Positions 1 to 64,000 of a DNA stretch of 64,000 bases are shown one piece after another (positions within the stretch are counted from its first letter, which is position 1; each line of letters begins with the position of its first letter). This DNA is from Chloroflexus sp. Y-396-1 (GTDB lineage: Bacteria > Chloroflexota > Chloroflexia > Chloroflexales > Chloroflexaceae), in contig NZ_KI911784.1 of the NCBI RefSeq assembly GCF_000516515.1, forward strand, positions 868,001-932,000. The letters are read 5' to 3'. The notes beneath the pieces were generated by a model that saw nothing but the letters and a program-made list of their open reading frames with translations, was not told the DNA's origin and did not search any database. Position numbers and translations under genes: made by a program.

Positions 1-14
1 AACCCCCACGCACA

Positions 15-1658
15 TTGCGTCAAAATCACCACCGAAATCTGATTGGCTTGGCTATCGCTTTACTCACAATTACTGCTCTAGCTATTCGCTTTTTTATTGT
101 ACGTGAAGTACCAGTTGGTTTTTTTGGTGATTCATATCATCATACTGTTATCACTCAGTTGCTGATAGATCACGGCGGCCTTTTCCATTCCTGGCAACCG
201 TATGCGCCAGCCGTGACCTTTACCTATCACTACGCCTTCCATACAATGGCGGCCTGGTGGCACTGGTTAAGCGGTCTATCGGCCGCGCAGGGCGTCGTTC
301 TAGTTGGGCAGGTGATGAACGGCTTAGCAACACCATTGACATTTCTGCTAACAGCACAACTAACCAATTCGCGGCTGACCGGTCTCTGGGCAGCCCTGAT
401 GGTCGGATTCCTCAGCATCTACCCGGCATATTACGTAAATTGGGGACGATATACACAACTAGCCGGGCAAACCGTTTTGCCGGCAGTGGCTCTGGCCTGG
501 ATGACCTTACTTGATCGAACGTTACAGCCTCATCTTTCGTGGCGTACCCTGCTTAGACCATTATTCCTGACCAGTATTGCCAGCGCTGGCCTATTACTCA
601 GTCACTATCGAGTAGCAATACTGACGATGTGCTTTATCCTTGCCTACGCAATGACAGCCTTTGCCCTCTACACATCGCACCAGTGGCAGTATTTGCTGCG
701 TATGAGTGTAGTCGGCCTGCTCGGTGCTGCCGGAACAGGTCTTCTGGTCGGACCCTGGCTATGGCGTGTACAACAAGGGCAGATCATGCGTCTGGCTTCC
801 ATTCTCTTGAATACCAGTTCTGAAACGAGCAATCCCATCTCGCTCGACATCATTGGAGCAGCATTTCGCACGGGTCTTTTCCTGCCGACAGTTCTGGGTC
901 TGGCGAGCCTGTTGTGGCGGCGACAAGCGGCTGGTATTGTCCTGACGCTCTGGGCGATCTTCGCCTGGCTGGCGGCAAATCCGCAACTGATCGGCCTGAA
1001 TGGTCAAGGCTTGATCACTACATTTACGGTGTTAATCGGTGCATACGTAGCTATTGCGCCGGCGGCTGGAGCTGGTTGGCTGACACTGATACGCCTGTTT
1101 GCCACCCTGATACAATCAGCCTGGCAGTGGAAGGATAGTTCCATCATCGCGGTTCAGATCATACTGGCACTGATCCTACTGGGCTGGGGTACCTCGATCC
1201 AGGTCAGCATTCTTGATCCCTCCTATCAACTGGCAACTCCGGCTGATATAGCGGCTGCCGAGTGGATTCAAACCAATCTACCGGCAGATGCGGCGATCTT
1301 TGTGAACGGATTTCCCGCCTACGGTGGTTACGTGTATGCCGGTAACGATGGTGGATGGTGGTTGAGCTTTCTTACCGGACGCCGTACCAATTTACTACCA
1401 ATGGCTGTAGGATTTGAAGCCACTGATCCGCCCGATACGCTGCGACAGATTGCCGCACTTCATCAGTCAATTCAGCAATTCCCAATAGGCAGTGCCGAGG
1501 CAGCAGCAGCATTGCGTGCATCTGGCTTTCGTTTTCTCTACGATGGACCGGCTGCCAATCCTGGTGGCGAGTACCTTGATCCAGCACAGATCGATACTTC
1601 ACCATTTTACGAATTAATCTACCGCCAAAACGGGGTAAGTATTTGGAGGATTCGCTAG
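15..1658 (+). CDS. Polytopic membrane protein, GT-C-like, WGRYTQL family (5' end uncertain)
   Basis: Large integral membrane protein of about 547 residues with roughly ten hydrophobic segments. An early acidic/His-rich loop (GDSYHHT, near residue 39) follows the first membrane span, as in GT-C type lipid-linked sugar transferases. A motif YYVNWGRYTQL sits near residue 140. A soluble C-terminal part contains NDGGWWLSFLTGRR. The same two motifs occur in the 692-residue protein encoded at 9072-11150, so the two are paralogues. The leftmost start is a TTG at 15 and the frame stays open to the window edge, so the true start may lie outside. The stop overlaps the next gene by one base (TAGTG), suggesting co-translation with the glycosyltransferase. 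A role in glycan or lipid-linked sugar transfer is inferred from fold type and neighbours; the substrate is unknown. Confidence 0.7.
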   Translation: MRQNHHRNLIGLAIALLTITALAIRFFIVREVPVGFFGDSYHHTVITQLLIDHGGLFHSWQPYAPAVTFTYHYAFHTMAAWWHWLSGLSAAQGVVLVGQVMNGLATPLTFLLTAQLTNSRLTGLWAALMVGFLSIYPAYYVNWGRYTQLAGQTVLPAVALAWMTLLDRTLQPHLSWRTLLRPLFLTSIASAGLLLSHYRVAILTMCFILAYAMTAFALYTSHQWQYLLRMSVVGLLGAAGTGLLVGPWLWRVQQGQIMRLASILLNTSSETSNPISLDIIGAAFRTGLFLPTVLGLASLLWRRQAAGIVLTLWAIFAWLAANPQLIGLNGQGLITTFTVLIGAYVAIAPAAGAGWLTLIRLFATLIQSAWQWKDSSIIAVQIILALILLGWGTSIQVSILDPSYQLATPADIAAAEWIQTNLPADAAIFVNGFPAYGGYVYAGNDGGWWLSFLTGRRTNLLPMAVGFEATDPPDTLRQIAALHQSIQQFPIGSAEAAAALRASGFRFLYDGPAANPGGEYLDPAQIDTSPFYELIYRQNGVSIWRIR

Positions 1659-2815
1659 TGCGACTTGCAGTGGTTGGCCCAACCTATCCTTTTCGAGGTG
1701 GAATTGCCCAGTACAGCACCATGCTGGTTTATTACCTTCGTGCGGCTGGTCATACGACGTTCTTCTACTCGTTTACCCGTCAGTATCCCACCTGGCTCTT
1801 TCCCGGTCGTAGTGATCGTGATCCGAGTCGCACTGCACTCCGGGTCGATTGCGAGTATCTGCTCGATCCAATGAATCCGTTGACCTGGTGGCGATTAGTG
1901 CGTCGGGTACGCGCCGATCAGCCTGATCTCTTGCTCTTGCAGTGGTGGGTTCCATATTGGACACCTAGTCTGACGGTTATTTCGAGTCTGCTGAAGCGCC
2001 CACCAGCAACGAGGATTGCGATGATTTGTCACAATGTCTTGCCACACGACGGTGGTGGTGTGATTGATCGAAGATTGGCAATGACGGTTTTACGACGTGC
2101 AGATGCACTAATTGTTCACAGCGATCCCGACCGCTATCGGGCACGAGCGTTGCTCCCCCAAGCCAGGATTGTCAAAGCCTTCCTCCCTACGTATGAGCCT
2201 GTTTCAAAGGAAGCGAAAGCTGCTATGACTGCTGCGCTGCGTGATCAGTGGCAGATGCCTGATCAACGGCGCATCCTGCTCTTTTTCGGATTTGTACGGC
2301 CGTACAAGGGGCTAGAATATCTGATCCAGGCGTTAGCTCAGGTGCGTCATCAGCTCGATGTGCATTTGCTGGTAGTAGGTGAAATTTGGGGATCACAAGC
2401 CTATTACGAACGATATGCCGCCGAATTTGGCGTTGCTGACGCGATCACATTCATCAATCGCTATGTACCAAATGAAGAGCTGCCAGTCATCTTTTCCGTG
2501 GCTGATGTCGTTGTGTTACCGTATATCTCGGCGACCCAAAGTGCTGTCGTACAATTGGCGTTTAGTTTTGGCAAACCGGTCATTACCACTAATGTTGGTG
2601 GTCTGCCAGAGGTGGTCAAAGATGGGGTGACTGGACTCATTGTCCCTCCTCAGGATGCAACTGCACTAGCACACGCCATTGTGCGCTATTTTCAAGATGA
2701 TCTGGCGACTTGCCTTGCTGCCCATGTGCAGGCGGAAGCAGCCGAACGAGCCGAGTCGTGGCCCCGTCTGGTGAGAATCATTACCGACCTGGCACGTGAA
2801 CTGAATGGGAAGTAG
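1658..2815 (+). CDS. Glycosyltransferase family 4 (GT-B fold)
   Basis: Cytoplasmic sugar transferase using a nucleotide-sugar donor. The N-terminal acceptor domain starts with LAVVGPTYPFRGG, a glycine-rich loop typical of GT4. The C-terminal donor domain has GFVRPYKGLEYLIQAL near residue 220 and the donor-binding segment with FGKPVITTNVGGLPEV, followed by GLIVPP. The GTG start at 1658 is preferred over the upstream TTG at 1643 because GGAGGA lies at 1645-1650 at ideal spacing, and the start overlaps the preceding stop by one base. Length of about 385 residues is normal for the family. It overlaps the next glycosyltransferase gene by 11 bases, so the three genes from 15 to 4097 look like one transcription unit. 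Donor and acceptor sugars cannot be read from the sequence. Confidence 0.88.
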   Translation: MRLAVVGPTYPFRGGIAQYSTMLVYYLRAAGHTTFFYSFTRQYPTWLFPGRSDRDPSRTALRVDCEYLLDPMNPLTWWRLVRRVRADQPDLLLLQWWVPYWTPSLTVISSLLKRPPATRIAMICHNVLPHDGGGVIDRRLAMTVLRRADALIVHSDPDRYRARALLPQARIVKAFLPTYEPVSKEAKAAMTAALRDQWQMPDQRRILLFFGFVRPYKGLEYLIQALAQVRHQLDVHLLVVGEIWGSQAYYERYAAEFGVADAITFINRYVPNEELPVIFSVADVVVLPYISATQSAVVQLAFSFGKPVITTNVGGLPEVVKDGVTGLIVPPQDATALAHAIVRYFQDDLATCLAAHVQAEAAERAESWPRLVRIITDLARELNGK

Positions 2816-4097
2816 TAGCCCTGTGCTGAGACTTGTCAACAAGCTATCTATCTTCACCAGCCATCGGCAAGCAACCGTGACACCTACACGCCGCGTTGTC
2901 TTCCTCTTACCGATGGGGATTGACCGTCCGGCTGGCCGTCGCTATTTCAACATTGCCCGTGGCCTGGTTCAATTGGGATTTCAGGTGCGTCTGCTGGCGC
3001 TCCATCCCGACTTTTCAACATGTACTCACCGCCAGTTTGTTGTTGATGGGGTAGAAGTCTGGTATGTCGGACAGATGCACGCCCGTAAGACCGGCAGCAT
3101 ACCGCAGAGTTTTAGCCCTTTTCAACTCTTGCGCGTAGTTGTGCGATCAACGCTGGGAATGATTTGGGGAGTTCTCCATTCACCGGCAACCTGGTACCAT
3201 CTGGGTAAACCACAACCGATCAATGGCATGGCCGCACTCGTCTCGGTGTGCTTCTGGCGTGGTCAATCGTTTTTCGTTGATTGCGATGATGATGAAGTCA
3301 CCGCCAACCGTTTTACGGCAGATTGGCAGCGAGCTGTCTTTGCTTTCTGGCAATGGCTGTTGCCAAGGCTAGCCATTGGTACTACTGTCAATACCAGGTA
3401 TCTGGCTACAAAGATGGCTCAACCTGGTCGACCCTATGTTATCGTTCCCAATGGAGTAACCGCTGACTTTCGTTCACCACCACTACATGTACGTGCAGCA
3501 TTGGCCTCCGCCTTAGGTTTACAACATGGGCCAGTTATCGCTTACGCTGGCACTCTAGCCTTGCATAACCATCCGATTGATTTGCTGTTACAGGCTTTCA
3601 ATCTCGTCGTAGCCCAACATCCTACCGCAACATTGTTGATCATCGGTGGCGGCGAGGATCTGCCCCTGATCCGGGCCTATATCGAACGACAACCGTGGCG
3701 TGAACGGGTTATCTTGACCGGACACGTCCCCCACATGCTAGTGCGTGGATTGCTGTCCTTGGCCGATCTTAGCGTTGATCCAGTGTATGATGACTCAGTT
3801 GCTCGTGCCCGCTGTCCACTCAAGATTGTCGAGAGTCTGGCGCTTGGTGTACCGGTGATTACCGGCGATGTCGGCGATCGGGCCGAGATGCTCGGGTATG
3901 GTACAGCAGGAATCGTTGTTCCACCGGGAAATGCCGCTGCGCTGGCAACCGCAATTCACGAACTATTGACCAATTCAGAGCGCCGCATGGCGATGGCTGC
4001 TGCTGCATTGGTGCAGGCCAGTCGTTATGATTGGGCATACCTGGCCGCACGTTGGGCAACTATCTACGATAGAACAGACACCCAATGCTCTCGGTAA
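2805..4097 (+). CDS. Glycosyltransferase family 4, second of tandem pair
   Basis: GT-B glycosyltransferase of about 430 residues. The N-terminal half opens with VVFLLPMGIDRPAGRRYFN, the glycine/arginine loop of the acceptor domain. The donor domain has AYAGTLALHNHPIDLLLQAF near residue 246, and the nucleotide-sugar site is represented by CPLKIVESLALGVPVITGD, carrying the K and E expected of a GT4 active site. The ATG at 2805 overlaps the upstream gene's end, favouring translational coupling; a GTG at 2823 is a possible alternative. It ends two bases before the stop of the convergent LuxR-Kelch gene, so the two transcripts meet tail to tail with no room for a conventional terminator. Likely acts with the two upstream genes in assembly of a surface glycan; the product is not known. 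Confidence 0.86.
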   Translation: MGSSSPVLRLVNKLSIFTSHRQATVTPTRRVVFLLPMGIDRPAGRRYFNIARGLVQLGFQVRLLALHPDFSTCTHRQFVVDGVEVWYVGQMHARKTGSIPQSFSPFQLLRVVVRSTLGMIWGVLHSPATWYHLGKPQPINGMAALVSVCFWRGQSFFVDCDDDEVTANRFTADWQRAVFAFWQWLLPRLAIGTTVNTRYLATKMAQPGRPYVIVPNGVTADFRSPPLHVRAALASALGLQHGPVIAYAGTLALHNHPIDLLLQAFNLVVAQHPTATLLIIGGGEDLPLIRAYIERQPWRERVILTGHVPHMLVRGLLSLADLSVDPVYDDSVARARCPLKIVESLALGVPVITGDVGDRAEMLGYGTAGIVVPPGNAAALATAIHELLTNSERRMAMAAAALVQASRYDWAYLAARWATIYDRTDTQCSR

Positions 4098-4098
4098 C

Positions 4099-5571
4099 CT
4101 ACTGACCGGGAATGAAGACAACATACAGGGCGCGATACTCACTTAAACGCCCCTGCGCACGACTGTCACCCACAAAATAGATGTTCGATTCGAGCAATAC
4201 AGCGTCAGAAGAGACATATGCGTCAGCCGGTAACGGTGTCTGGCTCCACGCATCAGCCGCAATATCGTAGGTCAGTCCCTGACGCCGCTCACTATCAAAA
4301 ATGAGCAGGGTGCTCGGCAGTCCTACCACAACCGGACGTGCAATCGCCTGCGGTAATGGGGCAGTTGCAATCCAGCGTTGATCAGGGTCGTTGCCTGGCT
4401 CAAGTCGGGCGCTGTCGCGAAGCGCACTATCGATCCCTTCTCCACCCACGATGTAGAGCCGTCCACCGGCCACTGCTACGCCAGCGTTCTGGCGTGGTTG
4501 TGGTAATGCCGGCCCCCTTTCCCAACGTTCACGCACCGGATCGTACATAAACACTTCAGAACGGAGCGAGGTTCCATCCCAACCGCCGATCAGGTACATT
4601 TGCCCTTCCCAGGCCACCAGTGCATAACGACTCCGCGGTGCTGGCAATGATGGGCCAACATACCAGCGTTGCTCGCGTGGGTCATAGATTTCAAGCCGAT
4701 CAGTCACTGTACCGGTCGCATCTTCTCCTCCCGGTACGAAAATACGTCCGCGGAGCGTGATAGCCCGTGCATGACTCACTGCGGTCGGCTTGTCGGTTAG
4801 CCGTACCCAGCGGTCTGTTTCGGGATCGTAGCGGTCAACTGCGGCGCTCACCATACCGCGTTGTTCGCCACCGATAACGTACAACCGCCGTTCGAGATCG
4901 TATCCGGTCAGCGCAAAATGATCGCGTGGATCGCTCAGTGGTTGGCGCAGAAACCAGCGTTGCTGACTACTGATGATCGTTGATATGGTTGGATTCGTCG
5001 GTACAGTGATTTGAGCAGAACGTGCATTAACCATAAGGATTGTAACGGCGACGACGATCAGCGCCACCCCCGCAATCAGCCAGAATGTCAGACGCCGCCA
5101 CCAGGGTTCCACTGTTGGCAGAGCAGCCGGTTGCGTCGGTGATAAAGGTGTTTCTTGTATTGTAGGCAGTACTGTTCCGGTATCTGAAATCTGATCGGCT
5201 GGTGATGATAGGTCAGGCAATGCTGTTGGCGTGTCGGTCGCCCCTACGGATGTTTCAGGTTCTGACGGTGCGGTAATCGGTGGCTGCGCTGCTTCGGCAA
5301 TTGCCGCTACCTCTTGTATACTGACCGGTGCCGTCTCGTCGGCAGGTGACATACCGGTTTCACCAACTGTCACGATCCCGGTCCGAATTGCGTAAACCGT
5401 TGCCTCTGTGCGCGATTCCACACCGATTTTGGCAAAGATATTCCGCAGATGTACCTTGACCGTGTTAACACTAATGTTCAATGCAATCGCAATTTGCTGA
5501 TTGGTTGCCCCGGTAGCTACAAGACGGAGTATCTCGCGCTCACGCTCACTAATTGGATTTTCGTTCGTCAT
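4099..5571 (-). CDS. Membrane-anchored LuxR-type HTH protein with C-terminal Kelch propeller
   Basis: Three parts are visible in 490 residues. Residues 5-65 are a LuxR/GerE helix-turn-helix (ISEREREILRLVATGATNQQ, then NISVNTVKVHLRNIFAKIG). Residues 70-157 are a Pro/Thr/Ala-rich linker. Residues 161-181 are a single membrane span (FWLIAGVALIVVAVTILMV), and residues 210-490 are about five Kelch repeats with the GG and YDP..W signature (LYVIGGEQ, MYLIGGWDG, LYIVGGEG). By the positive-inside rule (WWRR before the span) the HTH is cytoplasmic and the beta-propeller is outside. The layout resembles ToxR/CadC-type one-component regulators in principle, but with a GerE domain and no receiver. Targets unknown. 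Regulation of the flanking glycan genes is only a guess. Confidence 0.85.
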   Translation of the reverse strand: MTNENPISEREREILRLVATGATNQQIAIALNISVNTVKVHLRNIFAKIGVESRTEATVYAIRTGIVTVGETGMSPADETAPVSIQEVAAIAEAAQPPITAPSEPETSVGATDTPTALPDLSSPADQISDTGTVLPTIQETPLSPTQPAALPTVEPWWRRLTFWLIAGVALIVVAVTILMVNARSAQITVPTNPTISTIISSQQRWFLRQPLSDPRDHFALTGYDLERRLYVIGGEQRGMVSAAVDRYDPETDRWVRLTDKPTAVSHARAITLRGRIFVPGGEDATGTVTDRLEIYDPREQRWYVGPSLPAPRSRYALVAWEGQMYLIGGWDGTSLRSEVFMYDPVRERWERGPALPQPRQNAGVAVAGGRLYIVGGEGIDSALRDSARLEPGNDPDQRWIATAPLPQAIARPVVVGLPSTLLIFDSERRQGLTYDIAADAWSQTPLPADAYVSSDAVLLESNIYFVGDSRAQGRLSEYRALYVVFIPGQ

Positions 5572-5652
5572 AGCCTGATATACTACAATACAGCTAGTTT
5601 ACGTTGATCATAACATATCCGAGCGTGGCCTGGTGTGAGCAGACGGAATGAA

Positions 5653-5680
5653 TTCACCTCGACAAAGGTTCACGTATAAT
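5653..5680 (+). promoter_or_regulatory. Candidate sigma-70 promoter for the 5715 gene
   Basis: A perfect TATAAT -10 box at 5675-5680 with a weak -35 (TTCACC, 5653-5658) 16 bases upstream. Transcription would start near 5687, about 28 bases before the ATG. The spacing is right but the -35 is poor, so this is a moderate call. Confidence 0.4.
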
Positions 5681-5714
5681 AGTTGCAATCAATCCAGCCT
5701 GACAATAAGCTCTT

Positions 5715-7982
5715 ATGAGATCCAGTCGATCACATACCACCGTGCTCCTGCTGGCCCTGATTCTTCAGGCAATTCCATGGGGATTGCCACTAACAGCCTT
5801 CGCGCAACCAAACATTTCACTTGAATTGTCTACTCCCTTTGGCGGTCAATATGTTGTCGGAGCGTGGCTGCCACTCAGAATTACGCTGAGCAATAAAGGC
5901 GCAGCAACCACGGTGACGCTAATGGGAACTCCGGCTGATGATTCGGCCCAATTCACCCGCACGATCAATCTCCCTGCCAACACTGAAAAAACGGTATGGC
6001 TTTACATCTTGCTTGCCCAACCGACGAGTTCGGTTATCGTCACCGTAACTGCTAACGAGAGCATATTGTCGCGGCAAGAGGTACCACTTCTGTTACGTCC
6101 GGTCGAGCAGATGCGTGCCGTCCTGGGTGAGTCACCGGTCACTGGCGATCTCTTTGCAGCCGGTCGCTTGCAGCCAACCGATTTGCCCGATCATCCGCTC
6201 GGATGGAGCAACCTGAGCGTACTGGCCTTCTTCGAGCTAAGCAACCCGTTATCACCTGAGCAGCAATCGGCGCTGCTGGAATGGGTGTACGGTGGTGGTC
6301 ACGTGATCATTGGCGGTGGCCCAAGCGCCGTATCGCTTCAGTCTTTTCTTCCACCAGACCTTCAGGCAGCCCAGATTGTTGGCGTGACCACGCTTGACCG
6401 GCAACCGTTACGCGAGCGCGGTGATGCCGAGATGATCGATCCCCTGATAGGAGTCAAGTTGCAACCGCGTGGCGGTTCATACGCGGTCGGCGATCCAGAT
6501 TCACCGCCATGGGTTGAATATCCGTTTGGTCGCGGACGAGTGACCCAACTGGCGTTTGAACCTAAAGCCTTGCAGGATTGGGAAGGGCAGGAGCGATTTT
6601 GGTCCACGTTGGCGCGACCGATCGTGCTCTTCATGAGCAGAACTGGGCAGAGTTCGCAGATCGCTGGTCGCCAAATCGAAATGCTGACCCCTGTGTTAAG
6701 TCAGTTGCCCTCTATTGATACGCCGACCGTTGCTCAGGGATTCATCGCACTGACCGGCTATGCACTGCTGGTGATTCCGGCGGTGGTCGGATGGTGGTGG
6801 TGGCGGCGCCGTATCGTTCCGGTGATGACACTGATATATATTGCCATGATCAGTACGGGTAGTGGTCTGTGGTGGGCCACTACCAATGCAGCACCGACTC
6901 ATACTGCACTACGGCTGACCCTCATTGAACCCATCAATCAAAGGCAGGCTCGTGCTCAAACTACCCTGACAATGTTGTCGGCAATGCCACGGCGCGAGGT
7001 TGTATCGTTCAACTATCCTGTGGTAACACAGACATTGCCGATCAACACCGACTCGGATACAAGCGGGCCGTTCCCTCAAGCTACCAAGAACGTAACCCTA
7101 ACCCTGACACCCTGGGTCATGCAGGGCATACTAGCAACGATGGAACTACCGGCTCCCCAGATTCAGGCGACATTGGTGATCGATCAGGAACAATTACGGG
7201 TTGATGTTCAAAATGATAGTCCCTTTACCCTGCGCAATGTATTTGTCAGTTATGCCGATCAGATGATCTTTTTTGGGAATTTACGACCTGGCGTCCGATC
7301 AACAGCTCGCTGGCCGGTTATCTTTGCCAGTTCTGCTCATGCCGAGACACTCGGAACACAGATTGTCAACGATCTCCGCGAGAATGGGTTGCTCGTCGGA
7401 CGTGACATCGAACGGCGGGCTGCCATCCTTACCACCTTTATTGATGCGGCAATAGCTGCACTTCCCGATCGACTTGATCCTGGGCCCTTCCTAGTAGCCT
7501 GGCTTGATCAGGACCCAACCGATTCAGCGTCAACATTCATCGGTCAGCGCGAAACGCTTTTGGTCATGCGCCTACGCATTACCGGCCAGGGACGGTTGAT
7601 CCTTCCAATGGGCTGGCTAAGAATCGACCCCTCATCGCAGGATACATTAGCTTGTCCGAATGGCAAGGGGGTTCAACTACGTGGGAGTACCGCCGAGATA
7701 CGTCTTCGCCTTCCGGCCGATCTTGCATCATTTCAAGCCGACACAATTCAGGTGCAAATGAAGACGACCAACCAGCTTACCAGTCGTGACCTTGTGGTGA
7801 GCGTCTACGACTGGCAAACGGCGAATTGGGATGAGATCACACTCACCGAGCCGTCCAATTTCAGCATTCCAGCGGCTATCAACTACCTGCGTAATGGCGA
7901 GCTACAATTACGTTTGAGCGGAACGCTCGACCAGACAGGGTGCATAGTCGTCGTTGGTGGAGCACAGGGGTTCGTACCGTGA
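5715..7982 (+). CDS. Exported membrane protein with two central membrane spans, unknown function
   Basis: 755 residues. A signal peptide is visible at the N-terminus (LLLALILQAIPWGLPLTAFA, cleavage near residue 31). It is followed by a beta-rich domain resembling NEW3-like or bacterial Ig-like folds (ISLELSTPFGGQYVVGAWLP) and a Rossmann-like middle with LLEWVYGGGHVIIGGG, similar in style to DUF4350 or class I glutamine-amidotransferase-like domains in membrane-associated operons. Two membrane spans lie around residues 345-363 and 372-393, then a second soluble domain of about 350 residues. Its stop overlaps the next gene by four bases (GTGA), so it is translated together with the permease-like protein. 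No catalytic motif was recognised. A role as the extracellular partner of an ABC-2-type exporter is an inference from neighbourhood only. Confidence 0.75.
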   Translation: MRSSRSHTTVLLLALILQAIPWGLPLTAFAQPNISLELSTPFGGQYVVGAWLPLRITLSNKGAATTVTLMGTPADDSAQFTRTINLPANTEKTVWLYILLAQPTSSVIVTVTANESILSRQEVPLLLRPVEQMRAVLGESPVTGDLFAAGRLQPTDLPDHPLGWSNLSVLAFFELSNPLSPEQQSALLEWVYGGGHVIIGGGPSAVSLQSFLPPDLQAAQIVGVTTLDRQPLRERGDAEMIDPLIGVKLQPRGGSYAVGDPDSPPWVEYPFGRGRVTQLAFEPKALQDWEGQERFWSTLARPIVLFMSRTGQSSQIAGRQIEMLTPVLSQLPSIDTPTVAQGFIALTGYALLVIPAVVGWWWWRRRIVPVMTLIYIAMISTGSGLWWATTNAAPTHTALRLTLIEPINQRQARAQTTLTMLSAMPRREVVSFNYPVVTQTLPINTDSDTSGPFPQATKNVTLTLTPWVMQGILATMELPAPQIQATLVIDQEQLRVDVQNDSPFTLRNVFVSYADQMIFFGNLRPGVRSTARWPVIFASSAHAETLGTQIVNDLRENGLLVGRDIERRAAILTTFIDAAIAALPDRLDPGPFLVAWLDQDPTDSASTFIGQRETLLVMRLRITGQGRLILPMGWLRIDPSSQDTLACPNGKGVQLRGSTAEIRLRLPADLASFQADTIQVQMKTTNQLTSRDLVVSVYDWQTANWDEITLTEPSNFSIPAAINYLRNGELQLRLSGTLDQTGCIVVVGGAQGFVP

Positions 7983-8902
7983 TCGAGTTGTTTCGCTCGG
8001 AGTGGCAACAACTTATTCGTCACCGTCGCGTAATTCTACTGCTGCCTGGTACGGTGATCGTAGTGTGGCTGGTTAGCCTACAGTTACTCCAACTCTCAGA
8101 TGCAACAAGTCCGGATCGAACAGGTCTGACACCGTTATTCAATGCGCAGATTGGCCGTCTCTTTGCGACCGGTCTTTGTCTCGCACTTCAGGGCTGGCTG
8201 ACAGTAGTGACACCGCTGCTTGCCATTAGTTTCTTTCCCGTGTTTGCTCCATCACCGCCGTTGCCGCCTGCACATTTCCTGACTCGCCTGCTGGCATTGT
8301 GGATGCTTATGGTTCTGTTTATCATTGTGACATTTCCGTTTTTTAGCCTTCTGCCGTTGTTTGGTAGTCTGAGCTTAGCCGAAATCAGTTGGGCGCTGAG
8401 CGTCGTCGTGACGACAGCATGGTTGGTCAGTACCTTGGCTCTTTCAGGAATAACGCTTATTCAACAGCGTCCGGCAGGCCTGTTTGTGACCTACATCGTA
8501 ATCTTGGGATGGTTCCTAGCGGCTTTCCTGATGGCCAGAACAAGCACCAGCCTGACAATTGCCACGATCATCGTCGTTGCCAGCAATCCCTTTGCTGCCC
8601 TGATTGCAACGCTGGCGCCGGCATTTCCACCTGCTGGCCCAATTGCGTCCGACCTGAACACGTTACTACAATGGACGCACGGCGTCGTTGAACGCGATGT
8701 ACCGCTCTACCTGCTGTATATAACCGGGAGTGGTCTTGCAATTCTGCTATTCATCGGTATCTCCGGCTTTATCTCCCGCCCAAAACCCCGGCATTGGCAG
8801 CGCTTCGATACCTGGTGGTCGGTTGTGCTCGTGGTCTATCTGGTCATCGCATACGCCGGACGTGAATGGTGGTTGCCTGTGTTGACAACCACAGCTCGTT
8901 AA
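7979..8902 (+). CDS. ABC-2-like multi-span membrane protein
   Basis: A hydrophobic protein of 307 residues with about six to seven membrane segments. The N-terminus (IELFRSEWQQLIRHRRVILLL) has the amphipathic helix followed by the first span typical of ABC-2 permeases. The GTG at 7979 is chosen because it forms the classic GTGA overlap with the preceding stop; a start at 7940 would intrude far into the upstream gene. No ATP-binding cassette gene lies next to it, so if it is a transporter its ATPase is encoded elsewhere. The pair with the 5715 gene is probably functional as a unit. Substrate unknown. Confidence 0.65.
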   Translation: MIELFRSEWQQLIRHRRVILLLPGTVIVVWLVSLQLLQLSDATSPDRTGLTPLFNAQIGRLFATGLCLALQGWLTVVTPLLAISFFPVFAPSPPLPPAHFLTRLLALWMLMVLFIIVTFPFFSLLPLFGSLSLAEISWALSVVVTTAWLVSTLALSGITLIQQRPAGLFVTYIVILGWFLAAFLMARTSTSLTIATIIVVASNPFAALIATLAPAFPPAGPIASDLNTLLQWTHGVVERDVPLYLLYITGSGLAILLFIGISGFISRPKPRHWQRFDTWWSVVLVVYLVIAYAGREWWLPVLTTTAR

Positions 8903-9071
8903 CACTTACCGGCGTCGTGATGACGAATACGTAGCGACTACTAAACGCCGTGCAGATCGGTATTGGAACCGTCCTGTATAGTCCATCTCGGTAAACAGCA
9001 TAGCGGATGAGTCATTGCAATATAGAAAGCCTATCGATCTGCACGTGTTCTATTTGCCAAAACTCAGCAGT

Positions 9072-11150
9072 TCAGGGGATAGCACTGGCCTGCACTCGAT
9101 AGATGACAATCCCATCTTGAGCAAACACGACTTCATAACCAGCTTGACCGGCAAAGTGTTCGGGGCGCAATGGGCCAGCAGGTGACGTGTAGATGTAATC
9201 AATTCGTTCAGCAGCGATGAGCCGAGCAAGATCGACGGCCTGACCGTTGCCAAAATCAATAATTTGTTGACTGCGCTGCTGGGTCGCTTGCACTTCGTCC
9301 ACCTCACTATGAACGAAAAGCACCGGTGGCGTGCTCGTCCAGCGTCCGGTGAGCGGTAAAATCCACCAGCCACCATCGGTACCGCGGGCTACACCGGGCA
9401 ACCACGGTGCAGCATTGATCAGAAACCGTGCCGTTGGCGGAGTGTGTTCGGCAATCCACGCGAGTGCCGCCCGATCGGCGGCAGTTGCCAGAACTGTCAC
9501 CGGATTAACAATTGAGCGCTGCTGGTATGCCCCCCAAAGCGTGAGCGTCAACAACCCAACCGCACCGCCAATCAACCACCGACGGCGAGTGATCGGCCAT
9601 ATCAGCGCGATACCACCGATCAGATTACTGATCGGCAGAAAAAGACTGATTGCCGCAATATCAACCGGCAAGAGCCAGAGAAAAGGGAAGCGGATTGTCG
9701 CCGGATTGACGGCCAGCAAGAGCATACCTATACCGGTTATCCACCATTTGCGCCAGGCAATGGCGTACATAATTAAAACGACCCCGATCAGTGGCGCAAG
9801 ATAGCTGATCAACCACAAATTCGTTAGTACGACCAGACCCCCAACCCAGAGTACTATCACGGCCACTGCTTGTTGACGATAGATCAGCCCAATCATCCCT
9901 CCAAGCAGTGCCAAAGCTACCAGCCATTCGTTTGGCCCTATCCACATCAAATCGTAGCTCAACTGCACATACGAACCACCACTCGTTAAACTACGGGCGC
10001 CTGTCGCCGCCGGTAACAGTACCCGCCGTAACAGTAAGAGCCACCACGGTCCGGCGAGAACCAGTGCTAACAGACCGACGAATCCCGTTTCGAGAATATG
10101 CAGACCAATCCGCGAGCGCGTTTGGCGCAACGCCCAAACTATACTCTGCGCAGCAACGAAGGCGCCACCAAAGACAAACATCCGCATGTGAACCAGACTT
10201 AACCCAGTAACGATGACGGTGCTCAGCAAGAGCCAGCCAAATTGTTCACGTCGTGATCCGGCGTACAGTCCATTACGCCAGCATATCGCTAGAGCAGCGA
10301 TAAGCAATAAGCCACTTAACTGCGTATATCTGCCCCACGACACATAGTATGCGGGCATCCACGAGATACAACCCACAACCGCAGCCGCAATCACTGCTGC
10401 TGATGGTCGTCGCCAACTCAACAAAGCCAACGCAGCCACGGCTATACCTTGCAACCAGTTGAGAAACTGTCCGCTCCACAATATGACTGTCGGCAAATCA
10501 CCACCGCTAAGTTGCCAGGCGGCTGCGATCACCACGTGATAGCCCCAGTGGTATGGCATATCTACAACCGGCAAATAGGGGGTCAGTGTCCACGGTGCCC
10601 GTCCCGTCTCGGCGGCAACTCGTATCATCAGCGCATGATGTACCGAATCAACCCACGCCGGCAACGCCAGATCAGCAATCTGCACGGCCCGCAGCCAGCC
10701 ACTGATCGCCAGTACGATGACCAGAAGCCAGGTCATTACTGAAGGTAATCTCTGAACTGCTGCCAGATCATGCCATGCCGCACGCAGGGCGACAATCGTT
10801 AAGCCACCTGCGCCAGCAATCAATACCCATGGCGGCAATGCAGTACCGACAGCGGTTAACCACAAGTAGAGGATTGGCAAGACGCTTAGACCGATACCAT
10901 TCCAGATGACGATACGCACAAGCCAGTGATGGCGAGAGCCAGGGAAGCAACGTTCGAGCACATACCCTGGCACGATCAACCAGAAACCGGTTGCCAGCAA
11001 TACTCTCCCTGCCGGAACCAGCGCCGCAATCAGGGCTACCGTGAGCACGCTTATCAGCCAGCGCTGACCGGTACTGTACGCCAGCAAACGCACCTCTTGT
11101 TGCGGCTGTGTGTCTTCAATTTCTGGCCGATTGACGTTCCAGGCCGGCAT
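9072..11150 (-). CDS. Large polytopic membrane protein, paralogue of the protein at 15-1658
   Basis: 692 residues with about fourteen hydrophobic segments. Shares with the 547-residue protein at the window start the segment YYVSWGRYTQL (there YYVNWGRYTQL), a preceding His-containing loop (DSVHHALM versus DSYHHTVI), and a C-terminal soluble stretch with TDGGWWILPLTGRW. These three anchors in the same order show common descent, although this copy has an extra hydrophobic N-terminal block of about 150 residues. The family resembles GT-C enzymes that use polyprenyl-phosphate sugars, but the usual DxD/ExD motif is not obvious. The ATG at 11150 has only a weak ribosome binding site. It converges on the permease gene ending at 8902. 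Function inferred only at fold level. Confidence 0.7.
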   Translation of the reverse strand: MPAWNVNRPEIEDTQPQQEVRLLAYSTGQRWLISVLTVALIAALVPAGRVLLATGFWLIVPGYVLERCFPGSRHHWLVRIVIWNGIGLSVLPILYLWLTAVGTALPPWVLIAGAGGLTIVALRAAWHDLAAVQRLPSVMTWLLVIVLAISGWLRAVQIADLALPAWVDSVHHALMIRVAAETGRAPWTLTPYLPVVDMPYHWGYHVVIAAAWQLSGGDLPTVILWSGQFLNWLQGIAVAALALLSWRRPSAAVIAAAVVGCISWMPAYYVSWGRYTQLSGLLLIAALAICWRNGLYAGSRREQFGWLLLSTVIVTGLSLVHMRMFVFGGAFVAAQSIVWALRQTRSRIGLHILETGFVGLLALVLAGPWWLLLLRRVLLPAATGARSLTSGGSYVQLSYDLMWIGPNEWLVALALLGGMIGLIYRQQAVAVIVLWVGGLVVLTNLWLISYLAPLIGVVLIMYAIAWRKWWITGIGMLLLAVNPATIRFPFLWLLPVDIAAISLFLPISNLIGGIALIWPITRRRWLIGGAVGLLTLTLWGAYQQRSIVNPVTVLATAADRAALAWIAEHTPPTARFLINAAPWLPGVARGTDGGWWILPLTGRWTSTPPVLFVHSEVDEVQATQQRSQQIIDFGNGQAVDLARLIAAERIDYIYTSPAGPLRPEHFAGQAGYEVVFAQDGIVIYRVQASAIP

Positions 11151-11244
11151 ACGTAGTTACCTATTGTGGTGAAGAAGTGTGGAGTGAGCGCGAACACATC
11201 TGAATAAACAAAGAACATACAGCTAATCTAAACACATTATCGAA

Positions 11245-11265
11245 GGCGGGCCAGGAACACCCGCC
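11245..11265 (-). terminator. Short palindrome GGCGGG...CCCGCC downstream of 11297-11614
   Basis: Six-base arms at 11245-11250 and 11260-11265 around a 9-base loop, 31 bases beyond the stop of the small membrane gene on the minus strand. There is no good T-run, so it may be a dispersed palindrome rather than a true terminator. A similar palindrome with the same flanking CCCC lies at 51736-51760. Confidence 0.35.
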
Positions 11266-11296
11266 CCTACCTTCTATTTCCTAGACACAGTCTCCC

Positions 11297-11614
11297 CTAC
11301 CGCACCAGCCAAAAGATCAAACCAACCACAACCACTGCAATTACCAGTAACAGGGCGAGCAATTTCGCTTGCTCAACCGAACGGCGACGAGCGAGAAGCG
11401 GACGTGCTTCAGGAGCGTAGGGCACATCCGGCAGTTCGCTTAAGAAGATGGCTCCCAAAGCCGCCGGATTGGAAAACAACGTCTTAAAAAACGTCGTAAT
11501 CAACTGCCGGGCAGTGATCAGTGGTGGCGCCCAGTATGCCTCTTCTGGCGTTAAGGGTCGCCCGGTCAAAGCGCAACGCAGTTCGGTGGTTGTTTCATCG
11601 TCAGGCAAAGACAT
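11297..11614 (-). CDS. Small tail-anchored membrane protein, unknown function
   Basis: 105 residues. The ATG at 11614 is chosen because AAGGAGG precedes it at correct spacing; a longer reading would overlap the aminotransferase gene by 170 bases. The N-terminus has RCALTGRPLTPEEAYWAPPL, a short region that could fold around conserved Pro/Trp residues. The last 25 residues are a membrane span (LLALLLVIAVVVVGLIFWLV) ending in Arg, so the protein is probably anchored by its C-terminus with the rest in the cytoplasm. It follows the aminotransferase gene by only 10 bases and is likely co-transcribed. No family recognised. Confidence 0.65.
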   Translation of the reverse strand: MSLPDDETTTELRCALTGRPLTPEEAYWAPPLITARQLITTFFKTLFSNPAALGAIFLSELPDVPYAPEARPLLARRRSVEQAKLLALLLVIAVVVVGLIFWLVR

Positions 11615-11624
11615 ACTGCCCTCC

Positions 11625-12785
11625 TTACGCAATACGCCGGACAAATCGCTCAATCCGCTCAAGCGCCTCTTCAATCTTGTTGAGTGCAGTAGCATAACAG
11701 GCACGCACAAAGCCAGCACCACTCGGCCCAAAAGCATCACCTGGCACAACGGCAACCTGCTCGCTGTGGAGCAACTGTTCACAAAAGGCTTCACTGCTCA
11801 GACCAAGGTGGCTGACCTGTGGAAAGGCATAAAATGCCCCCTGTGGCTCAAACGTCGGCAAGCCAATACTGTTCAATCCTGAGACGATCACCTGCCGCCG
11901 ACGGTTGTATTCGCGCACCATCGCCTGCACTGCCTCTTCACCGTGCAGCAGCGCTTCTAGGCCAGCATACTGGCTCATAGTTGGCGCCGACATAATCGCA
12001 TACTGATGAAATTTCCGTACTGCGGCAGTGATCTCCGCTGGTGCAGCCAGCCAACCGAGCCGCCAACCGGTCATCGCATATGCTTTCGAGAAGCCGCCTA
12101 GTAAAACGGTACGTTCACGCATACCGGGTAATGACGCGAAACATGTGTGTTCTACTCCGTACACCAGTCGGTCGTAGATTTCATCGGAGATAACAATGAG
12201 ATCGTGACGTTCGGCAACAGCCGCAACTTCGAGCAGACGTTCACGGCTAAGAACTGCACCTGTCGGATTATTCGGATAGCCAATCAGAATCGCCTTCGTG
12301 CGCGGAGTTACCGCCGCTTCTAGTGCAGTTCCGCTTACTTGAAAACCATCAGCCGCCGATGTTGGCACATACACCACTCGCGCATCGGCGAAGGTAACAC
12401 AGGCCGGATAGGCGACGAAGCAGGGTTCCGGGATCAGCACTTCATCGTCGGGATCGAGGAGCGCCAGCGCTGCACCCAACATTGCCTCGCTCACCCCAAC
12501 GGTGATTAGAAGTTCACTTTCCGGATCGTACCGTACGCCATAACGTCGTGCCAGATGGTCGGCAAGGGCGATCCGTAGTTCGAGCAAACCAGAATTAGAG
12601 GTGTAGGCAGTGGTACGATCAATCGAAGCCTGACCAGCAGCACGAATTCGCTCAGGCGTGATAAAATCAGGCTCGCCAACACCGAGCGAGATGACATCGG
12701 GCATCGTCGCGGCAATATCGAAAAAGCGGCGAATGCCAGATGGCGGAACGGCGCGGATGCGTCGTGCAATACGTTGGCTGTTCAT
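11625..12785 (-). CDS. Class I/II PLP-dependent aminotransferase
   Basis: Cytoplasmic fold-type I transaminase of 386 residues, close to the usual 380-400. The pyridoxal-phosphate lysine is in GGFSKAYAMTGWRLGWL. The cofactor Asn/Asp/Tyr set is represented by GYPNNPTGAV and VISDEIYDRLVY, and the C-terminal Arg that binds the substrate carboxylate is likely in GFVRACYA. The N-terminus (RIRAVPPSGIRRFFDIAATM) and VISLGVGEPDF match the aspartate/aromatic aminotransferase subgroup often annotated as PatA or AspC-like. ATG at 12785 with AAGGAGA upstream. It is divergent from the 12846 gene with 60 bases between them. The amino donor and acceptor cannot be told from motifs alone. Confidence 0.9.
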   Translation of the reverse strand: MNSQRIARRIRAVPPSGIRRFFDIAATMPDVISLGVGEPDFITPERIRAAGQASIDRTTAYTSNSGLLELRIALADHLARRYGVRYDPESELLITVGVSEAMLGAALALLDPDDEVLIPEPCFVAYPACVTFADARVVYVPTSAADGFQVSGTALEAAVTPRTKAILIGYPNNPTGAVLSRERLLEVAAVAERHDLIVISDEIYDRLVYGVEHTCFASLPGMRERTVLLGGFSKAYAMTGWRLGWLAAPAEITAAVRKFHQYAIMSAPTMSQYAGLEALLHGEEAVQAMVREYNRRRQVIVSGLNSIGLPTFEPQGAFYAFPQVSHLGLSSEAFCEQLLHSEQVAVVPGDAFGPSGAGFVRACYATALNKIEEALERIERFVRRIA

Positions 12786-12845
12786 AACGGGTCTCCTTTA
12801 GCGTGAACGCTGAGCCTCATCGCTCAACGTTTGTTATCTTACCAT

Positions 12846-15248
12846 ATGCGTTCTGCACTCTTCATCGGACGTTGGTTGATAACGAGTACGCTGGTCGGAT
12901 TGATCGCCATCTACCTTTGGTATGCGAGCGATCATGTCCGTCTTTTACTCGGTTTCCCTTTTCCACTCGATTACGGAGAGGGGCCGCTCCTGGCACAGAT
13001 ACAGCAACTCCTTGCCAAACGGGCACTCTGGCAAATATATGCTGACCCAGCACAGGCGCCGTTTTTGGTCGTTAATTACCCACCGCTGTACCTTGTCTTC
13101 ACCAGCAGCTTGGCCGGGATAATCGGCGAACCATTGCTAGCCGGACGTATCATAGCGCTCTTCGGTGCTCTGGCAAGCACCGCTGCCCTAGCAGCACTAA
13201 TCGGACGACGTGGAGCTTGGATGTCGTTACTGTGGTTAACCATTCCGGTCGTTCGTGAGTGGATGCCATTAATGCGCGTTGATCTGCTGGGTGTAGCGCT
13301 AGGTTTATGGTCAGTGTGGCTAGCCGGTTGTGAGCGCTTACCGGCAGTTCAGCGTGGCCTACTAGCCGGTCTGTTGGCCGTTGGCTGCCTTCTGACCAAA
13401 CCATCACTGATTGCCGGGCCAGCGGCTGCGGCTGCTATGTTGTCCGTCGCATGGTACCGCTCTCATTCCCAACCAGCATCAACAGCGGCAAAAGCAGCCA
13501 TCACGTATGTCACGACCGTTGGTCTGGTTGGCGGCAGCATCGTTGCCGGGCTGTCGTGGCTAAGCAATGGCTGGTTTCTCATGCACGTTGTTGCGGCTAA
13601 CGCTAATCGTTGGGAAGCCAGCCTAGCTACCGATTTCTGGCGACAACAGTTGGGGTTGCGGTGGCCGCTATTACTAACTGCGCTCATCGGTGGTATCACG
13701 ATCTGGTATAGTCCTCGGCGGGCAGTACTTATCCCAGCACTAATATACTTATTGGCCGGAACTATCGAGGCTATTGGTGTCGGTAAAGTCGGTGCATATG
13801 CCAACTACTTCTTTGAATGGTACGCTGCTTTAATCTGGCTGAGTGGTGCAGGGTGGTCTGTCCAAACGTCCTCCTATCCAGGTACACGACCTCTGCTAAG
13901 CATCTTGACCGTTCTCAGCCTCCTCTACTATCCTCCACTTTGGGATGCCAATCGCCTACGACCAGCAGGTTTGATCGAGCCAAGTCCACCTCGTTTTGTC
14001 CTGGGGAACTACGGGTTGTGGGCCGATGCGCAACGTGAGGCAGCGGTCTTAGCCGCACTGAACCGCACGACTGCCGCACTAACCGACGAGCTACAAGCAT
14101 CTGGTGGTGTCATCTTTACCGATCTGCCCGGCCTAGCCAGCGGTGCTGGCCTGACCGCCCGTATCCCCGTGTTTGAGTTTCGTCAACTGCTCGATCAGGG
14201 ATACGTTGATCAGACCACCGTGCTATACGAGCTGGCCAACGGCAAATTTCCTCTCATTCTACTTGATTACCTTGGTAATTGGCTGACCCCAGAAATGATT
14301 GCGATCATTCGTCATCGCTACGCCCAGGACGGGGCACTAGGCGTGATTGACCGTTACCGACCAATTGCAACCGGTGTAACGCGGTCACCATTACACCCTC
14401 TGATTGGTGGCGGTGTCGCGCTGGTTGGCGTACAAATCGTACCACCAACCACAGACACCTACGAGCCGGGTGATCTTGTGGTCTTGAACCTCCTTTGGCA
14501 GCGAACAGATCCCGCACCAGCGGATGATCTCACGGTTGTGGTGCAATTACGCACTGCCGATGAGCGTCTCATATCGCAGTATGAACGTCCATTGGTCTAT
14601 GGCGCGTTGCCCCCATCGCGCTGGCCAGAGTCATCTTCCATCGACCATCTGCAACCCATTACATTACCACCAGCATTACCACCCGGCGACTATCTCCTCA
14701 CCGTGAGTTTGCACGACGGGCATGGAAATACGATAGCTGCCCCCCAACCGGTTGTCAGAATACCGGTTGCCGCACAGGGTGGCATGTTCTTCACCGAGAC
14801 TGGCTATTTTGTGCCGGCTACCTTCATGCGCGCCTGGGCCGAATCTGGCGCCGTGGAACGGGGTGGTTGGCCACTGACCCCTGCCGTTCCATTCGCCTGG
14901 GGCTGGCTACAATGTTTTGAACGCATCTGCCTTGAATGGCGTGAAGGTATCATCCAAATGCGACCACTAGGCGTTGAACTTTACCTGGCCGAGACGATGC
15001 GCAGTGAACGATGTAACGATAACTCGCCAGCAACTGGCATTTGTGCTGATTTTTCTATACCCGAAGAGATTAGCGCTACACTCGGTCAGGTGCTGAGCGG
15101 TGAGATATTACGGAACGGCTGGATTGTGCAGTGGACAGAGTACGCTCGCCTGGAACGCAGCCCCGACGGTACAACCTTTAGTCTTGGCCGTTTGGGCGAT
15201 GAAACGCTGCGGCTCCCACCAGGTATGCGCTATCGCTGGCCGGAATAG
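12846..15248 (+). CDS. Large membrane protein, glycosyltransferase-39-like N-terminus plus extracellular C-terminal domains
   Basis: About 800 residues. The first 390 carry around ten membrane spans with an early FPLDYGEGPLLAQIQ loop; the acidic DYGEG loop after the first span is the place where GT39/PMT-type enzymes hold their catalytic Asp/Glu. The remaining 400 residues are soluble. They include a beta-sandwich-like region (DLVVLNLLWQR, PPGDYLLTVSLHDG) and a final module with ATFMRAWAESGAVERGGWPL and WLQCFERICLEWREG, reminiscent of the repeated F..W...GG..fG.P units of Chloroflexi surface proteins. The ATG at 12846 is preferred to a TTG at 12831. There is no clear Shine-Dalgarno, and a TATCTT box seven bases upstream hints at a leaderless message. 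Glycan assembly role is inferred. Confidence 0.68.
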   Translation: MRSALFIGRWLITSTLVGLIAIYLWYASDHVRLLLGFPFPLDYGEGPLLAQIQQLLAKRALWQIYADPAQAPFLVVNYPPLYLVFTSSLAGIIGEPLLAGRIIALFGALASTAALAALIGRRGAWMSLLWLTIPVVREWMPLMRVDLLGVALGLWSVWLAGCERLPAVQRGLLAGLLAVGCLLTKPSLIAGPAAAAAMLSVAWYRSHSQPASTAAKAAITYVTTVGLVGGSIVAGLSWLSNGWFLMHVVAANANRWEASLATDFWRQQLGLRWPLLLTALIGGITIWYSPRRAVLIPALIYLLAGTIEAIGVGKVGAYANYFFEWYAALIWLSGAGWSVQTSSYPGTRPLLSILTVLSLLYYPPLWDANRLRPAGLIEPSPPRFVLGNYGLWADAQREAAVLAALNRTTAALTDELQASGGVIFTDLPGLASGAGLTARIPVFEFRQLLDQGYVDQTTVLYELANGKFPLILLDYLGNWLTPEMIAIIRHRYAQDGALGVIDRYRPIATGVTRSPLHPLIGGGVALVGVQIVPPTTDTYEPGDLVVLNLLWQRTDPAPADDLTVVVQLRTADERLISQYERPLVYGALPPSRWPESSSIDHLQPITLPPALPPGDYLLTVSLHDGHGNTIAAPQPVVRIPVAAQGGMFFTETGYFVPATFMRAWAESGAVERGGWPLTPAVPFAWGWLQCFERICLEWREGIIQMRPLGVELYLAETMRSERCNDNSPATGICADFSIPEEISATLGQVLSGEILRNGWIVQWTEYARLERSPDGTTFSLGRLGDETLRLPPGMRYRWPE

Positions 15249-15371
15249 GAGTCTATCCGAAACATCCTGCTGCGGAAGCGGAGCCGCATGCGTTGCCCGC
15301 CACCGGTTCCCTGATCAGCATGGCGATGTCAAGGCCGAGACTCAGCAAAAGCCTAGGGTTGTGACACGCTC

Positions 15372-15844
15372 TGAGAGCATGATCAAAAACCTAGATGCTG
15401 CGGAGCACGCTTGGCGGCCCTCACCTTCCCCCCTAGCCCCCTTCCACTCCCACGCTGCGGGAGAGAAAGGGGGAGATGGTAGGGGATAGCCGATAGCGGC
15501 CTAGTGGGGGTACCTGAACTCCCACGCTGCGGGAGAGGAAGGGGGAGATGGTAGGGGGTAGCCGATAGCGGCCTAGTGGGGTACCTGAACTCCCACGCTG
15601 CGGGAGAGGAAGGGGGAGATGGTAGGGGATAGCCGATAGCGGCCTAGTGGGGGTACCTGAACTCCCACGCTGCGGGAGAGGAAGGGGGAGATGGTAGCCC
15701 CTCACCTTCCCTTTGCCCCCTTCCGCTAACGGAAGGGGAAAGGTGGGGGCTGGAGAAAAAGAACGATGGCAAGCCCCTTACGCAATGGTTGCACGGGCAC
15801 GGTATGTTCCCGATAAGAAATCCAGGTTTTTGTTCACGCTTTGA
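15372..15844. repeat. Dispersed repeat element, copy A, with imperfect 20-bp terminal inverted repeats
   Basis: The left end (15372-15391) and the reverse complement of the right end (15825-15844) match at 16 of 20 positions; both finish inward with CAAAAACC. The interior holds CCTCACCTTCCCCC-type purine/pyrimidine palindromes, the tandem array and a conserved right module (GGTTGCACGGGCACGGTATG, 15788-15807). The same right module is found at 63480-63540 and, inverted, at 44871-44935. The left neighbour 15262-15373 matches the right part of the copy at 44871-45177, so this locus is composite. Confidence 0.75.
15447..15697. repeat. 72-bp tandem repeat, about 3.5 units
   Basis: Units begin at 15447, 15519, 15590 and 15662 (lengths 72, 71, 72 and a 36-base partial). 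Each starts CTCCCACGCTGCGGGAG, itself a short hairpin, and ends GGGTACCTGAA. Units are nearly identical, with one-base changes only, so the expansion is recent. It has no spacers and is not a CRISPR array. Confidence 0.93.
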
Positions 15845-15929
15845 GAACACCACAAAGCCCTAATGGGAAGGAAAGGGGTACTAGGAGGCGTAGTGCAGCA
15901 TCGTGTTTAGGGTTTTGGTCGTACTAAAA

Positions 15930-15966
15930 CTAGCGAGGGGTGAGCTGCATACTCACCCCTCGCTAG
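15930..15966 (-). terminator. Rho-independent terminator of ftsH
   Basis: Perfect 15-base stem: CTAGCGAGGGGTGAG at 15930-15944 pairs with 15952-15966 across a 7-base loop. On the minus strand it is followed by TTTTAGTAC. It lies 26 bases past the ftsH stop. Confidence 0.88.
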
Positions 15967-15991
15967 CACCAATCAATGTGTATTGCAACAA

Positions 15992-17956
15992 TTATGCCGG
16001 TAGCGGATTAGTACCGCCGAGCCCCATCTGAGGCGCATCGGGTTGGGTTGAGCGTTCTCCAGTGCGCCCATTCGGAGTGCTGCTCTTGCTCAAATCGATT
16101 GCCAGTGGCTTGACGCGCCGGATCAGCTCTTCAAGCTGTTCACCATCGAGGGTCTCGTATTCAAGCAAGGCATTCGCCATATCGTCGAGCACTGCCCGGT
16201 TCTGAAGCAGGATTTGCTGCGCTGTCTCATAGGCTTCAGTCACAATGGCACGCACCTCTTCATCGATCTGACGCGCTACCTCATCACCGTAGTTTCGCTG
16301 CTCGCTAATCTCACGACCGAGGAAGATCAACTCTTCCTTCTCGCCGAAGACCATCGGCCCCAGACGCTGACTCATCCCATAGCGCGTCACCATTGCCCGG
16401 GCAATCCGCGTGACTTGCATCAAGTCACCAGAAGCACCTGTGGTGACCTCATCATTGCCGAAAACAATCTCTTCGGCAACACGACCACCCAGCGAGACGG
16501 CCAGACGGGCCTTGAACTGCGACACGGTGCGCAGGTTCAAACTATCTTCATCTGGTAGGAAGAGCGTATAACCACCAGCCTGACCACGCGGGATGATTGT
16601 CACCTTCTGTACTTTGTCGGCCTTCGGCAGAGCTGCACCCACAATTGCGTGACCAGCCTCATGGTATGCAACTACCAGTTTCTGGCGATCGGTCATCACC
16701 CGCGAACGGCGCTCGGGACCGCCAATTGCCACCCGCTCAACCGCGTCCTGGAATTCGGCCATGCTGATCTTGCGCTTCGAGCGACGTGCCGCCAGGATCG
16801 CTGCCTCGTTGACCACATTCATCAGATCGGCACCCGAGAAGCCCGGTGTCTGACGAGCGATGACTTCGAGATTAACATCCTCGGCCAGTGGCTTTCCTCT
16901 GACGTGAACCTTCAGAATATCAATTCGGCCTCGCACATCGGGTGCATCGAGCACAACCTGCCGGTCGAAACGACCAGGGCGAACCAGCGCCGGATCGAGC
17001 ACGTCGGGTCGGTTGGTTGCCGCAATGACGATCACATTCGTGTTGGTATCGAAACCGTCCATCTCAACCAGGATTTGGTTGAGAGTCTGTTCACGTTCAT
17101 CGTGAGAACCACCCAAACCGGCGCCACGCTGCCGACCAACGGCATCAATTTCGTCAATGAAGACAATACATGGTGCATTCCGCTTCGCCTGATCGAACAG
17201 GTCACGAACACGCGAAGCACCAACACCCACAAACATCTCGACGAATTCAGAGCCAGATATGCTGAAGAAAGGCACACCAGCTTCACCGGCGACCGCACGA
17301 GAGAGCAACGTCTTACCGGTACCGGGCGGGCCAACCATCAGCACACCACGCGGAATGCGTGCCCCTAGAGCCGCGAACTTATCGGGATACTTAAGAAATT
17401 CAACAACTTCGGCCAAATCTTGTTTTGCCTCTTCCTGACCTGCCACATCAGCGAAGGTAATTGTGGGCTTGTCACCGGCAAACATCCGCGCCCGGCTCTT
17501 GCCAAAGGACATTGCCTGATTATTGCTCCCCTGGGCCTGCCGCATGAAGAAGACGAAAAACCCAATTAGCAGCAGCGTGGGGAGAAGAATGGTAAAGATA
17601 CTCAACAGACCGCCCCAAGCTGGCGCTGGCTGCACAGTAACGTTAATCGTCCGCCGACCATTCTCATCATACAGCGGCACATTATAATCAGCCAGCAACC
17701 GCATCACGCTGTCTGATGTCTCGACTCGTGAGCGATACTTCTTACCATCCTTATAAGTAACAATAATCTGCTCATCGCCAGCCTGGGCCTGAATTTCACT
17801 GACCAGACCAACCTGAGCATCGGCGATCACGTCAGCGATACCTTTCTCTTCAGTCTGGCTGGCGCCCTGCCCAAAATACTGGAAGAACAGCGCTAACGCT
17901 GCAACCAGAATGATGAGATAGACAAAACTATTCTTCAGCCAACGGTTATCACTCAT
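15992..17956 (-). CDS. ftsH: ATP-dependent zinc metalloprotease FtsH
   Basis: Membrane AAA+ protease that degrades misfolded membrane proteins and short-lived regulators. Of 654 residues, the first span is at 9-27 ([19 protein letters not shown]), a periplasmic domain follows to about 110, and a second span near 115-138 ([21 protein letters not shown]). The AAA module has Walker A GPPGTGKT near 208, Walker [13 protein letters not shown], the pore loop [15 protein letters not shown] and the second region of homology [20 protein letters not shown]. The zinc site is HEAGH near 434. All expected residues are present and the length is typical. It has its own gap (200 bases) from hpt upstream and a strong terminator downstream. 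Chloroflexi often carry several ftsH copies, so this may not be the only one. Confidence 0.97.
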
Positions 17957-18156
17957 ATCGTGTCTTTCTAGAGGGGTTGCCTCATATCAGTTTCCGAGCT
18001 AACATCTGATGTTGAGGAGGATACCCCACAACGAAGATATTGCGACTCCGATGACTATCGGCCATCGTTTTTGCCGCTTGTACAGAATTATAACATCAGC
18101 CGATCGCTAGCGGCAAGGGAACAGATTACAGTCAAAGTGTAATCTGGATCACAATA

Positions 18157-18699
18157 TCAAGACTGATAAATCTCTGGGCGCAAGACACCGATAAACGGTA
18201 AGTTGCGATAGCGTTCGGCGTAATCAAGGCCATAGCCGACCACAAAGGCGTTGGGGATGTTGAAACCAATATAATCGACCGGTACATCAGCCGTGCGCCG
18301 GTCTGGTTTGTTGAGTAAGGCACAAATTCGTAAACTGGCCGGATTGCGGCGCAAGAGTTGCGAGCGTAGATAGGCAAGCGTTAACCCACTGTCGATAATA
18401 TCTTCGACAAGCAATACATGGCGATGCGAGATGTCGGTATCGAGGTCTTTGATCAACCGAACGACACCCGATGATTCGGTGCTTGCACCGTAACTGGCGA
18501 CCGCGATGAAATCGATTGCCAGTGGCAGATCGATAGCACGGGCCAGATCGACCATAAACATCGCACACCCTTTGAGTACCCCAACCAGTAACAGGTCATT
18601 GAGGTTGCGGTAATCGGCAGTAATTTCGGCAGCCAACTCGGTCACGCGCTGCTTGAGCCGCTCTTCGTCGATTAAGACGTAATCGATGTCTTGGCGCAT
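18157..18699 (-). CDS. hpt: Hypoxanthine phosphoribosyltransferase
   Basis: Purine salvage enzyme converting hypoxanthine (and usually guanine) with PRPP to IMP or GMP. The PRPP-binding motif is VLLVEDIIDSGLTLAYL near residue 100. The flexible-loop region has ASYGASTESSGVVRL, and the C-terminal base-binding part shows VVGYGLDYAERYRNLP with FIGVL. 180 residues, as usual. The ATG at 18699 is preferred to the GTG at 18705 because AGGAG sits five bases before the ATG and overlaps the GTG. The gene follows tilS with a two-base gap or overlap, the conserved tilS-hpt(-ftsH) order found in many bacteria. Confidence 0.95.
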   Translation of the reverse strand: MRQDIDYVLIDEERLKQRVTELAAEITADYRNLNDLLLVGVLKGCAMFMVDLARAIDLPLAIDFIAVASYGASTESSGVVRLIKDLDTDISHRHVLLVEDIIDSGLTLAYLRSQLLRRNPASLRICALLNKPDRRTADVPVDYIGFNIPNAFVVGYGLDYAERYRNLPFIGVLRPEIYQS

Positions 18700-18701
18700 A
18701 T

Positions 18702-20126
18702 TCACTCCTGTGTTGCCTCAATCGGATGAACTATTCCAATCCACATTGTAGCCTGATTCGGATCGGAGGAGGCAATGTCGGCAGCAACCCGTAATCCTGT
18801 CACCCAAAGAATCCGGTCATGTGCATCAACGAGGAGCGGCCATCGATCACGCAGGCTATGCGGCACCCGCAGATCAACAAACAGATCTTGTAAACGACGA
18901 CGCCCCGGCGCGCCAGACGGTCGCATGCGATCCCCAGGTCGTCGTGTCCGCAGCCGTAAGGGGCCAGATGGTCGTGCAATAAACCCTAACCACCAGCGGT
19001 CTGGCTGGGGCGGCCGATCAGGCTGCACGATACACTGCCAGCCATTCGCCAGCATCACTTCCCCCCATTCGGGCAACGTTACCGGCGCTTCTACCTGCGG
19101 AGCATACTGATACACTGCCCCAGGATGTTGCAGAGTAACGGTTTGTTGATCACATACCAGCAAAACCTGGGGTGTCAGTTGCATCCGCCGACCAGCCTGA
19201 CCACTTAGCAGATGGATTGCGGCGTCTATTTGTGCCAGACTCGGTTCTTCAGCCCCCAGATCGGCAATTGCCCGCCGCAAAGCATACCGACGCAGCGCCG
19301 GGTGTAACGAGCGTAAGGCAGCGCGATCAAAGATAATCAGGTCAGACTGCTGCTCAACGATCAGCATCGGCCACTGCGCTGCAAGAGCTTGTTGGATGAA
19401 ATCGTAGTCTTCGGCGCAGATTCGAGCCGTTCGGTTCAATGCAGCCACAATTTGCGGATTCTCAGCCGTAAGCTGCGGGAGTAGATGGTGCCGAATCCGC
19501 GCTCGTGCGTAGTGAAGATTACGATTCGTCGGATCATCGCGGGGTATCAGGTGATGAGTTGCACAATAGTCGGCCAGTGCTGCCCGACTGATCGCCAGGA
19601 GTGGACGGAGTAACGGCGGACCGCATGATGGCGCACGACCAGCGACAATCAGCGGCGCAGCCCACTCACTCCATTCTACCCGCATTCGCATACCGCGTAA
19701 GCCAGATGGTCCGGCACCACGCAGGAGATGCATCAACACCGTTTCAGCCTGATCGTCAGCCTGATGGGCAACAAGTACGGCATCGACCTGCTCAGCCAAG
19801 GCGGTAGCAGCGAGAAAGGTATACCGAGCAGTCCGTGCCTCAGCCGGTGTTGCCCCCTGTGGAAGGCGAGCGTTGTCGATGATCGCCCGGAGCCCCCAGG
19901 CTGCTGCAACAGAAGCGACAAAATCGGCATCTGCTGCCGACTCGGCCCCGCGCAGACCGTGGTCGAGATGAGCGACAATCGGTATTGGCCCACCAGTAGT
20001 TTGCAGTGTGTAGAGCATGTGCAAGAGCGCTAGCGAATCGCTGCCCCCCGACACTGCAACCAACACCCGATTGGTAGGCTGACCAACACCCTCGGCGAGC
20101 AAGAACTGATGCAACTGATCGAGCAT
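18702..20126 (-). CDS. tilS: tRNA(Ile)-lysidine synthetase
   Basis: Modifies the wobble C of tRNA-Ile(CAU) to lysidine using ATP and lysine, changing its identity from Met to Ile. The N-type ATP pyrophosphatase P-loop is VLVAVSGGSDSLALLHML. Further family motifs are AHLDHGLRG and VLVAHQADDQAETVLMHLLRGAG, and the C-terminal domain carries RRPGDRMRPSGAPGRRRLQD. The ATG at 20126 (MLDQLHQF) is chosen; a GTG at 20168 would run close to the tRNA gene and lacks support. About 474 residues, normal for the long form. It sits directly downstream of a CAT-anticodon tRNA gene, a class of tRNA to which its substrate belongs. Confidence 0.95.
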   Translation of the reverse strand: MLDQLHQFLLAEGVGQPTNRVLVAVSGGSDSLALLHMLYTLQTTGGPIPIVAHLDHGLRGAESAADADFVASVAAAWGLRAIIDNARLPQGATPAEARTARYTFLAATALAEQVDAVLVAHQADDQAETVLMHLLRGAGPSGLRGMRMRVEWSEWAAPLIVAGRAPSCGPPLLRPLLAISRAALADYCATHHLIPRDDPTNRNLHYARARIRHHLLPQLTAENPQIVAALNRTARICAEDYDFIQQALAAQWPMLIVEQQSDLIIFDRAALRSLHPALRRYALRRAIADLGAEEPSLAQIDAAIHLLSGQAGRRMQLTPQVLLVCDQQTVTLQHPGAVYQYAPQVEAPVTLPEWGEVMLANGWQCIVQPDRPPQPDRWWLGFIARPSGPLRLRTRRPGDRMRPSGAPGRRRLQDLFVDLRVPHSLRDRWPLLVDAHDRILWVTGLRVAADIASSDPNQATMWIGIVHPIEATQE

Positions 20127-20176
20127 AGCATCACTCGATGAACGGAAACACCGGTGAGCAAGGCTCACCGGCGACT

Positions 20177-20251
20177 GGTGCCGGAGGCGGGATTCGAACC
20201 CGCGACCTAACGATTATGAGCCGTTTGCTCTACCGCTGAGCTACCCCGGCA
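20177..20251 (-). tRNA. tRNA-Met (CAT anticodon)
   Basis: Complete cloverleaf with encoded CCA. Acceptor GCCGGGG pairs with CTCCGGC (one G-U), then discriminator A and CCA. The D-arm is GCTC...GAGC, the anticodon loop CTCATAA, and the T-arm GCGGG-TTCGAAT-CCCGC. G1-C72 pairing and the lack of three G-C pairs in the anticodon stem argue against initiator Met. Elongator Met is the simple reading, but a tRNA-Ile(CAU) requiring lysidine cannot be excluded, especially beside tilS. Confidence 0.93.
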
Positions 20252-20349
20252 CGGCACTCAAGTGTACCACTGATGAACCAATTAGTCAAGATGGACAATA
20301 AGCGTAATCGTTAGTGAGGCAATGGGACACAATCAATACGCTTGCTCGG

Positions 20350-22079
20350 TATCCTCTCCAAAACTGCTGGGCAGCGGGTGACGGCGGAGCCAAGATCTAG
20401 TAGACTACCAATATATGCAGATACCTGACCTCAACCCCGATAGCATTGCCGATCTGGCAACCCGCCAGATCGTGATCCAGTTGCTGAACGTCATCGAGAC
20501 GCTGGCGGCTGAGAACGTCGTCCTGCGGGTTGAACACCAGAATCTGCGGGATGCGGTGGCACGGCTGAAGGGACGCTCGGGTACGACCGCCATCAAACCA
20601 CCCACGCCGCCCAGCCCGCTGCCTGCGGATCATTCCTCGGAGGCCGAGCGCCGCACGCGCACGCCACGGGGCAAGCCGAAAAAGAACGCGACCCTGATCG
20701 TCACGCACGAGGAGCACTGCGTAGTGGAACCGGCGACCCTGCCCCCGATGCGGTGCGCCATGGGACAACCGATTCCATCGTGCAGCGCCTGCGCATCGAC
20801 GTGGAGGTGATCCGCTTCGTGCGGGAGCGGTGGTCCGTCCCCAGCACCCACACGATCCTCACCGCACCGTTGCCGCCCGGCTCCCGGAGTGGGTTGTGCC
20901 CCACGACCCATCCCATCGTTCCCGCACTCGGTCACGGGGCAACCGTCAGGCAGCCCGCGCTGCGGCGCTTGCTGCGGGATGTCGGTCTGCAGATTGGCAC
21001 GGGTCCGGTGGCACGCATGCTGCAGGATCCGAAGGGACGCTGGGCGGACGAAGCTGCCGCGATTCATCCGCCCGGCCGCGCCACCGGGTCGTGGGTCGCC
21101 ACCGACCAGACCCGTACCCGCGTGGATGGGCAGAACGAGGTCTGCCCCCATGGTGGGCAATGCCTGGTTCACGAGCGATCATCCCCATCCCGAAGGCATG
21201 CGCCGGGATGTCCTGGCGGTCATCTGGGGCCAGGAACTCCGCTATCGCCTCAGGGACGAGTCGCTGGCGTGGCGGCAGGCGCGCAGCCTGCCGCACACCT
21301 TGCTTCGCCAGCTGCGGGACGCCCGGCCCCGCGACACGGCCATGACGGCGGCGGCACGCTAGCAGCACCTGACCACCGCCGGGATCACGCTCACGCAGCA
21401 GCAGGTACAGCCGGTCGGCGATGCACTGGCACGTGCCGCCTATCACGCCCAAACCCAGGCGCCCGTCCTGCGCTGGTTGCTGAGCGATGATGCCCCCGTG
21501 TCTGACCATCTACGACCACCCACGCCCGGTGGTGGGTGCATGAGTGGCGGCATTCCGCCAAGCTTGCCCCACGGGTGCACCATCATCCGGCGGAACGCGC
21601 CGCGGTTGGGGAACGCTCTTGGACGTTCTATCGCGACCTGCTGGCCTATCAACAGGCGCCCACTGAAGCGGAACGTGCACGGTTGGCGGATGCATTTGAC
21701 GCCTTGGTGGACAAAGAGACCGGCTATGCGGCGTTGGATGACCGGATCAGCAAAACCGCCGACAAACGAACCCAGTTGTTGGCGGTGCTGAAACATCCCG
21801 ACCTTCCCCGGCACAAGAATGATATGGAACTGGCGGCATGACGCCGCGTGCGCAAACGCGATGTCAGTTTCGGCCCTCAATCCCGGGACGGGGCACGGGC
21901 GTGGGATACCTTCCAAACTCTGGCCGCCACCGCCGCCAAACTCGGCGTGGGGTTCTTTCCCTATCTCCGCGACCGCATCGTCACGCCGGAGACCACCCCC
22001 ATCGTAGCCGAACGGGTAGTGCAACGGGCGAGTATCGTTGTGCCTTCATCGGCCTGATCCAGCGCTTTTGGAGAGTATA
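20350..22079 (+). mobile_element. Dead IS66-like insertion sequence
   Basis: About 1730 bp bounded by imperfect inverted repeats: TATCCTCTCCAAAACTGCTG at 20350-20369 and the reverse complement of 22060-22079, matching 17 of 20. The interior is clearly richer in GC than the surroundings. No target duplication is visible, and the right end directly abuts a truncated methylase fragment, so the insertion was followed by deletion or rearrangement. Confidence 0.8.
20415..22057 (+). pseudogene. IS66-like transposase, broken by frameshifts and stops
   Basis: The reading can be followed through about 540 codons only by changing frame. It begins with a coiled-coil start (VIQLLNVIETLAAENVVLRV) and the KGRSGTTAIKPPTPPSP hinge. 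A shift near 20745 leads to IVQRLRIDVEVIRFVRERW and a catalytic-type segment GSWVATDQTRTRVDGQNEVC. A shift near 21145 leads to GNAWFTSDHPHPEGMRRDVL. An in-frame TAG lies at 21361, a further shift near 21505 leads to KTADKRTQLLAVLKHPDLPR, and a TGA at 21839 precedes KRDVSFGPQSRDGARAWDTF. At least three frameshifts and two stops rule out function. The organisation and the HKNDMELA-type ending resemble IS66-like transposases; the exact IS family is not certain. Confidence 0.82.
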
Positions 22080-22633
22080 CTCTGCGGCGATATGCTGCTT
22101 GATGAAGTCCGCACCCTGGCCACCGATTTCGCCGTGCGCCAGATACTGCACGAGGGCGGGCAGGCCGCTCGCTCCTACAGCGCCGAAATCAGCGACCGGA
22201 CGCGCTTCTACGTCCTGTGGCGCTGGAACTACGGCGAGGCGTGCGTTCCCTTCAACGAAGCCCGCAAACTGGCCCAATCCTGCGGGCTGGACCTGGCCGA
22301 AGAGTGGTCGCGACGCGGCGGGGTGGTCAAGAAAGAACAGGAATTCGTCCGCCTGTTAGGGCCACATCAGCGCGAGATGGAGCACCTGGCTGCCGGGCAG
22401 GATTTGATAGATGTGCTACATCATGCCCTGCGGCTATGGGAAAAGGGCGATCGCACGGAGCTTATCGCACGCCTGCGTGAGAGCAGCTACGGTCGCAGCG
22501 AAGCCTTCTACCGCGTTGCCCAGGCCATTTCCGAATGTCTGCCCATTGAGAGCAGGGAAAAAAACTGCTGAATGGCCTGCTCACCGGGCGGGCGCGGCTG
22601 CAAGAGGAAATTGGACAAGCAAGATTATTGTAG
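22080..22633 (+). pseudogene. C-terminal fragment of a DUF1156-type adenine DNA methylase
   Basis: The frame begins abruptly at the IS right end and reads VRTLATDFAVRQILHEGGQA, then RTRFYVLWRWNYGEACVPFN, ARKLAQSCGLDLAEEW, FVRLLGPHQRE and SEAFYRVAQAISECLP. This series is what I recall of the C-terminus of the large DUF1156 methylases found in anti-phage loci. The N-terminal catalytic part is gone. A run of seven A near 22557 appears to have lost one base: restoring it continues KLLNGLLTGRARLQEEIGQA to a TAG at 22631, inside the palindrome that precedes the next gene. Remnant of a defence island; not functional. Confidence 0.62.
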
Positions 22634-22655
22634 CACAGGATTAATCCTGTGCTAC
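22630..22655. repeat. Perfect 26-bp palindrome upstream of the RAYT gene
   Basis: Two perfect 13-base arms with no loop, carrying the core GTAGCACAGG and its complement. A half copy (CATCCTGTGCT) follows at 22663-22673. The core is nearly the same as the palindrome in the 40-bp array downstream of the transposase, so these are probably REP targets of the enzyme between them. Confidence 0.9.
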
Positions 22656-22686
22656 AATCTACCATCCTGTGCTAAAGGAGGTTATC

Positions 22687-23331
22687 ATGACCATTTCCTA
22701 CCGTCGCAATCTCCCTCACATTCACCCTTCGGGAGCCATCTTCTTTGTCACTTTTCGGCTGGCCGGGTCGCTGCCGGTGGAGGTTATCGAACGTTTACGC
22801 GAAGAATTCAAAGAAGAGGAGCGACGACTATCCGACTGTTTCAGCGGCGCAGCGTTGCGGAGTGAACGTTACAACGTCCAGAAGAAATTCTTTGGGCGCT
22901 ATGATAAGTGGCTGGACCGCATGGCGCATGGTCCCACCTGGCTGCGCCAGGCGGAAATTGCCCAACTGGTCATGGATGAAATCCGGCGGCTGGATGGCAG
23001 CCATTATGACCTGCTTGCGTGTTGCATCATGCCCAATCATGTTCACTTGCTGGTGGATATGGCGCGTGGTGATGATGCCAATCATGATAAGACGGGGCAC
23101 CCCTCTGTCCTCAGTCAAGCCTTGCACCTGCTCAAAGGGAGCACAGCGCGTTACACCAATCAGAAACTCGGCCGCAGCGGAAAATTCTGGCAGGACGAAA
23201 GTTACGATCACGTTGTGCGCGACGAAGCAGAATTGGAGCGTATTTTCTGGTACATTGTCAACAATCCTGTCAAAGCCGGGTTGGTTTCCGACTGGCAAGA
23301 TTGGCCGTATACATACGTAGCACGGGCTTAA
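22687..23331 (+). CDS. REP-associated tyrosine transposase (RAYT, Y1/HUH family)
   Basis: Single-strand DNA transposase or endonuclease of the IS200/IS605-like Y1 superfamily, 214 residues. The HUH pair is in CCIMPNHVHLLVDM at residues 118-120. The C-terminal family block reads SGKFWQDESYDHVVRDEAEL, then IVNNPVKAGLV. The ATG at 22687 is fixed by AAAGGAGG at 22674-22681. The frame is intact, unlike everything around it. It is flanked by palindromes: a perfect 26-bp one upstream, and an array of 40-bp palindromic units whose first copy contains the gene's own stop codon. RAYTs are thought to mobilise or maintain REP elements. The single intact gene plus its flanking REPs forms a complete candidate system. 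Confidence 0.92.
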   Translation: MTISYRRNLPHIHPSGAIFFVTFRLAGSLPVEVIERLREEFKEEERRLSDCFSGAALRSERYNVQKKFFGRYDKWLDRMAHGPTWLRQAEIAQLVMDEIRRLDGSHYDLLACCIMPNHVHLLVDMARGDDANHDKTGHPSVLSQALHLLKGSTARYTNQKLGRSGKFWQDESYDHVVRDEAELERIFWYIVNNPVKAGLVSDWQDWPYTYVARA

Positions 23332-23547
23332 GCCTGTGCTCCAAATCAAATCATACGTAGCACGGGCTTAAGCCTGTGCTCCAAATCAAATCATACGTAG
23401 CACGGGCTTAAGCCTGTGCTCCAAATCAAATCATACGTAGCACGGGCTTAAGCCTGTGCTCCAAATCAAATCATACGTAGCACGGGCTTAAGCCTGTGCT
23501 CCAAATCAAATCATACGTAGCACGGGCTTAGGCCTGCGCTCCAAATC
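23312..23547. repeat. 40-bp REP array, about six units
   Basis: Units start at 23312, 23352, 23392, 23432 and 23472 and are identical; a sixth, 36 bases long with two changes in its palindrome, starts at 23512. Each carries AGCACGGGCTT followed by its near-complement AAGCCTGTGCT (one G/A mismatch), then a CCAAATCAAAT linker. There are no unique spacers, so it is not CRISPR. The array begins inside the RAYT 3' end and stops exactly where a truncated AlbA_2 reading frame begins. Confidence 0.96.
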
Positions 23548-23868
23548 GGTGTCGAAGACAACGGCAACATTCTGGGATTGGAGAAAGACCTGGAACTGGT
23601 GGGCAATTCACGCAACAAATTCGAGCAATTGCTGGCCAATCTCATCAGTGAATATTTGGGAAGCCGGTATGCTCCGCTTCTGAAGGGGCACTTCGAAGAG
23701 GTAGATGGAAAGACGATCTCTGTCTCTGAAATTCGCCCTTCCCCAGACCTTGTCTATCTCCAAGCCCCCAAAGGGAGCAAAAAGGTAATTCTACGTTCGG
23801 GTTCATACCACCACACGCGATCTCGACCCCTAGGAAACCGCGAAGTACATTCAAAATCACTGGGGTAA
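23548..23868 (+). pseudogene. Fragment of a Schlafen AlbA_2-type domain protein
   Basis: The frame starts at the edge of the REP array with GVEDNGNILGLEKDLEL, continues FEQLLANLISEYLGSRYAPL, and HFEEVDGKTISVSEIRPSPD, then VYLQAPKG. These are characteristic of the second half of AlbA_2 (putative DNA-binding) domains in Schlafen-like and restriction-related proteins. After codon 80 the conserved end is found in another frame (FYVRVHTTTRDLDP, a TAG, then ETAKYIQNHWG), so there is a frameshift plus a stop. The N-terminal half is missing. Decayed remnant, probably of the same defence island as its neighbours. Confidence 0.65.
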
Positions 23869-23914
23869 GACAGGGAGCGGATCGATCACGCCATCTTCTG
23901 AAGCGAGGACAATC

Positions 23915-24097
23915 ATGAAACCCTTTCACACCATTGCCGTTCCACACGATGACATCCTGCCGGACCGTCTGACCCTAGACGTGTTCGCCGCCGACCTGTG
24001 GGAGGTCTATCACGGGCACGGGCCAGAAGAGTACCGCGACCCCGACCTGTTCTTTCAGAAAACGTACCCTACCGAGGGCAGGTCAATCGCGTACTAA
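23915..24097 (+). pseudogene. N-terminal fragment of a DUF499-type ATPase
   Basis: Begins with a good ATG (upstream AAGCGAGGAC) and reads KPFHTIAVPHDDILPDRLTL, then DVFAADLWEVYHGHGPEEYR, DPDLFFQKTYPTEG, which matches my memory of the N-terminus of DUF499 anti-phage-associated AAA+ proteins (typically about 1000 residues). The match stops at codon 55; the remaining six codons are unrelated and end in TAA. The Walker A region that should follow is absent. DUF499 ATPases are usually encoded beside DUF1156 methylases, which supports both identifications. Confidence 0.6.
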
Positions 24098-24151
24098 GCA
24101 AACAGTGGCGAGATGATGCGGAGCAGATAATTCTGGTCCCAGCCTGCTCTG

Positions 24152-25044
24152 AGAAAGTGTCTGAAATGTATCTGGTCGAGGGTTTTGATGGATACGTAAT
24201 GGTACGAGCGAACAGCACGGACGAACATCGTATCCTACCGACTGTACAGACGCCGAATGGCAACGGATTGCCCCCTCTCTGCCGGAACGGACGTCACCTC
24301 GGGCGCTACACCGCGTCCATGCATACCGAGAGATGTTGAACGCTATCTTCTCCGTCTTGCGCAGTGGGTGCGCCTGGCGGATGCGTCCCCACGACGTGCC
24401 ACCCTGGCAGACCGTGTCTCATTCCTTTCGGCGCTGGCAACGGGATGGAACCTGGATGCGCATCCAAGACGCCCTCCGCACGGACGGACGAGGTGCTGAA
24501 GGGCGAGCGGCAGAACCGAGCGCTGCGATTCTGGATAGCCAGTCGGTCAAAACGACGGAAAACGGGGGCCGCGGGGGGATAATGCTGGCAAAACCGTCCA
24601 CAGGCGCACACGCCATCTACTGGTGGATACCCTGGGTTTAGTTTAGTGTCGACCGTGGTGGTTCATGCCGCCGATAGACAAGACCGGGACGGGGCACGGT
24701 TGGTGGTGGGCAGCGCCCACGGGAAGCAGTCGCACGTGCGGGTGATGTGGGCCGATGGGGGCGATGCTGGTCAGTTGGTGGAATGGGCGCAGCACTTTGG
24801 TGGCTGGAACCTGGACAGCAGCAAGCGTCCCACTAGAGCATCGCGCTTCCGGGTGGTGCCGAAGCGCTAGGTGGTGGAACGGACGTTTGCCTGGCTGGGG
24901 AAGTATCGTCGCTTGCGTAAAGACGACGACGCACGCACCGCTACCAGCGAAGCTCTGATGTACGCCGCCATGATACCCGTGATGGTCAGACGTTTGACCC
25001 ATATCCATGCCAACGACTCTTCATAGAATGTTCAGATACTCCCT
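24152..25044 (+). mobile_element. Dead IS5-like insertion sequence
   Basis: About 890 bp. Ends AGAAAGTGTCTGAAATGT (24152-24169) and the reverse complement of 25027-25044 match at 12 of 18, with a shared GT/AT-CTGAA core typical of IS5-group ends. Contains the broken transposase described separately. The left end lies about 70 bases after the DUF499 fragment; 24098-24150 is unassigned. Confidence 0.65.
24231..25026 (+). pseudogene. IS5-family transposase, broken
   Basis: Readable as a typical IS5-type DDE transposase only across three frames. Frame one: YPTDCTDAEWQRIAPSLPER, EMLNAIFSVLRSGCAWRMRP, HDVPPWQTVSHSFRRWQRDG and ILDSQSVKTTENGG. A shift near 24575 gives NAGKTVHRRTRHLLVDTLGL with a TAG. 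Another near 24645 gives VVVHAADRQDRDGARLVV, VMWADGGDAGQLVEW, an in-frame TAG, then VVERTFAWLGKYRRLRKDDD and EALMYAAMIPVMVRRL. The catalytic Asp/Asp/Glu positions are still recognisable (DSQS, WADGG, VVERTF) but two frameshifts and two stops make it inactive. Confidence 0.85.
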
Positions 25045-25188
25045 AAACAAGAGCAATATTGGTCAATGGGCGGACGTGCCGGTCTATGCTTAGGGTGGTA
25101 TGTTCGTGACACCATCGGGTTATGGGTACAGTGACGTACCAGGTGCGTAAGGAAGGGAGCGACAAGTATTATATCGCTTTTAACTCTT

Positions 25189-25223
25189 GACCCTTCCTCT
25201 CTCAAAATGAAAGAGGAAGGGTC
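25189..25223 (+). terminator. Rho-independent terminator-like hairpin
   Basis: Perfect 12-base arms (GACCCTTCCTCT at 25189-25200, complement at 25212-25223) with an 11-base loop, followed on the plus strand by AGAATTTTTCC. It would stop plus-strand read-through from the mobile region before the convergent sigma gene. On the minus strand there is no T-run. Confidence 0.7.
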
Positions 25224-25306
25224 AGAATTTTTCCAACGTGCTCAGCTTATGAATATGAGCGATGAAAGTGGAGGTAAATGACAGCGCATCAATGAACCAA
25301 CACTAC

Positions 25307-26344
25307 TCATTCCAAATAATCGCGCAAATGCTGACCAACCTCTGGACTACGCAATCGTCGTAGCGCTTCGGCTTCGATCTGCCGTGCCCGTTCACGGGTC
25401 ATACCGAGTGCTCGGCCAACTTCTTCCAGCGTTCGACGGCGACCGTCCAGGAGACCGTAGCGCAAATCGATGATTCGCCGTTCGCGGTCGTTGAGCTGGT
25501 CGAGGGCTGCCCAGAGATCACGACGTAGCAGCTTTTGCGCCGCTATTTCACCGGGTGTAGGCAGTTCTTCGTCGGTCAGAAAGTCGCCAAGTGTATGCTC
25601 ACCATCATCACCGACCGGTGTTTCGAGGGAAACCGGTCGCCGTGACGCTTCGAGGATACGCTCAATCCGTTCGACCGGCTGACCAAGCGCCATCGCAATC
25701 TCTTCTGCGGTGGGTTGGCGTTCGAGCGATTGAGCAAGACGCTCAGCGATCCGCTTCACCTGACCAACCGACTCGCTCATATGCACCGGTAGCCGGATTG
25801 TGCGCCCTTGCTCGGCCAGTGCTCGCGTTACCGCTTGGCGTATCCACCACGTGGCATACGTGCTGAAGCGGTTACCTTTGTGGTAATCAAACTTCTCAAC
25901 TGCCCGCATCAACCCAATATTCCCTTCCTGGATTAGATCGAGCAGGGCCAGACCGCGACCAACGTACTTCTTGGCAATACTGACTACCAGACGCAGATTT
26001 GCCTGAATTAAATGGCGGCGAGCCTCTTGACCACGCTGAACGGCCTGAAGTAATTCGTAGCGTTCTTGTGGGGTCAGATCAACGGCACTGTTCAGACGTG
26101 CTTCTGCCTCATTCCCACGCTCGATCTGTTCGGCTAACTCAACCTCTTCAGCAGCGGTTAGTAACGCAACACGCCCGATCTCTTGCAAATAGTGTTGCAC
26201 GGCATCGAGTGTCGGTTCTGCCCTATCAATATCACTTAGATCGGGAGAAAACAGTGTTTCTTCGTGCCCAAAACATTCATCGTGCTCGTGGGTATAGAGC
26301 GATATCTCTTCTTTTTCCCAGCTTGATGGTCGACGCTTGAGCAT
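25307..26344 (-). CDS. RNA polymerase sigma factor, RpoD/SigA family
   Basis: Primary-type sigma-70 factor of 345 residues without a long region 1.1. Region 1.2 reads [20 protein letters not shown]. Region 2 includes [38 protein letters not shown] and [20 protein letters not shown], the core and -10 recognition helices. Region 3 spans [15 protein letters not shown]. Region 4 has [13 protein letters not shown] and the helix-turn-helix [20 protein letters not shown]. The ATG at 26344 has AGGAG nine bases upstream; a start at 26434 is less likely. It has its own near-consensus promoter and a 165-base leader. Chloroflexi carry several RpoD paralogues, so whether this is the housekeeping one is open; the short N-terminus suggests a SigA-like or group 2 factor. 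Confidence 0.93.
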
Positions 26345-26486
26345 TGGTGGGCACTCCTGCCTAACTATGCAACCAAGGGACAAAACAGCAAATTTCTCCG
26401 CCATTGCGGAGACGCCACCAGAGGCACCCAGCACGTAACGAAACGGGGTAACGTGTGAGGTGTGAACCGTCGAGGATGTGACGGTT

Positions 26487-26509
26487 TACGCTGTTACATC
26501 TAATAACAG
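26487..26509 (-). promoter_or_regulatory. Inverted repeat at the transcription start of the sigma gene
   Basis: CTGTTA (26491-26496) and TAACAG (26504-26509) flank a seven-base spacer right where transcription should begin, a position suited to an operator. Just downstream in the leader, AACCGTC (26465-26471) pairs with GACGGTT (26480-26486) to form a hairpin. Confidence 0.4.
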
Positions 26510-26517
26510 CATTCGTT

Positions 26518-26546
26518 AGTATACGAGCAATAACACAATTTGTCAA
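26518..26546 (-). promoter_or_regulatory. Near-consensus sigma-70 promoter of the sigma factor gene
   Basis: On the minus strand TTGACA (26546-26541), 17 bases, TATACT (26523-26518). This is the best promoter match I saw in the window. Transcription would begin near 26511, leaving a leader of about 165 bases before the ATG at 26344. Confidence 0.8.
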
Positions 26547-26577
26547 GTGCTTTGCACACCATTTGTTCACCTGAAGG

Positions 26578-27495
26578 TTAGCCTAATTCGCCGATCCGAA
26601 GCGCTACTTCAGCAGCCACGCGAGTGTTGTTGCGCAACAAGGCGATGTTGGTTTCAATACTCTCACCAACTGTCTCTTCCGCCATTGCTGCGAGCAGGAA
26701 AGGAGTTACTGCCGGCCCGCGCACACCCGCCGCTTCAGCTCGCGCCAGTGCCCGACCAATTGCCGCTTCAATCACGTCACGGTCAAGCGCATACTGGGCC
26801 GGTGGTGGCACACAGAGTACCATACCACCTGGGGCAGCAAAGGCACTGTAGCGGCGTTGGATACGCCACATCCGTGCGGCGGTCAACGCATTATTGGCCA
26901 CTGCGGCTACCGGCAGGCCACTCTGGGGGGTATAGAAAGCGGGGAACTCAGAAGTTTGGTAGCCAACGACCGGTACCCCATGGGTTTCTAGGTATTCGAG
27001 GGTAGCCGGGAGATCGAGGATAGCCTTGGCACCGGCACAGACGACCAACACCGGCGTGCGACTCAGTTCGGTCAGATCAGCGCTGACATCCCAACTATGA
27101 ATCGCGCCACGATGAACGCCACCGATCCCGCCCGTCGCAAAGACTTCAATACCGGCAGCCGCAGCCAGCGCCATAGTCGCAGCAACCGTCGTTGCGCCGT
27201 CAGCGTGATCTACAATGGCTGCTCCGATGTCGCGCCGACTCAGCTTACGCACTCGTTCACCACCTGCGGCCAGTCGCTCCAGTTCATTCCCATTCAACCC
27301 GATTACCGGCACACCCTCAATGAGACCAATCGTTGCCGGCACGGCACCCGCTGCCCGAACTTCAGCTTCCAACCCCTCGGCAACGGCCAGATTGTGTGGG
27401 TAGGGTAAGCCGTGACTGATGAGGGTACTTTCAAGTGCAACAACAGCACGGCCCTCTTCGAGAGCAGTAGAGACTTCTTCGGCAATGCGCAACAT
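26578..27495 (-). CDS. psuG: Pseudouridine-5'-phosphate glycosidase
   Basis: Reversibly splits pseudouridine 5'-phosphate into uracil and ribose-5-phosphate in pseudouridine catabolism. Family hallmarks across 305 residues: VALESTLISHGLPYPHNLAV near the start, PATIGLIEGVPVIG, the KLSRRDIG stretch with the catalytic Lys, TTVAATMALAAAAGIEVFAT, GGIGGVHRG and VCAGAKAILDLPATLEYLET. The ATG at 27495 has GGAG nine bases upstream. No psuK kinase lies next to it, unlike in enterobacteria, so the kinase would be elsewhere or fused in another form. It follows DUF58 by 55 bases and is likely read from the uvrC operon. Confidence 0.94.
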   Translation of the reverse strand: MLRIAEEVSTALEEGRAVVALESTLISHGLPYPHNLAVAEGLEAEVRAAGAVPATIGLIEGVPVIGLNGNELERLAAGGERVRKLSRRDIGAAIVDHADGATTVAATMALAAAAGIEVFATGGIGGVHRGAIHSWDVSADLTELSRTPVLVVCAGAKAILDLPATLEYLETHGVPVVGYQTSEFPAFYTPQSGLPVAAVANNALTAARMWRIQRRYSAFAAPGGMVLCVPPPAQYALDRDVIEAAIGRALARAEAAGVRGPAVTPFLLAAMAEETVGESIETNIALLRNNTRVAAEVALRIGELG

Positions 27496-27550
27496 ACACA
27501 GTTCTCCTCTTATACCTTCTGCAGGCATAAACGCTCAATGACGCGACGTT

Positions 27551-28720
27551 TTACACATCTGGAACAAGTACCCCATCGCGATTGATCTGAAACGCTGTGA
27601 TCCCGTGTTGTCTGGCTTGCAGCAGATCGGTTGGGCCTGGATCGGCCAGCGCAACGGAAACCTTGATCCCGCTGCGCCGAATTGCCAGCAGGACCGGTAG
27701 GATACGCACACTGAGCGAACTCGTAATCAGCACCAGTGTCCCACCGCGATTCAGGGCCAGATGACCCAAGAGCACATTATCAATCGGCTCACCATCGGTT
27801 GCCGGCTCGATCCGGCCCAGCCTGAGCAGGATTTCGCGTAGATGATCGACACCAGCGGCTGGCGCCAGAGTTGCCACAGGCTGACGCAGCAACGGATCAT
27901 AACCGTTGCTCTGAAAACCAACGGGCTGACGCCGATAGATCAAGGCTGCGGCCAGTGAAGCAGCCGCAACGACTGCACGCTCACGGTTGTCATATGAAAA
28001 TCGACCGGGGTATTCGCTTTCCGCGAATGCCAGCACGATCAGCGTTTCACGGGCGATGACCGGCGCTAGTTCACGAATCTGAAGATCACCCACGCGGGCA
28101 CTGGTCTTCCAATCGATGCGCCGCGGCGGATCACCTATCTGGTATTGACGTACCCCCATTTTCTGCGCCGGATCGTCGAATAAGCTCAAGTGGTAACGCT
28201 CCTGACTGTAGGGCAACGCGGCTGGTAAATAGAATGTCTGGAACGGCAGCACTGTTGGCACGATAGTCAGTGGCGTTTGTTGCGGTTCACCAAGCTGCAC
28301 TTCATTGATCGCGAACACCGAACCGACCCACATCTTGAGCGGTCCGAGCCAGTACAGACCACGCTGCCGCCCCTGGATTGAGTAGCGGAGTGTGTAATGT
28401 TGGCCCGGACGTAAGCTCACGACCCATTGCCGACGCGGTATCTCACTCAGGCTGGCAGGAATGTCTTCACGCACAACCAGGTACGGCAGTGGCAACCATC
28501 CGCGGTAGATAATCTGTAGCACGACATCTGCCTTTTCAGCGGGCGATAATGCTGAGGGAACGGATCGTTGCCATGAAATCTGGTTATAAACAAGCCGTGG
28601 CCAGACCCAGGCTGCCATCTGTAAACCGACCAAAGCAGATACTACTATCCCGATGACCAGACTCGGATCGAGTATCATCCAGACGATGGCAATAATGGTT
28701 ATCGAGCGGAGCAACGTCAT
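27551..28720 (-). CDS. DUF58 domain protein, membrane-anchored
   Basis: 389 residues. Two hydrophobic segments at the N-terminus (residues 2-40: ITIIAIVWMILDPSLVIGIV) anchor it. A beta-rich middle follows, then the DUF58 signature GVRQYQIGDPPRRIDWKTSA with its conserved RRIDW. The C-terminal part is VWA-like without a clear metal-binding DxSxS. DUF58 proteins usually pair with MoxR AAA+ ATPases and transglutaminase-like proteins; none is adjacent here. The ATG at 28720 follows the carboxylase stop by seven bases. Function unknown, possibly chaperone-like or cell-surface assembly. Confidence 0.85.
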   Translation of the reverse strand: MTLLRSITIIAIVWMILDPSLVIGIVVSALVGLQMAAWVWPRLVYNQISWQRSVPSALSPAEKADVVLQIIYRGWLPLPYLVVREDIPASLSEIPRRQWVVSLRPGQHYTLRYSIQGRQRGLYWLGPLKMWVGSVFAINEVQLGEPQQTPLTIVPTVLPFQTFYLPAALPYSQERYHLSLFDDPAQKMGVRQYQIGDPPRRIDWKTSARVGDLQIRELAPVIARETLIVLAFAESEYPGRFSYDNRERAVVAAASLAAALIYRRQPVGFQSNGYDPLLRQPVATLAPAAGVDHLREILLRLGRIEPATDGEPIDNVLLGHLALNRGGTLVLITSSLSVRILPVLLAIRRSGIKVSVALADPGPTDLLQARQHGITAFQINRDGVLVPDV

Positions 28721-28727
28721 AGCCGAC

Positions 28728-30335
28728 CTACATGCGGAAGACACCAAAGCGGGTCGGCGGTATCGGAGCCTCGGCTGCCGCTGCCAGACCGAGCGCCAAT
28801 ACCCGCCTAGTCTCAATCGGATCGATCACCCCATCATCCCACAAACGGGCACTGGCGTAGTACGGATGTCCCTCTTGTTCATACTTAGCCAGAATCGGTG
28901 CCATAAAGCGCTCTTGCTCTTCGGGGGTCATATCCTGACCACGGGCACGCAGATTATCACGCCGGATAGTTAGCAGCACGTTTGCCGCCTGCATTCCCCC
29001 CATCACACTGATACGAGCATTAGGCCACATCCAGAGCTGACGCGGTTGGTAGGCTCGCCCACACATGCCGTAATTCCCGGCCCCAAAACTACCGCCGACA
29101 ATGACGGTGAATTTTGGCACGTTTGCGCAACTCACTGCGGTCACAAGTTTGGCCCCATCTTTGGCGATTCCACCATTTTCATACTGCTTACCAACCATGA
29201 AACCGGTGATGTTCTGCAGAAAAACTAACGGAATATTGCGGGTACAACACAATTCGATGAAATGTGCACCCTTGAGTGCACTTTCACTGAATAGAATACC
29301 ATTATTGGCCAGAATCCCGACCGGAAAACCCTCAATGTGGGCAAAACCACACACGAGCGTTGTACCATAACGCGCTTTGAACTCATGGAAACGACTGCCG
29401 TCTACAATGCGCGCAATCAATTCACGAACATCGTAGCTCTGACGGAAATCACGGGGCAGAATACCATAAATCTCACGTGGATCGTAGCGCGGCGGTTCAG
29501 GATCACGGAGTTCCCATTGCGCACGCTGGCGAGGACCTAGATGAGCCACAATATCACGCACAATTGCCAACGCTTCGCGGTCGTCATTGGCGAAGTAGTC
29601 GGCCACACCGGAGACACGAGTGTGGACATCAGCGCCACCCAACTCTTCAGCGGTAACCTCTTCACCGGTAGCTGCTTTGACCAACGGTGGCCCACCTAAA
29701 AAGATAGTACCATTCCCTTTCACAATCACCACTTCATCGCTCATCGCCGGTACGTAGGCACCACCAGCGGTACAACTGCCCATAACGCAGGCAATTTGGG
29801 GAATACCCTCGGCTGACATCTGGGCTTGGTTGTAGAAAATACGTCCGAAGTGGTCACGGTCGGGAAAGACTTCACTTTGCAGCGGTAAATAGGCTCCGCC
29901 GCTGTCAACCAAATAAATGCACGGTAACCGATTTTCACGGGCAATTTCCTGAGCGCGCAAATGTTTCTTGACGGTAAGAGGAAAATAGGTACCGCCCTTG
30001 ACAGTCGCATCATTAGCGATGATCATCACCGGCCGGCCGGCCACCAGACCGATACCACAAACAATACCAGCCGCCGGAACTTCTTCATCGTAAACCTTAT
30101 ACGCGGCCAGCGCACCAATTTCAAGAAACGCACTATCAGGATCAATCAGGGTATCAATGCGATCACGCACGAACAGCTTGCCACGTTCTTCATGACGTCG
30201 ACGCTGCTCGGCGCCGCCACCCTGACGAATTTCGGCTAACAATGTGCGCAAGTCGGCAGCTAACGCCTGATGATAAGCAAAATTGGCCTGGAAGTCAGGA
30301 CTGTTGGTCTGAATGTGCGAATGAATGATCGACAT
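28728..30335 (-). CDS. Acyl-CoA carboxylase, carboxyltransferase (beta) subunit
   Basis: Transfers carboxyl from carboxybiotin to an acyl-CoA. 535 residues of the crotonase-fold carboxyltransferase type with both halves present. The N-half has [40 protein letters not shown] and [20 protein letters not shown]. The C-half has [40 protein letters not shown] and [17 protein letters not shown]. The GGAYLPLQ and MVGKQYE segments fit methylcrotonyl-CoA or geranyl-CoA carboxylase beta subunits better than propionyl-CoA carboxylase. ATG at 30335 with GGAGAG upstream, 17 bases after uvrC. No biotin carboxylase subunit is adjacent. Substrate assignment is inference. Confidence 0.92.
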
Positions 30336-30352
30336 AGCCGTCTCTCCGACAA

Positions 30353-32308
30353 TTACAGCAGATTCTTCAGCTCCTCGGCAAGCTTGCGCGTCATACCAGG
30401 TACGGCGGCAATTTCATCGATGCTGGCCCGCCGAATACCTTCTAACGAACCGAACGCCTTGAGTAATGCTCGCTTCCGTTTCGGCCCAATCCCCGGAATA
30501 TCTTCGAGTGGTGAACGAAGCGCAGCTTTACTACGCAATTTGCGATGATACGTGATAGCAAAGCGATGCGCTTCTTCATCGATCCGCTGGATCAGCGCCA
30601 GGGCTTTGCTATCGCGGGCCAGCACGATCGGTTCACAGCCTATGCGTACCAGATCAAACCGGTTACGATCAGGCCCCTTAGCAACGCCAACTACCGGGAT
30701 TTGGTCAAAACCAAGTTCACGCAGGGCAGCAACAACTGCCGCAACCTGACCTTGCCCACCATCAACCAGTAAGAGATCGGGCAACTCAGCCCAATGTTCC
30801 AGCGTCTGTTGATCGGTACCGGATGAATCACCGGCCTTGGGTTCTTCTTCGGCAGCAGGTTCGGAAACGGGCTGAGGCTCACCCAACGCCTCGGCTGCCC
30901 GGCGGAAACGCCGACTGATTACTTCGCGCAGTGAAGCCACATCGTTTGCCCCACTCACCGTCTTGATCTTAAAACGGCGGTAATAAGCAGGACGCGGTTC
31001 ACCGTGCTCGAACACTACCATACTGGCCACTGAATGCTGTCCCTGGGTATTTGAGACATCGTAGCACTCGATCCGGCGGGGTAGAGTGGGCAATTCGAGC
31101 AGGTCACGCAGCTCACTTAGAGCAGCAACGGCTCGCTGTTCAGAATTGAGCCACTGCTCGCGAATTTCGCGCAACTTCTGGCGGGCATTGTTCGCCGCCA
31201 TTTCCACCAACTGCCGCTTCTCGCCGCGTCGTGGAACGGTAATCTCTACGCGATGGCCACTCTTTTGTTGCAACCACGAAGCGATAATCAACGGTTCTTC
31301 GATATGCTCGGCGAGCAGCAGACTGGGGGGAACGGTGGGGGCGTTCTGGTAGAATTGGGTAATGAACGAAGCGAGCAATGCCTCATCGCTTTCGCCTTCC
31401 GTGCCTTGCAGCGTAAATGGCTCGGCGTTAATCAGCTTTCCGCCGCGAATGAAGAGCACCTGCACCACGGCACTCCCATCTTCGCGGGCGAAGGCAATCA
31501 CGTCCTGATCGGTATCAACAGTACGTAACACCTGTTGCCGTTCCGAAATCTTCTCGATTGCCTGAATCCGATCACGCAAATAGGCTGCTCGCTCGAACTC
31601 CAATTGTTCGGCGGCCTGCTCCATCTGCGCACGTAATTCACGCACGATTTGATCACTCTTGCCTTCGAGGAAGTGGCACACTGCTTCAATTGCCTGCCGA
31701 TAGGCTTCTTTCGTCACCAAACCAGGCACACACGGCCCCAAACAACGACGCATCTGATAGTAGAGGCAGGGCTTCCCTTGCTTGCGATGGCGGTTGAATT
31801 TATCGTCTTTGCATTCGTAGGGTGGCCGGAACGCGAACAGTCGATTCAGAATATCGAGTGCCTGGTAGACTGAACCGGCGCTGGCGTAGGGGCCAAAATA
31901 ACGGGCGCCATCGTTCAGTACCTGACGGGTGGCAAACACTCGCGGCCACTCTTCGTTGACGGTGACCTTAATGTACGGATATGTCTTATCATCTTTGAGC
32001 AGAATGTTATACGGCGGCCGATGCTGTTTAATTAGGTTCATTTCTAGCAACAGCGCCTCTAACTCGCTCTGGGTGATAATAATTTCAAAATCAGCAATAT
32101 GACTGACTAACCGTCGGGTCTTACCATTGAGACTACGCGGTGAGCCAAAATATGAGCGCATACGGTCGCGCAGCCGTTTGCTCTTACCAACATACAGCAA
32201 ACGGCCCTGTGCGTCTTTCCAGAGGTAGACGCCCGGTTGATCGGGAACTAAGCGGAGCCGCTCAAGAAAGGCGGCATGATCGCGTACAGCAGTATGACTG
32301 AGATCCAT
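30353..32308 (-). CDS. uvrC: Excinuclease ABC subunit C
   Basis: Makes the two incisions around DNA damage in nucleotide excision repair with UvrA and UvrB. The GIY-YIG nuclease comes first ([20 protein letters not shown] near residue 25). A UVR coiled-coil follows ([20 protein letters not shown] near 215), then the RNase H-like second nuclease with [20 protein letters not shown] and [15 protein letters not shown]. Tandem helix-hairpin-helix motifs end the protein ([31 protein letters not shown]). 651 residues, full length. There is no Shine-Dalgarno; a TATACT box ends seven bases before the ATG, so the message may be leaderless. First gene of a run with accB-type carboxylase, DUF58 and psuG. 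Confidence 0.97.
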
Positions 32309-32315
32309 AATCCGT

Positions 32316-32321
32316 AGTATA
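32316..32321 (-). promoter_or_regulatory. uvrC: -10 box immediately upstream of uvrC
   Basis: TATACT on the minus strand, seven bases before the ATG. A weak -35-like CTGAAC is 16 bases further up. If used, transcription starts at or next to the start codon. Confidence 0.5.
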
Positions 32322-32551
32322 ACATTCTTGTTCGCCTGTTCAGCTATTATTCATCTTAATGGTATATTGTCAATAGTGAGGGGGAAGTGAGCACGCAGGA
32401 TGGGCTGCAATCTATTGATGAAAGCCTGTCCTGCGTACTTTGTGTAGAAGTATGAGACTGGCTTACTTTCACCTCGATATCCTGTTCGCTTACCATCAGG
32501 TAGGCAGAACATAGAATCACAGCAATTAATTATCACGCACAGGTATCGACT

Positions 32552-33484
32552 ATGGCAACCACACTCTCATCGACAAAAACTAAATCGAAACAGCAACCAT
32601 GCCTACGCTATTCACCACGCTGGATCGGGGCCGGCCTAGCAGGAAGTATGATGGCCGGTATAGCCAGCTTTTATGGTGGTTTACCCATTGCGATCACCCT
32701 GGCCGGAGCAGGTATAGTCGGTGCTGGCTATGCACTGGCAATTGAGCCGCGTCGCGTGCAGCTAAACCTTCATGAACTGAGCTTTCTCAATCTTCCTGTT
32801 GGGCTTGATGGCTTAACTATTGGTCAGTTGAGCGATCTGCACCTGGGTCATCACTACAGCTTTACCAATGCCTACCGGGCAATTGATCAATTGCTGTCAG
32901 CTCAACCAGAGATCATCGTATTAACCGGTGACCTGGTGCAGAATCGATCAGCCATTCGTCACCTACCTGACGTGTTGCAGCGCTTGCAAGCTCCGCTCGG
33001 TATCTATGCCGTACCCGGCAATCACGACTATTGGGAGGGGATGTCGTATATCGCGACAATCCTGCGTGACCACGGCATCAGGTTGTTGCTTAATCGACAC
33101 TGGCTCGTCGAACGTCACGGTGCTCGTCTGCTATTGGCCGGGGTTGATGATCATTGGGATGGCAGCCCTGATTTGAAGCTAGCGCTCGGTGGCGCCCCAG
33201 AACACGATTTTCGCCTGCTGCTCGCCCATTGCCCGGATATTGCCGACGAAGCGGCAGCAGCCGGTTTCGATTTACAACTCTCAGGCCATACTCATGGCGG
33301 TCATGTGCGCTTCCCCGGACTGGGGCCACTCTGTCTTCCCCGTCACGGCTGGCGCTACGATATGGGGCATTTCCAGGTTGGCCGCATGCAGTTGTTCGTG
33401 AGTCGCGGTGTTGGCGGTTTACCGCTACGTTTCGGCTGTCCACCCGAAGTCAGCCTGTTCCGGTTACGTCGTGTCGGCGGTTAA
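32552..33484 (+). CDS. Membrane-anchored metallophosphoesterase (YaeI-like)
   Basis: Calcineurin-type phosphoesterase with a dinuclear metal centre, 310 residues. N-terminal hydrophobic segments (residues 27-65) anchor it. The metal-binding blocks appear in order: IGQLSDLHLGHH, IIVLTGDLVQNRSA, IYAVPGNHDYWEG, LLLAHCPDIADEA and LSGHTHGGHVRFPGLGP. This pattern matches the YaeI/YkoQ group acting on UDP-diacylglucosamine or related phospholipid substrates, but the substrate is not certain. It overlaps the tail of the convergent gene by 35 bases. Confidence 0.9.
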   Translation: MATTLSSTKTKSKQQPCLRYSPRWIGAGLAGSMMAGIASFYGGLPIAITLAGAGIVGAGYALAIEPRRVQLNLHELSFLNLPVGLDGLTIGQLSDLHLGHHYSFTNAYRAIDQLLSAQPEIIVLTGDLVQNRSAIRHLPDVLQRLQAPLGIYAVPGNHDYWEGMSYIATILRDHGIRLLLNRHWLVERHGARLLLAGVDDHWDGSPDLKLALGGAPEHDFRLLLAHCPDIADEAAAAGFDLQLSGHTHGGHVRFPGLGPLCLPRHGWRYDMGHFQVGRMQLFVSRGVGGLPLRFGCPPEVSLFRLRRVGG

Positions 33485-34322
33485 ACCGACGATGGATAAA
33501 GCGCCACATTGCCCACACCCGCCGGTCGAGCCGTAAGAGCCACAAGCCGATGATGAGCAGTGGAATAGCAGGCCAGAGATCGATTAACGCTGTACCGTGA
33601 CGAAAAGCGGGTAGATTTGCGATCAGCCAGATACATAGCGCGCCAAGGTATCCGAAGAGGCCAGCCTTGATTCCAATCAACAGGGCCAGCGTGAGGAGCG
33701 CCAACGGCAAACCGGCCGGGTGTCTGGGAATGTAACCGAACAACAGTGGCACCACTAGGAGAGCAACGCCAAGGGAAGCTAGAGCAATCGCCAGATTGCG
33801 CCGCAGCCCGGTAGGTTGCTCGAACAGTAATTCATCACGATATGGTTGTGGCAATGGCGGCGTAAGGTCATTCAGGTTTCCCGGTGGCGCAAAATCGTAA
33901 CATTGCGCCTGCCATGCCAAGACTAACCCCTCTTGCGCTGCCTGATCGGCCAACGCTGCCAGTTCGGGCAAAGCGGTGAGAGGCGGTGGCAATGAAGGGA
34001 GATCGGCTGGTGCAGTTGGCAAGTGAACTGCCAGATCAGGGCTGATCGCTACTCGCTGCCGAACATAGAGTGCACAGAGCAACCCGTAAACCTGTCGCGC
34101 CCGATAGGGATCGATAAGCATCGCGTCCCGAAATGTTAGTGAGCCGAGGGCCCGCTGAATCCAGGCTGTCAAGAGTTCGTCGAGCAGGGCGCGCCCCTCT
34201 GGATCAAGCATGGTGTCGAAATCACCGGCACGTAGACGGGCACGTATCGCTTCAGGCGATTGTGTGCGGATTAATTCGATCACGCGGGCTCGATCATAGC
34301 TCACAATAGCTGGTTGAATCAT
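33450..34322 (-). CDS. Membrane protein, unknown function
   Basis: 290 residues. The first 165 are soluble and helix-rich (RARLRAGDFDTMLDPEGRAL, IDPYRARQVYGLLCALYVRQ). Then three to four hydrophobic spans follow (LAIALASLGVALLVVPLLFG, LPLALLTLALLIGIKAGLFG, LWPAIPLLIIGLWLL), and the tail is basic (RFIHRRFNRRHDVTG). The codon pattern is like its neighbours. The start at 34322 is an ATG in AT-rich context without a strong ribosome binding site. No family recognised. Confidence 0.65.
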   Translation of the reverse strand: MIQPAIVSYDRARVIELIRTQSPEAIRARLRAGDFDTMLDPEGRALLDELLTAWIQRALGSLTFRDAMLIDPYRARQVYGLLCALYVRQRVAISPDLAVHLPTAPADLPSLPPPLTALPELAALADQAAQEGLVLAWQAQCYDFAPPGNLNDLTPPLPQPYRDELLFEQPTGLRRNLAIALASLGVALLVVPLLFGYIPRHPAGLPLALLTLALLIGIKAGLFGYLGALCIWLIANLPAFRHGTALIDLWPAIPLLIIGLWLLRLDRRVWAMWRFIHRRFNRRHDVTGTG

Positions 34323-34963
34323 AGGTATACCGGATGATAATTGAAATAACTAGCACTCATGATATTCACGCTTTTGCGCGATTGTGTCAACTCATAAACG
34401 TTCAGCACAGGGGTTTGCGGAATTCTTGCCGCCCCGTAGCGGAGACAAGGGAGATCGAAAAGAGAAGTGAGTTTCTAAAACCCGTTCACAGCGATTGAGC
34501 AGGCGTGCAGCGCCACGTTCCAAGGGTGGCTGCGCGGCCCCTGTTATCTCACCGATTTATACTCATCACCGTATTGGTAGAGGCAAGTCCCAACCTCATC
34601 CCCTCTACAAGCGGGAGCCCTGGAGGTGATGCTTGCGGGGAACCTGATGGCAATAGGGTGCTGATGTGCCAACCGACGGGTTCTTACCGCCCAGCGTCAG
34701 ATGCAGACCAACGGCTTGCGCTCTCAGGGAAACAGCGCGAGTCGGGGATCAACGGCAGCCGGTGCGTGACATTCGTCGGTGTTGCTTCGTTTTTGAACTT
34801 GATTACCGAATATAAACCGACAATGCTGAAAACCCTGAGAGGCCTGACATCCAGCATGCGCAATGCGCAAGTTGCACAACGCAGCATACAGCGACACAGA
34901 GAGATACTACACGCTGTGTATCTTGCGTCATCCTCACGTTCGCATATCATACGCACTACAAGT
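34323..34963. other. Gene-free stretch with a decayed coding-like motif
   Basis: No convincing gene. Around 34769-34822 the plus strand reads CVTFVGVASFLNLITEYK, which resembles YVTFVGGTPFLSGLVIEYE read at 44197-44253 with changes mostly at third codon positions. Both lie in non-coding surroundings, so they look like relics of related genes. Confidence 0.5.
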
Positions 34964-36001
34964 TTATCCCATGCCACACGCGGCCAGCAACCGTTCAGGA
35001 CAACCGCGATACTCATCCCAAGACAATTCACCACGGGCAATACCGCCTAGAATATGCCACAAACCGGTATTCACCGGCGCGCTGAGACCATGCCCGATTG
35101 CAGCGGCTGCCACCGCTCCATAGAGAAACTCACCCTCAGAGCGCGAACGTCCGGCGCGTAGATCGCGGAGGAGGGAAGGGTCTTTGCCTCCCCGTCCTCC
35201 TGCAACACGCTGCCGTAAGATTGGATCAAGGATCAACGACGGCACCCAGCGAATGCCGAAGGCCAGCAGGGCTGCCGGATAACGGGGTAAGTTGACCGGC
35301 GTTATCCCGAGGTATTGCATCACCATCAACGCCTCACGCACGGCTGCCCGCTCAAGGGCAATCAGGCGCCGATCGGCATAGACCTGGGTAACTGACCAGT
35401 CAAGGATGGCAGCCGTAGCATTCCCCAGCATATTCAGGAGCGCTTTCGACCACTTCATCGCCCGGTAATCGGCGTAGCACCGAACGATAAAACCGGCCTT
35501 GCGCAACACTGACTCGGCCAGTGTGAGATTACTGGCACTGCCTACCGGCGCCAGCCCAATGCCTCCTGCTTTTGTCACCGTAATCGTTGTGGGACCGGTA
35601 GCGTCAACCGAAGTCGTAATTGCCCCAGCAATGACGCGGTCGGCCCCGAAGGCTTGCGCCAGTATCTCTTCATTCCCAAGCCCATTTTGCAAGGTCAGAA
35701 TAGCGGTTGGATTGAGATCGCGCAGGGTGGGAATTGCACCATTAGTGTCGTAACCCTTGACACACAGCATTGCCAGTGCCGGTTGCTGAAACGCTGATGG
35801 AAGATCGGTCGCCGTACTGGCAACAGTTAAGCCACTGAGTGTACACGCACCAATTCCGTTGACCTGCAACGGGTTCGCCTGCAATGCCGCTACTCCGTTT
35901 GGCCGCGTCAACAAAGCAACCGGTAGCGGATTACCAGCTTGAGACAGACGTGAGAGCAATAATAACCCGATGGCGCCACCACCGACAATGACAATTGCCA
36001 T
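34964..36001 (-). CDS. 2-dehydropantoate 2-reductase family (ApbA/PanE)
   Basis: NADPH-dependent reductase of ketopantoate to pantoate in CoA biosynthesis, or a family relative. The Rossmann N-terminus is IVIVGGGAIGLLLLSRL. Family motifs are ALLTRPNG, ALAMLCVKGYDTNGAIPTLR, ILTLQNGLGNEEILAQ and GAITTSVDA. The C-terminal helical domain has the lysine region YRAMKWSKALLNMLGNATAA, where Lys176-type and Asn residues are expected. 345 residues, slightly longer than the 300 usual. ATG at 36001 with GGAGG eight bases upstream. PanE relatives are often multicopy, so pantothenate function is likely but not proven. Confidence 0.87.
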   Translation of the reverse strand: MAIVIVGGGAIGLLLLSRLSQAGNPLPVALLTRPNGVAALQANPLQVNGIGACTLSGLTVASTATDLPSAFQQPALAMLCVKGYDTNGAIPTLRDLNPTAILTLQNGLGNEEILAQAFGADRVIAGAITTSVDATGPTTITVTKAGGIGLAPVGSASNLTLAESVLRKAGFIVRCYADYRAMKWSKALLNMLGNATAAILDWSVTQVYADRRLIALERAAVREALMVMQYLGITPVNLPRYPAALLAFGIRWVPSLILDPILRQRVAGGRGGKDPSLLRDLRAGRSRSEGEFLYGAVAAAAIGHGLSAPVNTGLWHILGGIARGELSWDEYRGCPERLLAACGMG

Positions 36002-36324
36002 GAAATCCTCCTCACAAAGCCGATTATTCTTAGTATAGCGGAATATGAGGTTTTTACGGCATCGTGTCGCAGCTCGTCAGAAGTGTTTAACATCTTCAAT
36101 TTTCGGTCGTACCGAGCAATGAGTGTCTTGCACATACTCACAGGGATCCCCTGGTCAGCACCATTTGCCTGAGCGCGCCCCTCGTGCTCTCTGCACCCGG
36201 AAAGGGCGAGGCGTGATGAATATGCTGACCCTTCTGCAATCATTCCATGCTTAAAACCAGATGGAGTGTAATTTGTGGTAGCATACTATTGCAGGATTCG
36301 ATACATAACAGGAAGTGGATCACT
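36002..36324. other. Divergent intergenic region, panE-like / bcp
   Basis: About 320 bases between divergent starts, presumably holding both promoters. A CATACTAT box near 36281-36288 could serve bcp. No repeat or RNA gene recognised. Confidence 0.4.
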
Positions 36325-36789
36325 ATGACAAACCTACCACAAGTAGGCGATCTGGCTCCAGACTTTACGCTTCCGAATGAGGCGGGCGAACTGGTTTCGC
36401 TCAGTCAATTTCGCGGCAAGCGGGTTATTCTGTACTTCTACCCAAAAGATGATACACCTGGATGCACGTCGCAGGCCTGTGGCTTCCGCGATTCGTACCC
36501 CATCATCACCGAGAAGAATGCAGTCGTTATCGGCATCAGCCCAGATTCGACCAAATCCCACGCAAAATTCAAGACCAAACACAATTTGCCTTTCATTCTG
36601 CTCGCCGATGAACAGCATAGCGTTGCTGAGATGTATGGGGTATGGGGGGAAAAGTCGATGATGGGTAAGAAGTATATGGGAATCATCCGCTCCCACTTTG
36701 TTATCGATGAATCAGGGCGAATCGTACAGGCTGAGATAAAAGTCAGCCCTGCTGATAGTGTCAAGCGTGCGCTTGCAGCGTTGGATTAG
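36325..36789 (+). CDS. bcp: Thioredoxin-dependent peroxiredoxin, BCP/PrxQ type
   Basis: Reduces hydrogen and organic peroxides with thioredoxin. 154 residues. LAPDFTLPNEAGELVSLSQF leads to the active site FYPKDDTPGCTSQACGFRDS, with the peroxidatic Cys in PGCT and the resolving Cys five residues later, the PrxQ arrangement. It ends with SHFVIDESGRIVQAEIKVSP. The ATG at 36325 has AGGAAG upstream; a longer start at 36247 has no support. The stop overlaps the stop of the convergent STAS gene. Confidence 0.95.
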   Translation: MTNLPQVGDLAPDFTLPNEAGELVSLSQFRGKRVILYFYPKDDTPGCTSQACGFRDSYPIITEKNAVVIGISPDSTKSHAKFKTKHNLPFILLADEQHSVAEMYGVWGEKSMMGKKYMGIIRSHFVIDESGRIVQAEIKVSPADSVKRALAALD

Positions 36790-37865
36790 AGTGGTGAGCG
36801 GCGCAGCAAGACATCTTGGGGTGAACGGGCGGTAGTAATCGTTTTCATATCGATTCCCAGGGTAGTGATTGTCTGCGCCATCGCCGGTGAGATACCGGTA
36901 ATCACCGCCTCGCAGCCGATCAGGCGCAATGCCTGTACGGTTTGCAGCAAACCCCGGGCAGCCATTGTGTCGAAGGTTGGTACACCGGCAACGTCGATCA
37001 CAACCTGTCTGACACGACGATCACTGACGACGGCCAACAGTCGTTTCAACAACGTATCAGCACGTTGCTGATCGAGCTGACCAACAATCGGCGCCAGTAG
37101 AACGTGATCACCGATCTCAACGGTGGGTGTTTCGAGTGATTGAACCAAGTTACGCAGCATCTGCTCCGTTTGCTGGAGCTGAGCGGTCTGCTGTGCTAAG
37201 GCCTGGGCCTGTTCTTCAGCCTGCCGAGCGTGCAGGCGTGCCCGTGCTGCTTCAGCCGTAGCCTGATGAGCAAGCACTTCAAGATGTTTCATCAGGTAAT
37301 AGGTTGGAACGAGGGTCAGTACAAGAATGGCAACATACAGGGTAATAGAACCGGCCCAATCTTCAATAGTATCCTGTACCATTAGCACTTCTGGTGCAAC
37401 AAACGGTACATTCCCGGTTACATAGATCACTGCCGCACCTATCATTACAAGCAGTGACAATACAAACCCAATAAGACCACCAGGTATATCAAAGTAAATC
37501 AGCGCAAGCGTAATAACACCAATCCAAAGCAGACGACCACTTCCTGTCAGCCCAAAGGTAATCGTGAGAAATGTAGCAATACCGCCCAAAACGATCAGCA
37601 GAATGAGGGCACGAATGGTGACATTCAACCGGTGCAGGATAGCCGCAGCTCCAATGGCGAGGTACGAAAGGGTGTATACCCCAATGTAGGGAAACGCTCG
37701 CTCGCCCATCGTATTGTAATCTGACAACGATCCGGTTATCAACGCAATACCACCGAGTACCACAATTGCCCACAGCAAATTATTCAGGATCTGTATGCGC
37801 CATTCCTGCACAATGCTACTACCTTGTGTTGGATCATTTGCGGTAGATAACTGCGCGTTATCCAT
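36786..37865 (-). CDS. Membrane sensor with C-terminal STAS domain (RsbR-like)
   Basis: 359 residues. Six or so membrane spans occupy residues 22-190. A long Ala/Gln-rich coiled coil follows (ATAEAARARLHARQAEEQAQ and on to about 245), then a STAS domain beginning TPTVEIGDHVLLAPIVGQLD and containing VVIDVAGVPTFDTMAARGLL. The Asp-Thr in TFDT is where RsbR/RsbS-type domains are phosphorylated. The layout fits input subunits of stressosome-like partner-switching systems, with a membrane sensor instead of a globin or GAF domain. ATG at 37865. No kinase or sigma gene is adjacent. Confidence 0.82.
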   Translation of the reverse strand: MDNAQLSTANDPTQGSSIVQEWRIQILNNLLWAIVVLGGIALITGSLSDYNTMGERAFPYIGVYTLSYLAIGAAAILHRLNVTIRALILLIVLGGIATFLTITFGLTGSGRLLWIGVITLALIYFDIPGGLIGFVLSLLVMIGAAVIYVTGNVPFVAPEVLMVQDTIEDWAGSITLYVAILVLTLVPTYYLMKHLEVLAHQATAEAARARLHARQAEEQAQALAQQTAQLQQTEQMLRNLVQSLETPTVEIGDHVLLAPIVGQLDQQRADTLLKRLLAVVSDRRVRQVVIDVAGVPTFDTMAARGLLQTVQALRLIGCEAVITGISPAMAQTITTLGIDMKTITTARSPQDVLLRRSPL

Positions 37866-38727
<862 letters not shown>

Positions 38728-39618
38728 TCACGGTTCAGCAATCCCTACGAGACAGCCGTCACGCAACTGCAACAGAAGATACTCACCTTGTTTGACAACA
38801 GGAGCTACCAGGTGCTGTTGGAGATGATAAGTAACGGCATCGACAATTGTTACCGTCTGACCATTTGCAGCAATGAAGGGGAACGGTTGCCCCCATTCAG
38901 CCACTGCGCGCACAAACGCATACGCTCGCTGCACCGTCCAGTCGGCAGTAACGATAAAATCCTGCGGCCGTGGCGATGGGAAAAAGCTCCCATCGCCTAG
39001 CTGTGGACATGGTTGCCAGGCCGGATCGGCAAGGTTTTGCAAGGCTATGGGAAGCATCTGCACCGCCCAAGAACCTGCCAGGGCTTCGATGGTGGAAAGT
39101 CGCTCGCCAATCGGCAGATCAAACCAGTGTTGGAGCACAATTGGGCCGTGGTCAAGCAGTTCATCCATTAGGTGAAGCGTCATTGCGGTACGAGTCCAGC
39201 CTTGCCGTAAAGCCCAAAAGAGCGGTTCTGGCCCACGCAATTCGGGGAGCGGCGATGGATGGAGATTTAGCCAGCCAATCCTGGGCACAGTGAGGAGTGC
39301 TGATGGGATACGCCACGGCCAGCATGCAACCACTGCCAGATCGACCCGTTGCTGACGCAACTGTTCACTCAGCGCCAACACTGCATTACGGCGAACCGCG
39401 TAGCGTGGAATGCCGGCCTGATCGGCGACAGCGGCAACCGTCGGCGGCGCAAGAACCATGGTCTTTGCCCGCGCATCTGCGGTCGGCAACGTGCCGAGGG
39501 TAGGTGTGCCCGGCGGCGCAGTATGGAACAGTCCAACAATTTCAACCGATAACCTCAGCAGCCCTTGCAAGACCGTCAGCGCCATCGGGCCTGGCATTGC
39601 AAACATCACAAGGCGCAT
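38728..39618 (-). CDS. Formyltransferase-family protein (methionyl-tRNA formyltransferase-like)
   Basis: About 296 residues. The catalytic block of 10-formyltetrahydrofolate-dependent transferases is present: GWLNLHPSPLPELRGPEPLF carries the Asn-His pair and MTLHLMDELLDHGPIVLQ the catalytic Asp. The C-terminal part (TADWTVQRAYAFVRAVAEWG, then PFPFIAANGQTVTIVDA) fits the OB-like second domain of Fmt and ArnA-like proteins. The N-terminus (RLVMFAMPGPMALTVLQGLL) is not the usual Fmt FAGTP. So it may be a second Fmt or a sugar-nucleotide formyltransferase. The ATG at 39618 or the GTG at 39624 could start it. Divergent from the yggX-like gene. Confidence 0.8.
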   Translation of the reverse strand: MRLVMFAMPGPMALTVLQGLLRLSVEIVGLFHTAPPGTPTLGTLPTADARAKTMVLAPPTVAAVADQAGIPRYAVRRNAVLALSEQLRQQRVDLAVVACWPWRIPSALLTVPRIGWLNLHPSPLPELRGPEPLFWALRQGWTRTAMTLHLMDELLDHGPIVLQHWFDLPIGERLSTIEALAGSWAVQMLPIALQNLADPAWQPCPQLGDGSFFPSPRPQDFIVTADWTVQRAYAFVRAVAEWGQPFPFIAANGQTVTIVDAVTYHLQQHLVAPVVKQGEYLLLQLRDGCLVGIAEP

Positions 39619-39689
39619 AGTCACTCACTGCTTTCAGGTATAATAGATATGGTATCGTCTCTATAATTGCACGAGTGAAAGAAAAACAT

Positions 39690-39992
39690 ATGGCACGCAT
39701 GGTCAAATGTGTCAAACTTGGGCGCGAATTGCCAGGCCTCGATCAGCCGCCGTTTCCTGGACCACTCGGTCAACGCATCTACGAACAGGTATCAGCACAG
39801 GCGTGGCGTATGTGGCCGCAGCAGGCAACATTGATTATTAATCATTACGGCCTTAGTTTAGGTGATCCGAACGCACAGCGCATCCTGATGCAGGCGATGG
39901 AAGAGTTCTTTTTTGGCGAGAATGCCCAGATGCCTGAAGGATGGACACCGCCAACATCGGCACCGGCGAAGGGTGGCCCACGGCGCAAGTGA
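39690..39992 (+). CDS. Fe(II)-trafficking / oxidative damage protection protein, YggX-like
   Basis: Small cytoplasmic protein, 101 residues. Cys7 in MARMVKCVKLG corresponds to the conserved Cys of YggX. PFPGPLGQRIYEQVSAQAWR and WPQQATLIINHYGLSLGDPN follow the family pattern (PG-LG-RIY, W..W..., T.LINE), and FFFGENAQMPEGWTPP matches the C-terminus. Proposed role is protecting iron-sulfur clusters or handling labile iron. The ATG at 39690 is chosen over the GTG at 39675 to match family length. YggX is best known in Proteobacteria, so its presence here is notable. Confidence 0.82.
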   Translation: MARMVKCVKLGRELPGLDQPPFPGPLGQRIYEQVSAQAWRMWPQQATLIINHYGLSLGDPNAQRILMQAMEEFFFGENAQMPEGWTPPTSAPAKGGPRRK

Positions 39993-40031
39993 TCATACTC
40001 GTTTGCTAAATCTAAACAGCGCTATGCTCAC

Positions 40032-41279
40032 TTACCCAGTAACCGGTTGTAATTCAATCGCCGGTACAATTGTAAACCGCAGGCAAGCATGAGCAGCGCG
40101 GAGCGCTGTTTCGACAGTCGCCGGATCAGAACCTCGGGCGAAGATAAAGCCGAGATAGCTGTCCCCTTCTGGAAGTGGAACCAGCGGGTAGTTCAGAGGG
40201 GCAGTTATTTCAACGGCTTCAATGCCAGGAATAGCACGTGCTTCGTCCACACCATCAATCGCACGTAGTATTCCTGCCTGCGGAATCGGGATCATCATAA
40301 CGCCACCCGCTCGACCTTCCCGACTGAGGGTGTCAATCGGTAAGCCAGCAGCCTGCCGCAAAATCAACTCTTCTAGCGTTGCATCGGTACCAAAGCGTAA
40401 CGTGCGCGAACATAGCCCACCGATGCTCCGGTTCGCCAACTCGATCATCCACGGCCCACGTTCATTTATGCGAAGTTCGGCGTGGAGTGGGCCGCGCTCT
40501 AAGCCAATCGCCTGCGCCGCCGATGCAGTAACCGCGCGAATAGCGGCTTGGGTCGCTTCAGGTAAGCGTGAAGGTGTAACGTAGATAGTCTCTTCAAAAA
40601 ATGGCCCGTCTAGCGGATCGGGCTTGTCGAAAAGCGCCAACACCTGCACTTCACCGTTATTAATCAACCCTTCCAATGCAATCTCAAAGCCCGGTATAAA
40701 GTCTTCAACCAGAAATTCATGCTTACCTATGCCTTCAATCCGATCTAGCAGCGCATTCAGACGGCGTACCGCTGCCACAAACTGGCGCGGATTGTCAGCC
40801 CGGATAACACCACGACTGCCGTTGAGGCGTAGTGGCTTTACGACACAGGGAAACCTGACTGTCTGGGACAAAGCCATGAGATCATCGGTCGTAGAGCAGA
40901 GACGAAAGGCGGGCGACGGTACACCAGCGCGGGCAAAGAGTTGCCGCATGAGGTGCTTGTCACGGGCGGCTGCGGCTGCTGCAGGACGATTAAACGCTAA
41001 TCCCAGTTCGGCGCATACGATGGCGGCCAGCTCAACCCCACTATCATCAACTGGTACAATCGCAGTTAACGGTTTCACCGCATGCAGATCGCGAATCGCC
41101 TTCAACGCTGCTTCCCGATCACGAAAGTCGATCAACAGGCGTGTCGGCAGGGGGCGGATCAACTCTGAAGGGGTATCTTCCGCAACCGTGATCTGAACAT
41201 CAATCCGCCTGGCCGCGTCTAGAAAGGCCGGTAGGCGGTATGAAGATGGAGTTGTCAGCAACAGGAGATGGGGCTGCAT
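40032..41279 (-). CDS. ATP-grasp ligase next to CCAEP radical SAM protein
   Basis: 415 residues of the carboxylate-amine ligase type: ATP-dependent joining of a carboxylate to an amine or thiol. The pre-grasp domain begins LLLLTTPSSYRLPAFLDAAR. The ATP-binding part shows ARDKHLMRQLFARAGVPSPA, PCVVKPLRLNGSRGVIRADN and FLVEDFIPGFEIALEGLINN. The metal-binding end has GPLHAELRINERGPWMIELA with NRSIGG. The C-terminus (AGGVMMIPIPQAGILRAIDG) is like that of amino-acid ligases. ATG at 41279 with AGAGG upstream. It lies 49 bases after the radical SAM gene on the same strand, so the two are probably one operon. Substrates unknown. Confidence 0.88.
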   Translation of the reverse strand: MQPHLLLLTTPSSYRLPAFLDAARRIDVQITVAEDTPSELIRPLPTRLLIDFRDREAALKAIRDLHAVKPLTAIVPVDDSGVELAAIVCAELGLAFNRPAAAAAARDKHLMRQLFARAGVPSPAFRLCSTTDDLMALSQTVRFPCVVKPLRLNGSRGVIRADNPRQFVAAVRRLNALLDRIEGIGKHEFLVEDFIPGFEIALEGLINNGEVQVLALFDKPDPLDGPFFEETIYVTPSRLPEATQAAIRAVTASAAQAIGLERGPLHAELRINERGPWMIELANRSIGGLCSRTLRFGTDATLEELILRQAAGLPIDTLSREGRAGGVMMIPIPQAGILRAIDGVDEARAIPGIEAVEITAPLNYPLVPLPEGDSYLGFIFARGSDPATVETALRAAHACLRFTIVPAIELQPVTG

Positions 41280-41328
41280 AACCACCTCTATGAGAAAGTT
41301 CTGGTCATTGCCGTATACGCTCACCCTG

Positions 41329-42714
41329 CTACAAGAAGGTTGTTATCAATTGGTTACCAGATGGCTCAGCGCAGCAATACCATGGTTCACTCAAGCGTGG
41401 AATCGGTTTTGGCGCCGGTGGCATGACTGGGCGCTCACCCGGGCCAATGATCTGATCGCAGAGATCAAGCAAGCGTTGGTAAAAACTGCTGCGTGACGCG
41501 CCGCACTGTTCACTCGCTTGCGCCAACACCATCACCTGACGCTGCAATTCATCCATTGCCGGATCAGGATGTTGCCAGGGGTAAGCTAGAGCGACCGGAT
41601 CGAATTGCCCGACCAACGCCTGCACGTCGGGCAATTCGAGTAACCGCGAGCCTGCCGGTATGAGCAAACGCAGGCCATACTGCACCGGAGCAACGCTTTC
41701 AATCAGACCTAGCTCTGCGATACCGATCAGCAACTCTCGGTAACGTTGTCGGGTCGTCCATGGGGTAAAAGCAACGAACGTGGCATTCAGGGCAATATCA
41801 TTGGCGCGCAGCAATTCAACGGCACGAACAATATCAGCTCGTGTATGACGTTTGGCAAAACGCGCCAAGATTTCATCATCGAGCGCCTCAAGCGCACTTA
41901 CCACCATAATGCAGCCGGTTGCCCGCAGTTCTGGCAAAAGATGGGCGTAACGCAAAATATGCTCTACTTTGATTGTTACATCATACGTAACATCGGGAAA
42001 CTCAGCGTGCAAAGCCCTAACAATCGGTAACACATGACCAGGACCATTCAGAAAATCCGGATCGCCAAAGGTGATATGGCGAGCGCCGGCTGCAACCTGA
42101 GCGCGAATGTCGGCGAGAACCGTTGAGCGAGGGACGACTCGGAAACGACCATTATAGACCGGAACGACCGGACAGTGACGGCAAAGATGCTTGCAGCCAC
42201 GAGTTGCTTCCGTATAACCGGCATAGCGCATCTCGGTGGCCGTGATCAGGGTTGCATAGCGATTGAGGGGTGGCAAGTCACTCCGATCAGGTGGAATGAG
42301 ATCAAGGCGATGCAGCGCTATTGTATCAATAGCTGGTGGCCGCTCACCGGCAGCTAGGCGTTGCCAGATGGCAGTTAGCACCGCTTCGACTTCGCCACCA
42401 AGACAGCAATCAGCACCCGCGGCCCGCAGCATATTCGCGTTAAGTGGTGCATATAGACCGTAGCAGACGATAAATACTTCCGGTGCAGTGGCGCGCAGGC
42501 GTGGTAAGAGGGTCAATGCCAGACGAGTAGCGGTGTGCATCGGCACCGAAATCCCAATAAGGCCGGCATTAGCAACCATCGCTTCGGTCAATGATGTGAC
42601 ACTAACATCTACACAAGTGACACTAGCTCCTGCCCGACGCAACCAAGCTGCCGGTGATGCCAGACTCAGTGGTTGGTGACCAAGTTCGTAGGTCGAGATA
42701 AGTAAGACGTTCAT
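41329..42714 (-). CDS. Radical SAM protein with B12-binding-like N-terminus and CCAEP tail
   Basis: 461 residues. The N-terminal 130 residues look like a cobalamin-binding-type Rossmann domain (GLIGISVPMHTATRLALTLL). The radical SAM cluster motif is TRGCKHLCRHCPVVPVYNGR, with Cys174, Cys178 and Cys181. The TIM barrel continues with ITFGDPDFLNGPGHVLPIVR and VTIKVEHILRYAHLLPEL. The last residues read WYCCAEPSGN, with Cys447 and Cys448. I recall a radical SAM (seleno)protein family named for a CUAEP/CCAEP tail, in which the second Cys can be selenocysteine. Here both codons are TGC, so this is the all-cysteine form. Paired with the ATP-grasp gene. Reaction unknown. Confidence 0.87.
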   Translation of the reverse strand: MNVLLISTYELGHQPLSLASPAAWLRRAGASVTCVDVSVTSLTEAMVANAGLIGISVPMHTATRLALTLLPRLRATAPEVFIVCYGLYAPLNANMLRAAGADCCLGGEVEAVLTAIWQRLAAGERPPAIDTIALHRLDLIPPDRSDLPPLNRYATLITATEMRYAGYTEATRGCKHLCRHCPVVPVYNGRFRVVPRSTVLADIRAQVAAGARHITFGDPDFLNGPGHVLPIVRALHAEFPDVTYDVTIKVEHILRYAHLLPELRATGCIMVVSALEALDDEILARFAKRHTRADIVRAVELLRANDIALNATFVAFTPWTTRQRYRELLIGIAELGLIESVAPVQYGLRLLIPAGSRLLELPDVQALVGQFDPVALAYPWQHPDPAMDELQRQVMVLAQASEQCGASRSSFYQRLLDLCDQIIGPGERPVMPPAPKPIPRLSEPWYCCAEPSGNQLITTFL

Positions 42715-43030
42715 AGAGATTATTGTACCGCAAGATACTTGAGAATATTGCAGAGTATGAAGAGCATAATCCTATCGTCGCCTGAACAATGAGGGTAAGA
42801 TCTGAATCGCACGAGAGGCTACAGATGATTGTTCCTTGAACAGATAACCGCTCTTGCCTGGTTCGCGAACCGTGCGTCCGTGGGTATCGCGAACCATGCT
42901 CTCCAGTACGTGGCTACACAACACACTTAGCAACTCTCATCTTACGCCCTATGACCTCTCGCTACTCCTTCCAAACAACAGCGCCGCACTATCACGTGCG
43001 GCGCGTTGATATTCTCGACGAGAAGATGAA
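42715..43030. other. Intergenic region between radical SAM and desaturase genes
   Basis: 316 bases with the desaturase terminator at 42981-43004 and presumably the promoter of the radical SAM operon. No gene seen. Confidence 0.5.
42981..43004 (-). terminator. Terminator-like hairpin after the desaturase
   Basis: GCGCCGCA (42981-42988) pairs with TGCGGCGC (42997-43004), 8-base loop. On the minus strand it is followed by TGTTGTTTGG, a weak T-rich tract, 26 bases past the stop. Confidence 0.65.
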
Positions 43031-43915
43031 CTAATCACCCATCACTTCTTGCAAGGTTGGCGCAATCTGGCGCTTCTGCATATCTTCGGGCTTGACACGA
43101 TGCACATTCCAAACTAACCCTAACTTTTCTAGACCGCGAATGATGTAGGCTGAGACATCGATCTGCCACCAGCGCAACCCATGGAACGCTGAGCGTGGAA
43201 AGGCGTGATGGTTATTATGCCATCCCTCACCAAAGGCGAGCAGACCGACAATGAAGTTGTTGCGACTGGCATCGCGTGTGTTGTAATCACGGCGGCCAAA
43301 GGTGTGGCAGATCGAATTAACACTCCAGGTAATGTGGTGAGTCAGGAAGATACGGACAAGTCCACCCCAAATCAGACCACTCCAGCCGGCAATGAGGGTC
43401 GGGATCACGATACCGAGGGCTGCCCAGATGTACCAGGTTTTTGTTACCCAGACAATAGTTGGATCTTTGGTAAGCCACTTACCGTACATTTCAATGTTGT
43501 GCTTGTGTGAGAAGAGCCAGCCGATATGCGAATGCCAGAGACCTTCGAGGGGGCTATGCGGATCATCTTCATCATCAGAGTGAGCGTGATGCTGAATATG
43601 GGTGGAAGCCCAAGAGGTCGGATCACCTTCGAGCGCCATACAACCCATGATTAAAAATAGTGCCTTGAGTGGTGGACTAGTCTCGAAACTCTTGTGGGTA
43701 AGCATCCGGTGAAAACCGATGGTAATGCCTAAACCGGATATAATGTAGAATACAATCATCAATGTTACATCGAGCCAATCAACGTATTGTTGCCAGAGCA
43801 TTACCATCGCGTAGATTGTGCCCAGGAAGGGAAGCACGACAATCAGCAAGACAACAAATTTTTCGAGCGGCGACTTTTCCAGTTTTGGTTCGGTGGCAGG
43901 AACGGTGCGAGCCAT
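43031..43915 (-). CDS. Acyl-CoA / acyl-lipid delta-9 desaturase
   Basis: Membrane di-iron fatty acid desaturase, 294 residues, with four main membrane spans. The three His boxes are GFHRMLTHKSF, STHIQHHAHSDDEDDPHSPL and EGWHNNHHAFPRSAFHGLRW. It introduces a cis double bond, most likely at C9, using electrons from ferredoxin or a cytochrome b5-like donor. The ATG at 43915 has AAGGAG 11 bases upstream. A hairpin terminator follows. Monocistronic by context. Regulation by temperature is common in the family but not visible here. Confidence 0.94.
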   Translation of the reverse strand: MARTVPATEPKLEKSPLEKFVVLLIVVLPFLGTIYAMVMLWQQYVDWLDVTLMIVFYIISGLGITIGFHRMLTHKSFETSPPLKALFLIMGCMALEGDPTSWASTHIQHHAHSDDEDDPHSPLEGLWHSHIGWLFSHKHNIEMYGKWLTKDPTIVWVTKTWYIWAALGIVIPTLIAGWSGLIWGGLVRIFLTHHITWSVNSICHTFGRRDYNTRDASRNNFIVGLLAFGEGWHNNHHAFPRSAFHGLRWWQIDVSAYIIRGLEKLGLVWNVHRVKPEDMQKRQIAPTLQEVMGD

Positions 43916-44299
43916 AGGTTATTTACTCCTTAAGCGAAATTAGTTCTGTCTGTCACAAGAATAGGAGAAGGACATTAGAAAGAGAAGTAGCGAACGGCTA
44001 AACCTGAGTCACGATCTGGCGCGAGAGGGGATGACTGGAGTAATGGGTCCAGCATGGCGATGAGATAGCGAAGACTGACGGCAGACGGTCTTCGTTTCGA
44101 CTATGACTGCCTTCAGAGAGGTATGCGCCATCGTACCATTCTTGTGCCGCATCGCCCCGCCGAGACGAGTAGGGACACGGCGGCACCGTACATGAGTACG
44201 TGACGTTCGTCGGAGGCACTCCGTTCTTGAGCGGCTTAGTCATCGAATACGAGCAGAAACAGAAAACTTAGAAACGTTCCTACGCCTACGTGATCCGAT
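43916..44299. other. Gene-free stretch with a decayed coding-like motif
   Basis: No intact gene. 44197-44253 reads YVTFVGGTPFLSGLVIEYE on the plus strand, similar to the relic at 34769-34822. The rest is unassigned. Confidence 0.45.
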
Positions 44300-44328
44300 T
44301 TGCAATCTTTTTCAACCTATGGTATACT
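44300..44328 (+). promoter_or_regulatory. Promoter of the tRNA-Glu/tRNA-Asp operon
   Basis: TTGCAA (44300-44305), 17 bases, TATACT (44323-44328). Transcription would start near 44335, about 14 bases before tRNA-Glu. Confidence 0.75.
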
Positions 44329-44348
44329 CCCAGCGTGTTGAGCGGGTT

Positions 44349-44425
44349 GGCCCCATCGTCTAGCGGCCCAGGACGCCACCCTCTCAAGGTGGAGATCGCG
44401 GGTTCGAATCCCGCTGGGGTCACCA
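44349..44425 (+). tRNA. tRNA-Glu (CTC)
   Basis: Full cloverleaf with encoded CCA. Acceptor GGCCCCA pairs with TGGGGTC (one G-U), the anticodon stem CCACC/GGTGG encloses loop CTCTCAA (anticodon CTC), and the T-arm is GCGGG-TTCGAAT-CCCGC. It is followed directly, with no spacer, by tRNA-Asp. Confidence 0.95.
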
Positions 44426-44501
44426 GGGCCCGTCGTCTAGCGGTTAGGATGCCACCCTGTCAAGGTGGAGGTCGCGGGTTCGAATCCCGTCGGGCCCGCC
44501 A
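44426..44501 (+). tRNA. tRNA-Asp (GTC)
   Basis: Acceptor GGGCCCG pairs perfectly with CGGGCCC, discriminator G and encoded CCA. Anticodon loop CTGTCAA (GTC). It begins at the base after the CCA of tRNA-Glu. The two share almost the same anticodon stem and T-arm, suggesting an old tandem duplication or gene conversion. Confidence 0.95.
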
Positions 44502-44513
44502 AATGAGGCGGAT

Positions 44514-44547
44514 ACAAAGACAGCCAGCGTATGCTGGCTGTCTTTGT
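44514..44547 (+). terminator. Terminator of the tRNA operon
   Basis: Perfect 15-base stem (ACAAAGACAGCCAGC at 44514-44528 with 44533-44547) and a GTAT loop; the descending arm ends CTTTGT and is followed by GTTTATGG. It lies 12 bases after tRNA-Asp. Confidence 0.85.
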
Positions 44548-45335
44548 GTTTATGGCGTAGGAATGCGGCAGGTCGTGCCTCTTAGTACCTGATCAATCAG
44601 AAACCCGGCTTGTTTTCAGGCGCTCAGAGTTTATACGCCTGACGACACAACGCATCGCTATCAAACAATAGTGTAGGACGACGCATGTATCCCCCCTCCT
44701 TCGATGGTTCCCTACGCATGACCTGAGCCGGTAGGTTTTCGATCAAACCCAAGGAAAGAGAGAAGAAGAGTGAGCGGCAAAGGCAGAATTCTAATCCATT
44801 CGTAGCTTCCCATTCCGACGCTAGTCGACGGCCATCCTTGTTGGCTCGCCGATCATACGTCACCGTATTGTAAGAGCCTGATCAAAAAACGTTTCATTAG
44901 ACACGTACCGTTCCCGTGCGGCCATTGCGTGAGGGGGTTCCAGTATTCTTTCTCTCAGCCCCAGCTTCCCCCTTCCGCTCCCCGTGGAGGAGAGGAAGGG
45001 GCCGGGTGGAAGGTGAGGGCCACCGGGCATGCACCGCAGCACCGACGCTGCAACCGGTGCAACCCTGTTCTAGCGTGTCGCGGAGACGTATGCTCTGCCT
45101 GCCAGCGTTTCCCTGAACATTATGGCGATGTTACGGTCGAGCCTGATCAACAGCCCGGGTTGTTGATCAGGCTCTTAACGTGATCGCGTAGGAGGGAAGA
45201 TGACGCTTTCGGAATGTACACCGAATCTAACAAGAGGTTAACCTTTAATGACTTTCATCTCACAAAACAGGTTTTTTCGGATAGGTTCCTAACGTCTTTA
45301 ATCTGCCGTAGTTTAGTAGCCTTCGACAGATGCCA
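44548..45335. other. Gene-free stretch containing dispersed element copy B
   Basis: 788 bases without a supported gene. 44548-44870 has no recognisable content; 44871-45177 is the inverted-repeat element described separately; 45178-45335 leads to the stop of the S41 gene. Confidence 0.6.
44871..45177. repeat. 307-bp element with perfect 15-bp terminal inverted repeats (copy B)
   Basis: Ends TAAGAGCCTGATCAA (44871-44885) and its exact complement (45163-45177). The left half is the reverse complement of the right module of copies A and C; the right half matches 15262-15373. The right end itself forms a perfect 14-base hairpin (45139-45152 with 45161-45174). No open frame inside. Structure is that of a miniature inverted-repeat element. 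Confidence 0.82.
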
Positions 45336-46601
45336 TTAACGTTCGTGGAATACAGCGATGGCAGCCAACAATTGCACATCACCGACGTTCGCCAGTTCGG
45401 CTGCACTCAGACTACGAACTTCAGATGGCGATATAACAGGCGCTTCGAGGGGTTGCACGACGACGCGGTCCGGCGTAATGCCCTTCCCCCGAATCTGACG
45501 ACCAGTTGGGGTACGCCACTCTTGCGTACCAAGCAAGAGTTGAGCGCCGTTCGCAAGGCGGAAGGGCGTTAGAACGGTACCGGTACCGACCGTCGTCTCA
45601 CCAACCAACACCGCCCGACCTGCATCCTGCAACGCTCCGGCCAGAATTTCGGCTGCACTAGCCGAACCACCATTGATCAACACGACCAGCGGCATATCCT
45701 GGGCGATCCCGGCAGTCCGAGTCGTATTGACGCGCTGACTGCCGTCCCGACTCCGTTCGATCAGCACCGGTGTCTCCGCCGGTAAGAATTCACCGGCAAC
45801 CTTCAGTAAAACACTGAGTAAACCACCAGGGTTATTCCGCAGGTCAAGGATCAGCCGCTCTGCCCCTGCTGCTCTCGCCTCAGAGAGGGCGGTGCGCAAG
45901 CCATCAACAGCCTGTTCATCGAACGACGTGATCCGAATCAATGCAATCTGATCAGGCAATGATGCCCAACTGACACTCGGCACCGTAATTTTGGCGCGGG
46001 TAATGGTAAAGCGTAATAACCCGGTATCACGCCGACTCACCTCAAGAGTAACCGATGTCCCGGCCGGGCCACGCACACGCGCAACCAGATCGTCAATCGA
46101 CCAACCTTCGACCGAAGACCCATCGACAGCTATAATGTGGTCACCTGCTTGCAGGCCAGACAACGCTGCCGGGGAACCCTCAATCAGCGCTAGCACCAGG
46201 AGGGCGCCATTTCGTTCGCCGACGTAGATACCAATGCCCTCAAAGGCACCATTCAGCGACTCTTGCCAGATTTTGGCCTCGGTCGTGCTCAAAAAGCGGG
46301 TGTGACCTTCATCGCCGAGCGTAGCTAACATGCCATCAACCGCGCCTTCGATCATCCGATTTGGATCGGCTGCGGTAGGATCGACGTAACGCTCACGGGC
46401 TAATCGCCACACTTCCCAAAAGACGGCAAATTGGTCACAAATCTCGGTTGTTTCAGGACAGGCAACGGTCGTTTTTGGATTGCTTAACCAGACTCCCAAC
46501 CAGACACCGCTGCTGATTCCGCCGATCAAGGTCACAAGGAAGAGGGGCACGGTAAGCCAGATGGGAATACGAATTTGTAGCACACGAATCACGCCATACA
46601 T
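45336..46601 (-). CDS. S41-family (C-terminal processing) peptidase homologue
   Basis: 421 residues. An N-terminal membrane span (residues 12-36, IWLTVPLFLVTLIGGISSGV) exports or anchors it. A PDZ domain follows (GAFEGIGIYVGERNGALLVL, GLQAGDHIIAVDG), then the S41 core with IALIRITSFDE, LILDLRNNPGGLL and the catalytic-serine block NGGSASAAEILAGALQDAG. The lysine expected 25 residues later (FGKG in Tsp/CtpA) is replaced: the sequence reads VGETTVGTGTVLTPF. The dyad is therefore incomplete by this alignment. The ATG at 46601 follows the M42 stop by seven bases. Operon with the M42 peptidase and the CCA-adding enzyme. Confidence 0.88.
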   Translation of the reverse strand: MYGVIRVLQIRIPIWLTVPLFLVTLIGGISSGVWLGVWLSNPKTTVACPETTEICDQFAVFWEVWRLARERYVDPTAADPNRMIEGAVDGMLATLGDEGHTRFLSTTEAKIWQESLNGAFEGIGIYVGERNGALLVLALIEGSPAALSGLQAGDHIIAVDGSSVEGWSIDDLVARVRGPAGTSVTLEVSRRDTGLLRFTITRAKITVPSVSWASLPDQIALIRITSFDEQAVDGLRTALSEARAAGAERLILDLRNNPGGLLSVLLKVAGEFLPAETPVLIERSRDGSQRVNTTRTAGIAQDMPLVVLINGGSASAAEILAGALQDAGRAVLVGETTVGTGTVLTPFRLANGAQLLLGTQEWRTPTGRQIRGKGITPDRVVVQPLEAPVISPSEVRSLSAAELANVGDVQLLAAIAVFHER

Positions 46602-46608
46602 AGCCTTC

Positions 46609-47685
46609 TTATGCCTCTTTCTGCAAGCGTCGCACTGTCTCGCCATCGAGACGCCGAATCAGCGCCAACAACAGTTGTACTGTCTGCTCAACATCACGGC
46701 GATGGGCAATTGCCGAGGTCGAGTGGATATAACGTACCGGTGGTCCAATAACCACGGTTGGTACCCCACTCCCGAAAATATGCATCCGTCCACCATCAGT
46801 ACCACCCCCCGGCATCAGATCAAATTGCAGCGGAATACCCGCTTCGGTGGCAACATCAATAACCAAGTGGCGGAGGGCAGTATGAGCAATCAGTGATCCA
46901 TCAATGAGTAAGATTGCCGGCCCCTGGCCGAGTCGGCTCATTGCATCATCGGCGCTAACACCAGGCATATCGCCAGCAATCGCCGTATCGATAGCAAAGC
47001 CAATATCAGGTTTGACCAGATGGGTTGTAGTAGCAGCACCCCGTAGGCCAACCTCTTCCTGAACATTACCGATCCCGTAAACAATGTTGGGGTGGCGCTC
47101 ATTGACCATGCGGCGAATGGTTTCAACCACAATAGCGCAGCCAACGCGATTGTCTAATGCTTTTGCCATAAAGAGATCGGGATTGCGCATCGGCAGGAAT
47201 GGACCAACCGGTACAACTGAATCGCCGGGTCGTACTCCCCAAGCCAGAGCTTCGTCACGGGAAGAGGCGCCAATATCGATATACATTGACTTTTTATCAA
47301 CGAGACGATTCCGTTCATCGTTGCTCAAGATATGCGGAGGTTTTGCCCCAATCACGCCGATAATCGATCCCTGCCGGGTCACAACTTCAACTCGTGTACC
47401 CAACAACACGTGATCCCACCAGCCACCAAGCGGCTGAAACTTGAGAAAGCCATCGTCGGTGATACGGGTCACGAGCAGCCCGATTTCATCAAGATGCGCT
47501 GCCAGCGCAATCCGTGGCCCATCGGGTGCACCAACTCGACGGGCAATAATACTACCCAGGTTGTCACTTTCGATCTCGCTCACCGACTCAAGATAGTGAC
47601 GCATAATGGTGCGAACCGGTCCTTCATAACCAGATGCACCAGGAGCCTCGGTGAGTTCTTTCAGGAGTTGCATCATTGCATCCAC
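46609..47685 (-). CDS. M42-family metallo-aminopeptidase
   Basis: Cytoplasmic dinuclear zinc or cobalt aminopeptidase of the FrvX/TET type, 358 residues, usually a dodecamer. LTEAPGASGYEGPVR is the family N-terminus. Metal and catalytic residues are visible in IALAAHLDEIGLLVTRI (His, Asp), FMAKALDNRVGCAIVVE (Asp), GIGNVQEEVGLRGAATTTHL (Glu pair), FAIDTAIAGDMPG (Asp) and RYIHSTSAIAHRRDVEQ (His). The GTG at 47685 has AGGAAA upstream; the ATG at 47676 is an alternative. Lies 24 bases after the CCA-adding enzyme gene and 7 before the S41 gene. Confidence 0.94.
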   Translation of the reverse strand: MDAMMQLLKELTEAPGASGYEGPVRTIMRHYLESVSEIESDNLGSIIARRVGAPDGPRIALAAHLDEIGLLVTRITDDGFLKFQPLGGWWDHVLLGTRVEVVTRQGSIIGVIGAKPPHILSNDERNRLVDKKSMYIDIGASSRDEALAWGVRPGDSVVPVGPFLPMRNPDLFMAKALDNRVGCAIVVETIRRMVNERHPNIVYGIGNVQEEVGLRGAATTTHLVKPDIGFAIDTAIAGDMPGVSADDAMSRLGQGPAILLIDGSLIAHTALRHLVIDVATEAGIPLQFDLMPGGGTDGGRMHIFGSGVPTVVIGPPVRYIHSTSAIAHRRDVEQTVQLLLALIRRLDGETVRRLQKEA

Positions 47686-47709
47686 AGATTTTTTTCCTCG
47701 CTCAACTAT

Positions 47710-48972
47710 TCAGGAATCGACTAATTGTTGGCGTACCCACTGTTCAGCCATTGCGCGATCAGTGATCAGACCATCGAGCGTCGCTGCCCGCAGGCGCCGT
47801 AACAGTTGTCCTAATTGCGGCCCTGGTGGTACCCCCAACCGGCGCAAGTCATCACCGTTGAGCGGTGGGCGTAACAGCCGCCATTCGTGCAGATAGCGGG
47901 CGATGTACTGCTGAATTGGTTCGTCTGTGGCGTAGTGTAACACAGCAATCGCGGCTACGCTATAAGGCTGTAACAGCGTATCAAGACAACTTGGGCTGGA
48001 TGCTGCGGCAATGGTCGGTAGCTGGGTGCGCAGCGCAATCAGGTCTTTGATCATCCGGTGCACGAGAGCAGGCAGATGATAACGACGTAGAAACATCATT
48101 AGCCCGGCATCGCTGACATCGTAGAGCAACAGCCCAGCGATAACCAGATTCGCCGGCGCGACGGTTGCCACATGCGCCGGATCGCGCCGATAGCGGGCTA
48201 ATCGCTCGGTCATGGTCGGTGTCCAGTGTAAACCGGGTACAATCTGGTACGTGCCCCCCCACCGGTCGGCCAGTGCCACAACCGCTGCCGGATCGGATTC
48301 ACTCAATGTCAAGCAGAGTTCAGTCTGGACCCGTTCAGGGGTGAGTAGCGCCAGGTAATGAGCTGCAATCGCTTGCTGAATCTGCGCCATTGTTGCCGTA
48401 TCAGGGGTAAGATCGAGCCGAGCAGCCAGACGTAGACCACGTAACAGGCGGGTGGGATCGTCGCGCAAACTCTGCTCGTGCAAAAGCCGTAAGCGGCGAG
48501 CTGCCAGATCGGTAGCCCCCCCCAGCGGATCGAAGAGTGGCATCGGCAACAAGTCGTTGCCCTGCGCGACCAGTTGAATCGCCATCGCATTGATGCTGAA
48601 GTCGCGGCGGGAAAGATCAAGGGCTAACGGCGCCGGTTGCACTTCGGGCAAAACAGCCGGTTGTGGATAGCGTTCGGTTCGCGTTTGTGCCAGATCGATC
48701 AGCCAATTGCCAACGGTTATTGAAGCTGTACCAAATGATGGATGCTGCGCCACGATGTCGCCACCCCAGACATTTGCGAGAAGGGGGACGATCCGATGAA
48801 CGTCGCCTTCAACGGCCAGATCAATATCACGCCCAATGGGTATACCGAGCCACAGATCACGCACGACACCGCCAACCAGCCATAACGTTGCCTGAACCGA
48901 CGATGCCAGATCAGCGGCACGCGCAAGCAGATGCCGCAGTGCTGGTTCAAGTCTGGTGATAAGATCGTCCAT
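47710..48972 (-). CDS. CCA-adding tRNA nucleotidyltransferase / poly(A) polymerase family
   Basis: Class II nucleotidyltransferase that adds or repairs the 3' CCA of tRNA. 420 residues. The catalytic head has LWLVGGVVRDLWLGIPIGRD followed by IDLAVEGD, giving the DxD pair. The next motifs are DLSRRDFSINAMAIQL and LFDPLGGATDLAARRLRLLH, and the RNA-side motif is DDPTRLLRGLRLAARLDL. The C-terminal helical part ends with a region LRRLGVPPGPQLGQLLRRLR. It is divergent from tRNA-Val, 46 bases away. All four tRNAs in this window already encode CCA, so here the enzyme would mainly repair ends. Confidence 0.93.
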   Translation of the reverse strand: MDDLITRLEPALRHLLARAADLASSVQATLWLVGGVVRDLWLGIPIGRDIDLAVEGDVHRIVPLLANVWGGDIVAQHPSFGTASITVGNWLIDLAQTRTERYPQPAVLPEVQPAPLALDLSRRDFSINAMAIQLVAQGNDLLPMPLFDPLGGATDLAARRLRLLHEQSLRDDPTRLLRGLRLAARLDLTPDTATMAQIQQAIAAHYLALLTPERVQTELCLTLSESDPAAVVALADRWGGTYQIVPGLHWTPTMTERLARYRRDPAHVATVAPANLVIAGLLLYDVSDAGLMMFLRRYHLPALVHRMIKDLIALRTQLPTIAAASSPSCLDTLLQPYSVAAIAVLHYATDEPIQQYIARYLHEWRLLRPPLNGDDLRRLGVPPGPQLGQLLRRLRAATLDGLITDRAMAEQWVRQQLVDS

Positions 48973-49018
48973 GTGCGCTTGACAGAGCAGGCATTCAATG
49001 ATAGGATAGAGTTCGCAT

Positions 49019-49095
49019 GGGCGATTAGCTCAGTTGGTTAGAGCGCCACGTTGACATCGTGGAGGTCAGTGGTTCGAATCCACTATCGCCCACCA
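49019..49095 (+). tRNA. tRNA-Val (GAC)
   Basis: Acceptor GGGCGAT pairs with ATCGCCC, discriminator A and encoded CCA. Anticodon stem CCACG/CGTGG with loop TTGACAT (GAC). D-arm GCTC...GAGC, T-arm CAGTG-GTTCGAAT-CACTA-type. Located between the divergent CCA-adding enzyme gene and the lamin-tail protein gene. Confidence 0.95.
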
Positions 49096-49115
49096 CATCT
49101 ATTGTAACACGCCTC

Positions 49116-50177
49116 ATGAAATATCCTCGTTACCGTTTTATCGTGAGTTTCTTCATCGCTCTCGTCCTGGCTGGCTTTTCCGCTGTTGTCACACGACAGA
49201 CGTATGCCCAGCCGGACGTACTTGCGTGTCCGCGGAATCAGACGATTACCCTCCGTGGTGATCAGGCACCACCGTTTCAGGGCCTGATCGTACTCTTCGC
49301 CGATCTGCCGGTTGGTGGTGGGGTCAGTGATGCTGCCGGGCGCTGGCAAATACCTCTGCATGTGAACGAACCTCCTGGTATCTATCCGGTTGAGGTGCGA
49401 CTACGGGATACTCAACAGTTGCTTGCCAGCATGGTATGCTACGTTGATGTTCCATTGCCAGCTACTGTTGTTCCATCACCAACGGAAATACCTTCACCGA
49501 CGCTAACGAAAACACTTTCACCTTCACCAACGCCAACGTCAGTTCCGCGCCCCACAACTGCACTGCCAACGGTACCACAAGCAACCCGCACAACGACACC
49601 GCCAGGTCAAGTCACGGCAACACCCCAGCTTACCATCACCACGACACCCCAGCTTACCATCACCACGACACCCCAGCTTACCATCACCGCGACACCCCAG
49701 CTTACCATCACCACGACACCCCAGCCTACCATCACCGCGACACCAACCGTTCAAACGACAAGAACGCCCCAAAGTACCTTTACTCCTACACCAACCTCTG
49801 GCGGCGTACCAGGCGTTACACCGACCCCAGTACCGGCCGGCATTTCGGTAACGCTCGAAATTGTTGCTTACGACCCAGATACATCAACTTCGCTTAACGA
49901 TGAATACGTGACATTGGTAAGTAATGAGGAGAACGACCTCGCAATTGGCGGCTGGCGGATTATCAACATTTCACGTCCTGAACGGCCTACATTTGTTTTT
50001 CCGAACTTTGTGCTGGCGCCTGAAACTGAGATTTACCTGTATACAGGTAGCGGTACAAATAATTTAGGCGTAGGAGATTTCTATTGGGGGCTTTCGGCAC
50101 CGGTCTGGCGGCAAGGAGATACGGCGCAATTGTTCGATGCGCAAGGGCGGCTGGTGAGTTCTTATCAGGTACCCTGA
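49116..50177 (+). CDS. Exported protein with Thr/Pro repeat stalk and lamin-tail domain
   Basis: 353 residues. A signal peptide ends near residue 32 (FFIALVLAGFSAVVTRQTYA). An Ig-like domain follows (NQTITLRGDQAPPFQGLIVL). A Pro/Thr/Ser stalk of about 110 residues contains five copies of TPQLTITT-type octapeptides. The C-terminal lamin-tail domain (residues 245-353) shows LEIVAYDPDTSTSLNDEYVT, DLAIGGWRIINISRP, and DTAQLFDAQGRLVSSYQ. LTD domains are extracellular adhesion or nuclease-partner modules. The ATG at 49116 is used because an earlier in-frame start would fall inside tRNA-Val. The stalk would be a natural site for O-glycosylation; that is inference. Confidence 0.87.
   Translation: MKYPRYRFIVSFFIALVLAGFSAVVTRQTYAQPDVLACPRNQTITLRGDQAPPFQGLIVLFADLPVGGGVSDAAGRWQIPLHVNEPPGIYPVEVRLRDTQQLLASMVCYVDVPLPATVVPSPTEIPSPTLTKTLSPSPTPTSVPRPTTALPTVPQATRTTTPPGQVTATPQLTITTTPQLTITTTPQLTITATPQLTITTTPQPTITATPTVQTTRTPQSTFTPTPTSGGVPGVTPTPVPAGISVTLEIVAYDPDTSTSLNDEYVTLVSNEENDLAIGGWRIINISRPERPTFVFPNFVLAPETEIYLYTGSGTNNLGVGDFYWGLSAPVWRQGDTAQLFDAQGRLVSSYQVP
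49620..49739 (+). repeat. 24-bp tandem repeat inside the lamin-tail gene
   Basis: Five in-frame units (starts 49620, 49644, 49668, 49692, 49716) encoding TPQLTITT and close variants. Near-identity at DNA level indicates recent slippage, and the unit keeps the frame, so copy number can vary without breaking the gene. Confidence 0.93.
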
Positions 50178-50307
50178 CGCCAGGTGATCGAGGCAGCACA
50201 TCAATGATTCGGCAGAGCATTGCTATACCTGCTGCCCTGCCATCAACCTGGTCGCCTGCATACCCATGGATGTCCAGGCGAGCCAGGTCGCGTATCCAAA
50301 CCTGGCA

Positions 50308-51480
50308 TCAACCGGCAATGACTTCGAGCATTATTAACACAAAATTGTACACACCATGCACGATAGCAGCGGTGGTTGTGTTGGTATATTTTCTCACCAG
50401 ACCACAAATCATACCTACGGCAAAAACTACTAAAAGCCCGTCCCAGTGATATTGGAAGGCATGCAGGCTGACGAAGAAAAGATTTGAGAGCAAGATACCC
50501 AGGCGAGGTTGGAGAACCCCGCGCACTGCCAGCTCTTCACCTAATCCGGCAGTAACACCAATCACCAGCGCCCCAATTGGACTGATCGCAAAGGCCATCA
50601 ATTCACTAAACGCCTCATGATCGGTGGTGGGCCAACCGAATGTCTGCCAGATTGAATCCATCAATGGCAAAATGAGCGTTATCAAACCGGCCAGCCCTAG
50701 TCCAATACCGAGTCCGCTGAGAACCTGATTGAAGGTCGGACGTACCAGACCTAACCGTAGCATGGTCGCTGACAGATTGCGCCGAATACCAAAGCCAACT
50801 GCGAGAAACGCAGCCGGAATTGTCCAGATTAGGCCGTAAATCTGGCTACGCAACTGCGCATCGGAGCTGAGATCACCGGCATTCAATTCTTCGCTGCCAA
50901 TTATTCGCACAAGGGTCAATAGTGGTGGCTGCCCGGTCACCAACAGCGGCATGATCATAAGCAACGTGATGGTGACAATCGCTGCCAGGGCCACGCTATG
51001 CACGAATGACGTTGGATCGAGCGACAGAAATTGTGCTAACCATCGACGTATCGGCGGAAGCAGCGTTAACAGACCGATCCCAATGCTGCCGAAGATGCCG
51101 AGAATGAGGGCAAACATTGTGAGAAAGGCCCCTGGTTGAAAGGTCGGCGGATTGTTCGGATCAAATCCGCCCGGTGGTATTTCAACGATATTTACCACAC
51201 CCAAACTAAACGCATACGCGGCAGACAAACCGATGAGGATGGTGAGCCACACACCGGTAGCAATCCAGGCCCAATTGAAAGATGTACCGGCAAAGTAGGC
51301 CAGAATTGCCAGACCAACAAAGGGTAAGGCACTGAGACTGGCCGAGGTGAAATTCCCGATCTCGCCACCAATAGCAGTACCAATACTCAGCAGAAGGATG
51401 TAGAGGCCAACCCCGGCAAGCCAGATACCTGGTTGCCGCATAGGGGCAGGTTCAGGGGTAATAACGAGTGGTTCTGACAT
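50308..51480 (-). CDS. CPBP-family intramembrane metalloprotease
   Basis: 390 residues with about ten membrane spans. The CAAX-protease/bacteriocin-processing (ABI) core is at the C-terminus: GVTAGLGEELAVRGVLQPRL gives the EE...R motif, SNLFFVSLHAFQYHW the F...H motif and TAAIVHGVYNFVLIML the last His/Asn. All three are intact, so proteolysis is plausible. Substrate unknown; relatives process prenylated or peptide substrates. ATG at 51480 with GAGGAAA upstream. Convergent with the lamin-tail gene. Confidence 0.9.
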   Translation of the reverse strand: MSEPLVITPEPAPMRQPGIWLAGVGLYILLLSIGTAIGGEIGNFTSASLSALPFVGLAILAYFAGTSFNWAWIATGVWLTILIGLSAAYAFSLGVVNIVEIPPGGFDPNNPPTFQPGAFLTMFALILGIFGSIGIGLLTLLPPIRRWLAQFLSLDPTSFVHSVALAAIVTITLLMIMPLLVTGQPPLLTLVRIIGSEELNAGDLSSDAQLRSQIYGLIWTIPAAFLAVGFGIRRNLSATMLRLGLVRPTFNQVLSGLGIGLGLAGLITLILPLMDSIWQTFGWPTTDHEAFSELMAFAISPIGALVIGVTAGLGEELAVRGVLQPRLGILLSNLFFVSLHAFQYHWDGLLVVFAVGMICGLVRKYTNTTTAAIVHGVYNFVLIMLEVIAG

Positions 51481-51866
51481 TGTCGCTTTTCCTCTTGTTT
51501 CGTAGCAATCGTGGTAAACCGGTCATGAGCATAAACGCACCGCGAATATCGAGCCATCGCGTACCTTGCGGCCATCATCTTCCCCTCTTCTCTTGGGGAA
51601 GGCAATCTCCGCACAGAAGATGTTCATTCTACGCACTCCGCATACATTGTATACCACACTCCAGTCATTGGCGTGGTCTGAATAGTGTATCTGAACCAGG
51701 GAAGCGAGAACAGAAAGAGAGGCACAGAGAATCGATAGGGACGGGTTGAGAACCCGCCCCACAATAACGGTTCATCAGCCGTTCGTCACGTTGCTATGTC
51801 GAAACCGGTCGTTCCCAGCACGCGATGACGTTCCGGCGCAGGATCATTATCGTCGCACCGACACTG
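51481..51866. other. Intergenic region between CPBP and beta-phosphoglucomutase genes
   Basis: 386 bases without a gene. Contains a palindrome CGGGTT-GAG-AACCCG at 51742-51756 followed by CCCC, similar to the palindrome at 11245-11265, and likely CPBP promoter sequences. Confidence 0.5.
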
Positions 51867-52517
51867 CTACTGTTCTAACCGACGGCAAATGTCCTGCAAG
51901 CGTATTCCAGACAGATTCGGGAGAACCAGGTGTGCCCGGCCAACCCGTTCTTGCGGGCCAATCCCAACCACATAAAATCCCCCAGCTAATGCAGCTTCAA
52001 CACCGGCAGTCGCATCTTCTACGACAACACATGCACTTGGGAGGAGATTGAGCAGTTGCGCAGCGTATAAAAAGAGATCAGGCGCTGGTTTCTGGCGCGT
52101 GACACTGTAACCGTCGGCAATGGCATCAAATAGGTAGGTAATCCCTAACCGTTCGAGCACCTCGCGGGCATTTTTGCTTGCCGAGCCGAGTGCAATTTTT
52201 AGTCCGGCAGCGCGAATCTCGTGCAGCAATTCACGGGCGCCCGGCAAGAGGTCACACGGTGATATTTCGCGGATAAATTCAAGGTAGTAGCCGTTTTTCC
52301 GCTCCATTAGCTCAGTAAGCACATCCTCAGGATAGGACCTACCTTTGAGCATCAGTAGAAGCGACTCACGGCGCGGAATACCGCGTAATGCTTCGTTCTC
52401 TTCGCGTGTAAACGGAATTCCTAACTCGTCGGCCAGCCGTTTCCAGGCTCGATAGTGATATTCAGCGGTATCGGTGATAACACCGTCGAGATCAAAAATG
52501 AAACCCTGAATTGGCAT
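51867..52517 (-). CDS. pgmB: Beta-phosphoglucomutase (HAD superfamily)
   Basis: Converts beta-D-glucose-1-phosphate to glucose-6-phosphate. 216 residues. HAD motif I FIFDLDGVITDTAEYHYRAW with the nucleophile Asp and DTA; the cap has IPFTREENEALRGIPRRESL, matching the RG(I/V)xRxxSL signature of this enzyme. Motif II/III is KIALGSASKNAREVLERLGI, and motif IV CVVVEDATAGVEAALAGGFY. The ATG at 52517 is chosen over 52544 to match the family start. It follows the GH65 phosphorylase in the same operon, the classic pairing that consumes the beta-glucose-1-phosphate made by that enzyme. Confidence 0.93.
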   Translation of the reverse strand: MPIQGFIFDLDGVITDTAEYHYRAWKRLADELGIPFTREENEALRGIPRRESLLLMLKGRSYPEDVLTELMERKNGYYLEFIREISPCDLLPGARELLHEIRAAGLKIALGSASKNAREVLERLGITYLFDAIADGYSVTRQKPAPDLFLYAAQLLNLLPSACVVVEDATAGVEAALAGGFYVVGIGPQERVGRAHLVLPNLSGIRLQDICRRLEQ

Positions 52518-52732
52518 ACTCTGGTTCCTGTTATTATTGTGCAACCGACCGTTGGCGCAGTATCGGTACGTTATCGCTTCCAGGCACCCTGCACGCGCAG
52601 AGAGCAGGGGATAGACTCAGTGCGATACCAGGTCAGCACGAACGTTCTGTGTACTTCTAAACCTTGAATGTGCTGCATTGTGTTTTGGGCAAGGGAGCGG
52701 ATGCAACGATTTCGGTTGCACCCGCTCGTTGG

Positions 52733-54898
52733 TTACGCAGTGATAGCACGACCGTCGGGGTAGCAGGTCACGATATGCATGACACCACGCAAGGTAAAAC
52801 GGAAGGTGAGCTGTTGCCAGTGTTTGGGCAAACGTGGATGCACCTCCCAAGTACCGTCTGGATGGATGCGCAAACCACCGAACCCAAAGACGACAGCCTG
52901 CCAGACACCACCCGCTGACGCGGCGTGAATACCATCACCGGCATTTCCGCGCACATCACGGAGATCGGCACGCGCTGCACGAATGAAGTGCTCATACGCC
53001 TCGTCAACATCACCCATCTGACAGGCGACAATAGCCTGGATTGGCGGGCCGAGCGATGAGCCGTAGGTATGATCGGTGCGTGGGGTGTAATAATCGTAGT
53101 TAACCCGAATCTGGCTGTCGCTGTAGTGTTCGCGTAGCAGGAATTGCAACATCAAGACATCGGGTTGCTTAATGGCCTGATATTCGTTAGCACCTTCGAT
53201 CCCGAAAATCTCGTGCATCGATTTTGTGCGTGGTTCATAATCGGCCAGATTGACATCTTTAAGCTTGAAAAAGCCATCGAACTGTTCGATCAGGCCGTTG
53301 GCCGCGATGTTCACGCACATCTTTTCGGCGACCATCTGCCAGTGTTGTAGACGTTCAGCAGTCAGATCAAGCGTCTGCCGCAGTTCGGCCGCTTTCTGCG
53401 GTGCGTGTTGTTCGAGCCAGGCTAACGTCTCTAAACCGGCACGCAGATTCCATTGCGCCAACAGATTGGTGTAGGCATTGTTGTTCACGTGATCGTGGTA
53501 TTCATCGGGGCCAATGACGTCGGTGTAGCCATAGCAGCCCCGGTCGGCCAACCATTCGGCACGCGACGCGCAGAATTTGGCTGTATCCAACACGATTTCA
53601 GCACCACGTTCGATATACCACGCATCATCACCGGTCGCTTGCCAATATTGTTGAACGGCGTAAGCAACATCAGAAGAGATGTGAATTGCCAAATCACCTG
53701 TCCAGACCCGAGCCAGCTTCTTCTTATCGTGAAAATCTGGCACCCAGGTAGGCGTTACCTCCTCACCGGTATCGGCACTCTCCCACGCATACCACGCCCC
53801 CTCATAACCAGCGGCACGAGCCTTGGCACGAGCTGCCGGCAACGTCAGGTAACGATAATCAAGCAGGTTGCGAGCCACTTCGGGCATGGTGTAGATGAAG
53901 AGGGGAAGCATGAAGATTTCGGTATCCCAGAAGGCATGCCCGCGATAACCAAATCCAGAGAGAGTCTTGGCGCCAATATTGACACGCTGATCGTGGCGTG
54001 GCGCTGCAATTAGGAGTTGGAAGATACTGAAGCGCACAGCCAGATCGGCCTCTTCGTCGCCTTCTACGACGACATTACAGCGTTCCCATTCGCACGCCCA
54101 GGCCCGCTGTTGCGCAGTTAGCTCCTGATCCCAGTCTGTTACATGCTGGAGATGATGATGAGCCAGTTCCAGTGGGTTGCCGGTATCGCGTGAAGTGGCA
54201 ACGCCGACAAACTTATTCACGACAATCGGCGTACCGGCCCTCGCCTGATAGACCTGTTGGAGAGTCGGCACATTCTCAACATCCCAGAATGTGGTGGTGA
54301 GTGCAGCATCACCCACCAGACGCATCACCAGCGCCAGCTCAATCCCACTTTTGCGGGTGCGGGTGCGTAAGAAGACAGCGCCATCGGCAAGCTGCCCCTG
54401 GGCAACATGGCGCCAGTGGAGAAGTCCCTCATTGTCGGTCTGACCATTAAGTGCGCTTCGTAGCTCGATCTGACCATCAAATTCGGGGATGATCTCACAG
54501 TGTAACGCCAGCAGGTGTTCGTTCGCTAATGAAGCGAAGCGGGTAAAAATCAGAGTCGCTACGCGGCCGTTTGGCGATTGCCAGCGCACCTCGCGGCGCA
54601 GAACGCCGGTCTGTAAATCAAGATCACGTCGGTAAGCCAGGATGGTTCCGGTTGCCAACGAAAACTTCTCGCCGTCGATCACCACCTGCGTAGCCAGCCA
54701 GTCGGGTGTATTGGCGAGTTCAGTCACCACAACCGGCGCATCATCAAAGACACCGTGAATAAATGTAGCCCGTCGGTCGTTGGGATACCCTTCCTCAAAG
54801 GCCCCTCGGGTTGAGAGATAGCCATTCCCAATCGTGAAGATAGTCTCCTTGTGATGTTGTTTGGCTGGGTCGAATGATGTCTCAGATAGTATCCACAT
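52733..54898 (-). CDS. Glycoside hydrolase family 65 disaccharide phosphorylase
   Basis: Inverting phosphorylase for an alpha-glucosyl disaccharide (maltose, trehalose, kojibiose or nigerose), giving glucose and beta-glucose-1-phosphate. 721 residues from ATG 54898. The N-terminus WILSETSFDPAKQHHKETIF, TIGNGYLSTRGAFEEGYP is the family start. The catalytic acid Glu is in GYTDVIGPDEYHDHVNNNAY near residue 465; the phosphate-binding end has TYGSSLGPPIQAIVAC. A start at 54967 is possible. The HDHVNN spelling differs from the THVNN-like form of many maltose phosphorylases, so kojibiose or related specificity is worth testing. Operon with ABC transporter and pgmB. Confidence 0.92.
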   Translation of the reverse strand: MWILSETSFDPAKQHHKETIFTIGNGYLSTRGAFEEGYPNDRRATFIHGVFDDAPVVVTELANTPDWLATQVVIDGEKFSLATGTILAYRRDLDLQTGVLRREVRWQSPNGRVATLIFTRFASLANEHLLALHCEIIPEFDGQIELRSALNGQTDNEGLLHWRHVAQGQLADGAVFLRTRTRKSGIELALVMRLVGDAALTTTFWDVENVPTLQQVYQARAGTPIVVNKFVGVATSRDTGNPLELAHHHLQHVTDWDQELTAQQRAWACEWERCNVVVEGDEEADLAVRFSIFQLLIAAPRHDQRVNIGAKTLSGFGYRGHAFWDTEIFMLPLFIYTMPEVARNLLDYRYLTLPAARAKARAAGYEGAWYAWESADTGEEVTPTWVPDFHDKKKLARVWTGDLAIHISSDVAYAVQQYWQATGDDAWYIERGAEIVLDTAKFCASRAEWLADRGCYGYTDVIGPDEYHDHVNNNAYTNLLAQWNLRAGLETLAWLEQHAPQKAAELRQTLDLTAERLQHWQMVAEKMCVNIAANGLIEQFDGFFKLKDVNLADYEPRTKSMHEIFGIEGANEYQAIKQPDVLMLQFLLREHYSDSQIRVNYDYYTPRTDHTYGSSLGPPIQAIVACQMGDVDEAYEHFIRAARADLRDVRGNAGDGIHAASAGGVWQAVVFGFGGLRIHPDGTWEVHPRLPKHWQQLTFRFTLRGVMHIVTCYPDGRAITA

Positions 54899-55022
54899 AC
54901 CTGTTCTCTTGTCTTGTGAAACGGCGAAAACGATCTGGGCAGCCGAGACGCGATCGTGCGCATCCATGCGCTGCCCATTACCTGGTTGTATAGTGTTACT
55001 CACATTCCAGCGTGCACGTGCC

Positions 55023-55946
55023 CTATCCTTCCTTTGAACCGGTAGCAGCAATACTCCGCACGAAATACTGCTGGAAGACGAAGAAGATGATCAAAATTGG
55101 GAGCGTATTGAAGATCGATCCGGCCAGAATCACCGAGTAGAGCGTATAGTACTCACCACGGAACCATTGCAAGCCGATTGGCAGCGTAAACTGTTCGGGT
55201 GAACGGAGAACCAGCAGGGGCCACATAAAATTGTTCCAGGCTCCCTGAAACGTTAGCAGGGCGAGGGTGATCAACCGGGTCTGGCTAATTGGCAGCACAA
55301 TGCGGAAGAATGTCCCCCATCGCCCTGATCCATCCATCATCGCAGCCTCTTCCAATTCTTTGGGGAACGACTTATAGAACTGGGTCATCATAAAGACACC
55401 GAAAGCATCGGCCATGCCGGGTAAGATGACTCCCCAGGGATTGTCGATGAGGCCAAAACCGGTCGGGAGCTTGAACATCCCCAAATCAATCCCACCGCGA
55501 ATGAGACCCGGCCCGATGATAAGGAAAGAGGGGATAAGTGTGACAACGCCGGGCATCATCATCGAAATCAGCAGTAGATTAAACCAGAAATTCTTAAGCG
55601 GAAACTCAATACGGGCGAAGGCGTAACCGGCCATTGCACAGAAGAGTACGCGGAAGATCGTGACGATGACCGAGATAAAGACACTATTCCACACCCAACG
55701 CGGGAAGAGCTGAAAGGTGCCCAGGATCGTCTGGTAGTTTTCGAGCGTAAAGGGAATCGGCGCCCAGATCGGTGGTGTGTAGATGTCGGCCACCGGCTTA
55801 AACGAGAAGACCAGCGTGAAATAGAGCGGCGCCACCGAAAGGACAGCCCAGAAGGCCAGCATGGCGAAGAAAAGGTATTTACGCAGCCGGTCGAAGAAGA
55901 CGGTCTGTTCGTAAACCCGAGTCTGTGCTTGTGTTGTTACTGCCAT
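55023..55946 (-). CDS. Sugar ABC transporter permease, MalG type
   Basis: 307 residues with six membrane spans. The EAA loop that docks the ATPase is KELEEAAMMDGSGRWGTFFR with IVLPISQ. The C-terminus matches the MalG subgroup (LFQQYFVRSI). ATG at 55946. Follows the MalF-type permease by 13 bases. The ATPase subunit is not encoded here and is probably a shared MsmK/UgpC-type protein from elsewhere. Confidence 0.93.
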   Translation of the reverse strand: MAVTTQAQTRVYEQTVFFDRLRKYLFFAMLAFWAVLSVAPLYFTLVFSFKPVADIYTPPIWAPIPFTLENYQTILGTFQLFPRWVWNSVFISVIVTIFRVLFCAMAGYAFARIEFPLKNFWFNLLLISMMMPGVVTLIPSFLIIGPGLIRGGIDLGMFKLPTGFGLIDNPWGVILPGMADAFGVFMMTQFYKSFPKELEEAAMMDGSGRWGTFFRIVLPISQTRLITLALLTFQGAWNNFMWPLLVLRSPEQFTLPIGLQWFRGEYYTLYSVILAGSIFNTLPILIIFFVFQQYFVRSIAATGSKEG

Positions 55947-55959
55947 CGATATTGCCTTT

Positions 55960-56850
55960 CTAGCGCTCGGTGCCGCTGCCGCTGCCCTCTATCACTTTTC
56001 GTTGCAATAGGGTAACTGCCAGGATAATGAGCGTCAGGATGACCGCTAATGCCGATGCCTGACCCATCTGGATTCGGGTATCACGGAAAGCCCACTTGTA
56101 GATTAGGTAGGTAATGGTAGTTGTACTATCGAGTGGCCCCCCAGCAGTCATCACATAAATCTGGTCGAAGACCTGAAAACAGCCGATGACCCCTACAGTT
56201 ACGACAAAGAAGATCACCGGTCGTAACATCGGAATGGTAATGTAAAAGAATTTCTGGATACCGTTGGCCCCATCGATTTCGGCTGCTTCATACACTGCTA
56301 GGGGAATATCTTGCAAACCGGTCAGGAAAATCAGCATCAACGTACCGCTCGTTGTGAAGATGTTCATTCCCATAATCACATAAAATGCGGTACGTGGATC
56401 ATCGAGCCAGTTGACCGTCAGACCGGTGATCTGATTGAAAATCCCCTGCGGCGCAAAAATCCAGATAAAGATCAGCGAAATCACGACCGATGATGTCACC
56501 GAGGGCAAATAGAAAATAGTGCGGAAAAAGCGCTGAAATCGCAGATTCTGATCCATGGCAAAGGCCAGCACCAGACTAAGAAAGGTCTGGATCGGCACGA
56601 CGATCAGCACATATTTGAAGGTATTGGGCAGCGCTTTTGCCAGAAAGAGTTCATCTTCCAGCACACGCTGATACCCCTCTAATCCCCACCAGCGCGGCGG
56701 TCGGAGCAGGTTGTATTCGGTGAACGAGAGATATACCGCGTAACCGAGAGAGATCAGGCTAAAGATAATGAAGATGATCAACCATGGCGAAATAAATAGA
56801 TACCCGTTTAATGCTTCAACAATCTTGCGGCGGTCAGTTCTCGCTCGCAT
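55960..56850 (-). CDS. Sugar ABC transporter permease, MalF type
   Basis: 296 residues, six membrane spans. First span LFISPWLIIFIIFSLISLGY. EAA loop AVYEAAEIDGANGIQKFFYI followed by TIPMLRPV. The ATG at 56850 has GGGAG upstream; a start at 56913 would overlap the end of the binding-protein gene. Forms the membrane channel with the MalG-type partner. Confidence 0.93.
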   Translation of the reverse strand: MRARTDRRKIVEALNGYLFISPWLIIFIIFSLISLGYAVYLSFTEYNLLRPPRWWGLEGYQRVLEDELFLAKALPNTFKYVLIVVPIQTFLSLVLAFAMDQNLRFQRFFRTIFYLPSVTSSVVISLIFIWIFAPQGIFNQITGLTVNWLDDPRTAFYVIMGMNIFTTSGTLMLIFLTGLQDIPLAVYEAAEIDGANGIQKFFYITIPMLRPVIFFVVTVGVIGCFQVFDQIYVMTAGGPLDSTTTITYLIYKWAFRDTRIQMGQASALAVILTLIILAVTLLQRKVIEGSGSGTER

Positions 56851-56913
56851 GTCATACTCCCGTCGTTTGGTGGGGCGCAGCGACCGGAGTTGACCGGTCG
56901 CTGCGCGCAGCAA

Positions 56914-58233
56914 CTACCGTAATGCCTTCCGAATTGAATCCGCCGCTTGCTTCATCGCATCTGGTACCGGCTGGTTTTCCTTGAAGATGCGCTCCAGGGC
57001 TTTCGCCATTTGATCGTTGACATCGGAACCGACAGCGCCCCAGAAGAACGGACGCGCACCGAAGAAGGAACCGTTGAAGATCGCTGCCGAGTTAGGATTG
57101 TTCTTCAGATAGTCACTGTTCTGCAACGATTTCCGCGATGGTAGCGCAAATCCACTTTCCAACACCGTCTTCTGGCTGGCTTCGCTGGTCAGGAAGTTCA
57201 CCACCTTCCACGCGGCGTCTGGATTCTTGGTATTGGCCGAGATACCCCAGGCGACGGTAAAGATCAGGTTACCTTCACCACCCGGCCCGGCCGGCGGCAT
57301 CACCACACCGTACTGCGTGTTCGGGAATTGATCGCGCAGATAGGGGATCAACCAGCCACCTTCGTACACCATTGCACACTGACCTTTGCCGAAGAGGGTG
57401 CCCTGCCAGCCTTCGCCGAGATCTGAAGGCAACGCGCCAATCTTGGCAGTGCGGAACGAGGTGTAGAACTCGGCGGCCTTCACCGCTGCTTCACTATCGA
57501 GCATCGTGTCGCTATAGTCATCCTTCATCACCATCCCGCCATTTTGGAAGACAAAGACCGGGAACCGACCTGGATCAGGCGGTGTGCAGAAACCGTAGAC
57601 CGGACGATTGGGATCGCTGAGGTCGGTCAGCTTTTCGGCAGCCGCCCGCAGATCATCCCATGTCCAATCGTCGGTTGGATAGGCAAGACCAGCCTTGTCA
57701 AACAATGCTTTGTTGTAGAACATACCAAGCGTGTTGAAGTCCTTTGGAATACCGTAGGTCTTGCCTTCGTAGGTAAAAGCATCGATCAGCGCCGGGATGA
57801 AGTCGTCACGCGAGACACCACTAGTCGCCATCAGATCATCGAGCGGGAGCAGCGCATTGTTCGCCGCCAACTCGAGCCACCAGAAAATATCAACGTAGAA
57901 GATGTCAGGCTCGGTGCCCGAGGCAATCGATGTCAGGAGCACCTGCTTGTAATCGCCGGTAATCGGCTCATACTTGACCAAAATATCGGGATTTTCTACC
58001 GAGAACTTGTACAGCAGCGATTCGAGCAGAGCTGTCTCAGCCGGACTGGACGCCCATCCTGACAAACGTACTGTAATCTTTTCTGCTGGCACGACCACTG
58101 TCTCGCGCACCGTGACTGTTTCACGCACCGTCTGCGGCGTCGGTTGAGTCTGTTGAGTGGTGGTCTGGCCACAGGCGCTCAAACCCAGCGCCAGCACAGT
58201 CAGAACGAGTAGGAGCTTGATCAGGCGATTCAT
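56914..58233 (-). CDS. Sugar-binding lipoprotein of ABC transporter (family 1)
   Basis: 439 residues. A lipoprotein signal (LLLVLTVLALGLSAC, lipobox LSAC) anchors it outside the membrane. The mature part is a typical extracellular solute-binding family 1 protein: ILVKYEPITGDYKQVLLTSI, DLLMATSG-type loops, YGIPKDFNTLGMFYNKALFD and GQCAMVYEGGWLIPYL. The ATG at 58233 is set by AAAGGAG just upstream (an ATG at 58248 lies inside that site). Likely binds the disaccharide cleaved by the GH65 enzyme. Confidence 0.93.
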   Translation of the reverse strand: MNRLIKLLLVLTVLALGLSACGQTTTQQTQPTPQTVRETVTVRETVVVPAEKITVRLSGWASSPAETALLESLLYKFSVENPDILVKYEPITGDYKQVLLTSIASGTEPDIFYVDIFWWLELAANNALLPLDDLMATSGVSRDDFIPALIDAFTYEGKTYGIPKDFNTLGMFYNKALFDKAGLAYPTDDWTWDDLRAAAEKLTDLSDPNRPVYGFCTPPDPGRFPVFVFQNGGMVMKDDYSDTMLDSEAAVKAAEFYTSFRTAKIGALPSDLGEGWQGTLFGKGQCAMVYEGGWLIPYLRDQFPNTQYGVVMPPAGPGGEGNLIFTVAWGISANTKNPDAAWKVVNFLTSEASQKTVLESGFALPSRKSLQNSDYLKNNPNSAAIFNGSFFGARPFFWGAVGSDVNDQMAKALERIFKENQPVPDAMKQAADSIRKALR

Positions 58234-58301
58234 AGCTTCTCCTTTCAAATCCTAAAGAAAACATTAACACCTGCGACTGTGAAAAGATTAATTTTTTAGA
58301 T

Positions 58302-58316
58302 CATTTTTTACCCTCC
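58302..58316 (-). other. Minimal reading frame ATG-ATC-TAA behind a strong ribosome binding site
   Basis: On the minus strand GGAGGG (58316-58311) is followed at 6-base spacing by ATG ATC TAA (58304-58296), in the leader between the lacI and binding-protein genes. May be chance in an A/T-rich leader, or a start-stop element influencing translation of the next gene. Confidence 0.3.
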
Positions 58317-58387
58317 TTTTTTGGAATAACAACCAGCTACCCGACCATCAACGGGCGATGATCGGGAACGAACATTGGCGTACCGTA

Positions 58388-59407
58388 TCAGGCAGAAGCG
58401 CGAATGATCAGCGAAGGTTGGAGAAGAACATGTTTCTGCGCTACCGGTTGCCCTTCCACTAACGCCACCAGCAACTCAACGCATTTATGACCGGACTCGG
58501 CAATTGGCTGGCGCACACTTGTTAGCGGCGGGAAGAGGTACTGGGCCATCGGTGCATCATCAAAGCCGATAATCGCCAGGTCAGTGCCGATCTCTAGGCC
58601 GCGTTCGCGGGCGGCGGCCATCGCCCCAATAGCCATCGTATCGTTCAGGGCCATAATCGCGGTCGGTCGCTGTTCAGATGGCAGATCAAGCAAGTGCAGG
58701 GTCATTGCCCGCCCAACCTCAAACGTACCTTCCCCGCGCAACACGTACTCCGGCTCGATACCAATCTGAGCTGCCTGCATCGCGTCCAGATACCCTTGCA
58801 GGCGGTCATTCCCGACTCGTGAGTCTTCTGGCCAGGCGAGGATTGCAATTCGCCGGTGACCGCGCCCGATGAGATACTCGACGGCTTGTCTGGTTCCGGC
58901 TGCACCATCAATATCAACCCAGGCAAAATCCCAGTCGGGGTTGGAACGACCAAAAGCCACGAAGGGGAATTTCTGTTTCAGCAAAAATTGAATCCGTGGA
59001 TCGTTGTAGTTAACGCTTGAGAGCACGAATCCGTCAACATTGCCACTCCGAATCAAATCACGGTACGCATCCACCTGCGCGCTACCCGCTTGAAAGGGGA
59101 AGGGCAAGACATAGTAACCAACTGCGCTTGCCTCGCGCACCATACTGCTCAGAAACTGATCGAGAATGTGATTGACTTGACCGGGTTCGGTTTGCGTCCA
59201 CGAATACCCGATCATAAAACTCCGCCCGGCTCGCATGTTGCGGGCGATGCGATTAGGTCGATAGCCCAATTCCCGTACCGCTGCCTGAATCCGCTCCATC
59301 GTTTCGGGCGCAACTTGCATATCGCCGTTCAGCACCTTGGAGACAGTCTGGTAACTAACCCCGGCGCGCGCCGCTACATCTTTGAGCGTGACTTTGGTGG
59401 CTGTCAT
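58388..59407 (-). CDS. LacI-family transcriptional regulator of the disaccharide operon
   Basis: 339 residues. The HTH and hinge helix read VTLKDVAARAGVSYQTVSKV and LNGDMQ, VAPETMERIQAAVRELGYRP, NRIARNM. The periplasmic-binding-protein-like effector domain includes IDGAAGTRQAVEYLIGRGHR and ALNDTMAIGAMAAARERGLE with IIGFDDAPMAQYLFPPLTSV. The ATG at 59407 is used; the upstream in-frame extension runs through operator-like palindromes and is non-coding. First gene of the operon and probably its repressor, with autoregulation through the three palindromes at 59426-59504. Confidence 0.93.
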   Translation of the reverse strand: MTATKVTLKDVAARAGVSYQTVSKVLNGDMQVAPETMERIQAAVRELGYRPNRIARNMRAGRSFMIGYSWTQTEPGQVNHILDQFLSSMVREASAVGYYVLPFPFQAGSAQVDAYRDLIRSGNVDGFVLSSVNYNDPRIQFLLKQKFPFVAFGRSNPDWDFAWVDIDGAAGTRQAVEYLIGRGHRRIAILAWPEDSRVGNDRLQGYLDAMQAAQIGIEPEYVLRGEGTFEVGRAMTLHLLDLPSEQRPTAIMALNDTMAIGAMAAARERGLEIGTDLAIIGFDDAPMAQYLFPPLTSVRQPIAESGHKCVELLVALVEGQPVAQKHVLLQPSLIIRASA

Positions 59408-59425
59408 AGGCGTATCGATCTCTCT

Positions 59426-59441
59426 AGGCGAACGTTCGCCT
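59426..59441. promoter_or_regulatory. Operator palindrome O1 of the LacI-type regulator
   Basis: Perfect 16-base palindrome AGGCGAACGTTCGCCT centred on CG, 18 bases upstream of the regulator's ATG. The form CGAACGTTCG is typical of LacI-family operators. Confidence 0.85.
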
Positions 59442-59481
59442 TTATCATACACCCTGTAGGTTGAGTTGTCAAGAGGAAAAA

Positions 59482-59504
59482 GCGAACGTTCGCCCGAACG
59501 TTCG
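59482..59504. promoter_or_regulatory. Operator palindromes O2 and O3
   Basis: GCGAACGTTCGC (59482-59493) and CGAACGTTCG (59495-59504), adjacent and one turn apart, 40 bases upstream of O1. Together with O1 they form a cluster suited to cooperative or looped repression. Confidence 0.85.
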
Positions 59505-59717
59505 TCACTACCTGCACGAATAGAGAGGAGTGAGCGGGAGGGCGGTTTCATAATCTACTGGAGTGATTTCTCCCTGCGACAGAAGGACGCCGCACGCCGT
59601 ACCTCTACGAATGCGCACGACATCGCGGCGCGGGTGAAAATGCCTATCACTTGATCTGGTTTGCCTCGCTGCCTCTTCGATATGCGGTATACTAAGGAAC
59701 AGAAGAAAAGATAGCGA

Positions 59718-59832
59718 GTGTGTCTGAAAAACACAGTGCTAGTAGCCGGATGACACCTCTCGTTCTCTCTCACCGATAGACGCGGGAGACACACGGCAAT
59801 ATGCGGAAGTTAAGAGAGATTTTCAGACACGC
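59718..59832. mobile_element. 115-bp MITE-like element with IS5-type ends
   Basis: Ends GTGTGTCTGAAAA (59718-59730) and the complement of TTTTCAGACACGC (59820-59832), matching 12 of 13. The core GTGTCTGAAA also occurs at the left end of the dead IS5-like element at 24152. Its right end is 15 bases before argS, so it forms the argS leader. No clear target duplication. Confidence 0.7.
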
Positions 59833-59847
59833 CCTGAGGAGAAGTCT

Positions 59848-61572
59848 ATGCGCTATGCGCTCGAACGGTTTATTGCTGAAATCAAAGATGCTATTCTGGC
59901 TACCGGTAAGGTACCGGCTGATTTGATCGAAATTACAACCCCCAAACCCAATATTCCTGCTGATCGTACTTTTGTTACGTTCAAAGCAGCAAAGGCGCTT
60001 GGTATTGATCCGAATCGTTTGGCTGCCGATCTGGCTGCAACGTTGACTCTCCCACCAGATTCGCTGATTGGTGAAGTGTCGGCCAGCGGCCCGTTCCTCA
60101 ACTTCTCCTTGCACCCGCAACGTCTGGCTGCTACCGTGCTCGAAGAGATTATGGCAAGCGGTACGGCATACGGGACATTGACTGATGGTGCCGGTCGAAC
60201 GGTAGTGATCGATTACTCTTCGCCCAACATTGCTAAGCGGATGCATGTAGGGCATATCCGCTCGACGATCATCGGACAGTCGCTCGTGCATATCTTTCGC
60301 GCCCTTGGCTATCGGGTGATCGGTGATAACCATCTTGGCGATTGGGGTACTCAGTTTGGCATTATTTTAGCTGCAATGCAGCGCTACGGACGACCGCAGA
60401 ATGAAGGCGAAGCGGCTATGGCCGAGCTTGAGGCGCTTTATGCGCGCTACAATGCCGAGATGAAGGACGATCCGGCCCTTGAGGAGGAGGCCCGGCGCTG
60501 GTCGCTGGCTCTCGAACAGGGTGACCCGACGGCACGTGCGCTCTGGCAATGGTGTGTTGATCTGTCATTACGGGCTGCGCAGCGCAACTACGACCGGCTA
60601 GGTATTCGTTTTGATTATGCTTACGGCGAGAGTTTCTACGAGTCGATGCTGCCCGGTGTTATCGAAGAAGCCTTACGCTCGGAAGCCGCATTCCGTGATG
60701 TCGATGGCGCTGTTGTGGCCGAACTTGATAAACTACCTAGGTTTATCATCCAGCGCAGCGATGGTGGTACCGTCTACATGACACGCGACATCGCCACAAT
60801 TAAGTTTCGGATCCAGGAGTTCAACCCTTCACACATTATTTACGTGGTAGACGCACGACAGGAATTGCACTTCAGACAACTCTTCGCTATTGTGCGGGCG
60901 ATGGGCTATGCGCACGATGTAGAGCTGGTTCATGTTCCTTTTGGAGTTATTACTACTCCCGATGGTCAGCCGCTTTCGACCAAAAAAGGCAACATGGTCT
61001 ATCTTGAAGCCTTACTTGATGAGGCTGTAGCACGGGCACGTGCCCTGGTTGATGCGAAAAGCCCCGATCTTTCGCCCGAAGAACGCGCAGCAATTGCCGA
61101 AGCTGTTGGTATCGGCGCCGTGATCTACAACGATCTCTATCAAGACCCGCGCCGAAATATTACCCTCGATTGGGATCGCATGCTCTCGATTGAGGGCAAC
61201 AGCGCAGCCTACTTGCAATATTCGCACGCTCGCTGTCGTTCAATTTTGCGCCGAGCAGCCGAAGAGGGGGTGGAATCGGCGACCCCTGACCTTACCCTCC
61301 TGACCCATTCGAGCGAGCAACGTCTCATCCGCCACCTAGCCCGACTACCCGAAGCAGTCCGCGAGGCTGCTGCACGCTATGCACCATTCGTCATCGCCGA
61401 CTGGTGTTACACTACGGCCCGCGAATTTGGTATCTTCTTTGAGCAATGTCCGGTCTTGCGCGCCGAGCCACCCACGTTACGGGCAGCGCGCCTCCGGTTG
61501 GTTGCGGCAACGGCGAATGCGTTGCAGAATGGATTGGCATTGCTGGGGATCAAGGCGCCTGAGCGGATGTAA
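59848..61572 (+). CDS. argS: Arginyl-tRNA synthetase
   Basis: Class I synthetase charging tRNA-Arg, 574 residues. The HIGH motif appears as HVGH at 133-136 (SSPNIAKRMHVGHIRST). GDNHLGDWGTQFGIILAAM is the conserved block that follows. The KMSKS equivalent is LSTKKGNMVY, and the C-terminal anticodon-binding domain ends with LRAARLRLVAATANALQNGL. An N-terminal Add1-type domain is present. GAGGAGA precedes the ATG at 59848. The promoter region has been altered by the 115-bp inverted-repeat element. Confidence 0.97.
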   Translation: MRYALERFIAEIKDAILATGKVPADLIEITTPKPNIPADRTFVTFKAAKALGIDPNRLAADLAATLTLPPDSLIGEVSASGPFLNFSLHPQRLAATVLEEIMASGTAYGTLTDGAGRTVVIDYSSPNIAKRMHVGHIRSTIIGQSLVHIFRALGYRVIGDNHLGDWGTQFGIILAAMQRYGRPQNEGEAAMAELEALYARYNAEMKDDPALEEEARRWSLALEQGDPTARALWQWCVDLSLRAAQRNYDRLGIRFDYAYGESFYESMLPGVIEEALRSEAAFRDVDGAVVAELDKLPRFIIQRSDGGTVYMTRDIATIKFRIQEFNPSHIIYVVDARQELHFRQLFAIVRAMGYAHDVELVHVPFGVITTPDGQPLSTKKGNMVYLEALLDEAVARARALVDAKSPDLSPEERAAIAEAVGIGAVIYNDLYQDPRRNITLDWDRMLSIEGNSAAYLQYSHARCRSILRRAAEEGVESATPDLTLLTHSSEQRLIRHLARLPEAVREAAARYAPFVIADWCYTTAREFGIFFEQCPVLRAEPPTLRAARLRLVAATANALQNGLALLGIKAPERM

Positions 61573-61633
61573 CAACCGGCATATGGGCAACCTGAGCGTT
61601 TGCAATGCCGACAGCACAACGGTTGAGGTATGT

Positions 61634-63340
61634 ATGACGGCCACCAGTTTTAGTACAGACAACCGAACCTACCGCCAGTTGATGGGCAATGGGCTGACCT
61701 ACCGGATTCCACCATTTCAGCGCGATTACGCCTGGGATGAAGAAGAGTGGGAGGATTTATGGCTCGATATTCAGGGCACACTTTCTGCCGATGGCGAACC
61801 TGCGCACTATATGGGGTATCTGGTGCTCCAAACGGTTGATAACCGGATATTTGAGGTTATCGACGGTCAACAGCGCCTCACCACGTTGAGTCTGATTGTT
61901 CTGGCGGCAATGCGCCTGCTCAAACGCCTGATCGATAACGGTATTGCCGCCGAAGCCAATCAGATGCGGCTAGGACAGCTACGGACAAGCTACATCGGTT
62001 ACCTCGATCCGGTGACCCTCATCACGCAAAATAAACTCTCGCTGAACCGCCAGAATGATCCGTATTACCGTCAGTATCTGGTCACGTTGACCGATCCACT
62101 CCCTCAGCGCGGATTTCCGGCTTCAACCAACACTATGCGAAAGGCATTTGAATGGTTTGAGCGTCGTCTCAATGAGTATACCAGCACACAACGCGATCAG
62201 GGTCGGGCGTTAGCGCAGTTTATCGAGACGATGAGTGATAAGCTCTTCTTCACCGTTATCACCGTGTCTGATGAACTAAACGCCTACCGTGTCTTCGAGA
62301 CGCTCAATGCCCGTGGAGTTCGTTTGTCGGCCACCGATCTGCTTAAGAACTATCTCTTTGCAGTCCTGGCTCGCCATTCACAATCGGAAGTGGAGCTAAA
62401 AGAGCCGGAACGTCGGTGGGATACGCTGGTTAGCCGGTTAGGGAGCGAGAGTCTGCCGGATTTTCTTCGGATGCACTGGAATAGCCGACACAGTTTTGCC
62501 CGCCAATCCGAGCTGTTCAAAGCGATTCGGAATCGAATCCAAAACCGTGAAGCCGTGTTCGGGCTGCTGCGTGAAATGAACGAGGATGTTGATACATATC
62601 TAGCACTCAACCAACCCGAAGGTTCAAGTTGGCCATCAGATTGGAAGGTCTATGCTCAAGAACTACGGCTCTTTTCGGTTCGCCAGCCATACCCGATGCT
62701 TATGGCAGCCAAACGCCGCTTAGCCGACGATGATTTTGCTAGACTGTTACGGGCAACCGTTGTTATATCGTTTCGTTACAATGTCATTGGTTCGCTCCAC
62801 ACCGGTGAGTCCGAACGGCTATATCATGAAGTGGCGAAGAAGATACACGAGGGAATAATCAATAATTACACGCTCGCCGTGCAGACGCTACGCCCTATCT
62901 ATCGAAGTGATGCCGCGTTTAAGGCCGATTTTAGTGAAAAGTCGATCAAAACGACCCAGAGCCGAAATGCACGAATTGTACGTTACATTCTCAGCAAACT
63001 CGAACAACAGGTAGGCGGCGTTGAGTTTGATTACGACTCTCCTGCCTATACCATTGAACATATCTTGCCTCAGTCGCCTGAAGCCGGATGGGAGGCCTTT
63101 AGTGACCGCGATCTAGAGGAATTTGTCTATCGTTTAGGGAACATGACGATTATTGAGAGCAGCCGGAATAGAGATGCAGGAAACAAATCATTCGCACAAA
63201 AGCGCGTGATCTATCAAGAAAGTCGCTTTCGCTTAACCCAACAACTGGCGCAGGAAGAGGAATGGACGCCAGAGCGACTGGCTGCCCGTCAACGCGAAAT
63301 GGCCAGGTTGGCGGCAGTGGTCTGGCGAATAGATATCTGA
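61634..63340 (+). CDS. DUF262/DUF1524 protein, GmrSD-type modification-dependent restriction enzyme
   Basis: 568 residues. The N-terminal DUF262 (GmrS, ParB-like nucleotide-binding) domain has TYRIPPFQRDYAWDEEEWED, HYMGYLVLQ and VIDGQQRLTTLSLIVLAAMR. The C-terminal DUF1524 (GmrD) His-Me nuclease has YTIEHILPQSPEAGWEAF and LGNMTIIESSRNRDAGNKSF. Such single-chain fusions cut glucosylated or otherwise modified phage DNA (type IV restriction). The ATG at 61634 has GAGG five bases upstream; the frame before it overlaps argS and is not coding. Stands alone, 61 bases after argS, with dispersed repeat copy C behind it. Appears intact. Confidence 0.9.
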   Translation: MTATSFSTDNRTYRQLMGNGLTYRIPPFQRDYAWDEEEWEDLWLDIQGTLSADGEPAHYMGYLVLQTVDNRIFEVIDGQQRLTTLSLIVLAAMRLLKRLIDNGIAAEANQMRLGQLRTSYIGYLDPVTLITQNKLSLNRQNDPYYRQYLVTLTDPLPQRGFPASTNTMRKAFEWFERRLNEYTSTQRDQGRALAQFIETMSDKLFFTVITVSDELNAYRVFETLNARGVRLSATDLLKNYLFAVLARHSQSEVELKEPERRWDTLVSRLGSESLPDFLRMHWNSRHSFARQSELFKAIRNRIQNREAVFGLLREMNEDVDTYLALNQPEGSSWPSDWKVYAQELRLFSVRQPYPMLMAAKRRLADDDFARLLRATVVISFRYNVIGSLHTGESERLYHEVAKKIHEGIINNYTLAVQTLRPIYRSDAAFKADFSEKSIKTTQSRNARIVRYILSKLEQQVGGVEFDYDSPAYTIEHILPQSPEAGWEAFSDRDLEEFVYRLGNMTIIESSRNRDAGNKSFAQKRVIYQESRFRLTQQLAQEEEWTPERLAARQREMARLAAVVWRIDI

Positions 63341-63710
63341 GGTTTTTAACAGGTTCAGGGCCTGTGCTGCAAAGCACGCCTGGTGCCCCCTTACCTTCCC
63401 CCTAGCCCCCTTCCTCTCCCCACGTGGAAGAGGAAGGGGGAACGTGAGGCGGGAGCGAAAGCATATTGGCAACCTCCTAAATGGTTGCACAGGTACGGTA
63501 CGTGCCCGATGAGAAATCCGGGTTTTTGATCGGTCTCTTAGCTATAGGCTAATAAGTTCATCCTGGACGTGACAGCATCTATGAAGCTATAGTCCCACTC
63601 CACATCTGACAAGCGAGGAAGCGGGCAAGCGAGACCACAAGCATCGGTCACACACTGAGCTAGGCTGTGCTTCGGATGCCGTCCTGTCTTATTTGTCAAC
63701 GAAACGCTCG
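63341..63710. other. Intergenic region between the restriction gene and the edge gene
   Basis: 370 bases between convergent genes. Apart from dispersed repeat copy C (63386-63540) it contains nothing I recognise. Confidence 0.5.
63386..63540. repeat. Dispersed repeat element, copy C
   Basis: Starts with the CCTTACCTTCCCCC palindromic block and an imperfect hairpin (CTTCCTCTCC / GGAAGAGGAAGG), then the conserved right module ATGGTTGCACAGGTACGGTA and ends GGTTTTTGATCGGTCTCTTA, matching the terminal repeat of copy B at 15 of about 18 bases. No left terminal repeat was found. It lies directly after the restriction gene. Confidence 0.75.
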
Positions 63711-64000
63711 TCATGTTGGTGGGCCGGAGTCCCGCTGACCCAGCAGGATCACCGTACTCGATTCACCTTTGGAGGGTGGTGTAGTCAGCAAATCGGCCAT
63801 CTGACGCAATGCCAGCCACCACTGCTCACGTGGTCGGGCGTGGACGGGATCCATCAAGCGGGGCATATCGTCGAGCTGATGAAATTGAACTTTCCCGCCG
63901 CGATAACCAATAAACGCCCCAACCGGCTCACGGCGATCGGCGTGCTCGATCAGAAATTCGATACAGCGCACCGCTAACCGCGTTGCCTGAATACGGTCGA
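63711..64000 (-). CDS. C-terminal part of a 6-phosphofructokinase-like protein (runs off the window)
   Basis: About 96 codons to a TGA at 63711; the frame is open to the window edge, so only the 3' end is seen. The residues RLAVRCIEFLIEH, VGAFIGYRGGKVQF, MPRLMDPVHARP and REQWWLALRQMADLL resemble the C-terminus of ATP- or pyrophosphate-dependent phosphofructokinases (G.IGIQGG.V.FTP, LMD..HRRPK.QWW). Identification rests on this short part, so it is tentative. Confidence 0.55.
   Translation of the reverse strand, partial: DRIQATRLAVRCIEFLIEHADRREPVGAFIGYRGGKVQFHQLDDMPRLMDPVHARPREQWWLALRQMADLLTTPPSKGESSTVILLGQRDSGPPT

Follow-up and report, generated by a model that had tools for sequence, protein, structure and literature searches.

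The anti-phage systems closest to the locus described here are the Hma systems (HmaA, HmaB and HmaC in PADLOC), equivalent to the Type-1 DUF499-centred BREX-Related (BR) systems (PMC12839542). According to a published proposal for intact systems, self DNA is marked by HmaB, scanning and assembly of the complex fall to the DUF499 ATPase, and the helicase-nuclease cuts; the words 'transposase', 'HUH' and 'RAYT' do not occur in the main text of that paper, which makes no mention of a RAYT in an operon or methylase. Similarity to BrxC of BREX is weak (PADLOC E 4e-9 for the HmaC of locus L041), and HmaC is a far better match to the same protein (E 2e-118). The other described relatives are the REP-associated tyrosine transposases (RAYTs, or TnpA-REP) with their REPs, the REPtron (PMC6006769, PMC8266576). 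Passages of both papers assign roles to the HuH, Tyr and Asn residues of TnpA-REP, and passages of the second describe RAYTs as domesticated transposases and report that cleavage takes place at CT close to the REP, GTAG serving as the recognition or guide motif.

We analyzed a window of 64,000 nucleotides from Chloroflexus sp. Y-396-1 and conclude that it very probably holds the remnant of an Hma, or "BREX-related", anti-phage operon with a REP-flanked RAYT at the HmaB stop codon, RAYTs being likely hitchhikers. As in Hma/BR, genes for a DUF1156 methylase and a DUF499 ATPase share one operon, preceded in relatives by an SNF2-type helicase gene; unlike the published systems, the window copy is dead and its HmaC carries AlbA_2 in place of HEPN. 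The RAYT shares with the REPtron the HuH-Y core and GTAG-footed palindromes on both sides, whereas its palindrome pattern stands at one genomic place and, in relatives, the domain is found in frame inside DNA methylases.

The insert and its flanks

The insert is flanked on the left by tilS (18702–20168, minus strand, with TilS domains) and a tRNA-Met gene (20176–20250, minus strand, ARAGORN), and on the right by a sigma-70 factor gene (25307–26434, minus strand, with Sigma70 regions 1.2, 2, 3 and 4). The 3′ end of the tRNA gene is directed away from the insert, which lies on the tRNA's 5′ side, ruling out tRNA-Met as an integration site. A dead IS66-family element (20349–22080, plus strand) with inverted ends at 20349–20370 and 22059–22080 forms the left end of the insert. 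This element is 93.5–93.6% identical to two copies in G030 with open 559-aa frames, one of which was profile-scanned and matched DDE_Tnp_IS66 (E 9e-9); the window copy has short broken frames only, and the 8 bases flanking it on either side do not match. To the right lie two pieces of a broken IS5-family transposase (24333–24870, plus strand, DUF4096/transpos_IS5_3), at whose ends no inverted repeat at 15 of 20 was found. An earlier sequence-only reading was right to place two dead insertion sequences around the remnants, but the stretch that it marked, 22080–24097, is too short on the left, where the insert reaches to 20349. The Hma remnants are cut at the IS66-family element on the left and before the IS5-family remnants on the right. 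In the gaps at 20250–20350, 24076–24160 and 25040–25310, no similarity to frames of the retrieved Hma loci was found.

The comparison with related genomes that this reading had proposed yielded no intact allelic island among the relatives compared (G001–G007). In G003, of the same genus, the tilS/tRNA-Met and sigma-70 flanks are ~460 bp apart without an island, and in G001, G004 and G005 they are separated by tens of kilobases. The flanks lie on different contigs in G002 and G006, and the right flank is unplaced in G007; hence these three genomes are uninformative.

Remnants of an Hma operon

The first remnant (22081–22633, plus strand) is the 3′ end of an HmaB gene, identified by comparison with relatives. 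Its frame at 22092–22571 is followed, after a break near 22560, by a second frame to the TAG stop at 22631–22633. Only the C-terminal ~180 residues are left; the N-terminal part ends at the IS66-family element, and the DUF1156 domain and catalytic part are absent from the window. The fragment is 84% identical to the HmaB of L090, 77% to that of G036, 69% to that of G030 and 66% to that of G006, the last from a 3,956-base contig of coverage 0.85 in a MAG that may be contamination. The G030 relative matches DUF1156 (PF06634, E 1e-21) and PADLOC HmaB (E 4e-122), bearing out the earlier assignment to the C terminus of a DUF1156 methylase. The fragment alone has no significant match in Pfam, NCBIfam (best E 0.15) or PADLOC, none to plasmids by tblastn, and no HmaB was found elsewhere in the host genome by profile search.

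The second remnant (23539–24079, plus strand) had been read as separate AlbA_2 and DUF499 fragments. Both domains stand, but they belong to a single AlbA_2-DUF499 (HmaC) ATPase fusion gene: the second frame of the remnant runs from the AlbA_2 tail into DUF499 as in the fused relatives, and HmaB followed by AlbA_2-HmaC is unbroken in five of these (L093, L099, L101, L105 and L107). The AlbA_2 part shows 60% identity to that of L101 and a SLFN_AlbA_2 match below the gathering score (E 0.0023), compared with E 1e-19 to 2e-21 in the five fused relatives, which together place it with the Schlafen AlbA_2 domains. The DUF499 part has no Pfam match, yet matches PADLOC HmaC (E 6e-15, profile positions 3–57 of 941) and is 89% identical to the start of HmaC in L090; the fusion of L105 is itself a PADLOC HmaC (E 2e-120). 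The gene lacks ~53 codons at its start, its frame breaks near 23780, it contains in-frame stops, and its DUF499 part is cut after ~55 residues, before the ATPase core. One other HmaC, a truncated HEPN-DUF499, was found in the host genome by profile search. We found neither AlbA_2-DUF499 ATPases nor RAYT-methylase fusions in the literature searched.

Judged by sequence, the window retains two Hma/BR components, the DUF1156 N6 adenine methylase as a C-terminal remnant and the DUF499 AAA+ ATPase as its first ~55 residues. No fragment reaches the Pfam gathering score for DUF1156, AlbA_2 or DUF499; the assignment rests on relatives and PADLOC. HmaA, an SNF2-type helicase, is not in the insert, which makes the locus a remnant rather than a member of the Hma systems. 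It lies upstream in relatives such as L043, L090, L092, L097, L099 and L101; HmaA-profile matches occur elsewhere in the genome, as they do in all 14 control genomes.

Taken singly, the fragments score weakly or not at all in Pfam, which might suggest chance resemblances with no former operon behind them. A single locus, L090, matches the HmaB end at 84% and the HmaC start at 89%, with order and strand conserved, which refutes this explanation and leaves it a negligible probability. The earlier proposal that all pieces are broken parts of one DUF1156/DUF499 anti-phage locus is upheld, with the frame breaks, in-frame stops and missing ends listed above and the gene order unbroken in relatives.

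An intact RAYT at the HmaB stop codon

Amid these ruins the only intact gene, as previously noticed, is a RAYT of 214 aa (22687–23331, plus strand; NF047646, E 3e-25). The left REP (22627–22658) is a perfect 32-nt palindrome whose GTAG foot (22630–22633) overlaps the HmaB stop codon TAG. The left border of the REP-flanked RAYT coincides exactly with the HmaB stop, and an insertion at this position does not disrupt HmaB. The right REPs (23312–23547) form a tandem array of six 40-bp units, each containing a GTAG-footed palindrome, the last one diverged, and the right side of the RAYT stands in place of the first ~53 codons of AlbA_2-HmaC. With two mismatches allowed, the palindrome pattern occurs in the 4.89 Mb genome at this locus only.

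An eight-row alignment, five rows of which are fused proteins, shows no variation at either histidine of the HuH motif, at the Tyr or at the Asn four residues downstream of the Tyr; these positions align with those of TnpA-REP (PDB 4er8), the best solved relative. These predicted catalytic residues and the GTAG-footed REPs on both sides place the protein with the RAYTs. In the tree it groups with the free, REP-flanked RAYT of G005 (81% identity, pN/pS 0.18), rejecting its membership of a fused lineage.

We also considered GTAG at the HmaB stop as a transposition target. L090, which has no RAYT in the HmaB/HmaC slot, ends its HmaB in TTG TAG at the corresponding point; of the 18 related loci, GTAG occurs there in L090 and L096 only, and the RAYT-bearing L101, L103 and L104 lack it. 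These three loci and the published cleavage at CT weaken the proposal; with GTAG as a guide, the GTAG common to stop codon and REP may be a coincidence or microhomology.

RAYTs in the Hma operons of relatives

A RAYT lies between HmaB and HmaC in four of the 18 related loci (L096, L101, L103 and L104), L101 and L103 being near-identical; no HmaC was seen in L095 and L106, and L091 and L100 repeat the G036 and G006 loci. These RAYTs belong to other subfamilies than that of the window, and their scores of 51 to 66 bits fall short of the 80 bits required by NF047646, as they also do of the Pfam gathering score; the RAYT of L208 reaches 76 bits with NF047646.

We extended this comparison to 100 HmaC regions, chosen by hand from the places listed for 114 of 400 genomes and mostly with the HmaC N terminus, others being left out (one, L174, is L090 again). 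Four profiles built for this analysis revealed a RAYT inside the operon in five regions and none in the flanks, against 0.44 expected if each operon is taken to span 11 kb and the density is that of 187 listed NF047646 matches per 471 Mb, a total of rounded genome sizes. P is then ~1e-4 when five events are counted and ~1e-3 when four are, or 3e-4 and 3e-3 with a 14 kb operon; three of the five cases are fusions located at the same linker and possibly of common origin, leaving fewer independent events. A sixth case, in G349, falls outside the survey region retrieved for that genome and was seen in L208. The helicase and methylase of L153 and L204/L211 were confirmed as HmaA and HmaB. Within relatives' operons, RAYTs stand at gene ends or in frame in methylase linkers.

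A search with the window subfamily profile gave 37 matches with E < 1e-50 among the matches listed. Seven of these (the window, five in-frame fusions and one RAYT in an Hma operon) are rows of the query alignment and rank high by construction; the other 30 include L048/L216 and G118:C38, which themselves belong to the query rows or closely resemble them. One of the 30 (L231) adjoins an Eco57I-like methylase with a helicase upstream, and the other 29 have no Hma gene or Eco57I-type methylase of the tested kind nearby. None of ten RAYTs of other subfamilies lay near Hma proteins or the tested Eco57I-type methylase with helicase. This neighbor check covered Hma proteins and one Eco57I-type methylase with helicase, and several regions stop early at contig ends.

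RAYT domains inside methylases

In-frame RAYT domains were found in four HmaB methylases and one Eco57I-type methylase, from the matches listed, with frames of 400–600 aa examined in part; a 509-aa frame around the RAYT of G118:C38 was judged by eye to be a frame overlap rather than a fusion. The fused protein of G007 matches PADLOC HmaB (E 8e-293). Between G018 and G007, the RAYT domain is 74% identical and the host methylase 55%, with pN/pS of 0.18 and 0.42, synonymous differences being near saturation (pS 0.83 and 0.74); the pN of the RAYT domain lies below that of every one of 168 overlapping host windows of 182 codons. The one free RAYT pair measured has an equal pN/pS, 0.18. Searches next to the fused domains of L205, L207 and L208 revealed no palindrome; the Eco57I fusion (L209) has GTAG palindromes on both sides and L108 a perfect 27-nt hairpin ~0.5 kb from its RAYT.

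Fusions are rare, at three of 70 survey loci with an HmaB frame of at least 800 aa. Among the 30 plasmid matches listed of 187 records, 28 span only 2.7–2.9 kb, too short for a RAYT insert, and the other two carry an annotated transposase. In the tree the fused RAYTs do not form one exclusive clade, suggesting several insertions: the free RAYTs of L215 and L217 fall beside the G018/G007 pair, and G233 forms a pair with G349, in which the insert occupies a different site in HmaB. In G007 (L205), which belongs to the same genus as the window, a second DUF1156 methylase without a Y1_Tnp match directly adjoins the fused HmaB on its upstream side, and no helicase was identified in that stretch.

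Discussion

The intact ancestor would have encoded the helicase HmaA seen in relatives, HmaB as the DUF1156 adenine methylase, and the ATPase HmaC. A Schlafen AlbA_2 domain would have formed the N terminus of HmaC and, by analogy with published HEPN-DUF499 fusions, may be a last-resort RNase. As far as the IS66-family element, the locus has lost HmaA and the larger part of HmaB, and on the right it has lost most of HmaC; this is the observed state, and any order of the events behind it is a reconstruction. The RAYT probably kept its frame because it is independent of the operon.

The sequence-only reading held that the RAYT landed in the non-coding ruins of an island already dead. The loss of the island stands; landing after that loss is doubtful, though conceivable. 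The RAYT is the sole intact gene, its REP pattern is confined to this locus, and its right border replaces AlbA_2-HmaC coding sequence, making the present arrangement incompatible with a working HmaC. On the other side, the left REP begins exactly at the HmaB stop, sparing HmaB, and RAYTs of other subfamilies fill the same slot in four relatives; together with the RAYT domains inside HmaB, these suggest that the window RAYT may predate the decay. The present sequence may fit either order, and a partnership of RAYTs with Hma may be older than this wreck, given the RAYTs in relatives' intact-looking operons.

A bolder explanation has Hma-type systems recruiting the RAYT as a working component: the HuH nuclease/hairpin-binding core would act on single-stranded or hairpin DNA beside or inside the methylase, and the window RAYT would be a surviving accessory gene. 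The five in-frame fusions argue for this, as do the invariant catalytic residues, the domain in G018/G007 that is more conserved than its host, the lack of palindromes found beside three fused domains, and five RAYTs inside surveyed operons with none found outside. We nevertheless consider it unlikely: fusions are rare and most plasmid matches listed have no room for one, the window RAYT groups with free, REP-flanked RAYTs, the fused ones suggest several insertions, and a free pair shows the same pN/pS. Moreover, the palindromes flanking L209 and the L108 hairpin look as after simple insertion, 29 of 30 other members of the subfamily have none of the tested genes nearby, and the second methylase of G007 could cover for the fused one. 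Similarly improbable, in our judgment, is the broader claim that anti-phage DNA adenine methylases repeatedly captured RAYTs, as operon genes and as in-frame domains of HmaB and the Eco57I-type methylase, and kept them as a HuH single-strand/hairpin nuclease or target-recognition module. We favor hitchhiking: RAYTs most likely ride in mobile defence operons at gene-sparing sites, and some may have become fixed as a methylase domain.

A lost defence operon between dead insertion sequences is in itself nothing unusual. AlbA_2 fused to a DUF499 ATPase parallels the published HEPN-DUF499 fusion and broadens the notion of an ATPase that carries its own last-resort RNase. Hma operons contain more RAYTs than would be expected from the RAYT density of the same genomes. 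Defence methylases also hold in-frame RAYT domains with a full set of catalytic residues, and these fused forms make a defence role directly testable. To our knowledge, the benefit of RAYTs to their hosts is a standing puzzle; capture by methylases, if true, would give RAYTs a role in defence.

Results

A dead Hma operon between a tRNA-Met and a sigma-70 gene

The window spans 868001–932000 of a single-contig genome of 4,890,986 bases and contains a 5-kb stretch bounded on the left by a tRNA-Met gene (20176–20250), with tilS beyond it, and on the right by a sigma-70 gene (25307–26434). From left to right, this stretch carries a broken IS66-family element with 22-nt inverted ends (20349–22080), the 3′ end of a large gene (fragment 1, 22081–22633), an intact REP-associated tyrosine transposase (RAYT) gene (22687–23331), a remnant with AlbA_2 and DUF499 sequence (fragments 2 and 3, 23539–24079) and, to the right of that remnant, an IS5-family transposase in two pieces. 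The 8 bases on either side of the IS66 element do not match each other. The element is 93.5–93.6% identical to two copies with open 559-aa frames in genome G030; such likeness (about 93.5%) to copies from another family of the same order suggests a fairly recent exchange.

Fragment 1 by itself gave no significant family match in profile searches, and it aligned with the C-terminus of DUF1156 methylases at up to 84% identity. Its relative in G030 scores as DUF1156 (E = 1e-21) and as HmaB (E = 4e-122), the methylase of the DUF499-centred, BREX-related Hma (BR) operon, and lies between an upstream HmaA-type helicase and a downstream DUF499 ATPase, HmaC. Fragment 3 matched the PADLOC HmaC profile (E = 6e-15) and is 89% identical to the start of HmaC at a related locus, L090, which also supplies the 84% HmaB match of fragment 1. 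The proposal of the sequence-only reading that the DUF1156-like and DUF499-like pieces support each other is thus borne out, as both match this one locus in the same order and on the same strand.

The same reading had treated AlbA_2 and DUF499 as two fragments; both domains are present, in what was a single AlbA_2-HmaC gene. In five relatives (L093, L099, L101, L105 and L107) a single uninterrupted frame of about 1030–1050 aa covers AlbA_2 together with DUF499, both domains scoring above the Pfam cut-offs, and L103 carries what is apparently the same fusion in a broken frame. Because the second frame in the window likewise continues across the junction, from the end of AlbA_2 to the beginning of DUF499, and only its AlbA_2 part contains stops, we assign fragments 2 and 3 to one gene. 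In this gene roughly the first 53 codons have been lost, the reading frame is disrupted near 23780, and the sequence breaks off once about 55 residues of DUF499 have been encoded. The fusion was not seen in any of the 100 fetched HmaC regions. The Hma/BR systems described in PMC12839542 have HEPN fused to DUF499 and Schlafen as a separate gene, whereas here AlbA_2 is fused to HmaC; no paper was found on AlbA_2 with DUF499. The island is a dead Hma/BR operon of the AlbA_2-HmaC type. AlbA_2 modules are paired at L093:601-5820, where a GmrSD_N protein with a terminal AlbA_2 precedes the AlbA_2-DUF499 ATPase, and AlbA_2 is likewise C-terminal in long frames of L130, L159 and L160.

In a congeneric genome, G003, the tRNA-Met-side and sigma-side aligned ends are 458 bp apart and the island is absent. 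These flanks are tens of kilobases apart in G001, G004 and G005 and on different contigs in G002 and G006; in G007 no position was obtained for the right flank. At the empty site of G003 (L044:3260-3300, minus strand), 16 nt are similar to the terminus of the IS66 element in the window (GTATCCTCTCTAAAAC), a similarity that may be a scar or chance. Full-length HmaC genes are present in G003 and G007. In the genome that carries the window, profile search detects no HmaB, and the sole other HmaC, a HEPN_Swt1-DUF499 gene (G000:C1:597799-599265 = L040:9800-11266), stops after HmaC profile position 280; the genome therefore seems to contain the remains of two Hma systems and none that is intact.

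A REPtron at the end of HmaB

The two HuH histidines, the tyrosine and the asparagine four residues after it are invariant in our alignment of eight RAYTs, five of them fused, and align with the solved TnpA-REP structure 4er8. To its left the gene has a perfect palindrome of 32 nt, and to its right an array of six 40-bp units that each contain a palindrome; across the whole genome, with two mismatches allowed, their pattern occurs at this locus only (7 readings forward, 6 in reverse; 0 in the control). The closest RAYT in the tree, from G005, is also REP-flanked (81% identity, pN/pS 0.18). The left palindrome has its GTAG foot on the final bases of HmaB (TTG TAG). HmaB of L090 also ends TTG TAG at the corresponding point, with no RAYT present, and in L096, which has a RAYT of another subfamily, TTG TAG continues into that locus's own palindrome; these are the only 2 of 18 related loci with GTAG at the HmaB stop. 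The window RAYT is a REPtron that joined the island at the HmaB end, either before or after decay.

RAYTs recur within Hma operons and inside methylases

Four of the 18 loci, which were retrieved with the family of fragment 1, have a RAYT between HmaB and HmaC (L096, L101, L103 and L104, with L101 and L103 near-identical), matching NF047646 at E = 1e-13 to 3e-18, under the curated cut-off. Profiles built for this analysis found five RAYTs in the 100 HmaC regions, all within the operon and none in the flanks: L108, L205 and L207 have theirs in frame within HmaB, and in L153 and L204 the RAYT stands between HmaA and HmaB. The background in 114 HmaC-bearing genomes (187 matches per 471 Mb) predicts about 0.44 in 1.1 Mb of operon, the observed counts being non-independent events. 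Of the window's RAYT subfamily, 30 more members were examined, and only one of them neighbours a methylase of the type sought. At L231:5983-10390, a RAYT of this subfamily immediately follows an Eco57I-like methylase, and a helicase-like frame lies upstream.

Five RAYT matches among those listed lie in open frames above 600 aa, and these are exactly the five methylases. In L108 (G018), L205 (G007, of the window's genus) and L207 (G233), the RAYT domain occupies the HmaB linker between the PPVNP and GLxAD(V/I)xYYG motifs; in L208 (G349) that linker is uninterrupted and the domain sits in a second HmaB linker. DUF1156 and Y1_Tnp or REP_Tyr_transpos score within one protein (Pfam or NCBIfam). The fifth, L209 (G097), is an Eco57I-type methylase with an in-frame RAYT bracketed by GTAG palindromes; a perfect hairpin lies near the L108 RAYT, and no palindromes were seen beside the fused domains of L205, L207 and L208. 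The L209 arrangement (L209:6832-11493), with its palindromes kept, can be likened to an insertion becoming a domain. L108 and L205 share 74% identity in the RAYT domain against 55% in the host methylase, and 0 of 2000 bootstrap replicates gave a RAYT pN/pS at or above that of the host, with synonymous differences near saturation. HmaB of G030 (L043:14128-17487) has in-frame repeat peptides (NRTRIHTDVTGEHGL type) in its linkers, one at the place of the others' RAYT; these may be translated palindromic repeats.

Discussion

We favour hitchhiking of RAYTs, with occasional fixation in methylases. Recruitment of the RAYT as a defence module is rather unlikely, being credited with about a quarter. 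Few HmaB genes carry the RAYT domain (3 of the 70 survey loci whose frame is 800 aa or longer), and among 30 plasmid matches listed, 28 do not have the length to accommodate it. In the tree the fused RAYTs are interspersed with free ones, which suggests several insertions, and the free RAYT pair measured is under constraint equal to that of the fused pair. In G007 (L205:10518-17664), moreover, a second DUF1156 methylase with no Y1_Tnp match lies immediately upstream of the fused one.

Literature searches, with preprints and most subscription papers outside their reach, found, among the papers listed, no description of RAYT/TnpAREP association with defense islands or of methyltransferase fusion; the words "transposase", "RAYT" and "HUH" are absent from the main text of PMC12839542. 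The view of this locus as a lost defence island used as a landing site keeps its first half, a lost Hma operon; the second half, a landing on ruins, is less likely, since RAYTs recur in the Hma operons of relatives. RAYTs are found in Hma operons more commonly than the background predicts, at sites that spare the genes and in some cases as a domain of the methylase itself.
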